From Dromaius novaehollandiae (taxonomy: Eukaryota; Chordata; Aves; Casuariiformes; Dromaiidae), in assembly GCF_036370855.1 (NCBI RefSeq), contig NC_088110.1, forward strand, positions 25,358,001-25,422,000: a stretch of DNA of 64,000 bases. Reading direction: 5' to 3'. Of this stretch, positions 1-64,000 are shown in pieces (the stretch's first letter is position 1; each line of letters begins with the position of its first letter). The translations under genes were made by a program, and so were the position numbers. The notes under the pieces are model-generated. The model was given only the letters and a program-made list of their open reading frames with translations. It was not told the origin of the DNA and did no database searches.

Positions 1-918
1 ACTGAGAATTGATTTCTCTTAGAAGGTTAGCTATGAGAATTGTTTTCAAAAGACTCCCTTTATTAAAGTAACTTCTTCCCCTAAACTGCTGGAGAAACCA
101 TTTATGAAATTGTATTTATGAGACTACCTATTGCTCACTCTTCTAGGTAAACGTTCTGTCCAGCCTACCAGACTTAGGAGACGAAAACCGAATGATAGTC
201 TCTGCCCCTCGTGTTGGCTAGCTGGTTTCTAACTTAGTTGACCTAATTGGACCCAGTTAATTTCCTTCTTTTTGCATGCTCTGTTCTCAGTGCCAGAGGA
301 ATATCTAAAACAGAACAGTATTTGAGCAGTGTACATCTTTCCTTCGGCGCCAAAGCTATGTGATTGTGTATTGCCACATTTATTTTGCCGGCCTGGAAGC
401 AGACTGTTCCCTAGCTCTGAACTCCGTATTCCTGTCCTCTAACTAAAGAGTGCTAGGCAGGCAAGTCCCTGGGCCCTGTGCTGATTAGCATGGAATCTGA
501 CTTTGAGAAAGTGATTGAATAAGGTGTATTCTGCCCACAGAGTTTATTGCTTTGGCTAAAGCCTCCTATTTCACAGAAAAACCTGTTTTCTGTGTTCCTT
601 TCTGTTCCTTCTGTGGTTCTAAATCACAGGGTGCTTGTATCTACATCCTGTCATTTTCACAAGCATTCACGATATTGATATTATAGTTTTCCTCTGGTAT
701 AGCTGAGTGATTGATGAAAATGCATCGTCTTATACGGATCTGATCCAGCTCAAAATCAACTATGAAGTAGTTGGGGATGGAAGTGGTTTGATTATTATCT
801 GCATGCACATCGGCTGGCCTTCTGAAGGGTATCAGCAGATGCTGGGTGTTATTGAGGGTCAGATGGTGAAACCTAACAACTTTTGTGTGTCTCTTCACTA
901 CACAAATATTTCTTGCAG
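1..918 (+). other. AP1G1: AP1G1 intron (3' part), no exon seen
   Basis: This is intronic sequence upstream of the first visible AP1G1 exon. It ends in a normal acceptor (tttcttgcag at 909-918). I looked for the preceding gamma-adaptin exon, which should end just before the Ala-Gly-Ser-Tyr residues, and did not find it, so it lies upstream of the window. No repeat family is recognised here. Confidence 0.75.
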
Positions 919-10337
<9,419 letters not shown>

Positions 10338-13300
10338 GGCTCTGGCACCATTCTTATTCTCACCCCACCCAATCAAAGGAACTCTGGGAAGAAGGTTGTG
10401 ATCCCTGGAAACCCCCCAAACTGCACCATGGGCATGGGGAACAGATGAGACCTGCTGATGAGGAGGAATTTTCCTGAAGTGATTGCTGACTTTGAAGCAT
10501 ATCTGTTAAGACTAATCTCCTCTCCTCCGCTGATGAGGCTGGCTGCTTGTGGAGGCTACTCTGCACTCCCTCCCACATGCATTCACAGCCAGAAGCAACA
10601 TTCCCTTCTCCCCCCAAAGAAACACAGCCTGGTTGGAAGAGAAGTCTGGAATTTCTTGCAGGGAAACTTTCTTCTTTCTGCAGCAAGTGAACAGCTGCCC
10701 CTTCTTTCTGCTGTCCTTTTTCCCTGGGGAGGGCAAGGTGCGTTTTCATTCATTACTAGCTGGGTAATCTTCAGGCACTTTCATCTGGGGCTCAGATTGG
10801 GGACTTAGAGAATGTTAAGGCACCCTGCCTCTTTCTTCCTGTATCCCCTTTGTCTGAAGGGGTTGGAGGCTTCTTGTGGCCTATTCTGTGCATTACTGTA
10901 TACACACACACCTCTTAGTTATGCGATACATACCAAGAGCAAGTCAGGCCTTGGGAGTTCATCTGCAAACTTGGGACAGTGTGAGAAAAGAGGTACCTGG
11001 TGATAGTTGATCAAATCGCTTCGGTGCTGTACTTGAAAGTGAAGCCCTGACACTTGAATTTTCTTTGCTTTCTATCATTGGCTGCAGCTGTGCAGATTCA
11101 CAGTCAGTCTTCTGTAGCTGCCCCGAGGGAGTGTGATGATGTATGAAAGATGTAGAGATCCAAGGAGCAGCTGGTTTACTACCACAGACGTTTTCAAAGC
11201 CTTTAAACCCATTGACTGCAGTTTATGGGTAAAAAGGACATGCTTAATTTTGTAGATCATTCTTTGAGCAAGGGCCCTGTTGCCTTCTGGGAGACTCATC
11301 AGAGACTATGCTGCAAAGTCACTTTTCCCAGTTATTCCAGACCTTCTCCCCAATTTAATTTCCAGAGCCTGTTGTAGATCCCTGGATTCCATTTGAGTTT
11401 GTTCTGACTGGGACATTTGTGTTGTATCTGTAACATTGGCACTGAAATAAAGACCATGCGGTTTAAAGAGACCTTTTCCCATTTTGTTACTTAATTGATC
11501 TTTATAGTTTGCTCCTTGCTCCCCCTTTCAGATAAATCCTCAGACTGAAAGGAACTGAACTGTGGGTTTGTTTTGGTTTGTTTTTTTTAAGTAAAGGCCA
11601 GTTGTTTGAGCATGTGGGTCCAAAGGTGTGAGGTCCAGTACTCTTCTAAGCATAGCAGACAGCCGTGTTGAGCCATGCTTCCTAGTATGAACTGTTGTTC
11701 AGGTAGCAATGTTCCACGAATTCTCGTGGAGATGATGTATAGGACATAAGGCACAGTGTGAGAGGACTATTCAGGTGTTCAGCACCCTTCAGGGAGGAAG
11801 AGGGAAGGTCATATCCTGGATCCTCATCTGTGAGTGTGCTGGTAAGCTGAAGGTACTCCAGTTTCCAATCCCAATGCTTTCTCAAAAGAAATCGATGGTA
11901 TATCTTTATTTCTGTTACAGGGTGGTTATCCTTCAGTGGTGTGACAGCAAGCTTAGGCCCCAGCCTTTATGTGGCTGCAAAAGTACTAACACTTGGCTCC
12001 AGTCCTTGCCAGAAATATTCAGGAGTGGTGCACGGTGTATGTAGGGAGAATTAGAGGACCTATTCTGCCCTTGAATCTGGAGCAGGAGACCATTTTAGTT
12101 TTTCAAGTTGCTTTAGTTTTAACTGCATTAAGCAATATGACATTGGACTAATTGCATCGCTGACTTCAGTGTTCATCTGTGTGGTGGAATGAGTTTCTCT
12201 TGGAGGACATTTTTGCTGCCTTACTGAGAAAACCAGTTAGGGTCTTTGAATTAGAGAAGAGGTGTATTATTCTATTGGAACTGGCATCAGCAAGGGGCTA
12301 TAAAATCTAACAAGAAAGACATGATTGCCTTAGAACAGAAATGGTTCTGGGTTGTGGCAGGATCTTGGTTTGGCTATTAGCAGTTTGGTGCTCTGCTTCA
12401 GCTGGAAGTACAGTGAAACAGGCAGTTGTGTACAAAATGACTGAATCAGAGTCCATTCTTGGATGCTGAGCATCCACTCTTGTTATTTCAACCGCAGTTG
12501 TGATTATTCACCACCCCACTAGCTCCAACTCCTTAGCATCAGAAACTGAGCATATGTGGAATCTAGACAAATGAGCTCTGAGGGTGTCCCAGATGTGATA
12601 TCAAGCTAATGGAAGGTCTGTGCCTTAGTTCCTGAAAGCCCCATGAGTTCCCTCATTCTCCTCAGAGATCTGCGTGTGGTCACTTGTACTGAAGGCTGGC
12701 ACACCTCCATCTCTGTTCCTTTTTGTCAAGAGCAGCACTGCTGCAGGAGGATTAGATGAGGGAAAAAGTAGTAAATGGTCTATCTCCTGGCCAGTTTGTT
12801 GCAGCATAGTTGGGAACAGAGTATATTGTCCCTCTTGCTGCACTTGTTTTCTGTCCTCTAGAGCAGGTGGATTTTGTAATTGGTCTGGTAAGCTTGTTGC
12901 AGATAAGTTCCTTCTCTGTTCTTGGCTGCTTCAACCACCTTTGCACAGAAGTGTGTGTTCTGAGGATGTTCTGATGTTCCGCCTGTCATATTTCTGAGTC
13001 AGACTAAAAGAGATGGTGTATGTACCTGAAGGGTATTCTGCTTGAAGCTGTCCTTTGGCTTTGAAGTACTTCCTTGTGGCGGCTGAGCATTCCTGTTGTC
13101 CCTGGAGCTCTTTCCCTTCCCCTTGCTAAGGGACAGGGTGCTAACATTATTCCAAAATGAAGGCCAGGTTTCACACGTTCCCCTATCTTCAACACTAGAT
13201 CCCTTTGCTTGCTCCTTGACTCTTGGTACATCTCTTAACAGCTGTGCTGCTGCTTTGTTTTGTCACTGGAGAGTACTCACTTGTCCACCTCGTAAAGCAC

Positions 13301-14215
13301 TCTGAGGACAGAGTGCGTTGAGTCTTTATTCCACCAGTGGAATGCAAGAATCTTATCGGTCTGCTCAACATGCTCCTTGCTTTAATGTGAGGGAGATACA
13401 CAGGGAGCAAGATACAGACTTCATGGCTAATCTTATTAATATCTGCATTGGAGACTTTGGAGCTGGGAGAGGTTGAATGTTTTTTTTTCAAGTGAATGTA
13501 TTGTCTTTTGAGCCAAAAGATGGCAAAAAGATTAGTGGCCATATTGGACCTGAAAGGGGAGGAGACATGGGAAGGTCCTAAGATTTGACTTTGTCCAGCT
13601 TTTGAAGGGACAAAATATGGCCTTGAACAACTTTTTGAAGCAATAGCAGTGAGGGGGCTGCCACCTATACAGGACCATGGATATTTGACTCAGAAGATGC
13701 TGAAACAGCTGGGACAGGTGCTTCAGTCCCTTCCCCAGGGCTGGTACTGGCTGCAAGATGGAGCAGCAAAGATGGCTTTTTTAGACCTGCTGGTGCGCTT
13801 TCTATGTGTTCATTTTCTACTTGGGGGCTGTGAGGGAAGAAGCTATTGGACTACTTCCCTCTGTGAACTTTCACTCTATTCCTGTATAGTCCTTTTTCTT
13901 TCCTGATGTTGTAATTTACATTTTACATGGATCCCCATCCCACCTCCTTCACAGTATATTAAAAAAAAAGAAAGAAAAAAACAAAATTAAAAAAAAGAAC
14001 ATGCCATTTGAGCAGGGAGACTGGTGGTGTTCTAACTTCTGCAGACATATTTTTGAGATGTGAAAAATTTAAATAAATGCTAAGTCTTAGGTGAGCGAGG
14101 AACATAATGGATGTAAACATTTACATGGGATGCATTAGACTTCTGTGTGTATTGTCTTTTGGTTGAAACAAATTACGAAGTGACTAATAATAAAATGAGT
14201 CAATATTCAATGATT
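10338..14215 (+). other. AP1G1: AP1G1 3' UTR (up to about 3.9 kb), with candidate poly(A) signals
   Basis: Non-coding sequence follows the stop codon. AATAAA hexamers lie at 11446-11451, 14072-14077 and 14189-14194. The first would give a UTR of about 1.1 kb; the distal pair would give about 3.9 kb. Alternative polyadenylation is therefore possible. An A-rich block (13960-14000) sits before the distal sites. The exact 3' end is inferred, not seen. Confidence 0.6.
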
Positions 14216-16380
14216 TAAAACTGTGCCTTGTTGCTTTTTGCAAGTACAGTGGGATAGGCCTTATTGGCTCTTACAGTTGGCCATAACAAGGTCAGACAAT
14301 GTGAAATAATAAGCAAGGGGGTAGTGCAGGATTTTCAAAATTTTCTGAGAAGCTTAAAGAGCAAAATGAGTGCTGGCAATTATGAAACCCTTAAACAGGT
14401 AATGTGAAATATCCTCCTGAAAGAGAGCTTGTCAGCTAAAGGCAGCAATACATGTCCAGATGCTAGAAAGATGTGATGAGATTTGAATGTAAGAAAAACT
14501 TTCCTGTGCCTGCAGCCTGTCCTTGGAGTTGATTCAATCACTGATTAAAAAGCCTCTTTTCATATTCTGTGTGCCTCTAGGACGAGAATTGCTGCAATCC
14601 CATTATCCGTTAAAGCAATGTAAGTGCCTGCTATGAGTTCTTCCCTGTGTTTTCCAGTTGCAGTGACGTTGTGTTAGATAATCTTCTCATGTGTGCTCCA
14701 GCACGCAATTGCACTTCCCTCTGCAAAGTGTGATAGCCTCTGTATTGCCACGTGCCCTTCCTTCATGAAAATTCTCTTGAGGCAAAATAGTTACAGAACT
14801 CACTATAATGCTGTATCCATTATAATTCTGCCTTTCTGTAGGGAAAACTTGAAAAAAATTTGAATCAATTTTTCATTAAGTTTTTCAGCTTATTTATGTA
14901 ATACGGAAGTGTTAAGAACTAGATGGCCTTTTCTGTGAGTGCCTTGGCTGATGACATGAATTAATAAAAAGTGTTTAGGACTGCTCTTCACTACAGGGAT
15001 GGGATGAGTTGCCTGCCAGTTCCATGTTTTTAAACAGGAGAGCCCTTGAGATACTCACCTGAGCATTCAGATATATATGGTATCTAAAACTGACAATTTG
15101 CGTGGCATCAAAAAAGTCAGTCATCACAGGTCCTGGTTATGGAGTGGGACAGACTGTTGGGAAGCGTTTCCTTGTCGTTTCTTCCGTCAGCACAGTGCTG
15201 ACTCAGTTATCCCTTTGAGTCTAGCCTTAGCCTTGAAAATACTGCATGGGCAATGCTGTGCACTTTCAGAGCGTATGTAATACATACATCTGCAATCCTG
15301 ATTCTTAGGACAGCCCAGGAAGACGGCAGGAACTTCTTAAAGGGAATATGTGAAAATTAAGAGAGCGTTTGGCACAGTAATAATGCCAATAGTGATAAAT
15401 ACTTTGGAAAACACATCTGGAGTTAACTTTTTTAGTTAAGACCAGAGGCCAATGTACCAGGAAAGAATTGTGATGGTGGCTTAAGACTGAGCCCAGATGC
15501 TCTCTAGCAAGCAGACTTGCCATGAGAGTGGTTTTACTGTGTCTGTGTTAAAGTTTGGAAACACTGGTGGTTATGGAGGAGGCAGTAGGCTTTTGTTACC
15601 TTGTTTTTAACATGCTTGATCTTGTGCAGGAATGAACAATACCCATCTCAAAGCCTTCTTTTCAGTCTGGTAAAACTGCATAGTGGTGAAAATTACTAGC
15701 ACGTGATAGTTAAGACTGCGTGGTACTACCGTGATGGCCAGCAATTGCAGGAAGACAACTTTCAGATGCTCTGCTCTGTAACTTCGGCCTTGGGAGGCAG
15801 GAACGTTGCTTTTGCTATTGCTTGTCTGAGTGAGGCTTCATCCACTTAGATGTGTAACTTTGAGTGACGGGTAACAGGCACCTTGGAGGTAAGGAGCCGC
15901 AATCTTGTGATAGATGGTTCTGCAACATACAGGTAAGCTTTTATCTTCTTTCCTTATCTGGTTAGTAAGTAATTCCTACCTCTTCCACTTCTTAAGAAAT
16001 AGCTGTGTAACTTGCACTGGTGAAATTACAAAGATATGCTGGCCAAGGAATTTTTGGGTCTGCAAATTTTGTGATCCTCACGTGCTGGCTTTCTGAGTTT
16101 TTCTGCAATGTCTCCAGTTTAAGGCTAATTCTGAAATACAGAGGAAAATTGCCCGGAATTTAAGCAGGTAAAATAATTCAGCATAGGAAATGGAAGATCC
16201 AAATCTGTGACCTTCCTGGAAAATTCTAGTTTCACAGTTTGGTTGTTTAATGACTCTTAGCTTCTAAAATATGCAAAGTAATGTATCGTGTGTTAAATGG
16301 ATTAAAAATGGACGTTGGCTACGCTCCGAAGCCTGTTAGGACTTACTGGGGGGGTCTGGGTCAGCTTTTGGCCGTCGGAA
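14216..16380. other. Spacer between AP1G1 and PHLPP2, no gene seen
   Basis: AT-rich, unremarkable sequence. The short open frames have no recognisable family, codon bias or splice context. GC content rises abruptly near 16.37 kb where the PHLPP2 CpG island begins. Confidence 0.6.
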
Positions 16381-17165
16381 TTTAACTCCTCGCCCTCGCA
16401 GCTCCGCAGGGGGCCGGGGAAGGAACGGGCAAAACGCGGCGAAAGGGTCAGACACCGTCTCCGGCGGGAGCCGGGGGGCAGCGCCCCTCCCCTCCCCTGC
16501 CCTTCCCCCCCCCCCCCTCCCGGCGGGGCAGCTCCGGCTCCCCTCCGCGGGGCGGGGCGCGGCGGGGCGGGGCGGGGCGACGGAAGCCCGCGTGCTTCCG
16601 GGGCGGGGCCTGCGCGGAGCCGGGCCGGGGCCGCCGCCGCCGCCCGAGGTCTCGCCGTCCGGCCGGTGATGGGGGAGGCCGGGCCGGGGCCGGGGCCGGG
16701 GCCGGGGCCCAGGGAGGCGCCGCAGCCCGAGGAGGACGAGGCGGCGGCGGCTCCGGGCGGCGCGCGGGGGGGCCGGGCCGGGCCCCGCGGCGGCATCCGG
16801 GTGCTGAAGGTGAGGCGGGGGCCGGGGCCCTCCGGCCGCCGCGCCGGGCCGGGGCCGGGCCGCGCCTAAGAGCGGCTCTGGCGGCACTGCCCGCCTCGAC
16901 CTTGGCGGGGCGGCCGGGCCGGGCCGGGCCGGGCCGGGGGTGCTGGGGCGGCGGGGCAGCGGCCTGCAGCCCCGCCCGGCTGCGAGCGGGGCGCGGGGTC
17001 CGTGCGGGGCGCTTCCCCCGGGCTGACGGCGCGGGCGCGGAGCTGCGCTGCCTGCCGCCTCCCGGGCGGGGTGCCCGCGGCCTCTGCCGGCCTGGCTGCG
17101 GGGTCAGCTCGGAGCGGTCCACGGAGGCCCCTCCGGAGGGGGAGGGCGGCCAGAGGTCGCCTCGA
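16375..17165 (+). promoter_or_regulatory. PHLPP2: CpG-island promoter of PHLPP2
   Basis: A very GC- and CpG-rich stretch surrounds the first PHLPP2 exon. It contains repeated GGGGCGGGG GC boxes (16548-16580, 16600-16608) and no TATA box. A short inverted repeat, GGAAGC (16582-16587) and GCTTCC (16594-16599), forms two facing ETS-type GGAA cores. The (GGCCGG)-type runs at 16678-16710 and 16910-16938 could form G-quadruplexes. The transcription start is not determined. Confidence 0.8.
16669..16809 (+). CDS. PHLPP2: PHLPP2 exon 1, predicted N-terminal extension
   Basis: The ATG at 16669 (context GGTG-ATG-G, good Kozak match) opens 47 codons: M-G-E-A-G-P-G-P, an acidic stretch (P-E-E-D-E-A-A-A-A), a Gly/Arg-rich stretch, then I-R-V-L-K. 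It ends phase 0 before the strong donor gtgagg. It is the only in-frame ATG in this exon; the frame stays open upstream to at least 16315 but without ATG. The splice to 17203 joins in phase. The sequence resembles no domain, and its coding status is inferred from the missing Met in exon 2. Confidence 0.7.
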
Positions 17166-20100
17166 GAGCTCGTCACTGACGCTCGTTTCGCTCGCCCGGC
17201 AGAGAAACGTGAAGCGCAATGGGAGCAGAAGCTGCTTGAACAGGAGTCGGTTTGGTTCCCGTGAGAGGGACTGGCTGAAAGAGGACGTTGGACGAGGCTG
17301 CGTATATATTTATGGAGGAGATTCTTCAGTTACTGCTTCTTCTGACTTGCACTTGGTCCTTTGTACGGTGGACACCCCGGTATCTGAGATATGTGATGGA
17401 GAAGAGAGGGAAAACCTCTTTCTGCAGCTTCACGGAGACCTGGTCAGGTGAGGGCTGAGGCAGCATATATTTGCATTGAGAAATGTTTGCTTCAGATGTG
17501 CAGGGCTCTGTGATTGCTGTGTGCCTGCATATGTCATCGGAGCTGATACAGAACAGACAGAGGTGACCCTGAGTACTGCAACTCGTAAAGCGAGGTCATG
17601 GGGGGCCTTTTGCACCCCTCTTAGTCAAGGCATAGGTGTTTTAGCTAGGACGGGTTGCCTGGCTCTCCAACCAGAAATACATCCTTATTTTGTAGGTAAA
17701 GGTTACTGTTCAGATACTCCTTCATTATCTTCTATTTTAGCACTGTTGTAAAATCAATAAAATGTAAGCTATTTAAGAGGCTGTAAGCAATCCTTCTGAG
17801 TCAGTGAAATATGTAAAGTACTTTCACAGTTATCTCTGATAGCATTTATGTGTTAGTAATTTTTTTTCTAAAGATATCTTCTTAAAATGAATTGCAAGGT
17901 AAGTAACAATTAAAGGTCGATGCCGAGGTAGCGTAAGGGTTGTATAAAGAAGGCTTAGGCTTCAGGTCATGCATTTTATGCCTGCAGTTATTGCAGGTTG
18001 AAAATAGACCTTGCCATAGGGTTTAATGTGCGTGAACTTTATCCGGAGCGTATTATGGACTCCTCTAGATTTACAAGCTCCCATTAGGTATGTTAGAATT
18101 AGACTTTGCATTGATTCTTCTGGACTTAAAATTCAGTTATAAAGTTAGGGTTAGGTTAGGGTTAGGTTAGTGCTGCTCCTCTTCCCTCCCCAAAAGATTC
18201 ACTGTGATCCTGTTACTAAAGACAAGGTAATAGAGATTGACATCATGAGCTGGACAGGAGCAGTAGCTGGCTGTCTGAAATTGAAATGAAAATCTTACCA
18301 TGTATGGGTCCAAAGAAACGTATCACGTATATTTGATCAAATAGAGGGATAGAGAGATAGTGGCGAGAGATGTGGAGAATAGGATGCAGTTAGAACTGAC
18401 GGCTGAAAGAAGGTGTTTAGACCCGTTTGTCTTGTCCTGCCTGGGTTGTAGGAACCAGAGATAGGTCAGTTAAAAAGTCGTCAGATGAGGATAGACCGAT
18501 ACTTGAATGGAGCCACGGAGGCAGCTGAAAATCTCCATTCATTGACTGAAGTATTTATGAGGAAATGAGCTTAGTTTGGACTATTACAGAGAGCAGATTG
18601 CCCAGCATTTAGAAGAAAGTATTGACCCCTTACTGCAGATCACAAAAAGACTGGCTAAAGCTTGTAGATATGTTCATAGAGGGATGTTTTGTTGTTTCTT
18701 TTCACTTTTGTTTGAACTTTTGAGATGGCTTTTGTGTTTGGATTGTTTTGAATTCATATCTCTCCTCTTACGCTAGATAGCAGTGCCTCTCTTTGATTTG
18801 CGGCCAGCTTTGCACTGGATTGGCAAATTGATCCTGCCACCAAGGTTTTGGAAGCAAGCACCAAGCTGTAAACCTGGTTAATTCCCACTCTTAAACTTGT
18901 TGCCTCGTGGTGTGTCTAGCACTTTGTCGAGCTTTATTTTGAGGTTAATGGAGAGTTTTTGATTCCTGCATGTCTGTTGCCTTTGTAATTCTCAGAATGT
19001 ATTTGCCACAAGAGAGATTCCTAAATTACTTCCCATTAGAGGTGTTCTCAGTAGAGAAATGGGAGTTACCAGTATTGCTTCAGTAACAGTCTCTGTTGGT
19101 AGCAGGAAGCATACCCAAATGGTACCTGCTTGCATTTCTACAGGAAGATGACAGAATGCTCGAGGTATCCCCATGCTCTGCTGAGATAATTCCTTCCTTG
19201 CACAAAGTTTGCTGATTATTTTAATGACGTGTTTGTGAATACAGATTGCTCAATTAAGCATCTGATGGCATTTTTCCATGAGTGTGTTATTCTCCTAAAT
19301 AACTTCAGAATTCCCCACCCTTTTAACCTCAGTAGGTGACTTTCTGTCAAAACTTGAGCATGGCAAAGGGTGATATGGTACAGTACCTGACTCAAAAGAC
19401 TGAACGCTAACTGGACAGCAAATGGGAGAATAACAGAAAACCTTGTGTATTTGCTTTAAATAATCAGTAGTGTGCTTGTGATCTTTCTGCAGTTGCCTTT
19501 TGAGTATGTGTGTGGTCGAGTCAATTTCTGTCAGAATTTTGTCTTACTCTTCACAGTGCAAGTCAAGGATCTTTAGGGTTTTCCTTGCTGGAATCTTTCT
19601 GTTAGCATCCTTACCTATTCAAAATTATCCCTTCCTGCAGAGGGGAGGATTAAACAATAATAGCATGGATGTCGTCTTTGGTCTGGACATCCATCACTAC
19701 AAAACTTCTACCTAAGAAGGTTTAAAAACTCACTGTTACTGGTGAAGAAGAGCTACAGTCGCAGCAGGAACTGTTGCTGCTTTGTGTTGGCTTTGTCTTC
19801 TTAGCCCTGGCACCCTTGCTGAGCAGAGCTGCCTCTCCCGCTCGGTGGAAGCGGCCAGTAGGTGATACTGATGTGGGTATAATGGGCTGTTTGTATCACG
19901 TAGCATATCCACTGCCAGGGTGCCGTGTATTCTAGCATCTAGTGTTTATTCATGTTGCTTTCTCTCAAAGGGAAGGTGTATTTTTCTACCTCAAGCTTTA
20001 ACCGTTGCCTCTGGAATCAGTCGGCCTTGGTCATGCTAATGAAGAAGGTTCTGTGTAGAAACTGTGCCATTCAAGCCACTTGTTCCAGATACTGGATTTG

Positions 20101-23100
20101 GTTTTCCCTTCTGTGCTTTGCAGACCTTTCTTAGATTTTATTGGTAGACCACGTTGCTCTTGACAAGAATTGGAGCAGTGATGCATTCAGTCAGGACTCC
20201 AGGATGTCTCCAAAGGCATCCAGTGAACTGCTTCATAACCTGGTTTGAGTGTGGTCAGTAGGCAGTAAGCTGGTTTGTTCACAGCTTTATTTACAGCGCC
20301 CTGTACTAGACCTCTGCATGTGACCCTGAGACATGTCATTAACTAAAGATTTGGACTCTGCTCTGGTGTCTCTTGGGTCACAGACTCGACTTAAGCTGGT
20401 GCCAGAAGAATAGCTCTGCCGTGGACTGACAGTCAAGCATCCTCCCACCAGGTCTTGATGCTTGAAACATGTAACGCCAACCCACGCTTCATCTGCTGAG
20501 TGGTCAGTCATTGCATCCTGTATGCATGCAACTTTTTAGATACAGATTTTTCTGTAAACTCAGATTCTTTTGCAGAATAACAAGCTTTGAACAGCTTACA
20601 GCTTTTGGCAGTCAACTTAAAAAATTCAGAAGGTTTAACTTTTTGGCCCTGGCTCTTGTCTTTCAGCCAGTAGCAGGCAAACAAACCTGAACGGTGCAGA
20701 AATACAGAGTATTCTTTTGATTGGTTTTTGGATAGAAATGATACAATGGCAAGAGAGATACATTGGTTAGGGGATTAGGCTTGACTAGGTACTACTGAAA
20801 ATGTTCCCCTCACACGTGACTCTTTTAGAAAAAGAAGGAAAAATGGAGGCATTGTGTTTAGCTGATATCTTGAGGAAGCATATCTGCTTGATTTATGTGG
20901 AAGAGAAAGAAAATTAAGGGTTTTTCAAATTAGTCATTCTGAAGCAATAATTCTTGCTGAAGTAAAAGATGATAAGAATAAAAACATTGACAAAACCAGG
21001 TCTCATCTGCAGAAGGGGCAAGTATGGTGGGATAGAGTTTCTGGCTTTCTCAAGAGGGTAAACCATGGTGTAGTACCTTACTGTGTTTTGAGCAGCCTGT
21101 GGAACTATGATTCAGTTTGAATATATTATGTCATATGAAAAAGGCTTATGCCTTTAATATATTAAGGTTCTTCCTGAATTTTGATGTGTGCAAGTTCAGT
21201 GCATACTAGCAACATCCTCAGAAAGCCCTTTCAGCAACCAAATTATAACGTTTGAGTTTTCTTCTTGTTTGTTCTTAGTGTCACAATAGGAAGTCTAGGT
21301 GCAGACTACCTGAAGTGTTCTTTTTTTGAGTGACACTCAGACGTTTATGATTCCTGAGCCGTAGGTCACATGCTGGAAAAGCTGCTTTTTGTCAAGCACA
21401 GAGCTTTGATAGCAGTAATAGTGGAATCTAGGGGTAGTCTAGGGTAGCTTGGGCAAGATGTTTGGAGATCCAGTCAAATCTCTCATACCTTCTTCAACTG
21501 TGCACTGGAAGTTATAGAATACATCAGGGTTTGCTGTGTTGGAAAACTGAATTGTTTGGTGCAATCTATTATTTATTCCAGTTTCTAGTAACTTGCCTGT
21601 TACTGGAGTCAGATGTACAGGTTTGTCATTTCTGAAGTCACCTCAGAAACTCTTTAAAAGTATAGTGTTGTGTTTACCACTGTCCGTTTCTGTAGTAATA
21701 AATTTAAGTGATAACTTAAACCTCAGTTACACATTTATAGAAATGCTTGGCTCTAAGCTTCTGGATCTCAACAGAAGGTCCTGAAAAAGACCGAGAGCTT
21801 ATATTTGAACTTATAAAAATCTCTGCGAAGAGAGAGGCATTGATGGCTTTGCACTCTTTTGAACCCATTGCATTTCTGGTGTCCCTCTCGTAAAGCAGGG
21901 AAGGAAGAAGCTTTTCATAAGTCAGCTTTTCATGTTGATTGTACAAAGAGCTGCATCTTAGCTGGACTAGGATCTCTTCCCAGGAGTTTCAAAAAGTTGA
22001 GCAGCATCTGAATGATTGATGGTTGTACAGTTGGTAAGCAGTTCTCGAATGTTCATTCTGGACTGCAGACTAGAAACTACTTTCTGTTTTGTTTTGGAAA
22101 GCATAGGATTTGGTCCTTGTTTATAGGACCTCTAAATTATTTCGGAAGGCTGCTGATCCCATACAAGATATAAAGTGGATAGCATCGTCAAGAATAAAGT
22201 CTTCCCGGTTACATAGGCAAGCTGTGGTTTTTCTGATACTGAGGCAAACTTGGATTCTGTTTTCTAAAAAACATGAAATGTTACCAGGTTACTTCCATGT
22301 GGTTTTCAGATCAAAGTTTGACACAACTATAGATAGATTGTAAGAAATTTCTTAGGAAATCTGATTTCCATTTTACTATTGCAAAAGGATGGACTGACTT
22401 TTGAAAAATCACATGTTTAAAGTTTTTAAATATTTGTATTACTATTTTATATAATTTAATGCGGTAATTACCATGGAGATTAAACTCACTTTCTAGTGAC
22501 TGTACCAGGGAATAGAAAGAACTATACTGTTGGCAAGTTGAACAGTAGTAATTAACCGAGCTCAGTGCTCTGGCATTACGTACCTTAAACTCCTGTGAAT
22601 GCTGAGCATTTGTTCAGTTTGTTTTGGAAAGTTCAGGTGAATTTGGCTTTCCTACAAATTTTTCACTTCAAAAGAGGCATTACACATAACTGGAAACTGT
22701 GCTTCTGTTTGTCACACAGATGTGACATAGCATGGGACTTAGATACTAGAAAAGAATAGTGAGGTTTTCTTTGCCAAAAAAAAAAAGTTACATGTCAATG
22801 TAAAGCACTCCATTATCTGAATATACATAAAACTATGTTGACTATCTCTTTATTTCTTTTTCTTTGCTGGTTTAGAGAAGGGGCAGAAGGAAGCAGTCAT
22901 TTTCTGAATCTCTCTTTTTTTGTTGATTTTTTTTTTAATTGAAAAACCCAAAGCTAGCAGCACTACCACCACCACCTTGGCACACACCTGATTAACTTAA
23001 ACTTTAAACTTTTCTGAATATAGTTTTAACATATACATTTTGGAGTATACATACAGTGGATATCAAATTGCTATCTCTGATGTTGCTTTTGGTCACATTG

Positions 23101-26100
23101 CAAGCTTTACAAAATTAGTACGGCCCCCAGAATTGATTAAAAATTATAACTGCTGACAGGCCTTGGTAGGAATAAACATATTTTGTTGGTTAAAGCAGCT
23201 GATATTTGATAAACTAAACTTAAAATCCTATCAGTCCTGCAAAGGAAGGAATTAGTACAGATTTCCAAGCAAACCAGTTCCATCAGTGAGTGATCCTTTG
23301 GGTTGGTTTGGAGAGGGAGAGCAAAATTTTCTTTCTTTGTCCGTTAACTTATTTATAGGTTGACACTTCTCAATAATTTCTGATTATATTTAGGGTTGCC
23401 TAGAGCCTGTTAATTCAGGAGAGCTTGATGTCAGTTTATTGGTCAGCAAAGCTCCAAGAGTTCATTTCTGAAGTGGGAGGAAAGGGGCCATTTCACATAC
23501 AGTCCTTTGGACAACATGTTGGTATATTTCCATTTAAAAAAATGTAAATTTGCCCTACAAGACTTAGCAAGCATTTAGAGGTAAGACCTGGGTTTTTTTT
23601 GTCTCAGTTGCACGTCCACCACATTGTCTTTTCATGGTAGAAGCTCTGTTGTTTTGGACTTTAACTTCGAGAGTAATCCTGCTTCTGATCCAAAGAGCCT
23701 ATCTGTGAAGTGAAAGAGTTGCAGTGTATGTGCTTGAAGTACCTGAGGTCAGTTAACTTCTTGAGGTGTGTCCTTCTGTTGACTACAGAGGAAGTCTGGA
23801 TGACTAGATGCTTTTAGATGGTGACTGTTTTGTGAAATCAGTCCTGCCTTAATTATAAGCTGGCAGCTGTAAAGCTGTCAGTAGTAGTGCAAATACTGTA
23901 GAATAATCATTAAAAAGAATCATTAAATATTTTTGTGCTGTGTGAATGATGTATAATGCCAGTTAAAGTTTAGTAGAATACAGGTCTTACCAAACAAACT
24001 TGGTCTTGATACTTAGAAATTTCAAGCTTGGTCACCAAAGACATCAGCCATTTGTTGTACTACATGATGTTCTGATGTCATTGATTGAAAAGCAATACAC
24101 AACCAATAAAACTGGTTGGTTGATGTCTTACAAACTGGAAATCATTATTCAGTGTAAGGGGTTTTTGGAGGAGAGGTTGTCCAAATGAAGAAAAGTAGAC
24201 TTATACTGTTCAGTTGCTCTGTTAATGATCTATGGCTAAAAGAAAACGGAAAAAATCAGGAAATGTAGATTGTGGGAGTGATAAATATTGACAAGTCAGT
24301 GCTACAGACTGATCTAGGTGGTTTAACATATAGTATTCTCTGGAACTGACTGCTTTTCAATATAGCTCGATGTATTTATGTAAAAAACTAGTATACTAAA
24401 TAGTAGGGGAAGGGGATGTGACTTGCAAAAACTGCTTCTGAGAAGGCTTGTGGATTGAAGGGGCATGAGCGAATGTGCCATTCAGTTGCAAAATCAGAGT
24501 AATCGAGGTTGGAAGGGCCCTTTGGAGACTGTCTAGTTCAACCCCCTCTTCAAGGAGGGTCAGCTAGAGCAGGCTGCTCGGGACTGTGTCCGGTTGGGTT
24601 TTGAATACCTCCAAGGATGGGGACTCCACAACTCCTCTGGGCAACCTGTTTCGGTGTTCAACCACCTCACAGTAAAAAAGTGGGTTTTTATGTTCGGGCA
24701 GAATCTCCTGTGTTTCAGTTTGTGCCCATTGCCTCTTGTCCTGTCAATGAGAAGAGTCTGGCTCCGTCTTCTTTACACCCTCCCATCAGATATTTATTCA
24801 CATTGATAAGATCCCCCCTGAGCCTTCTCTTCTCCAGGCTAAATAATCCTAGCCCTGTGAGATTTTCTTCGTATAAGAGATGCTCCACCCTTTAGTCATC
24901 TTCGTTGCCCTTTACTGGACTTGCCCCAGCAGGTCCATGTCTTTCTTGTACTGTACAGCCCAGGAGTGGACGCAGCACTCCAGGTGTGGCCTCACCAGTG
25001 CTGAGTAGAGGGGAAGGATCTCCTCCCTCAGACTGCTGGCGATGCTCTTCCTAATGCAGCCTGGGATGCTGTTGGCCGCCTTTGCCACGAGGGAGCATTG
25101 CTAGCCCATGTCCAACTTGTTGTCCACCAGGACCCCCAAGTCCTTCTCTGCAAAGCTGCTTTCCAGCTAACCAACATCTGGCCTGTACTGATCAACATCT
25201 GGCCTGTCCTGGTGCGTGGAGTAATTTCTGCCTGAGGCAGGACTTTGCATTTCCCTTTGCTGAACTTCATGAGGTTTTTCTCTGCCCATTTCTCTAGCCT
25301 GTCAAGGTCCCTCTGAACAGCAGCACAACCATCTGCTACATCAGCCACTCCTCCCTGTTTTGTATCCTCAGCAAACTTGCTGAGGATGTGCTGTGTCCCA
25401 TTATCCCGGTCATCAGTGAAGATGTTAAACAGTACAGGACCCAGTATTGACCCCTGGGATACTCCGCTAGTGACTGGCCTCCAGCTGGAGTTCGTGCCGC
25501 TGATCACAACCCTCTGAGCTCTGCTGTTTTCAGTCCACCTCCATGTCCACTTATCTAGCCTGTACTTCATCAGCTTGTCCGTGAGCATGTTACAGGAGAC
25601 AGTGTCAAAAGTCTCGCTAAAGTGAAGATAAATGACATCCGCTGCTCTTCCCTTATCCACCAAGGCAGTAATCTCATTGTAGAAGGCTATTAGGTTGTCT
25701 TTTCTGATCTGAGTATACTAAACCTGATGTTTTGGGAGAAATTTCTCTTACACCCATTTATTCAGGTTAGCACCTGAATCCTTCCTACCGTATGTTGCAG
25801 TTCTAAAAATGTCTTTTCTTTAAATGTACTATTTGAGTTAATTTGTCAAAGCATAAAAGTCTTATGCTGATGATATCTAAAGAGAAGGGGAAATTTCTTT
25901 TCTTGTCTTTCTTTTTAGAAGTCATCCCTCTGCAGGATTCTCATGTGTTTTTCTCCCAGCTGTATTTGGAAGAGAAATTTGTTTAAGTAGAGTTCTTTTT
26001 TATCTTTCAGTCATTGTAAGTCATTGTATTGGGGTCTGGGGATTTTTGTGCAGTATTCCTGATTTTGTTTCTTGTCATTGTTTCTTCCTGCTACTCCTTG

Positions 26101-29100
26101 AATCATGGATAGAAAATGATCACTGTGGATTGTATGGGTTATGCCCATTGCTTTTCCTCTCCATTTCCCCTCTGCAATGTAATTCTTCAAGTGCTACAGT
26201 TTTGACAGACGGGAAGCACAGACCCCAAGGATGTGTGCTTGCCAGACCTTTTTGGAGGAGCAGAACAACCAGTATGTCAGTGCTCCCTAACACTCTAACT
26301 GCAATAAGACATAACCTTTCTTGTATTCTCAAACTCCTTTCTTGTATGTTTTGACAGGAGACTGGAGCCCACGGAAAAACCCCTTCAGATTGTGTATGAC
26401 TACTTGGCTGGGTTAGGTTTTGAGGATCCTGCCAGAATGCAGGAAGAAGCAGCAAACTCTGATCTCAGCTGTATGATTCGCTTTTACAGTGGTAAGAACT
26501 TGTATACCTGCATGCTGTCAACCTTCCTGTAGCTTTAACTATGAGATGGAACTCAGCTGAAGCACAGGTCAATGACTATTGGGTTTATAGATGGCTGCAT
26601 CAAACAATATATCTGTAGGCATTTCTTAAAATACCGTGTTTTCAAAATTAATAGAAAAAGCATAGTGAATTTTGTAGTTCTCTTGACCGTATCTATGCCT
26701 TGGAGAAAAGACAACTCCATAGGAAGCCACAAGATTGCTCTGTTATCTTTATTTCTTAATGTTATGACAAACAGCTCAGAGCTCCAGGTGGGGTCAGAAA
26801 CCTACTGCAGTTCACTGTAGATAAGCCATTTCAGGCAACCTGCCTGAAAATTGTATTTCCAAAAGATGTATGCATACAAGGAAAGAGCATCCTGGTTAAA
26901 TACGTATACGTATATCATCCTTTATTACAGAGCCTGTGGTAACAAGATTTATAGTCAGCAAAACAGAATGTATGACCCATTTAGGGGATTAGAAGCCTTT
27001 CTTGTGTTTCTCACGTGGGTTCTTAACATGTCATATCAGTCTATCAGGAGGAAGAATTCATAGGGTGAATGGATTTCTCTCACAGGAGAAGAATGCAGTA
27101 TTTCACACTTCAGAACGTTTGCTGTTGGAGTGTATTCAGCATTTTAGCTTGCGGCTAACAGAGGTTGCCAGAGAGCAGGTGCTGCAGCCTCTTGATTCTT
27201 CCCCAGCTCTGTGAGCTGGCTCCATGTGGAGGGAAGGTTTGTTTCCAGGGTCAGCACTGTTCTAATGATCTAATATTTATATTCAGTGTAGATTTTAAAA
27301 GGGTTCGTATCTACTGAAATATTCTTACTTTGCTTGTGACTACTTTGAAGTGTCTCTAGGATTCTTTTATGCTCTTCTGACTGGAGCCAAACACTTCCTA
27401 AAATGCAGCTTTTCTTTATCAGAGAACAATGTTACTTGGAATAGATTTTTGTGCATTCATTGCAGTTTGGTCTTTTGTCATATGGTTTAAAATGCAGGTA
27501 TTGAAATAAGCTTCAGTGTATCCTATCAAGATGTTCGTTTTGGGACTTCATTGCTATTAATTCTCATAGTGCTATTTTCTCCTGATTAAGTAGGATTGTA
27601 GAATGACAGATTATAAGGAGAGAATGACCATTCCAGTCATCTAATTTGACTAAGATTATAAATCTAATAAGACTAAGATTGTGTCACTCTTACCTTCTCT
27701 TAAATAAACTAATGATCAAATCTTTGTCTGTCACTGAAGCAAGTTTTTTCCAATTCTTTAATTATTCTTTGTTCTGTAAGTGGTTTCTGCATATCGGTTT
27801 CCATTCTTCTTGTACATTCTCTGGTTTATATGTCAGTGGATTTAATTAGTTCTTCCAGTCTGTCTCATACTGGTAGTTCATGTCCCACTGATTGAAAAGA
27901 ACATGAAAGACTCGGTGAATAGTATTTGTCTCCAAGGACAGGGGTCTTTGTGTCTCAATGTAGAGTTTTATATTTTGCTATGCTGAAGATCCCATTATTT
28001 ATCGCCAGCTTTCAGAAAATAATTATGTATTTTGACCTGTTCTTTGTCCAGGTCTTTTAAAATACTTTCAACATAAATCTTGTTGAAGAAAGAGTAGAGA
28101 ACAGTGCAGAACCAAGAGTGGATTCCTGATGCATCTCCTGAAACACACTTTTAAAATAATGATTCCTTGTTTATAATTACTGCCAAACATACCAGCTGTC
28201 AGAATTGTATTTGCTTAGCATGTCTCATATAATTCATACTGCTCTTCTTGCTTAAAAGGAATATTGAGCAGCACAGAAGTGATAATATTTATTGTTGCAT
28301 AAGTATTTGTTATTGAAGCTCCATCAAGGTGCTTAATGCCATTTGTAAGTCCTCTTTAATTTATATTTTAGTTTCTGGATGATGACAGCATTTTGAGTCA
28401 TCATTTAGCCCAGACAGCCACAGTTTGAACCTGTTTCAGAAGCATCCACTGTAAAGAGTCAACACGAGACTACTTAAAGTGACCATTTGAAAGAAATGGA
28501 GACAGTAACTGTAGCAAATACGACATATTTGAAGTTCTCTCCTTTATACAGAACGCTCCCTCTCCCTCCCCCAGAGTGAATGTTTGCAGAGTCCTGTTTT
28601 ATTGATCAGGAGAGTAACTAACAGTAGGCAGTCACTTTGTTCACATTTTCCAAGCCTGTTTTTCCAGCTATTTATAAGAAACTTTGTCTTTTAATGTTTT
28701 TTGCTGTTTTTTTAATGATTTCTGCCCCTTTACTTGCGTGCTCCACAGCTAATAATGCCCATGGCACAGCCTACAGCCAGTCAGTGCTCTAGTCCTTTTG
28801 TTTAAATCGTCTTCAGGGAAATAACTTTCATTCTTCTGCAGCTGTTTTCTCCAGGCCTTCTTTTAAAGCCCGGTGGAAGCCACTTACTTGGTGGCTTCTG
28901 TAACTGTAACGTCTCACTCAGTAAGACTTTGCAATTACTTTTTCAGCTTGGTCTGAATGAAGGGTATTTGGCATGCGCATCAGTTTGACGAGGCCTGTCA
29001 TTGCTGGTAGATTAAAGACACACTACACGGTCACCATCGTACGCCTTTCAGTATACTGTTATAATGGCTGCTCATCATTACAAAACTGTAAACATCAGTG

Positions 29101-30141
29101 CACCCACCGAGGAAGTTGCTTGTCTTTCTGCATGAGATTTCTTTCTTGAGTACACTAATATGTCTTGTCTTTACTCGTCCTTTACAATAACTGATTTTGC
29201 TTGTTACAGCTGTGTTGCTATTTGCGCTCTCACAGCTGAGAAAAGAACAAAAGGAAAATAAAGGCTACTGTCCCTTTTTTCTTCAGAAAAGCCATGCCAA
29301 GTGGAGCAGTTAGATCGCATCTTGCTCTCTGGAGTCTATAATGTGCGCAAAGGAAAGACCCAGCTGCACAAATGGGCAGAACGCTTGGTGATTCTCTGTG
29401 GTACCTGCCTCATTGTGTCCTCTGTGAAAGACAGCCACACAGGGAAGATGCACATCTTGCCTCTCATTGGAGGAAAGGTGAGACTTTTTCTTCATTGACT
29501 TCCTGTGGCTTGGGAAGGAAGAAGGGATTACAGCTATAGGTATTATCCACAAAAAGTTAATCTAGGATTTTGCAGCAAATTACTCCATGAACAGGTGCAG
29601 AGAGAGTTGCACAGCTCCTTTCTACTTACTTTGCTAGGTGGTTTTAAGGCTAATAAAATGCTTAGAGACACTGGTTCTGCTTGCACATTAGCAGCCAGTG
29701 TTGCTAATGGGTATCTCAGAAATAATTACTTATTGGGTCTGCTTCAGCAGAAAGATGCTAGAAGGGATTTACTTCTGTGTTTCTCTGCAATGACTTTACA
29801 GCTGTGTTTTCAGCAGTGCTGTAAATTGCTGGAGTTTAGACAAGCTGATTTTGTTCTCATTTTTCCCATTGCAGGTGGAAGAGATGAAACGTCGGCAGTA
29901 TACGCTTGCTTTTACATCTGCTGGAGCCCAAGCACAAACGTACCATGTTTCCTTTGAAACGCTGGCAGAATGTCAGCGGTGGCACCGACAGGCATCCACG
30001 GTGAGGCTCTGGAGGCTGCAGTAGCTAGGGTGGCGGGCAAAAGGGCTGGAGCGAGTTCTGGTACAGGTTTGGTCTGAAGGCAGAGACTAAGCCATGATGC
30101 TGAAGAAAGTACCTAGGACACTTTCCAGCTTTCGTCTTTTT

Positions 30142-30179
<38 letters not shown>

Positions 30180-30521
30180 CTGTACTGCAGAGGCTTTCTT
30201 TCAGCATTCTCTTGGTGCTCCATCTGTGCAGCAGTAGAAATTCTACATTTATTCATGCCCATTGCACCTGTTCAGAGTAGCTAGAACAACCCCCCAGAGA
30301 CTGGGTGACTTTATAGCCCTGGAAACCTGTAAATTGTTCCTGCTGCTGTACCTGCATCTGCCTGAACTGTGGCCCATACTGGCATGGGGCCATGCTGATA
30401 GCTGGAAGTTAACGCAGAGATCATAGGTCAGCAGGGGAAGTGTAGCTTGTTTAGAGTTGTATCCTCGTTCCACATTAAAGCACAATTAGATGGAGATAGC
30501 TCAATGCTGAGCCACACTTTA

Positions 30522-30560
<39 letters not shown>

Positions 30561-33500
30561 CTAAATATTATGAAATATTAAATTATTTACAGGATAATGC
30601 AAGTCATAAAATCTGGAACGAAGCATCTAAGAACTGGAGACAAAGCATATGTAATGAAAGAAGATCTGATATTTGCAGAGACTTATGAAATGTTCCAAAA
30701 ACATGATTTATAAAACCTGTCCATCATAACAGAAGTGATATTCCTAATAATATTTCCTGAGCAAGCAAACAGAAGAAGGTTAGAAGGAACAGATAGGCCA
30801 AGCACAGGTTCTGTAATCCCTAAAGGACTGAACTAGAAAGTCATCTGCTTCCTGTTGCTGCTTGCAACTTTGCATGTGGAAGGTTCACAGAGGTTATGCT
30901 TCCTCAACAGTTTCCTCAGCGAGAGATGATTTTCTCCCTTGAGGTGGTCCTCTTATGGTCTAACTTTTAGGCAGGCTCCATGATGCACACAGGGCAGAGT
31001 ACGGCTTTCCATGTGTTCTTGTTGATATCCAGATATGCCTTCATGTCATGTGGCTTGCAGAGACAGTAGTAGCAAATGGCATAAACTCACACTGCATGAA
31101 CTCCATTTTCTGCATGGACTGTACCTGTGTTTGGTGGGTATATGGGAGTTCTTTCATTTTCTAGCAGTTTGTTTACCACTTGCATTCTTTAGCCTTCCAT
31201 TAGATTATCACTAGACTGAATCAGAGAAAAATTGTTGGTGCAGCTGCAACTCCTCCTCCTTTTCAGGTTGCGTCTCTGCGACTTAGCATGGTTGATCTTT
31301 CGTGCTACAGCCTCGAGGAAGTACCTGAGCACCTCTTCTACAGTCAGGACATCACCTACCTCAACCTACGACACAATTTTATGAGACCAAGTGGAGCAGG
31401 GAGTCTTGACTCTCTTTGCAGGTCTGCAGAGAATTACTTTTCTACTACTTTGGGGGTTCTGGACGCATCCACCTAGGGATGGAGAAGAGGGAGTGAATTG
31501 CCCATTCTGGTGGGATGTGCACATCTTGGTAAAAAATTGGTCTTCTGGAAGTTCTATCAAATGAGGGGACTAGGAAACTGAAAACGCTGCAGGCAGGTGT
31601 AAGCTTCCAACAATTGACAGTATTCATGAACTCCCTTCCACAGGTTCTGTTTAAGTTTGAGCTGAATCTTGCAGAGTGATTTGCCATTTATATAAACAAG
31701 ATGCAGAAGTGGTATACTGCTACTTGCTAAACAGCATTTCAGGGTATAAAATAAAAGGTGAGGGAAAGCATAATGCTGCTGTTGTGGGTAAAAGTTTGTA
31801 GGAAAAAGTGCAGATCTGCAAAAGCCTGTTTTAGTAGGTTCTTAATGTTAACATGCATTTGGAATTGGCAGAGGGCCTTGAGACTCCAGCTTTATTTTGG
31901 AAACTTGTAACGATCTGCTTTTAAGAGGCTGGCAGTTGTACAATGGTATGGAGGTATGATGCAGTCGTCTCAGGTAAATGAAGCAGTATTACAGAAATAT
32001 TTTCTTAATAAATTCTTAAAACCGTAACAATTCATAGGAAGATTAGTGTTGATATCTATATGGTACGCATGCAAAAAAATGCAAGAAGTCATTCTATGAA
32101 GTTCTAAAATCCATTAAGCAGCCTGTAGTAATATTGTCAAATGTCCAATGTCTTTGGAAAACATTGTGCCTTAAGAGAAACACATTTTGAGAAACCTTGC
32201 AAACATGAAGTCTGGTTTCTTTTTGCATCTCTAGATGCCTATTACCAGAGTATTTTTGTTTTCTTACAGTGTAATGACATGCTTGGGTATCCATGAGGGT
32301 ATATGGAAAAAAACCGCTCAACTGTGGGAGTTCTTTGCAGTTTCATTGCGAGCAAAATTCTAGTCTGTTTTTGTTTTACTTCTGAACTTATTTAAATATT
32401 TTCTAACTGCTGAATTCTAATAGATTCGGTTACTGGAAAAGCTGCTTAAAACATTTCAAGCTTTTGCTTTCTACTTCTCTTTTCAAATACATTGCATGAT
32501 GTGGAAAGCTATGTCAGAACTTTATTTTCTAAAATGCAGTATCCTTGGTTCATAGGATCAGCAAAGGGACTTGAGATTTTTTTCGACCTTGCACGTAGTT
32601 AACAATAGATATGACTTATCAGAAACTTGACTCTTTTCCTGTCAGTGACTATGTCTGATGAAGCTAAAATTCTCAAGCAAACAAGAACTATAAAAGGAGT
32701 CCTCACTTCAAACAATCTTGGATAAATGATAGGTAGCATTAGGTAGCCCGTATAAGGATGTTCATTGCCTTTTGAACAGATTTTCTTTCTGAGTTGTTGA
32801 GGATGTTTGTCAGGTCACAGCCTCAGATGAAGGAACCTGCTCACCTTGCAGTTGGTGTTTTCCGTGCCTAGCGACTGACAGTCCTGAACAGTGGAGCTTT
32901 CTGCAATGGCCAGATCTTTTCCTCCGAGGCAGACTCTGGAGCTCTGGGAGTCTAGTTAACTATAGTTTCAATAATGGAACAAAAAGAATTATTTCAGAGA
33001 AAGAAAATGTTAAGCAAAGGATTTCTAGCTTAGTACCTCCCTTTTCTAGAACACCTTGTCAGGTCTGATCATCTTTGGGAGAGTTGGGTGTGTGTGTGTG
33101 TACACATATATATGTTACCTAACTAGTTGATACAGAGTTGTACTGAGATGCTTTGTCAATGCAGCAGGATGTTGCATTAACCTGGAAGAGGATACCCGCT
33201 TCTGTCTCAAGTTTGGGCTGCTGGAGCAGAGGGTGGCCGTCCCATTGTTGATTTGTTGCTGTGCTTCCATATCTCTCTGCTGTAATCCCAACACGCCTTT
33301 TGAGAGCAAAACTGAGGAGCCATAATGAAAGCAGAACTTGACTTTACTAAATGGAAGTATTGGTTCTGATGACACTCCAGGAAAAGGAACCTGCAAGCAT
33401 TTCAGGACCCTTATTACCTATCGTTCATGTATACAACTTGAATGACAGTTGGATTTTCATTCCATTTCTACATCCCTTACTACTGGAGAATACTGGTGCA

Positions 33501-36500
33501 AAGGCGAAGAGAACAAAATGGGAACCACAAAGGCTGTTAAGCTTTTTGCCCCCCATTGAATATGACGGTTTGCTCTAGGAGTCTCAGACCAAGTCGTGTC
33601 ATGTACCAGTTTCTATATAGTTTTTGGAAACTCTTATGCTCCTTTAATGTTTGCTTTGATATCACTGCAGAGGGATGAATTCTAGAAATTGGTTACGCTA
33701 TTTCATTTAATGCCATCCCTCTTGGGGGAATCTCAGCACAATCGTCTAATGACAGAGAAGAGCTGCCTGCCGCTAAGTGCAGGTACCATAAAAAAAAGCT
33801 GTTGTAGAATTCCAGAGAAGGCAGTTTCATTTGAAGTATTTTCTGATTCCGAAAGCTGAGACCTTTGACCTGTCGTAGATCTGCTAAAGTTGAACCAGTT
33901 CATGAGAACATTCAAATCTGTATGTTTACCCTAGTTGTTTCCTTTTTTTAATCCAAAATTGTTGTGAAGTTCTGTGTACGAGATTCTCATTTTCATATCA
34001 TTGCGATATCTTTGCCTCATATTACTTTTTCTCTTTAGGAGGGCTGTTACCTCTGCAGCGTCTTCCTCTTAGTCTTTCAGTCGCATCACACAAGGGTCTG
34101 TTTGTAGTTGCAACACACATAAAATGCCTGTGCCCTTATTTATACGACAGGGCACTTTCACAAAACAAACAACCCATGTCTGAGTTTCAGATATGCTCCC
34201 TATTCTAAGAAAAAGTAAAAAAAGGATTCAAAATAAAATGGAGAAATAGGATGAATAGTTCCCACAAAGATCATTCCATTTATTGTTCTGAGTCTCAAAG
34301 GAAGTTTCCTTACAAAGAAGAAAAAATTTCAAAACCTTTCAGTATTACAGATACTTCAAGAGATCTCAAGGAAGCAGTAATATTCTCCCTCAAGTTAATA
34401 TACCTTGTTGTTTTATCTACCTATATTAAAACATGTGCTTCAAGGTAAGAACTAATCACTATTGCCAAGCAAAAAGTATGCTAGCTGGAGCATACTGATG
34501 AACTGTTTCTAAGAAGTACTTGTTCAATACATGCACAGTAGATTCACAATTGTTTTATGAAAGTATGGTACTAATTTCCCCGCTGAATTCATTTCTGATG
34601 GTTCCACTTTGGGATGGGGAGCATTCTTTGGTCACGTGACTACTTGGGAAAAATACCTGTGTTTCCTGTAACAAGAGGTAGGAGCGCCTTGAAGATGCTC
34701 TTGCATATTATCCCAGCCCCTGCTCCGTTTGGACCTGAGGCAGTGACAGAGGAACTGGAACAGGCAGCCCTCTGTTAAGTGCAGATGTGGGACTGTAGTG
34801 TCTCTAAGGGCTACTTCAGTGCTTGAGGGACTGTACCTGTGGTACAATCTGCCAAGCAAGTGGCACTTTCAGTGTGGAATCCCTTTCAAGGACCTCTGGG
34901 TACGGGTTTCTGAGGTTTCCAGCATGGAGTCAGCTCCTTCTTGGCTTTCCCTTTTACAGGTCTGCTAGGCCCTTGAGGGCACATCCACTGTGCCTGGCTT
35001 GGAACGGTATTCCCCTCTTTTATTCTATTTTCAAAATAGTGCAGGTTTTGATTCACATTTTCAGCTCCTATTTTTGCAGTTTCACAATTGTAGACTGTTA
35101 CTCCAAATAATCCTTTGAAGTTAAATTTAGTGAACTGAAGATTTTTAATCTCCCTAACCATCATCATAGCAACAGTCACTAAGCGGAAGTCTCTCAGGAA
35201 TCAGAGTAAAATCGGGGTAGATTGTTGTCTGTCCCTGAAGAAAAATGTGGTATTTGACCACTCTCAGCATTACGAATGAGACATGAAATATCAGTGAATT
35301 AAAATCAAATTTGTGCAGAAACTACCATATTGAGCTAGCTGACTGTATCAGTCAGTGTACAAAGGCTTAAAAAGCCTTTATAACTGTTTTTGTATGTTTT
35401 TGCTTCTGAGACCACAGAGGTTTGTGATTTAACTAGTATTCCTGCCATTAGGTTTTCTCAGTTGAAGAGCCTGAACCTGTCTCATAATAGACTGGGAGAG
35501 TTTCCTGTATCACTGTGTGAGATCTCTACTCTGACAGAGCTCAATATTTCCTGTAATGGACTTCACCACTTGCCAAGCCAGATTGGCAAACTGCTGAAGT
35601 AAGTATATTCCTTTTATCTGTGGTCATAAACTTCCCTGGTGCTTTGGTTGAGCATAGCCAAAGTGAAGATGTTGCTTATGAAGGTATGAGTACTCGGGCA
35701 GCCTGCTCTCTCCATGAAGACTGACTCATGGATTTGACTCTAGTAGAAAGTTGAGAACCAAGATGTACAGTAAGCTTTGGTTTTCTTTGAAAATTAAGAG
35801 ATCACAGTGTGTTTATACAGTTGCTGTTTAAAAAGTCACTGTCATTTAGCAAGTTATCTTTCATCATTTGTGATTTCCTGCCTGTTCTAACTATGTAAAA
35901 TATGCTGGTGTAAATCACTTTTCCAATAGTGGAGGTTAATGAATTTTGCCTATTTGGAGTAGCCTAGAAGGGCAGTTAACAGTCAGTTAACATTATTTGA
36001 CTCACAGGTGCCACCTTGCTAAACCACAGTAACTTGAAGGCTTCAAAGCATGTGAATATACTCTCATTTAAGGTTTTGCAAGTTTGAAGCTTTTTCTGTC
36101 CTATATTTTTGTTTTGTTTTGTTTTACTTTGAATTAGAGTGATTTGCACGATTTCTTGTTATGCATCATCTGCTGCTTAACACTATATTTATCATTCCTT
36201 GGAAGCAGGTTTATATAAAGGAGGAGTTTCTCAACAGCAAAGTAGATTTGAATGCATCTTGTTCTCTGCATATGCTGCCATCTTGCATTCCCTTCTTCCC
36301 TGCCTTCTTGCTATTTCCCTCCTGCATCATCTTCTAATCAGATCCTTTTTTTATTCCTACTGTTACGGAGGTGCCTTATAGGTTAATAAATAAATAATTT
36401 TTTGGAAAATAGTATTCGGTTGTAATAACAGTTACAAAAAAATGCACAGAACATTTTCCTGATTTTTACGGTTACTTTTACTATAATGCCTTTAGAACTA

Positions 36501-39500
36501 GCATAAAGGGTGAATCAACTACCACATCAGTTCAGACTTTTAATAAAAGAGAGAGATTGGTGTATGTTTGAGGTGTTTGTCACCCTTTGAGTTAGTGTTG
36601 GGTTTGTTTTAGTTTGTAGGTATTTTTTTGTGCTGCTCTGAGTTGTTCAGTCATTACTTTTTTTTTTTTTTTTTTTTTTGAGTTTGCACACAGCTGCTGC
36701 TCCTAGCATTGTTCATCAAACCTGTGATTCCCTGCTATTCCTGTCAGATCTGGAGGCATCTGACAAGCAGCAGAGCAACTTGGCTCCCTCACCCCCTATT
36801 TCTCCACAATTGCTTTTTAGAGTAGACAGTTTCTCTGCCTTTTGGAGGTGAATCTCAGAGTAATGTCCTTCCAAATAAAGACCACGCAGGAAGGCAATTA
36901 CTACTTTGCTTCTGCTCACACTACCACCTACCTGTCCCTATCTCATGAGCAACTTGCAGTGTGCATGTGCTGCGCTTTGTAGAGAGACTCATTCCTCTCT
37001 CCAATACTCATAGCCCCAGATTTCACTTCTTCCATGCCGAGGGCTGTCCAGAAAGGTCTTTGCAGGAACACAGTTGGTGATAATAAGGCAATTGGCTTGC
37101 GCTTTCTTTTTTTTCTTTTCGAAAGCCATGCAAACTTTGAAACAATTCATCTTGCAGCAGAAAGCTACCTTGGAAAATATTGTTTTCTGAGCGGCTGAAT
37201 GGAAGACTAGAATGGAAAAAGCTGTTAACAGTGCTTTATTGCTGTAACAATTGTGATTTAACTTAGAACAAGTGCCATAATAGTGATATGAGACTCCAGA
37301 GATTGGATGATGAAGGTGTGGTTAATTTTTATTATGTTTCTGCTGTTAACTAGGTGATGTGATATCATTAGGACTGTGAGATAGGTCTGTACTGTTACTG
37401 CTGCTGTTTGCTTGTTTGCAGTTTGTCATAGGTCTTTTAAAGATTGTCCAGCATGCTAAATGAGTTCTTCTTAGTTTGTAAAAGTCTGGGTGATTAAGTA
37501 GATATAGTATATTTATGCCATAGGTAGTGATTTCTGTTTTGCTTGCGTTGACTTACATTATTTGGCACAACCTTAAGTTTATCTCCAAAATAAATTTGGA
37601 ACTCTTTGGTATTGCATACATGCAGTTCCAAGCATATTAGGTATTAGGTGAGTGAGAATGATAAATATTCCAGTAATTTGATATGTATAAGAATGAAATA
37701 GCAATTAGGTACCATAGAAAATATCCACCCTGAGAAACAGCTAGTTGTACAAGTAATTCACTAAAATGCAAAATGTGATGTTCACTCCTCTTGAGGTTTT
37801 TTTTTTTTTTTTTTTTTTGTGCCTGCTGCAGTCTCCAGACCTTCTTACTTGATGGAAATTTTCTCACATCCCTACCAGAAGAGCTGGGAAGTCTGCAGCA
37901 GCTTAGTTGCCTTGGGCTTTCCTTCAATAACTTCTGTGAGCTGCCAGCAATTTGTGAGAAACTGATTCTCTTGGACAAACTAGCCCTGGCAGGGAACTTG
38001 CTGGAGACCCTGGATCTTGCAGCGCTGAACCGTATGAGCCACATCAAAAATGTAGATCTGAGGTAAGGGGAGAAACTTGCATATGTATAGACCAGGTTGT
38101 CCCTTTCCCTTTACACCAGAGGAGCTGTAAATTTTAGTACATTTTGCAGTAAGCCAGGTGTAATTCTTCTATTGATTCTTTAGCTTTCAGGGAGTTTTGT
38201 TTCTGAGGGTGTGCAGAATTCACTTAGAGAAACAAGGTTAACTGAGCAATGCCTGAGCCACTGAATGTGGCTCAAGTCCTCTAGTTTCCTCTTTGAATAT
38301 GCTACTACCGTGAGCTATGTAGCTCTTTGGTCTCTGCTAGCCTCATTTTGCCTTTTTTTCTAGAGGTGGGGTAATTCTTGATTCTTCAGTCTGCCATCTG
38401 CAGAGCTCTCAGAAAGGGACAAAGAACATTCTGATTGTGGCAAGTCAATCTAGTACTTAGTCTCTGCATTATCTTCCTCTGTCAATGCTACGTAGCTGTC
38501 CATTGACTTGGCTTCTAGTTTCTAGGCTGTGGTCTTCAGGACCTCTTCAATAAATGAATATAAGTAAATGTTTCACAAAACAGTGCAGACACAGGAATTG
38601 TTATTCTTTGTATTGACTTCCTGAAAGCCCCTCATTACTCTTCATACATCTCACTGTGCTCATCTTTGGGGTTAGTCTTCAGGAGAACTCTTCCTTTCCT
38701 CTTCTTTCTTCTCTCTTCTTATTGATGCCCTGTGTTCAGTGTTCTATTTTCTGACTTTGTAACTCTTATCTCTGAGTGTTTAGGCTGAACAACCTGAAGA
38801 GAGCAGCAGTTGACAGCCTGGAGGGGAATAAATCTGTGACCTACATGGATTTACGAGACAATCAGTTGACGTGTCTGGATCTGAGCTCCCTGAGCAGCCT
38901 GGAGCAGCTGCACTGTGAACGGAATAAGCTGAAAGAGTTGACGCTGAGTGGTTTCTCCCTTCGGGCCCTCTATGCCAACAGCAACTGTATGTCTGTTTGT
39001 CTCCTTCACCTGCCTGCTCCTTCTGAAGCCCTGGGAACAAAGCAAACAGCCCTTTGCCTTCTCCCATGCAGAAAAATAGTTATGCCAGTGTTATGGTAGT
39101 GAGACTGTACATGATGGGTCTTCTGGGGTCAGCTCCTAGGGATCGCATTATGGATATAGGTGCACAGGGAGAGATTGTGGTGCTGAATTGCTGTCCAAGG
39201 AACTTGTCTTCCAATGAGATCTCTTTGGGAGGGAGTCCACACACAGAGATACAGTTCTTTCTTGTTCTGGTGCCCCGTGTGGCAGATGGAGCATGGGATG
39301 GTGAGAAGTTGTAGCACCATACGGCAAATGTATGAAATGCAGACTCTGTCCTGGGAAGAGTGAGTAGGGATGTTGAGTGTCCAGGGAGTAAGACTACAAG
39401 TCTCACTTGCTAGCTAATCTAGTTCTTTGCTGCATGCTATGTGTGCTTCTCTGTGCTGTTTTCCCTCTAGAGCTCTGCAATCACAATTACTTGCTTTACT

Positions 39501-42500
39501 TCATCAGGTCTGACAGCCGTCAGTGTTTATCCAGTTCCTGGTCAACTGACAAGTCTGGAACTCTCCCAGTAAGTGACTTTACACTACAGAATGTAAAGCA
39601 AATATCTGAACACCTTTGCTGATTATTGCAGCAATTTTTTGAGCTTTTAAGCTTTTGAAAGAGTTGAGAGCAATAGAGAAGGCACTCCCATCTTCACAGT
39701 AGAACTGGAAATCCCAGCACTGAAGAATGATAAAAATATCCAAGACCAGAAGCCCCTTTGAACAAGTTTGACTTGACTAGGTGACTGGTTGTCCTTCAGA
39801 TATAGGTTTTAAGCAGCAAAAAAAAGCCAGGTAAGGACATCTGAACTGGTGGTAGCTGACTGGGCTGAATGGTGGGAACTTCTGGAGCAAGCATTTGGAG
39901 TAGCTGATAGTGATCACTACTGTTAACTTTACTGCCCATGTCTCCCCTTGGAGTAGCATTATCAGACATGGAAATGGGAGAGCCAGAGGACCTGATCGCC
40001 TTTCGCTTCAGTCCTGGGATGATGCACACTAGCAGAGTAGCATTGTGTAGCCTGTTCTGTTGATGCCAGTGCTGTGGACAAACAAAAGCCTGATCAGTAG
40101 AGTCTTGCATCAGTATTTTTTACCAATCCTGCACCAGCTTAGTTTGCATTGCACAGCTAACCATGAGATATATTCCATGTGTCTGGCTCAGATTCTGTTG
40201 TTCATTTCCTGCCTGTTGATTTTGGTTTGGCTGTCATTAGTGCCATGCAGTGTTCAAAGAGGGCGTGTTCCATACAGAGTGGTGGTATCTAGCTTTTTCT
40301 TGTTTCTCTTCTCAGCAATCAACTGCAGTGCGTCCCAGACTGGGCCTGCGAAGCAAAGAAACTGGAGGTTTTGGATGTGAGCTACAACCTCCTTGTGGAG
40401 CTCCCGTCAAGGTCAGCAACCCTTTTGTACAGAGCTGAGCTTTCTTGCTCGAGGAGCTGAGTGGGGAGAGAAGCAGTGCTAATCCAGTATTTTACTCCTT
40501 GCTGTGGAGAGACACAATCAACTTACTCTCTCTGTTGCGGTGTCCAAAATACTCTGTATTCAAAAACTGTAAAGAACTGACTTCTGATTCAGCCTCTTGA
40601 ATAAGAGGCACCAGATAATTTCATCCTGTGCTTCTGGCTTCTGCTACAGCTGTTTGCAGCTGAACTGGAACACACTGTTATTAATTATCTTTATTTGTGT
40701 TATGATAGTGTCTGTGAATACCATTCATAGATGAGATCCTAATATACCTTGCATTGCCCCGGAGAGGTTTCATCTGGTACCTTTGATAGGTGATCACAGA
40801 GACCTGATATAGCTGATCTCAAAGGCTGCTTTCACAACAGTGTCAGCCATCTCCTTTCTCCCTGCTCCTCTCCCAGTTTTTGCAGAAATGTAGTAAAGGG
40901 GAACCAAGAACTAACAGAATTTTGCAGATATTTATAACAATTTCTCCAAGGTACCAGAGGTACCATGGGGAGAAGCAAAGCACAACTGTTCTTAGCCTAA
41001 CAAGTGTGTTTGGTGTGGGGCACGGCTGCAAAGAATGAGAGGCAATTTGTAGGGTAAGCTGTACTGAAACTGAATCGAAACGAAGGGTGGATTGTAGTGA
41101 AGAAATGCAGAGAGCAGTTAGAACAGTTGAAGCAGCAGGCATAGGAAATGATCTTTGCAGCAACATTTTAATGGCTCTTAAAGACGAGTCTGTATACCTC
41201 AAAGGAAAGAAAAGGATGTGGCAGTGACGAGATGAGAACTTAGAAAAGAATTTTAGCCATGGAGATGGATCACAGAATCACAGAACGGTTGAGGTTGGAA
41301 CGGATCTCTGGAGATCACCTGTGCCGCCCCCCCTGCTCGATTAGGGTCGCCTAGAGCACATTGCCCAGGACCCTCTCTAGGCTACCTGTTCCAGTGCTCT
41401 GTCATCCTCACAGTAAAAAAGTGTTTCCTTATGTTCACATGCAACTTCCTGTGTTTCAGTTTGCACCCGTTGCCTCTCATCCTGTCACTGGGATGAAAAA
41501 AACCCCACCTTTTAAGTATGGTATGCGAAAAGAACCTGCAGAATCCGAACACATTAATGTATATTGTGAAAAGAAACTCAGGCTTTTTTAAAGGTTCCTA
41601 AGTGCTGGAATTTACCATATCCATTGGGGAGCTCTTCCAGTATGTGTTTATCCTCAGCACTGTAGGTGCATATCTTACTTCCAGTTTGAACTCCGCTACC
41701 TTTGACTTTCAGACATTGATGAGGTTAATCTAGCAGACTATAGCATAAAGAGCCTTGCATACGGGCCTGTAGATCACCATGAAGTTGCCTTTTGCCCTTA
41801 GTTTTCTGAAAACAGAATTGTATCAAAGTGATGCAAGACAGTGTAGAGAGGAGATATCCAAGCCAGCTCTGGATTAGTCAGCTTGAATATGGAAACTGGT
41901 GCATCTGCATTTGCATGGCACTTTGCCCAGCATAATTAGCTATGTTAAGAAGCCACAGCATACAGAAAGAAACAGAAGTAATTGGCCTGCATGGAGCAGT
42001 GTCCTAATGCGGCTCCAGCATTTCCAGATCCAAAGTTCTTCTGTACAGGGCTGTCAGGATACAGTTCCAAATTATCACCTCACTCAAATGGGCAGGGAAT
42101 TCTAGGCTATGTCCAGATGTGTTCAGGCATCCTTTCTCAAAACTCCTGAAATTCGCTTTGCAGTTAATGGGGACAGAGGCTTTTTATTTCAATAAAGACC
42201 GCAATTCTCAAGAATGTGACAACAGCCTCAGCATAATACAGGAGGGCTGAGCAGGCTGTTCAGGCTCTGAACCTAAGGTGGCACAGGGGAAGCACTCTTA
42301 CCACATGTGCTTTTCTGCTTTGTTGCATTTTATGGATCACTGTATTTTAATTTTCTTTAGCAGTACAGTCAAATTAGAACTGGTTAAACATCCCCTTCTC
42401 CTATTCTGGGGGTGTGAGGGGGAGTGAACCAAGCTGGTGTAATAAACCCTGTCTTTCTAGGATCCTCAGCAGCCTGAGCCTTCGGAAGTTGATGGTGGGG

Positions 42501-45500
42501 CACAATCATCTGCAGACCCTTCCACCTCTGCTAGAACACATTCCACTGGAGGTGCTGGACCTTCAGCACAACCTGGTTACGAAACTCCCTGAGACACTCT
42601 TTCTCAAGGCTCTGAAGTGAGTGACAGTAGCATGTTGTCTTCTGTCTGCCTTACCTTTGGAGCTGTGAAGGCTGATAGTGGCATCTACGTGACCGTCCTT
42701 GTGGGGTGCTGTAGGCTTTATTGCCAGTTGCATAAGAGATAATGAGACATGCGCTTTATGAGGAGGTAATTCAGGTGCCATGAGAGAAGTCATCAAGATG
42801 ATCTGAGGAATCAGTCCATGTTACTGATTAATAACAGGAATACAGAGACTTGCCTAACTCACCAGCCAAACAGAGAGTTAGCTTCAGTTGCAGCTGCTTC
42901 TGATACCATATTACTGCCTGGAGGGCTTTGTCTTTAAACCAGTGCACAAATTCAGCTGCAAAAGAGAAGTCATACAGATTCTCAGATGTTACAGTGGAAG
43001 GTACATCAGGTCCTCGGAGAACAGCAAGAGAGACCCTTACTGAACAAACAACCCCTCATAAACATTTATCTATGCAAACATGAATCATCCCTTCCTAAGA
43101 GACTGTGAATAAGAGCTTATGTAATCTGCTTCCACCAGTATTACCCACCCCCTCACAGGCTCAGCTCATGAGCTCTTCAGTACTCACTGTTTATTGTAAA
43201 ACGCTGTGTGCATCTGTAGTGCTGTGTAGCTAATAAGCCGTTTGCAGACTCATAAATCTTAATGTATTGAGTAGAGTTGTTACACTGTATTGTCTGACCT
43301 CCTGCCTAATGCTGTTGCTCTGTCACTCTAGGCATTTGTATAGCTCTTCTTCCTACTGTTATTTGCAGTGGTTTAGATGACGTGAAGTCTGATGGTTTTT
43401 GCACTTGCTATGGTTAGCCTCAGGTACCTGAATGCATCTGCAAACAGCCTGGAGTCCTTGCCCTCTGCATGTACAGGGGAGGAGAGTCTGAGCACGCTGC
43501 AGCTGCTGTACTTGACCAATAATAACCTCACAGATCAATGCATCCCTGTCTTGGTGGGACACCTGAACCTACGGATCCTTCATCTGGCAAACAACAATCT
43601 ACAGACCTTCCCTGCAAGGTAAATACATAAGACTGGTGGAGGAGATGGTGCTTACTAGCCAGATGGGGCTGCCTTGCTTTGATTATGCCTGGATCAGTGT
43701 CAAAACAAGATGCTATCCCTGCAGCTTGATGACAAAAGCCTACTGTTCCCAGAGACACACTTAGGAGTAGCACATTGCTAGGGGTGATTGGCTCAGGGTA
43801 ACGCTGGCTGCAGTGGTTCCTGTCCTTCTAGGGGTTGTGGTGAATGTGTTTGGTGGGGGGGATAGGGGCAGTACTTCTCACACCTTCAAAACTACTGGCA
43901 TGCAGCTGGCTGATCTTCTGTTACTCACTTTTCACGGTTTTGCATTGAAAGGCCAGAAGGCCATCATCCAAGCTTGTCTGAACCTGTGCCCAACACAGGT
44001 CGTATAATTTCATCCATTAATTCATATGCTACGCTCACAGTTGGAGTTGAAATAAAGAAAAATCCATGCTTAGTGTAAAAACTTAAGAAGCTAGAGACTC
44101 CCATGTGTTCCTAGTAAGTTGTTTCCGTTGCTGTCAGTTTTGTAAGCCTGCATCTTATTTTTGGTGAGAAATATTTAGCTTCCTCCATCAACCGGTATAT
44201 CACACTATCTTTCTAATGTGAAAGCCATGTAGTATCAGATATTTTCCAAGTGTAGCTTAAGAAACCTTTAGCTTTCTATTCAGTATGATTAGTAGACTCA
44301 GCCTCTTTAACTTCTCAGTGTGAGGGGAGGCTTCCAGGCCTTACATCATTCTTGTAGCTCATCTCTGAACCCTTTCCAATTTTCAATGTCTTTCTGGGTA
44401 TTTGGATGGCAAAACTGGACACAGCTCTACTGAAAATCAAAAGCAGAGGTAATTTGGGCTCCCAACATCTACTTGAGTCCCCTTCTGGTAACACCTTATT
44501 ATACACTGTTTTGTTCTGAGTACTAGTTCATCTGACTCATTAGCCTTTTTTGGAGTCATGACTGAGGACTGTTTTCTCTCTAATTGTGGCTGGTAGAAGT
44601 TCCTGTGTGCATAACGTTATTTTGCTGATTTAAATCACGTGCTGTTAAGGTTACCAAATAGTGCATATTACTATATGTTGAAACTGCGATTCCACCGGAT
44701 TCTTTTATCTGCAAATTTTACTAGGTATTGTTTTGTGAATGTGTGTATATTTTTATTATTAATCATTGATCTACTGACTCTCAGTGAATCAGATATACAT
44801 TGTTGCAGAGAACCTACTAGATGGACTTTCACTGAATGATGATTCTTAATTCATTATTACTTTTCAGTGTCCTCCACAAACCAGTTTTGGGGTATTGAAT
44901 GTATTTGTTTCTTCAGATATAGTATAGAGCTAATGCTATACCGGTAGACTTCTGTGTTAGCTGAATTTGTAGTCCCATAAAAAAACAGTTTTTGTTACAT
45001 TAACACAAAAGTATAAGTAGTTTTTTTCTGTCGTTAACTATGTCAGCGCAATTAATTTGGTATTGATTGCATCTGTGCCAGCCTTGCCATGGTTCTGCCT
45101 GGACCTGGTGCCAGGCTTAACAACGACTTCTAAATAAATCTTTTTTTTCCTACAAAGTGCACTTAAACAGCTTAGCTTTTCCCAGTCATCTGAGATTTTT
45201 CTAGTTTTCGTGATTTCTTAAATGGTTTCACTAATAGGCTGAAGAGTCCTTTTGGCAGTGCCTTTGAAAGTGATGTCTTGCAGTTTATATGTCCTGCAAG
45301 TTTTCAAATTCAAATATCACAACCCTCTGCTTTAGTGCTGTAGGAATCAGTGGCGAAGGGAACCGTCTGTTGTATAAATCCAAGTCAGGCCTCTGGGGAC
45401 CCCCAGATCTTATTACAGCATCTCTTTAGATGTGCTGTCTCCTATCGATGAATCAGAAATGTAGCCAGTAAAGGACAGTGTCTGTGTATACTGTATTTGC

Positions 45501-48500
45501 AGATTCAGAAGGTGACAGTTCCGGTCTATAAGGTATGGTATACTTTTGTTTCTCTTTCAGCAAACTGAGTAAGCTGGAGCGCTTGGAAGAGCTGAATCTC
45601 AGCGGCAACAAACTGAAAACAATTCCCACAACGGTGGCAAGCTGCAAGCTACTTCATACACTTATTGCACACTCTAATGAAATCAGCATCTTTCCAGAGA
45701 TCCTGCATTTGCCTCATATTCAGGTATTCTTATAAAGAGAGTACAGAGAGATCAGAATGAGGTTTGGGTGGGAGAATGGAAAGTAACTGATAGAAGAGGA
45801 ACTCGAGATCCCAGCATTTTGCTTGATCAGCCTGAGGGTACAGAATACGTGTTCCAAATCTGTCACTTCTCTTAGTTGAACAAGGATGGTTCATCTCTCA
45901 TTCATCTTCATCGTCTGTCTCGGACTTGGTATATTTGTGAGCTATCATTTGAGGCAGTAGGGAGTGTTACATAGCTAGGTAAATGTATGTATTTATAGGC
46001 CTTGTATTATCTTTAGTGAGACCTATTCTGTCAATATTGGGGTCCCGGCTATTGCAAGTTATGAGTATTTGCTGCTTATAAGTTACTCTTCTACTAGTAG
46101 GTCAGCCCCATTTTTCCCATAAGTGGTGGGTAAGAAAAGTAGCAATGGAGTCTCCAGTGGGGCAAGGATAACAGGGTCGTGGGGGCAAGGGTCACAGAGT
46201 AGTCTATAGAGGTGAGGACCATGTGATGTTAGGAAGGAGCACTAGAGTCACTGATCCCGTGAGGGAAGAGAAAGTAGTTCCTTTTTCATTGTGCTTTTCT
46301 GATATTGCAGTTTGTAGACTTGAGCTGCAACGAATTAACTGAAATCCTGATCCCTGAGGCACTGCCCGGTGCCTTGCAAGAGTTGGACCTGACCGGAAAC
46401 ACAAACCTGGTGCTAGAACACAAGACACTGGACATCTTCAGGTGAGCCATGGAGATGCCAGGCCTGTAGTGACCTGTACTGGGAAGGGTAACGCTGTCCC
46501 AGGAGGGGAAATGGGATACCACTGCATGTATTGCAGCACTGCAAAATGTTATAATGTTCCTCGCCTAAGGCAGCTGAAGCTTTCTGTCCTGTGGCAAGGA
46601 CAAAGGCTGGATCTGTATCAGCAGAGCAAGCAGAAAACTTAGGTCATAGGAGTGTCTCCCAGCTGTCTCTGGCATAAGCCACCAGACATCTGTGGAAGGC
46701 CAAGTCCTTAATCTCCTTTCCTTGGTGAAGTTTTTTCCACAGGATTCTGTCTAAAACTCTAGACTGTATGTGGTCTTTTGGCCACAAGCTGTGCAGTGCG
46801 GTCATAGGAGAGTAGGAGAGAATGACTTTTCTTCTCTCTCTGTAGTCACATTACCACACTGAAGATTGATGCTAAGCCCTCCCTCACAGCAGACTCAGGA
46901 CTCACTTCTACCTTCTGGAGTCATGGGGTAGCTGAGATGGCAGGCCAAAGAAATAAGTGAGTATTGTGGTCTGCTAGACCCTGACACTTTGTGTCCTCAG
47001 AGTGCTGGCGGGGCGCACTGCTAGCACCCAAGCAGACCGGCTTTACTGGGTAGCTCATCCATCCCTGTCTCCCTGGATCTCTTTCTCAGTCCTGATGACT
47101 CAAGTCTCCTTGTTGTCTTCTCCCTCATTCCTCATGCTTATCCTGGGATGCTTGGGCTTTGCTTCTCACCCTGGCAAGATGCTTTTGCCCTCACTTGCAG
47201 GCTGTGCCCATTGCCCTCTCCCCAGTGTGGACAAGGAGAGTCCAGGAGTTCCAGTAGTAACCAGAAGCTATACATCTTATGGAGCAGTGGGCAAAGGGAC
47301 AGTGGCTTTGCTGCCCTGTGAGAACAGCACTCAGAGGAAGGTGCCTGATGGCTGTGGTGATGGGGACCATGTAATCCTTTGAGATAGATTAACTTTGCCT
47401 GTATGCTTTTCTGACAGGCTGTGTGTGTCATCCCTGGCCCTGGGGAGCTTTGCAGAGGGGGTGGAGGCTGTGTATGGCATGTTTGATGGTGACAAAAACG
47501 AGGAGTTGCCACGCCTGCTGCAGTGTACCATGGCCGATGTGCTCCTGGAGGAGGTACAGCAGTCAGACATGATGTTCATGTCCAACACCTTCTTGGTCTC
47601 CCACAGGTAGGACAGTGAGCGAGCTGGTCCCAGTGGGACCTGCACAGGCGCATCACTTAATGTGCTTTGTGGGGTGAGGCAGCCCTCCAGAATGCCTGTC
47701 ATTGGAGTATGGAGCCTTCCTACACCTTCTCCTCCAACAGGAAGCTGGGCATGGCTGGGCAGAAGCTGGGCTGCTCTGCTGTCCTTTGCTATATTCGTCG
47801 TGATGTGGCTGATCCAGCCAGCAGCTTTTCTCTGACGGTGGCCAATGTGGGGACGTGCCAAGCCATTCTGTGCCGAAATGGAAAACCACTGCCCCTCTCC
47901 AAGGTCTTCAGTCTTGAACAATGTTTGGAAGAAGCCAAGAGAGTCAAGGAGCAAAAAGCCATTATAACAGAGGTTCGTTTGCACCGTCTTCGCTTCAGCT
48001 TCTACCCTCCAGTAAAGGCTTGATTTAAATACATGCCGTGCTGAGCTCCGCTGGCTGCGGAAAATAGCTGGTATATGCCAAAGAGAAGATGAGATGGAAA
48101 TTTGTAGAGCCCTTAGCTGGTGCTACTTTGGTTAATGTCAGCACTGATCCAGAATGCAGTCAGTAAAGAACTGAGAAATCGGTGCCAGTCATATTAGTTT
48201 TATGTACAGTGGGTCTCTTAAAAAGTATCAGATTTGTTTGATAAAAGTGAGATCAAAAGCTTTTTTCTGACAGGGATAATCTCTTAATGTGTTATAGCTC
48301 CATAAGGCACTATATTCCACAGCATTTTGACCAAAAGATAATTGTGGAATCAGTGTAGCACACCAAGTGATTTAAAAACTAGGCGATCAGTGGATTCTGA
48401 AAAATACCTTGCAAATGAAATCATTGTCTAAGGAGACTTCTCTGCATGCTTCTTTATAATAATTACCAGCAACATTTAACAACATGTAGAGGGTACAGAA

Positions 48501-50457
48501 ATTGATGAAGTTGTAAATACTGATTTGTATGAGTCAGTTCTGTGCTTTATTCTGGATTATTTGAGGGCATGGGCTCACGTGAACAATATGCTACTTAACA
48601 TGCAAGAAGTTAAAGAACAGCCAAGAACACTGGGGAAACTGTATACTCTGTATGTGCTGACCTAGAAAAGAGAGAGAGGGCTCTGTCGGTGATTTTGTAT
48701 CCAGGGGACTGAAGGCTGGCCTTGTACTAGTGAGCCAGAGGACTATCTGGTGGGAACAGGAGGTAAGTAATACCTCCAGGTTACAGCAGTAGTGCAATCA
48801 CTACTCGATGTTTTCTTCCTCGGGGTGTAATGTCCACACTTCAGCATGCATGTTAACAAAGTTGGAAATAGTTCAGAAAATGCACAGAAATTATTTAATG
48901 CTTGGGTAATCTGCCTCACAATGAGAAAGTAGAAAGTCATAATCTCATTCATAGAGAAAAAATGAGTTTCATTCAAGAGCCGTAAGTGAGATTCTCTGGC
49001 CAACGTGCTGCTGGTATTTTTAGGTGCACATTTCAAAAGATTCACTGCAACATGCCCCGTTTAGAATGCAGCAAAAACTTGTTGGATAACACTCTGTGAC
49101 TGCCAGCATGGGGGATGACAGGTACTGGGAATGTCTGTGCTGTGGTACCTGGACCCTGATGCCTTGTTCCTAGAGCGCAGCTGACTTAGCTGTGTCTGTG
49201 TTGCACTGGCATGTTTCAAGGGCTCTAAACCAGTATGTGGGCAAGGGAGAGACTACTCTCAGAATGATCTGTTGGTAGACCTAATGCTACTGCTTCATTT
49301 CTCTTTGTTTGCAGGACAACAAGGTTAATGGTGTGACTTGCTGTACTCGAATGCTGGGCTGCACGTACTTGCATCCCTGGATCCTGCCCAAGCCACATAT
49401 CAGTTCCATTCCACTGACTGTACAAGATGAGCTGCTGCTTCTGGGGAACAAAGCTCTCTGGGAATACCTTTCTTACACGGAGGCCGTCTCAGCTGTGCGC
49501 CATCTACATGACCCGCTAGCTGCCGCAAAGAAACTCTGCACTTTAGCCCAAAGCTATGGTTGCCAAGACAATGTAGGTGCAATGGTGGTGTGCCTGAACA
49601 TTAGCGAGGACAGCTGCACTTGCGAGATGCATGGACTCACCCTGCCAGGCCCTGGGGGGTTTAGTTCAACCACCACCAAACTAGTAACACCTTCCTCTAG
49701 CAGTGGAATTGCTTCAGAGTTCAGCAGTGAACTGTCTGCCTCTGAGGTGAGCAGTGAGGTAGGCTCTACTGCTTCAGATGAACACAGTGCTGCTGGGCTT
49801 GAGGGCAGCTCGCTACCACGACAAGAGCGGCGTTGCAGCCTACATCCTGTACCCCCCTCCAGCATCTTTCAGCGCCAACCTTCCTGTGCCACCTTCTCTA
49901 GTAACCAGTCTGACAACGGGCTGGATAGCGACGACGAGCAGCCTGTGGAAGGCGTCATGACGAATGGCAGTAAAGTGGAGGTGGAGGTGGACATCCACTG
50001 TTGTAAAGGAAAGGGGCTGGAGTTTGAACCTCCTGCTGCGGAGTACAGCTCCTCTGCTGCAGTGCCAGAGGATGACTCTGACGGGCTCGTCCTCATGATC
50101 CAGAGACAGAACAGTGTAAACAGCAACACTGCGCAGGCAGGAGTCAAGGAGAAGTGTGAACTGCAGAAATCACCTTCCACGTGCTGTCTCTATGGAAAGA
50201 AGCTTTCCAATGGCTCCATAGTGCCCTTGGAGGAGAGCCTCGACCTCATCGAAGTAGCCACAGAGGCACCCAAGAAGAAAACAGGCTATTTTGCTGCTCC
50301 ATCCCAGATGGAGCCAGAGGATCAGTTTGTGGTGCCACCTGATCTGGAGGAGGAGGTGAAGGAACAAATGAAGCAGCACCAGGAGAATGGAGCAGATCAG
50401 GAGCAGAAAGAGGAGCCTGCAGTGGCTCTGCCAGAGGAGTTTGATACGGCTTTGTAA
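16669..50457 (+). CDS. PHLPP2: PH domain and leucine-rich repeat protein phosphatase 2
   Basis: PHLPP2 dephosphorylates the hydrophobic motif of AKT and PKC, ending growth signalling. Nineteen exons join in frame: 16669-16809, 17203-17447, 26358-26491, 29287-29477, 29875-30000, 31267-31421, 35452-35598, 37832-38062, 38784-38986, 39508-39568, 40316-40411, 42461-42616, 43418-43618, 45561-45723, 46311-46441, 46846-46956, 47418-47606, 47741-47972, 49315-50457 (4,056 nt, 1,351 residues). Order: Gly/Pro-rich extension (1-50), RA-like region (about 100-175), PH domain (about 176-283), about 20 LRRs (about 284-800), PP2C-type domain with metal-binding D854-G-D856 and D1056 (about 805-1060), Ser/Glu-rich tail, and C-terminal D-T-A-L, a PDZ ligand of PHLPP2 (PHLPP1 ends D-T-P-L). 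All introns are GT-AG. The human protein (1,323 residues) starts at M-K-R-N-G-S; here that Met is Val, so translation must start upstream, most simply at the ATG at 16669. Confidence 0.96.
17203..17447 (+). CDS. PHLPP2: PHLPP2 exon 2 (conserved N-terminus)
   Basis: It reads R-N-V-K-R-N-G-S-R and continues into the conserved N-terminal region, ending L-H-G-D-L-V plus two bases of Arg. GTG stands where mammals have the initiator ATG. The Thr/Ser homopolymer run of human PHLPP2 is reduced here to D-S-S-V-T-A-S-S-D. Acceptor gcccggcag is weak in pyrimidines; donor gtgagg is strong. Confidence 0.93.
18144..18170 (+). repeat. Short interstitial telomere-like tract
   Basis: The tract reads GTTAGGGTTAGG-TTAGGG with TTAGG variants: about four imperfect copies of the vertebrate telomere hexamer within 27 bp. 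It lies in PHLPP2 intron 2. No flanking target-site duplication was seen. Confidence 0.8.
24485..25700 (-). mobile_element. CR1 non-LTR retrotransposon, 5'-truncated, reverse orientation
   Basis: Read on the - strand this is the 3' part of a CR1 LINE, characteristic of birds and reptiles. The decayed reverse-transcriptase frame (25028-25663) shows [24 protein letters not shown] and a degenerate catalytic region F-A-E-D-T-K where active copies have F-A-D-D-T-K. The 3' UTR lies at 24485-24650. It sits inside PHLPP2 intron 2, antisense to the gene. It is inactive: truncated, with frame breaks in its distal part. Confidence 0.93.
26358..26491 (+). CDS. PHLPP2: PHLPP2 exon 3 (RA-like region)
   Basis: It completes Arg and reads [16 protein letters not shown] through C-M-I-R-F-Y-S plus one base. 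This is the RA-like (ubiquitin-fold) region upstream of the PH domain. Acceptor ttttgacag, donor gtaaga. Confidence 0.95.
27598..28240 (-). mobile_element. Ancient, degraded CR1/L3-like LINE fragment
   Basis: In reverse orientation the segment keeps the outline of an old CR1-type 3' end: the start resembles the 'TAGAATCATAGAATTATAGG' tail, and 28080-28135 resembles the 'GTTGAACAGTA...CCCAGGACAGACCCCTG' block. Divergence is high and the borders are approximate. It sits in PHLPP2 intron 3. Confidence 0.5.
29287..29477 (+). CDS. PHLPP2: PHLPP2 exon 4 (PH domain, first part)
   Basis: It reads [25 protein letters not shown] through I-L-P-L-I-G-G-K, ending phase 0. It forms the first strands of the PH domain. 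Acceptor ttttttcttcag, donor gtgaga. Confidence 0.96.
29875..30000 (+). CDS. PHLPP2: PHLPP2 exon 5 (PH domain, C-terminal part)
   Basis: It encodes 42 residues from [10 protein letters not shown] through [10 protein letters not shown], phase 0 at both ends. The Trp lies in the C-terminal helix typical of PH domains. Acceptor cccattgcag, donor gtgagg. Confidence 0.96.
30137..30177 (+). repeat. T-run plus (GT)n microsatellite
   Basis: A 10-base T run is followed by about 15 GT units (30147-30177) in PHLPP2 intron 5, starting about 135 bases downstream of exon 5. Confidence 0.95.
30526..30555 (+). repeat. (AT)n microsatellite
   Basis: About 15 perfect AT units lie in PHLPP2 intron 5, flanked by AT-rich DNA. 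Confidence 0.95.
31267..31421 (+). CDS. PHLPP2: PHLPP2 exon 6 (PH-LRR junction, first LRR)
   Basis: It reads [20 protein letters not shown] through L-R-H-N-F-M and then a divergent R-P-S-G-A-G-S-L-D stretch, ending L-C plus two bases. The donor is gtctgc, a poor match to gtragt. The junction with exon 7 keeps the frame and restores R-F-S-Q-L-K. Confidence 0.93.
35452..35598 (+). CDS. PHLPP2: PHLPP2 exon 7 (LRRs)
   Basis: It reads [15 protein letters not shown] through L-P-S-Q-I-G-K-L-L plus two bases of Asn. It carries two L-x-x-L-x-L-x-x-N-x-L repeats. Acceptor ctgccattag, donor gtaagt. Confidence 0.95.
36658..36679 (+). repeat. Poly-T run (22 T)
   Basis: A pure T homopolymer in PHLPP2 intron 7. 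It could be the tail of a reverse-oriented retroposed sequence, but no body is recognised next to it. Confidence 0.95.
37798..37818 (+). repeat. PHLPP2: T21 homopolymer forming the polypyrimidine tract of PHLPP2 exon 8
   Basis: Twenty-one consecutive T end 13 bases before the exon 8 start; the remaining acceptor is gtgcctgctgcag. Runs this long are unstable in replication and in sequencing. Confidence 0.9.
37832..38062 (+). CDS. PHLPP2: PHLPP2 exon 8 (LRRs)
   Basis: It completes Asn and reads [18 protein letters not shown] through H-I-K-N-V-D-L plus two bases of Arg. It holds about three LRRs. The donor gtaagg is strong. Confidence 0.96.
38784..38986 (+). CDS. PHLPP2: PHLPP2 exon 9 (LRRs)
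   Basis: It reads [16 protein letters not shown] through L-R-A-L-Y-A-N-S-N plus one T. With exon 10 the split codon is TGT (Cys). Mammalian PHLPP2 has Arg here, as in N-R-L-T-A-V; CGT to TGT is a single CpG-type change. Acceptor gtgtttag, donor gtatgt. Confidence 0.93.
39508..39568 (+). CDS. PHLPP2: PHLPP2 exon 10 (micro-exon, one LRR)
   Basis: A 61-base exon reading [19 protein letters not shown], plus split codons at both ends. It is too short to stand out on its own; it is supported by exact phase fit between exons 9 and 11 and by the conserved V-Y-P-V-P motif. Acceptor cttcatcag, donor gtaagt. Confidence 0.92.
40316..40411 (+). CDS. PHLPP2: PHLPP2 exon 11 (LRR)
   Basis: After a split His it reads [24 protein letters not shown] through L-P-S plus two bases. 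Acceptor tctcttctcag; donor gtcagc is below consensus. Confidence 0.94.
41265..41510 (-). mobile_element. CR1 LINE 3'-end fragment, reverse orientation
   Basis: It starts with ATCACAGAATCACAGAA, the reverse complement of a CR1 3' terminus. It continues through the block equivalent to 'CCTGTTCCAGTGCT...CACAGTAAAAAAGTG' and 'CCCGTTGCCTCTCATCCTGTCACTGGG'. It is 5'-truncated at about 245 bp and lies in PHLPP2 intron 11. Confidence 0.9.
42461..42616 (+). CDS. PHLPP2: PHLPP2 exon 12 (LRRs)
   Basis: It reads [18 protein letters not shown] through [10 protein letters not shown] plus two bases of Asn. Acceptor gtctttctag, donor gtgagt. Both flanking introns are phase 2. Confidence 0.96.
43418..43618 (+). 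CDS. PHLPP2: PHLPP2 exon 13 (LRRs)
   Basis: It reads [22 protein letters not shown] through N-N-L-Q-T-F-P-A plus two bases of Ser. The acceptor (gctatggttag) has a weak pyrimidine tract; donor gtaaat. The protein is almost identical to mammalian PHLPP2. Confidence 0.95.
44290..44860 (-). mobile_element. Ancient CR1-type LINE fragment, reverse orientation
   Basis: The sequence at 44335-44430 (TCTCTGAACCCTTTCCAATTT, then AAACTGGACACAG) matches the outline of an old CR1 3' region read backwards. The rest (poly-pyrimidine, AGTACTAGTTCATC block) is more decayed. It sits in PHLPP2 intron 13; borders are approximate. Confidence 0.65.
45561..45723 (+). CDS. PHLPP2: PHLPP2 exon 14 (LRRs)
   Basis: It completes Ser and reads [18 protein letters not shown] through L-H-L-P-H-I-Q, ending phase 0. 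Acceptor tttctctttcag, donor gtattc. Confidence 0.96.
46311..46441 (+). CDS. PHLPP2: PHLPP2 exon 15 (last LRRs)
   Basis: It reads [19 protein letters not shown] through H-K-T-L-D-I-F plus two bases of Ser. This ends the LRR solenoid. Acceptor gatattgcag, donor gtgagc. Confidence 0.96.
46846..46956 (+). CDS. PHLPP2: PHLPP2 exon 16 (linker into phosphatase domain)
   Basis: It reads [17 protein letters not shown] through [14 protein letters not shown] plus two bases of Lys. The W-S-H-G motif is the first strand of the PP2C-like domain. Acceptor ctctctgtag, donor gtgagt. Confidence 0.95.
47418..47606 (+). CDS. PHLPP2: PHLPP2 exon 17 (phosphatase domain, metal-binding DGD)
   Basis: It reads [11 protein letters not shown] through [11 protein letters not shown] (metal-binding Asp854 and Asp856) to F-L-V-S-H plus two bases of Arg. 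Compared with my memory of the human protein, a few residues are missing after E-E-V-Q-Q-S. Acceptor ttttctgacag, donor gtagga. Confidence 0.96.
47741..47972 (+). CDS. PHLPP2: PHLPP2 exon 18 (phosphatase domain)
   Basis: It reads [18 protein letters not shown] through [10 protein letters not shown], ending phase 0. Donor gttcgt is weak, but the junction with exon 19 is conserved (I-T-E then D-N-K-V-N-G-V). Acceptor tcctccaacag. The exon 17-18 intron is only 134 bases. Confidence 0.95.
49315..50457 (+). CDS. PHLPP2: PHLPP2 exon 19 (end of phosphatase domain, tail, stop)
   Basis: The 1,143-base terminal exon reads [15 protein letters not shown] through [12 protein letters not shown], where Asp1056 is the last metal-site Asp of PP2C enzymes. 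A disordered tail follows with Ser/Glu-rich ([11 protein letters not shown]) and acidic (N-G-L-D-S-D-D-E) blocks. The end E-E-F-D-T-A-L-TAA gives the PDZ ligand used for scaffold binding (NHERF family, known for PHLPP proteins). Confidence 0.98.
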
Positions 50458-53400
50458 CCTTAAAGTACTGCTCCCACATTGTGTGTCCCAGGAAGCCCTG
50501 TCCCATAAGGGTTGTCTTGCCCTCCAAGGGGAGCTGGGATCTGTAAGGAGTACAGGCATGTACTGCTTCCTCAGTGGAGTAGAGGAAGATGTGGGAATGC
50601 TAAGGTCTGGGCTGTCTGCTTTTCATTGTAGAGCCTCAGCTGTTCTGTGAGCACTCAGACCAGCAGCTGAGCTCTGTTAGGGGCTGCCTGGGAACTGTGC
50701 AAGTGCTAGGAAGAAGGCGGGTGTTCCAACACCCGCCAGCAACTCCTCCCCCCGAGGTTCTGCCAGCTCTGCAGGTGAGGGGCTGGCATCTGTGGGGGGG
50801 CGAGGAGGCTGCTAAGGCACACATGCAGCATTCAGTCATGTGCATATTTCTGACCCAGCCCGCTGACAGCACCTGACTTTGTTTTTCCTTGAAAGAATAC
50901 AGCCAGTTGCAATGAAGCTGACCCAAGAATGGTTTCCTACATGCATTGCAAGCACTTTCATTGATTGCACTCAGGCTGTTCTCCTCCCCATCAGCCCAGC
51001 ACTTTATTACTTAGGGTCAGGGGAGAGAGCACTCCAGTGCCCCTTTCCGCAGGAGATGTGGGAGGGGCGTTTCTCAGTGGGTGTTGTTAGGGCCCTGGAG
51101 GACTCAGGGTGCAGGTGCCCTCCTGATAAGCACTGGTGCAGGGAAGAGTAAGGGGTTTGATGGGGTCAGCCTAGGCAGGATGAGCAAATACACAGCGGGG
51201 CCACAAGTGGATGCCTGCTGATGTTTTACATGGAGCACAGGAGAGATCAGCAGTGGGCTTGTTGATTGATGTGATCTGTAGAGGTAGTGCTTATAGCTGC
51301 AGGGCTCAGACCCATCCCAGCAGCTCGGCCACCTCCATCATGGAAGTGTTACTGTAGAGGATTCCTATATCCAGAAGATAGGAAATGAAACCAAGAGCTC
51401 CTGCTCATTTTGGTGAGGTACTTAGTCTACAGGAAATGCAGATGTGAGCAGTGGTGCGCTGGTCTAAGGCTAGCGAATAGTTGGGCTGCCCCTCATGTGC
51501 TGGGGAAGCATACACTGATCTATTCCACCAACATAAACCTCTTCAGCCACAGCATCTTTGCTTGCCTCTGAAAGCAGGAGTCATTTTGCAAATCCACAGC
51601 CACCTGCATTTCATAGTACATGCCCAAATTGGCAGCAAACAAGGTGAAAGCATACTTGTTTCTGCTTAGTTTTCAATGCAAAAGGAAAAATAGATTTTTT
51701 TTTCACCTTCAGAACATCTTTATCAGCACTGGGAAGGAGATGCTTAAAACAGTTCCACTGATGGTGAACTGGCCAGTGTCCGCTCAGCAGAGGCACTGCG
51801 ATTCCTTTAAGGTTTTTGACGCAGGGCATCAGTCGGCTGCCTCTGTCGTCATCTTCAGGAAGAGACCGCCGCTGTAGCGTGCAGATGTCCTCCTCAGCGG
51901 GCAGGGCGCCGGGCGGCAGCTGCCCCAGTCTTGTCAAAGGTGGGATAACCCTGACTGTAACATGGGCTAGTGCCTTTTCTTCTTTATTAATCTTATTTAT
52001 GAAGAAGAACCTGAAAGTTTTTTCTCAAGAGTTCTGAAGGATTTGAGCTGTGTATTTTGGATGAAATTCAGGCCTTGCTCAAAAGGAAATATTGTGTAGA
52101 CCACTTGTTGGATTCTGACAACATAGATTTCATGACAAAATCTAACAGAGTTTTACTCAGATTTCAGAGCTCCTTGAATTTCTTTTCACTCGGGAAAAAA
52201 AATCTATTTTTACCACACAGAAGCAAACAACTTTTTAGGATATACCTTGTGCTAGTCACCATGTAATCATAAGACAAAACAACACAACTTTTTCCAAAGT
52301 TTAAACCCACTTGAATTCTGTTTGGTTTTAAACATCCATTTCATTTGGAAATAGAGAGAAAAACTTATTCTTAGAATTACAGGAACAGCAGCATTTTGAA
52401 TCCTTAAGAATCAACAGCAGAAAAGGATTTAAAAGCTAAAAATAAAAATTCTTTCAGGTTCTCTTCATGTAAGTATGCAGAAAAGGCTCATCCCAGTATG
52501 TTTGACAGTTACCTTTAATTCTTTCACTGGTGATAATTTTATCAGAAACCTGTGCCCAACCCATCAGTTTCTGAAACCTGACAACAGGGCTGCAAAACAG
52601 CCTCTGTTCAGTGTGAAGCTGATGCAGAAACGTGCCCCATTTTCTGCATAAGACTGTGACAAACTTTGCACTAGGAGAGTGGCACATGTTAATGCAAATC
52701 GGGTCTCTGTTTCTTGCACTGATGTGGAAAATCCGGTGGGTCCTTGCCAGTCTGAACCAGTAGCACTGCAGGAAGTCTGTCATGAATGGCTCTATTCAGC
52801 TCAGTGGGGAAAGGACAGGATTAAGCAAGACGGAAAGCTCCATCTTGGAGCATGCAAGATGGCTGAGCTGCTCCTCCGCACGGGAGCGGCAACACGGAGC
52901 ACAAGGAATTCCCACTTAGCCTTTTCTCCAATGCTGTGTCTAGCTTTGAAGCAGAAAGGAAGTTTATTACAACCGGCTGCTATTTTCTGTGGGTGTGAAC
53001 TGGCAGAACATGACTTGTTCTCTCAAACACTAGGCAGAATCCACAGCTTCCTCTGGTCTCTCTGCACTGATGTTATGAACTGCGTGTCTGGTTCTGCGCA
53101 GCACAGCCTGAGCGCTCCCCTCCACCGCCTGTTTTCCTGCCTCCCTGGAGGCAGGAAACCTCTACCTTGTCTTCCTCACCCCCCCTTTGAACACCACCAT
53201 ATATTTCAAGCTCCTTAGGAGCACTGCTGTGTGTGGAACAGGTACGAATGGACAAGCCTAGTAATGGACTCACAGCAGGGGATAGAAAGTGTTAACCCAC
53301 GCCCCTTAGTGTTATTTTCTAGTCTCTTCTCTGAATTTTGTATGTGGTTGTTGCACAGATGCACAGCACTGAGAACGTCCCATTCATCAATTATCAGGAT

Positions 53401-54465
53401 AAATGAACTTACTGTTGGAGAGCGGTTCTTAGCTTGGGGTCATCGGGCACGCTCTTGCCCCTGCTGAGAGCAATGCCAGGCCTGCCACGTTCCAGGGGCC
53501 GCAGTCAGGTTTGGCCGGTGGGTTAGAGTTTATCCGTCTCTTCAGTAATTCTGGCCCTGCTGATGAGCATGCTCACCAAAAACAGGTACTTTGAAGGCAC
53601 TGACCTGTCTGCTCTGTCCTTTCCGGTAAGGCTTCAGCAAAAGGAATCAATACGGGATATATTTAGTGGGGAGTGGTTGATGCCAGAGTATTAAGGATAA
53701 GGGATAGCTTCCACATTGCTGCCAGCACGTGGAACAAGCCAGGCAGAGGCAGCACTACAGATTCCTGGAATTTGATCGGACTCCTCAACTAGAGGAGAGG
53801 GTAAAATTTTCAAAGCAGCAGCAAGTATTTCCCTTTCTAGGGGAAAGGCGCTTTGCGACCTGCAGTTCTGCTAGTACACAGGACATGCAGCCACACCTAC
53901 GGCCCTTGGACTTCAGGAGTTTTTGCACTCTGCCTGGCTGCTGATGGCTTTCGCGTCACTTGCCGAAGGGCCTTCTTCAGGCAGTAGGTTCACCTCCCTG
54001 GTTTTGTGCGATCATTGTCTGCTGTTCTCTTGCCGTCTGAAGACTCATAGTGTGGTTGGTTTTTTGTTTGGTTGGTTTTTTTAATTTTTAAATATTACCT
54101 TTTTTAACTTGACTCACATGAGCCAGAGCATGTTAAAGAAAAATTGCAGCACATCTATTGTTTATAAAATAATCTTTTTTCATGCTTTTTGTTTTAAAAT
54201 GGAGACAATTTTATGTATTCCACTCTAGCATGAAGCTATAATAATCCCCTTTTTCATTGTATATGGGAGTAGGTCATTTAATGAATGCACCTTCAGCACT
54301 GTAGCCTGTGTGTGTCGCTTTGGAGAGGCAAATGTGTAAGATTGCTGGAAAACACTATTCCATTGATTCTTTATTCAGATGTACAGAACAGTTCAGGAAG
54401 GAAGAATATTTTTGCATCAACTTTTCAGCTGACTTAGCAATAAAGATTTTTACTTTCATCTAACT
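50458..54465 (+). other. PHLPP2: PHLPP2 3' UTR (about 4 kb) with poly(A) signal at 54439
   Basis: Non-coding sequence follows the stop. An AATAAA at 54439-54444 in an AT-rich setting, followed by T-rich sequence, is the best distal poly(A) signal. Another AATAAA at 52441-52446 could give a shorter UTR. No convincing ORF or repeat lies inside. The exact end is inferred. Confidence 0.65.
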
Positions 54466-54489
54466 CTATATTCTGGTTCCGTTACTGCC

Positions 54490-54740
54490 CTGGAGGGAGT
54501 GTGTGCGATACCGCAGCCAAGCACAGCTGCGGCTAGCCATAGCCACGCTCCAGGATCTCCTTCACGGAGCTGCGTGGCTGCTTCCATTCAGCGGCCTCCC
54601 CTGCGTAAGCTGCTTGCAGAACGCGGAAGGAGACTTCACCGGTACCGAGCGCCAGGCAGCTCTCTGCTCCCTGCCCGAGGAATCCTGCCCAGCAGACTTG
54701 CTCCCAGCGGTACTGCTGCTCTCCGAAGTAGCCTAGTGGC
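54490..54740. other. Unassigned GC-rich block between PHLPP2 and the MARVELD3 relic
   Basis: An isolated GC-rich patch about 250 bp long starts just past the PHLPP2 poly(A) signal. Both strands have an open frame of over 60 codons. The + frame at 54503-54736 starts at a TTG or GTG-like codon rather than a clear ATG. The - frame (about 54735-54530) has no ATG. I recognise neither. It could be a decayed exon, a regulatory element or chance. Confidence 0.35.
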
Positions 54741-55896
54741 TACTAAGGAGGAGGAGAAATCAAATAAACCCAGAAGTACCTGGAGTGGTGCCGTTAAGAA
54801 TGTTTCTTCTACTTTTATATCTCTGCTTTCAACCAGTATTCCAAAGCTTCAGAAATCATGAAGATTTAGTCACTGGTGCTGGTGAAACTGGAGATATATC
54901 CAAGATGAAGCACATCTGGTGTTCAGCAGGCTTTGCTTTTCCTTTTTTTTTTTTTTTTATACACAGGACTGGTCTGAGACCAGTGGTTGTTCCATCTTCA
55001 TACGGACAACACACGCAGCGGCCATTGCTCAGAAATGACATTTCATTCTGAGGCATGATTCTGAGAGTCTAGTGCTACATTTTTTTCTGTTACATTTCTT
55101 ATAAAAGTAGAAAAAAAACTTTTTGAAAGAGTTAATTTCACCTTTAATTGTTTATAAACAGTACAAGTGCAGCATCTCATTTCCTCAACTTGTACACTGT
55201 GAATGTATTTTGAGAACAATATTCCTCAGTCTTAAACCACCTGGTTTTCAGTTTTAAGCTCATACAGCTTTTGTCTGATTACTCCAACTCTAGGAGTCTT
55301 TTCAAGCAAAACTCCTGCATACACGATGTAAGATACCGTTTCATACAGAAAGATGAAATCCCCAAGTCTGTTTGAAAAGAAGGCACTGTGTCACAGATCA
55401 GGCTGCGTGTACTCATCATAAGAACAAACCATTCAAATATGTAATGGTGAGAAAAGAGATGCACATCGGATCCCTCTTATATTTATCTGTCATATCTATT
55501 CATTAGCTGAATCTATTAATTCCTGTTTCATTGTGGAGGGTGTCTTGCCAGCAACACGTAGCGAGACAGACCTCGCTGGAGCAGAACAGGACATCCCGCG
55601 TAGGGGGAGGGAAGGGAGCGCAGCTTGCGGAGCAGGCAGCTTGCTGGAGTCAACTACGGGCGGAGTCATTCCTACCGAGAGACAGCCACCAGATGAGGAC
55701 AATCCATGGGACTAATTATCTGTCCACTAATGATTTAACCATGCAAATTCAAGTTAAGAACAGCACGGCTCTACTTCATCTGAAGCTGTTCCCTGTCGGA
55801 GCGTGCGCTCCCCGCAGGCGAGGAAAAGCGAGCTGCTCCATCTCAGCACGGGGGTGGCACATCGGTCGTTACAAAGGCCGGTGTCAGAGCTCCGTT
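54741..55896. other. Spacer, no gene recognised
   Basis: It contains a T run (54941-54958) and AT-rich DNA with short spurious frames. If MARVELD3 were intact, its - strand 3' UTR would lie here. Confidence 0.5.
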
Positions 55897-56120
55897 CTAG
55901 TGCTCACACGTTTGCGCTGGCTTGTTGCAGCCTGTTCTGTACCCCTGGACGGCGAGGCCCGCGCCGAGCAGCTGTGCCACGGCAGCTCTCTCCGCCCCGT
56001 GCAGGCCGCACCTGAAGCCCTGGTAGCCTTTGCTTTGGTGCAGGTGCTCCCTGTCTCTCGCCCCACACGGGCGAGCTATAAACCGCCTGCAGCTCGCGGA
56101 AGAAGCAGAACGGAGCGGGC

Positions 56121-56152
56121 AGCCGCCACCGCCACCGCCACCGCCACCGCCG
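56121..56152. repeat. CCACCG-type hexamer repeat in the MARVELD3 relic
   Basis: About five copies of (CCACCG)n, read as (GGTGGC)n on the - strand. They coincide with the second change of reading frame in the MARVELD3 relic and turn that membrane segment into alternating Ala-Val. Confidence 0.85.
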
Positions 56153-56234
56153 CGTCCAGGCCGCACTCGAGCAGCGGCCAAGGCGGGCACCGCCCCGGCA
56201 GCCGCAGGGCGGAGGCAGGAGGAGGCCGCGAGCG

Positions 56235-56247
56235 CCCCCCCCCCCCC
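56235..56247. repeat. C13 homopolymer in the MARVELD3 relic
   Basis: Thirteen C on the + strand (G13 on the coding - strand). It lies at the start of the interval in which the reading frame of the relic first changes. Its length is also hard to sequence correctly. Confidence 0.9.
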
Positions 56248-56790
56248 GGCCATGGCTGCCCTCGCCGCCGGCAGCTGCCGCAGGCGGAGCTGCCCGTCCA
56301 GCCGCCGGGCCCGCTCCCCGCCCGCCCCGCCGAAGCCGCTGTGCGCCCCGCCGTGCTGCTAGCAGTAGGCGCCGCCCGGGCTGGGGACGCCGGCGTAGCC
56401 GCCCACGGCGCCGCGGGACACGGGGCCGCAGACGAGGATCAGCAGGGCCAGCAGCGCCTCCACCGCGGGGCAGCAGGCTGCGGGGCGGAGCGCCGCGGCG
56501 GTCGGGCGGTCGGGCGGTCGGTGGGTGGGTGGGAGGGTGGGGGGCCGCCCGCAGGCCCCGCGCCCCGCCGCGCCCGCCCGCCCCGCCGCTCACCCCGCCC
56601 GTGCACAGGTACCGGCACCGGCGGCACTCCAGCAGCCCCGGCGGCGCGGCGCGGCGCTGAGGGGAGACAGCGGCGTCGGCGAACCGGCCCCAACCGGTCC
56701 GCGCCCGCCCTCACCGCCCGTCCGGCCGCGCCCGCCGCTCCCCTCCGCCGTGGCCCGGCCCGGCCGCCCGCGGGGTGGGGCCGGGGCCGG

Positions 56791-56846
56791 GGCGGGGTGC
56801 GGCGGTGGCCGGGGCGGGGTGCGGCGGTGGCCGGGGCGGGGTGCCC
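56791..56846. repeat. 22-bp GC-rich tandem repeat
   Basis: The unit GGCGGGGTGCGGCGGTGGCCGG occurs twice perfectly (56791-56812, 56813-56834), followed by a partial third copy. It lies in the CpG island upstream of the MARVELD3 relic, where the missing first exon would be expected. Confidence 0.92.
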
Positions 56847-57019
56847 CACGGCGGGGCCGGGCCGGCCGGGGCGGGGCGCCTTTCGTCCCCTCTCCCTCGG
56901 GGGGACTTTCCCGGTTCCTTGGGGGCCCCCGGCCCCGCCGGTGCGTCCCACCGGGGCCCTTCGGCACCTGTTTGTGGCCATTCGTCCCTGAGCGTGTCCA
57001 GTCCCTGTCTGGGCTCGCT

Positions 57020-57180
57020 GACAGTGTCTGTCCTCACGGTCTCTTGCGGTAGCAAGGTCCTCAAGTTCGCTACCTGCTGTGAAAAGAAGTGTTTTCTTGT
57101 GTTTATCTGATACTCATCTCTGACTGCCTTCCAGGGGTGCCCCCTCTTTCTGTGCCGCTTGTCCTGGTGAATTCTGCTGC
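57020..57180 (-). mobile_element. Old CR1/L3-like fragment, reverse orientation
   Basis: The sequence at 57075-57150 (CTGCTGTGAAAAGAAGTGTTTTCTTGTGTTT and onward) matches the outline of an old CR1-type block, 'CTGCTGTGTGAAGAAGTACTTCCTTTTGTTT'. On the - strand it translates in part as R-K-H-F-F-S-Q-Q-V, like the C-terminal region of CR1 ORF2. It abuts the upstream edge of the MARVELD3 CpG island. Confidence 0.6.
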
Positions 57181-57604
57181 TCCTCCGGCTGCCCTGGCGC
57201 GCGGAGCCCACGGCTCCGGAGAGCGGTCGGCAATGCCTCCGAACCCGTCCGGTGGTGCGACTGCCCGGTCCGAGTTCAGCACCGCGTAAGTCACGTTCAG
57301 GGTATTTTCTTTAGCTGCGTTGCCCTATATTTATCCATACAGAACCACATAGACCTCTTCTGCGCCTCTTTGCTGGAGGGCGCTTCACACAGCAGGAAGA
57401 GACCTTTCTGCTGGCTGCCCCGTTCCCACGAGCAACAATGTCCCGCAGCCCAGTGGGAGCGGCTGCCGTCCACGCGGGGAGGCTGCCGAGCCCAGCTGTC
57501 GCCTTCCGGCCGGCCGGGTGATGAATTTCTCCTTTGTTTTTTGGTCGTTGCTCGAGTGGAAGGCATCTGGCCCGTGTTCGGGTGTCAGCACGTCCTGGGG
57601 CTGA

Positions 57605-57725
57605 CAAGAAGGGCTGAGTTGATTCAGGATGCGTTAGGTGACCCCGCTTCAGCAGGGAGGTTGGACTAGGTGATGGCCAGAGGTCCCTTCCAACCGCAAC
57701 CCTTCTGTGACTCTGTGTTTCATGG
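57605..57725 (+). mobile_element. CR1 LINE 3' tail, forward orientation
   Basis: The block GGTTGGACTAGGTGATGGCC, then AGAGGTCCCTTCCAACC and TTCTGTGACTCTGTG, is the standard 3' end of CR1. It is severely 5'-truncated, about 100 bp. Confidence 0.92.
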
Positions 57726-59216
57726 GAAAAAATAAACAGTAGGACAATTTAGAAGTACAGAGGGAAACAGAAGACTCCACAGGCAGAGAACTCCTCTAGC
57801 CAGGAGTCTGAATGCTGTCTCGAAAAGCTTTAGGGTTGCAAAGAAGTATTTTTGTTGCGTTTAAGGACACAGAGACTATCAGGGAAATGAGATTACACCA
57901 TGACGTCTCAGCCACAGAGTATGAACAGTTGCCCCGAGTGGTCCAAGTTTGTTACTAAGGTGCAGAAATACACTCCATCTATTTGCAAGTTTGGTGGCAA
58001 CAGTGAGATTGTTTCGCGCTTCTGTCCTTGCAGGAGCAAAACCGACAACCCTGTAGACTATTTCAGCCTCAGCACAGTGGGAAACTTCCCCCCCCCCCCC
58101 ATCTCTTCTCCATGAAGGGCAAAAGATCTGCATGCTCACCTTAAAATTTACCTAGTTTTGGCATAAGGGAGAAGCCAACCCCCCAAACTCCTTGTTAAAC
58201 CCAGTTCAGCCAGAGGGGACAGGAGTTTTGTGATGAGGAGAGGTTAGGAAATGGGGAGACTATGGGGAACCGAGAACAGGGATCCTGTAGACAGTGCAGC
58301 AGCTCAGCAGGGAGGCTGTTGCCTCTTAGTGTATGCATGTGGCATCGCTCATATTACTGTGTCAGAACCAAAGCCTCCACGTTGCTATGCACGGGATGAG
58401 CTTAAAAGCTGCAGCAATCCTTTGGGTAATTTGAGGACTGTGGGCAATGCCATTTTGCTTAGTAGAGCTTTTAACTACCGCGGGAAGGACACAAACTACA
58501 TAAGCCTGAGTCATAAGAAGGTATGAAGTAACAGTGTTCCTTGTGCAGAGTGTTGCTGCTGGTCATCCTGCAAGCTGAGCCTAAGGTGTCTTTGCAATTT
58601 GTGATGTGCTGGAATTACTTGTTCGAAGCAAGACACAAAGCTGGAAAATGCTGCCCGTTGACTTTGTGTTGCATTAGGTGTTTTATTAGAGTGTTTGCAG
58701 CTAACAAGTGAGATATAAACTTTGGAGTATTGTAGAATTGGGTCAAGCTTCTTCTCCAGTTACTGTATCTAGATCGATGCACAGGAATTGTTAACAAAGT
58801 GCTTTGTTCATGCTCTAAATTAGCATAGCTGATGTACTAGCTGAGGTTGGTCAGCTTCATCTTACGGGTTTCTGTTCTCACTGCAACAAGTAGCAGTCAA
58901 CAGAAGAGAGCAACAGGAAAGTCAGGGCATGGTTGCCTCTGGCGTCTCATTTTCTTTTTTCTTTTTCTTTTTTTTTCTTTTTGGCTCTTCTGTTTCCAGC
59001 TGCTCCTGATGTCATTGCTGCGCTAATGGGAGGGAAGGGCCTGCCCTGGCTTGCTGTGGGCCAGGAGCACTAACCTGGTTCAGTGCCCTCCCTGGGAACT
59101 TGGAGGGCGAAGTGGAAGGCGGGAGTCATGAACTGCCTCATATTTTTCCAGCGTGAGGCAGCTGGGAGCTGCGGCACAGTCACTGTTGACCATTACAGCC
59201 AGATTTATCGACTGTC

Positions 59217-59231
59217 TTACGTAAATAAATA
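59217..59231 (+). promoter_or_regulatory. TTACGTAA joined to GTAAATAAATA (candidate PAR-bZIP plus forkhead site)
   Basis: The palindrome TTACGTAA (59217-59224) is the consensus for PAR-bZIP and E4BP4 factors. It overlaps GTAAATA, a forkhead/FOXA-like motif. Such a composite can occur by chance; it is listed only because a liver gene (TAT) is the expected neighbour beyond the window. Confidence 0.25.
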
Positions 59232-59439
59232 ATCATGGGAACAATGAGCACAGCAAAATGACGATGCAGCAGTGCTGCAGAAAGGAACCGGAGGTTATGG
59301 TGAATCACAAACTGAACTCAAGTCCACAATGTCATCCTGTTGCGAAAAAAACTAATATCACTGGGATGTATAAACAGAAATGTCACACGGAGGGCATGTG
59401 AAGAAATTCTTCTGCCCTCTGCAGTGCTGGTTTGGCCTC

Positions 59440-59825
59440 CAGTGGCTGTGGTCCAGTCTTGCGCACTGTTTGCAGAAATGAGTGGATCAGCTGGAGGGGA
59501 TCCAGAGGAAAGCAAAAGAAAAGTCTAGAATATAACCTATAAGAAAAGAGTGACCCTAGTCCTTTCATTTAACCGAACAGAGGGGAGGCATCTTAACTTG
59601 CAAACTTGTAAAGGCTGCTGTCAAGAGGAGGGGAGCATCCTGTTCTCCTTATCTGCTGTGGGCATGGTCAAGAAGCAGTGAGCTTAACTTGAAGCAAAAG
59701 ACATGCATTTTAGACATCAAAAAAAGCAAAACGCCACTTTCTAATGAGAAGAGCCGTTGTTGTTGGAGCGGGTTGGTTGGCCAGATGGCGGGTCTCCATC
59801 ACTGGGGCTTGGGTTCAGTCCGAGC
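59440..59825 (+). mobile_element. Degraded CR1-type fragment, forward orientation
   Basis: Blocks resembling CR1 ORF2 3' sequence occur in order: GGGGATCCAGAGGAAAGC, then GGGGAGCATCCTGTTCTCC, then AAGAAGCAGTGAGCTTAACTTG (like 'AAGTAACGGACTTAAATTGC'), then GTCTCCATCACTGGGGCTT (like 'TCTCCATCACTGGAGGTTT'). It is highly diverged, so it belongs to an old subfamily. Confidence 0.65.
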
Positions 59826-62800
59826 GGGCGGCCTGTCTGTGCTGTCTGAGGGGAGGTGTGGCTGGTGCTGCCCCCTCGATGGCCCTGAGCCGGTGGCACC
59901 CCCTCGCTCCGCGGGGCCGCCGTGCCTCCCTCCCTGCCACCCTCACTGGCTGGTCGCTGTCCTGCAGCTTCAAGGCCATCACGGGGTGCAGCTGCCGCGG
60001 CGGACCGTGCAACGGCTTGAATTTCAGAAGTCACAGCTCAAACACGGGGTATGAGCTTACACAATGTTTGCCTGGCTGTAAGCAAAAAGCAAGGCTGGGC
60101 AAGATGTTTCTCTGCGCTGTGCCTTCACCCAGGAGCTGCTGACCCCAGCACTGCCTGGAGCGTTCCTTGCAGCAGCTGTGGCAGGGCCTGTGACTCATCT
60201 TCACTGTAGCTCCCTCGCCCCCGAGTCTGCACAAGCCTGGGCTGCTCCTTGCTTCTCTCAGCATCCTTGGCAGTGTCCTGCACAGGGGCTTAGGGCCCAG
60301 GCTTGGTAGTGCAAGGTGACTCTCAGCTGCTGGACTCCTTCCCAGTGCTGCAGAGGTCCGTGGCTGTGGAGAGAGATCTGGATTTCCCAGTACAGCTGGC
60401 ATCTGACTGTAGCACTGCATTTGCCAGCTGCAGACGTTCAGCTTCCTCAGGCAGTGGTATTGCGGGAGGCCCATGTCATGCCATGGTCATGAAAGAGTTT
60501 GGTCTTTGCATTTCCTAATTTTCTTAGCAGAGAGGGATTGCCATGGTGGGAGATAGTGTCCATTAAGGCAAGTGTATTAATGCAGCTGTTTTCAGCCCAG
60601 CCCAGGACACGCAGCAGGAGAGAGTTGTCCCAAAGCCTAGATGTGAATGACTGCCCAGAGCACCACTGTTCCCGCTGCAGCGGCCTGTGTGCGTGGGAAG
60701 CGCGAGTCACCTTGCTCCAAAGGCAGCGAGTGCAGAGATGAGACAAGACCCAGCGGCTGGAGCTCCCCTCTCCGGAGCCCAGCTCACGGCGGGGCTGGAG
60801 CACCGTGCAAGCCGCCTGCTTTACACGGGCTGCTTTTCCGGAATGAAGCATCCCTAGCTAGATTGTAGTAATGTCCCTTTTGGTCTCTTTCACATTTTTC
60901 TTTCTGAGGTCAAATCAAAATTGATCCTACTTGCAGGCAGCTAGATACAGTAGCTACAATGCAACTTTCCAGTTACTCACTGGCTTTGAGTTGCTCTGCG
61001 TGAGTTGTGCTGTCTTTCTGGCTCTGAAAATACAAGGCTTGCATGGCTTTGAAGAAGCTAGCTGCGTTTTTTTGGAGCTTAGTTTCTGCTCTGCTTCCAC
61101 AAAGAGACAGCTGGTGCTATGCTCCATTTCAGGTTAAAGCTGGGCAATTAGGATTGCTGGAGGCACAACCATACATAGTCGTGGTTTGAGTGGAGACTCA
61201 TGCAAATGTCTGCAGATTTGACACAGCAGCCCTGCCTACACCAAAAGTGTGAATTTAAGTGTGAATATTTTCATTTTCAGAGTGCTCATGTGAGCTGACC
61301 TGTAACAAAGAAGGTTTGTCTCTCACTGCTTTATAAAGATAAATATGTCTTGAGATCTGTGAACAGTCACAGAATTCACTAGAGCCAAGGAATGTTTGGG
61401 GCTGTTTGCTCATCTACACGAGGGATTGATAGGAAATGAATTTAAAAAGAAAAGAAAAAAAATCGCATATTTGCTTATTGAGAGCTGACTCAACTGGGAA
61501 TGACCAAGCAGAGATTAGGCTACGTGTATATTGATGGAGAGCAGCTCCTGAATTGGTTAAGGCTGTATGTGTTTCAGAAAGGAGCAGCCAGAAATCGCTG
61601 AAAAGAAATGCAGAACATGAGGAGGTAACTTGTAAAGTGGTTTGTAATTGACTCGGGGGGGTCTATGCAGTGTGCCGGTTGGTAAGAGACAGAGGTCAGC
61701 GCCCTGGAAGGGTGCAGCACACGCTGAAGGGGGGTTGCGGAGCACAAAGGCAAAATTCTGCTGGCACATGTGCTGCCCGCAGCCTGGCAGGGACACAGGT
61801 TTGCCAGTGCGGTGGTGCTTGAGCTTTTGCTCCCCTGGAGCTGCCAATCCTGCTTTGTGCTCGTGGCTGGTCCTGGAAGAGGGAGCTGCTTGATCAGTCT
61901 CACTGGTTTGTCCTCTGTTCACAGAAACAGGCCTCCGAGCAGTCCTGGTGACAGCGAGGCAGCGCCAGAGAAACACTGACGTCGTCATCAGTTTCTCCGT
62001 CCACCAGAAAGAGAAAAAAAGGTCTCTGCCGCAACCAGTTACTCCAGCTACAGAAGACACAGGGAGCTGCAGAGATATGCAGTAAGAGGTCCACGGGGAG
62101 AGCTACTGAGACGGAGGAGCAGGCTGGGGGGTAGGGGGAGATAGTCGGGGCTGGTGTGGGTGCTGGAGGTCTTGACAGTCAAGACAACCAGCTGCCTTGC
62201 TGGCAGAAGTGCAGCCTGCAGGCTCTGTCCGCCCCTCTCACTGCGCCTAGCAGGGGTGCGTGGCCGCATCGGCAGGGCCTGAAGCGCCGAGCTGAATGCG
62301 CCTGCTTCAGCCCCAGGAGCTCCGGGCGCCACGGGATGGTGCAGAGCCGCGGGCCCTGCGCGAGAGCGCCCGGAGGAGGACAGGAGTTAGGCGGGGAGGG
62401 GAGAAGGGCACAGCAACAGCAGAAGGAACCCCGTGCCCCCACGGCACTGTGTCCTTCCCCAGTCTGGTCAGGTCCCCAGCCTTATGTAACTGGGGCTGCC
62501 CGTTTCTTCAGCAGCACGTTTTCCCCTTTGGCAGCAGACTTCCACCCTGCCCTCCCCTGAGCCCCACTGCCGAGCGCAGCATTACAGGTAGAGCTCCAGG
62601 TTGCATCAGCTTCAGGGGTCGTTGCTAGGCAGAACCCGCAGCCGTGTCCTTGAGGCCTCCCTGTGCCACACACAACCCTGGCAGGACTGTAGCGTGCCAT
62701 GGGATGGGGCCGGCTGGGGGAGCTGGAAAATAACCCTGAAGTGCTTGGAGAAGGTCCTGAAGGTGTTCGTGTGTCAGGCTTCAGCAAGAAGAGAGAAAAT

Positions 62801-64000
62801 AGTCTGGAACTGTGTAGTTCTGAGCAGAAAAGAGCCCAAGTGGCTTTGAGACAAGATGTTTCATGGTGAAATGTTTTTGAAAGGCACAATTCCTTGTCCA
62901 AAGCCCCTAGGGGTGGCTGCTGTGGGAGGCCTGAGCGCCTGGGGACCCTGGCTGAGACACGCCGGCTGCACGCAGCCACCTCCCAGCCTGTCTCCAGCAC
63001 CTGTGTCTGGCCCCTGCCATCCCCGTTGTGCCCTCAGCAGTGCCCGCCGCAGCACTGGAGCCGGCTGGGGAGTCGTGACTCCCCAACAGCATCACCACAG
63101 CCCCCAGGACTGAGGGAGGGGGCTTCTGCCCGGGCCTGGGGAGAGGCAGCCTTGCTGCTGGTGGTGCAGTGGGCATGGGCTGAGCACGGCTGGTCCTCCC
63201 TCCTCCCGCGCAGCAGTGGGTGTAAGCAGACAAAATCACCGTGACCGCTGGCCTCTGCAACGGAGGCGTCAGCAGTCTGTTTGCAAGGAGATTAGCAGGT
63301 TCCCCGTTGCCCCTGAGCAGCTCTTTGATCTCTAGGCACTTGCTGCCGGGGTGATAGGGGAAGGCTTGGAACAGCCCTGGCAGGGCAGGGAGGATGCAGG
63401 CAGACTTCTCGCTTACATACTCCAGGCCTGTAGCAGGCAAAGGGCAGAAGGGCACAGGTTTCACATCACTTAAAGAAAGGGGCCTGCTGTGGAGTGGTGT
63501 CATCTGCACTGTGCAGAACCATCAGAAAAGGAGGAATTGCATCACCCCCGTTATGTGCCAAAAATGATGAGTCTGGGCCTTGCGACAAAAAAAACAGGGC
63601 ACCTTGGGCTTCCTTTAACTCTTCAGGTCCTGGTGCATCCCAGATGCTACCTGTGAAGTGCCTGCCTCCCTTCAGCCTATGGAGATGTCCCCTGTGTATA
63701 ATGATGCCACAAAATGTCTGTCCAACAGTAAATTGGGATCCATGGCCTTTGAGGTGGGCAGGACAGACCAATGCTTTCCATGGGCTTTGGTGTCCGTTAC
63801 TTCACACCTGGTGCATTACAAGGGGCTGGGGCTGGAATAGCTGAGCTCTCCTCTCTGTGGGACCCCCACTGCCCCCCCGGCTTCGAGGACAGAGGGAAGT
63901 AGTGCAGAAGGGAATCAGCCCAGGGTTTTGAGGAGCCAAGCCATGCCTCTCTGCGGGCTGCCCACAGAAAGAGTTAATGTGCAGGCAGATTGCGGGTGTT
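59826..64000. other. GC-rich intergenic stretch, no gene recognised
   Basis: Two GC-rich zones (59.8-60.9 kb and 62.1-63.4 kb) give long open frames on both strands, for example 62907-63509 on -. None shows a known domain, splice context or consistent codon use. I specifically compared them with tyrosine aminotransferase, expected next from human synteny, and saw no match. An exon of an unfamiliar gene cannot be excluded. Confidence 0.45.

Follow-up and report, generated by a model that had tools for sequence, protein, structure and literature searches.

What has become of MARVELD3 in the emu, Dromaius novaehollandiae, is the question raised by a stretch of 64,000 nucleotides (C13:25358001-25422000 of a 1.468-Gb genome in 271 contigs; hereafter the window), where sequence resembling this gene lies on the minus strand close to PHLPP2. 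An earlier note, made from the letters of the window, had read this sequence as a broken relic and the gene as lost. We therefore asked whether the sequence is MARVELD3, whether it could still encode a protein, and whether the bird holds another gene of the same type.

Searched with human MARVELD3 isoform 2, a query whose letters may not be exact, the window gave two minus-strand tblastn matches at positions 56638-56597 and 56478-55936, with an E value of 1e-29 when the two pieces were summed and composition adjustment was switched off. With the adjustment, the relic pieces reached E 1e-20, 1e-7, and 0.008, and the remaining matches of this protein in the window lay at E values of at least 0.5. 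A frameshift-aware alignment of the MARVEL part, for which three frameshift penalties were tried, found 91 of 176 aligned residues to be identical (51%) and scored 333, whereas the 10 shuffled proteins aligned at the same penalty reached 28-42. The MARVEL landmarks that had been reported in order on the minus strand were all recovered, namely GLLECRRCRYLCTG (56638-56597), ACCPAVEALLALLILVCGPVS (from 56478), GGYAG, GGAHSGF, LRLPGRCP, SPVWGERQ, QSKGYQGFRC, HGA, and GYR, and 12 of the 14 residues that tblastn aligned in the exon 2 remnant are those of human isoform 2. When the same protein was compared with the whole genome, the relic was returned at 44% identity with one TAG (E 5.6e-23), and its similarity to MARVELD3 was above that to other MARVEL proteins. 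No relic frame matched the Pfam MARVEL profile (PF01284) above the curated cut-off; such negatives are uninformative for MARVELD3, because human MARVELD3 also falls below that cut-off (23.8 versus 32.8) and an intact MARVELD3-type exon on contig C2 of this genome, described below, gave no Pfam match at E 0.1, MARVEL included.

The position of the relic points to the same gene. On one side, a convergent plus-strand open reading frame encodes the C-terminal portion of a PP2C domain (profile positions 161-255 of 255; E 1e-14) and ends in DTAL, as PHLPP2 does, the name being given from its place and this C-terminus. On the other side, a human TAT query matched 11 plus-strand pieces from 65916 to 73297, in window coordinates continued past the window end. 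The order PHLPP2-MARVELD3-TAT and the relative orientation are the same in human. With PHLPP2 on one side and TAT on the other, the relic thus lies in the ancestral MARVELD3 place, which upholds the synteny that had been proposed from the convergent PHLPP2 neighbor. The features of the locus, together with the exon on contig C2, are collected in Table 1.

Table 1. Coordinates of the features discussed (window positions, except for the exon on contig C2)
Feature	Position	Strand	Remarks
PHLPP2, last large ORF	49285..50457	+	convergent neighbor; stop-to-stop frame that begins in an intron; from the ORF list
MARVEL exon relic (exon 3), isoform 2 type	55897..56477	-	three frames; 51% over 176 residues
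Hexamer repeat CCGCCA (+ strand letters), 4.8 copies	56123..56151	-	at the middle frame break; breaks 56135 and 56127
In-frame TAG	56361-56359	-	shortly past membrane segment 1; human isoform 2 has a tyrosine here
Presumed intron, 116 bases	56478..56593	-	GT and AG borders; from the translation of the joined exons
MARVELD3 exon 2 remnant, RRAAPPGLLECRRCRYLCTGG	56594..56656	-	after acceptor-like ctcag, before donor-like GTGAGC; borders read from the sequence
MARVELD3-type MARVEL exon	C2:92482240-92482896	-	intact

Several repeat-like sequences were also observed in the window. A G+C-rich unit of 22 bases is tandemly repeated (3.4 copies, 56770-56844) just upstream of relic exon 2 on the relic strand, and a minus-strand piece at 57632-57716, in the interval between the relic and TAT, resembles what we take to be the end of a bird CR1 repeat and was possibly inserted in the former MARVELD3 gene body. 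An open minus-strand frame at 25031-25717 matches the reverse transcriptase profile RVT_1 (E 9.1e-11) and is probably a piece of a CR1-type LINE. Rfam gave no matches in the window at gathering scores.

Having established what the sequence is, we then considered whether it could still be read. No open frame runs across the four membrane segments. The in-frame TAG sits exactly where it had been reported, and the spread of the landmarks over three frames was borne out by the alignment, in which exon 3 passes through three frames before coming back to the one it started in. The frame changes near 56211, 56135, and 56044, and a fourth break, at 56127, is seen with all but the highest of the three frameshift penalties. 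The same alignment shows a 4-residue deletion after SSCL and a fourth (last) membrane segment that is 8 residues short; the segment is therefore shortened as the earlier note had claimed, by eight residues rather than its approximate nine. The presumed join of exons 2 and 3 (56594 to 56477) is out of frame. These breaks are not an artifact of the method, because the same alignment against human isoform 2 gave zero stops and zero frame breaks for the C2 exon (195 residues aligned, 29% identity). We infer that the relic locus makes no working protein: the product would stop at the TAG, past the first of the membrane segments, with the four-pass MARVEL fold unfinished, and even readthrough would be futile, since the frame breaks and the shortening of the fourth segment would still disrupt the fold.

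The composition of the region calls for some caution about these lesions, which were called from one assembly of one bird. Across the relic, G+C is 0.78-0.84 and the CpG observed/expected ratio is about 0.9, and exon 3 contains a 13-base C run (plus strand, 56235-56247) in addition to the hexamer repeat. Because of this high G+C, base-calling error has to be borne in mind, and the G+C-rich region, the C run, and the repeat, as the likeliest sites of such errors, count against a pseudogene. One might accordingly suppose that MARVELD3 is intact in the animal and that its stop and breaks arose through faulty assembly or base calling where G+C is extremely high, all the more so as the homopolymer run and the hexamer repeat lie near two of the breaks and as G+C-rich bird genes of this kind are described as hard to sequence (PMC12954441). 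However, this would require several independent errors within one gene, and a substitution stop, deletions of 8 and 4 residues, and an out-of-frame splice join are atypical of run errors. Since a substitution-type stop, two in-phase deletions, and several breaks are combined here, error is unlikely to be the whole cause, and we regard an intact gene at this locus as improbable.

A frame of 153 codons (56358-55897) is open below the TAG, which also counts against a pseudogene; it exists because the frame breaks of exon 3 sum to zero and return it to the first frame. This frame, and the GT-AG-like borders that exons 2 and 3 retain, would suit a locus that encodes a shortened or altered protein, either one ending at the TAG or one using the open frame below it. 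We consider such a protein very unlikely, as exons 2 and 3 would presumably be joined out of frame, membrane segments two and three are read in frames different from the open one, and no exon 1 was recognized. The human N-terminus, compared with the stretch from the relic to TAT, gave only low-complexity matches, and these were rejected as relic exon 1 since matches of the same kind occur elsewhere in that stretch; exon 1 is therefore gone, diverged, or not recognizable. The N-terminal part of MARVELD3 is poorly conserved even among known species. In human, this cytoplasmic part comprises 198 residues (PMC2805614).

Beyond the window, the whole-genome search with human isoform 2 returned a second match with a score nearly equal to that of the relic, at C2:92482333-92482893 (29% identity, no stop, 299-codon frame, E 2.6e-23), the third match having an E value of 5.65. 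The exon on C2 has an acceptor-like border (ctttcccctcacag), and no N-terminal match or upstream exon of its gene was found within about 14 kb upstream. In a comparison of five proteins, human isoform 2 matched the C2 protein at E 1e-29, and the occludin- and tricellulin-type proteins of this genome matched human isoform 2 at E values of at least 2.8 in either direction and the C2 protein at E values of at least 0.003. A search of the whole genome with the C2 protein found no second copy of the exon, its sole other match having an E value of 1.98, and did not return the relic at E values up to 10. This miss counts against reading the two sequences, which are linked mainly through human isoform 2, as sister genes. 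When the window and 20 kb beyond it were searched with the C2 protein for the second MARVEL exon known from mammals, the relic matched at E 0.008, a weak match that likewise speaks against a close pair, the rest lay at E values of at least 0.18, and no such exon was found.

For chicken, a pair of MarvelD3 genes, A and B, is reported; they lie on different chromosomes and are 51% and 24% identical, respectively, to human isoform 2 (Steed et al. 2009, PMC2805614). The relic (51% over its aligned part) would fit the variant A type and the C2 exon (29%) the variant B type, an assignment that was set by these published percentages and the separate chromosomes. On this assignment one of the two MARVELD3 genes would be dead, and the C2 exon presumably comes from a functional variant B gene through which the role is retained in part or in full. 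The claim that MARVELD3 has been lost in this bird is accordingly to be narrowed: the locus is broken and the human protein found no second copy of the same gene in the genome, so the loss of that gene is supported, whereas its survival only as a relic is not, given the intact paralogous exon on C2.

Searches of the whole 1.47-Gb assembly with protein pieces and DNA of the relic turned up no further copy of it. Four weak matches of the protein pieces (E 2.3 or worse), which were translated, and one further weak match (E 6.6) were read as chance, and six further DNA matches, about 30-115 bases long and 73-90% identical (best E 2.5e-8), were attributed to shared G+C richness. An assembly of 271 contigs may be incomplete, and the relic might in principle be a processed (retrotransposed) or duplicated copy, with the true variant A intact in sequence missing from the assembly; with an intron-like stretch retained between exons 2 and 3, the syntenic place occupied, and no other isoform-2-type copy in the assembly, this is hardly credible. 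In this assembly the intron is kept, the place is the ancestral one, and no working copy of the same gene is seen elsewhere, as in a unitary pseudogene. Taking the homology, the place, the lesions seen in this assembly, and the search for a second copy together, we conclude that the locus is in all likelihood a unitary pseudogene. On this reading it is the variant A gene of birds, orthologous to mammalian MARVELD3 of the isoform 2 type, which still sits where it ancestrally lay, with PHLPP2 and TAT as neighbors, and which was inactivated on the way to this bird. The QSKGYxGFxC-HGA block of the relic is still clear, which could suggest either a young loss or errors.

As for what might cover for the dead gene, occludin, tricellulin, or claudins had been proposed. 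They are not the first candidates, because a MARVELD3-type gene on C2 is intact in its MARVEL exon, though occludin- and tricellulin-type exons are open as well; the C2 paralogue is the nearest candidate to cover for MARVELD3 A. A Pfam MARVEL profile search of the genome gave 18 matches, the relic and the C2 exon not among them, and 14 of the 18 were classified (L004-L007 were left out). Ten, translated and read by eye, resemble four-pass proteins of other families, three were assigned to the occludin or tricellulin type, and a fourth (L003) is a near-identical second copy of one of these. The open MARVEL exons, named by eye, are of the occludin type on C25 and of the tricellulin type on C33/C35 and on C25. 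The tricellulin-like gene on C25 (about 1453790-1455449; L008:1069-2728) combines a MARVEL exon (E 5.7e-11) with a downstream Occludin_ELL match (E 2.8e-11), is followed some 5 kb further on by the MARVEL exon of occludin (L001), and is distinct from the MARVELD2-type gene on C33/C35, to which it is 49-52% identical. The MARVELD2-type locus itself is present twice, once on C33 (71.8 Mb) and once on C35 (86.0 Mb), both large contigs, at 99.1% identity over 3.5 kb, and three of the six DM-domain matches lie on C35 and none on C33. Sex chromosomes of ratites are described as homomorphic (PMC10891136), and the two contigs are probably a Z and a W that has degenerated little and still shares a long region with it, which is the ratite arrangement and points to a palaeognath.

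If variant A is indeed dead, the MarvelD3 form missing from this bird is the one described by Steed et al. as shared by all vertebrates (PMC2805614). We lean towards the view that it is a natural knockout of MarvelD3 A/isoform 2 living on the divergent B alone, in which case B would have taken over the junction and JNK roles of A, or these roles would be dispensable in the lineage. A lineage without A but with B would allow the roles of the two MarvelD3 genes of birds to be told apart, with chicken, for which both are reported, as the comparison. In Xenopus, where Steed et al. found only MarvelD3 A (PMC2805614), depletion of MarvelD3 disrupted eye development and left eyes abnormally pigmented or missing (PMC5155527). 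MARVELD3 expression has been measured in chicken liver, the gene copy being unspecified in the relevant passages (PMC11382517). Among the matches listed from the literature on chicken, duck, zebra finch, and birds, there was no report of MARVELD3 loss in birds.

Compared with known systems, the relic is closest to human MARVELD3 isoform 2 (NM_052858) and chicken variant A, which it resembles in sequence (by its identity to human isoform 2), in its place between PHLPP2 and TAT, and in an exon border at the same point, the latter as described in PMC2805614, where alternatively spliced isoforms are reported from mammals only. Unlike these genes, it has a stop, frame breaks, a short fourth membrane segment, and no recognizable exon 1. 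The C2 exon resembles chicken MarvelD3 B in its low identity to human isoform 2 (29% versus 24%; PMC2805614) and in lying on a chromosome other than that of the relic. The loss of MARVELD3 in one bird lineage is an event of a known kind, as illustrated by STK33, a unitary pseudogene of birds and, like the gene behind the relic, a conserved vertebrate gene that bird lineages have either lost or kept (PMC4509753). The two differ in the lineages concerned, since STK33 is reported to be kept in palaeognaths and lost in neognaths (PMC4509753), whereas for MARVELD3 the probable loss is in Dromaius, a palaeognath, and the gene is reported in chicken.
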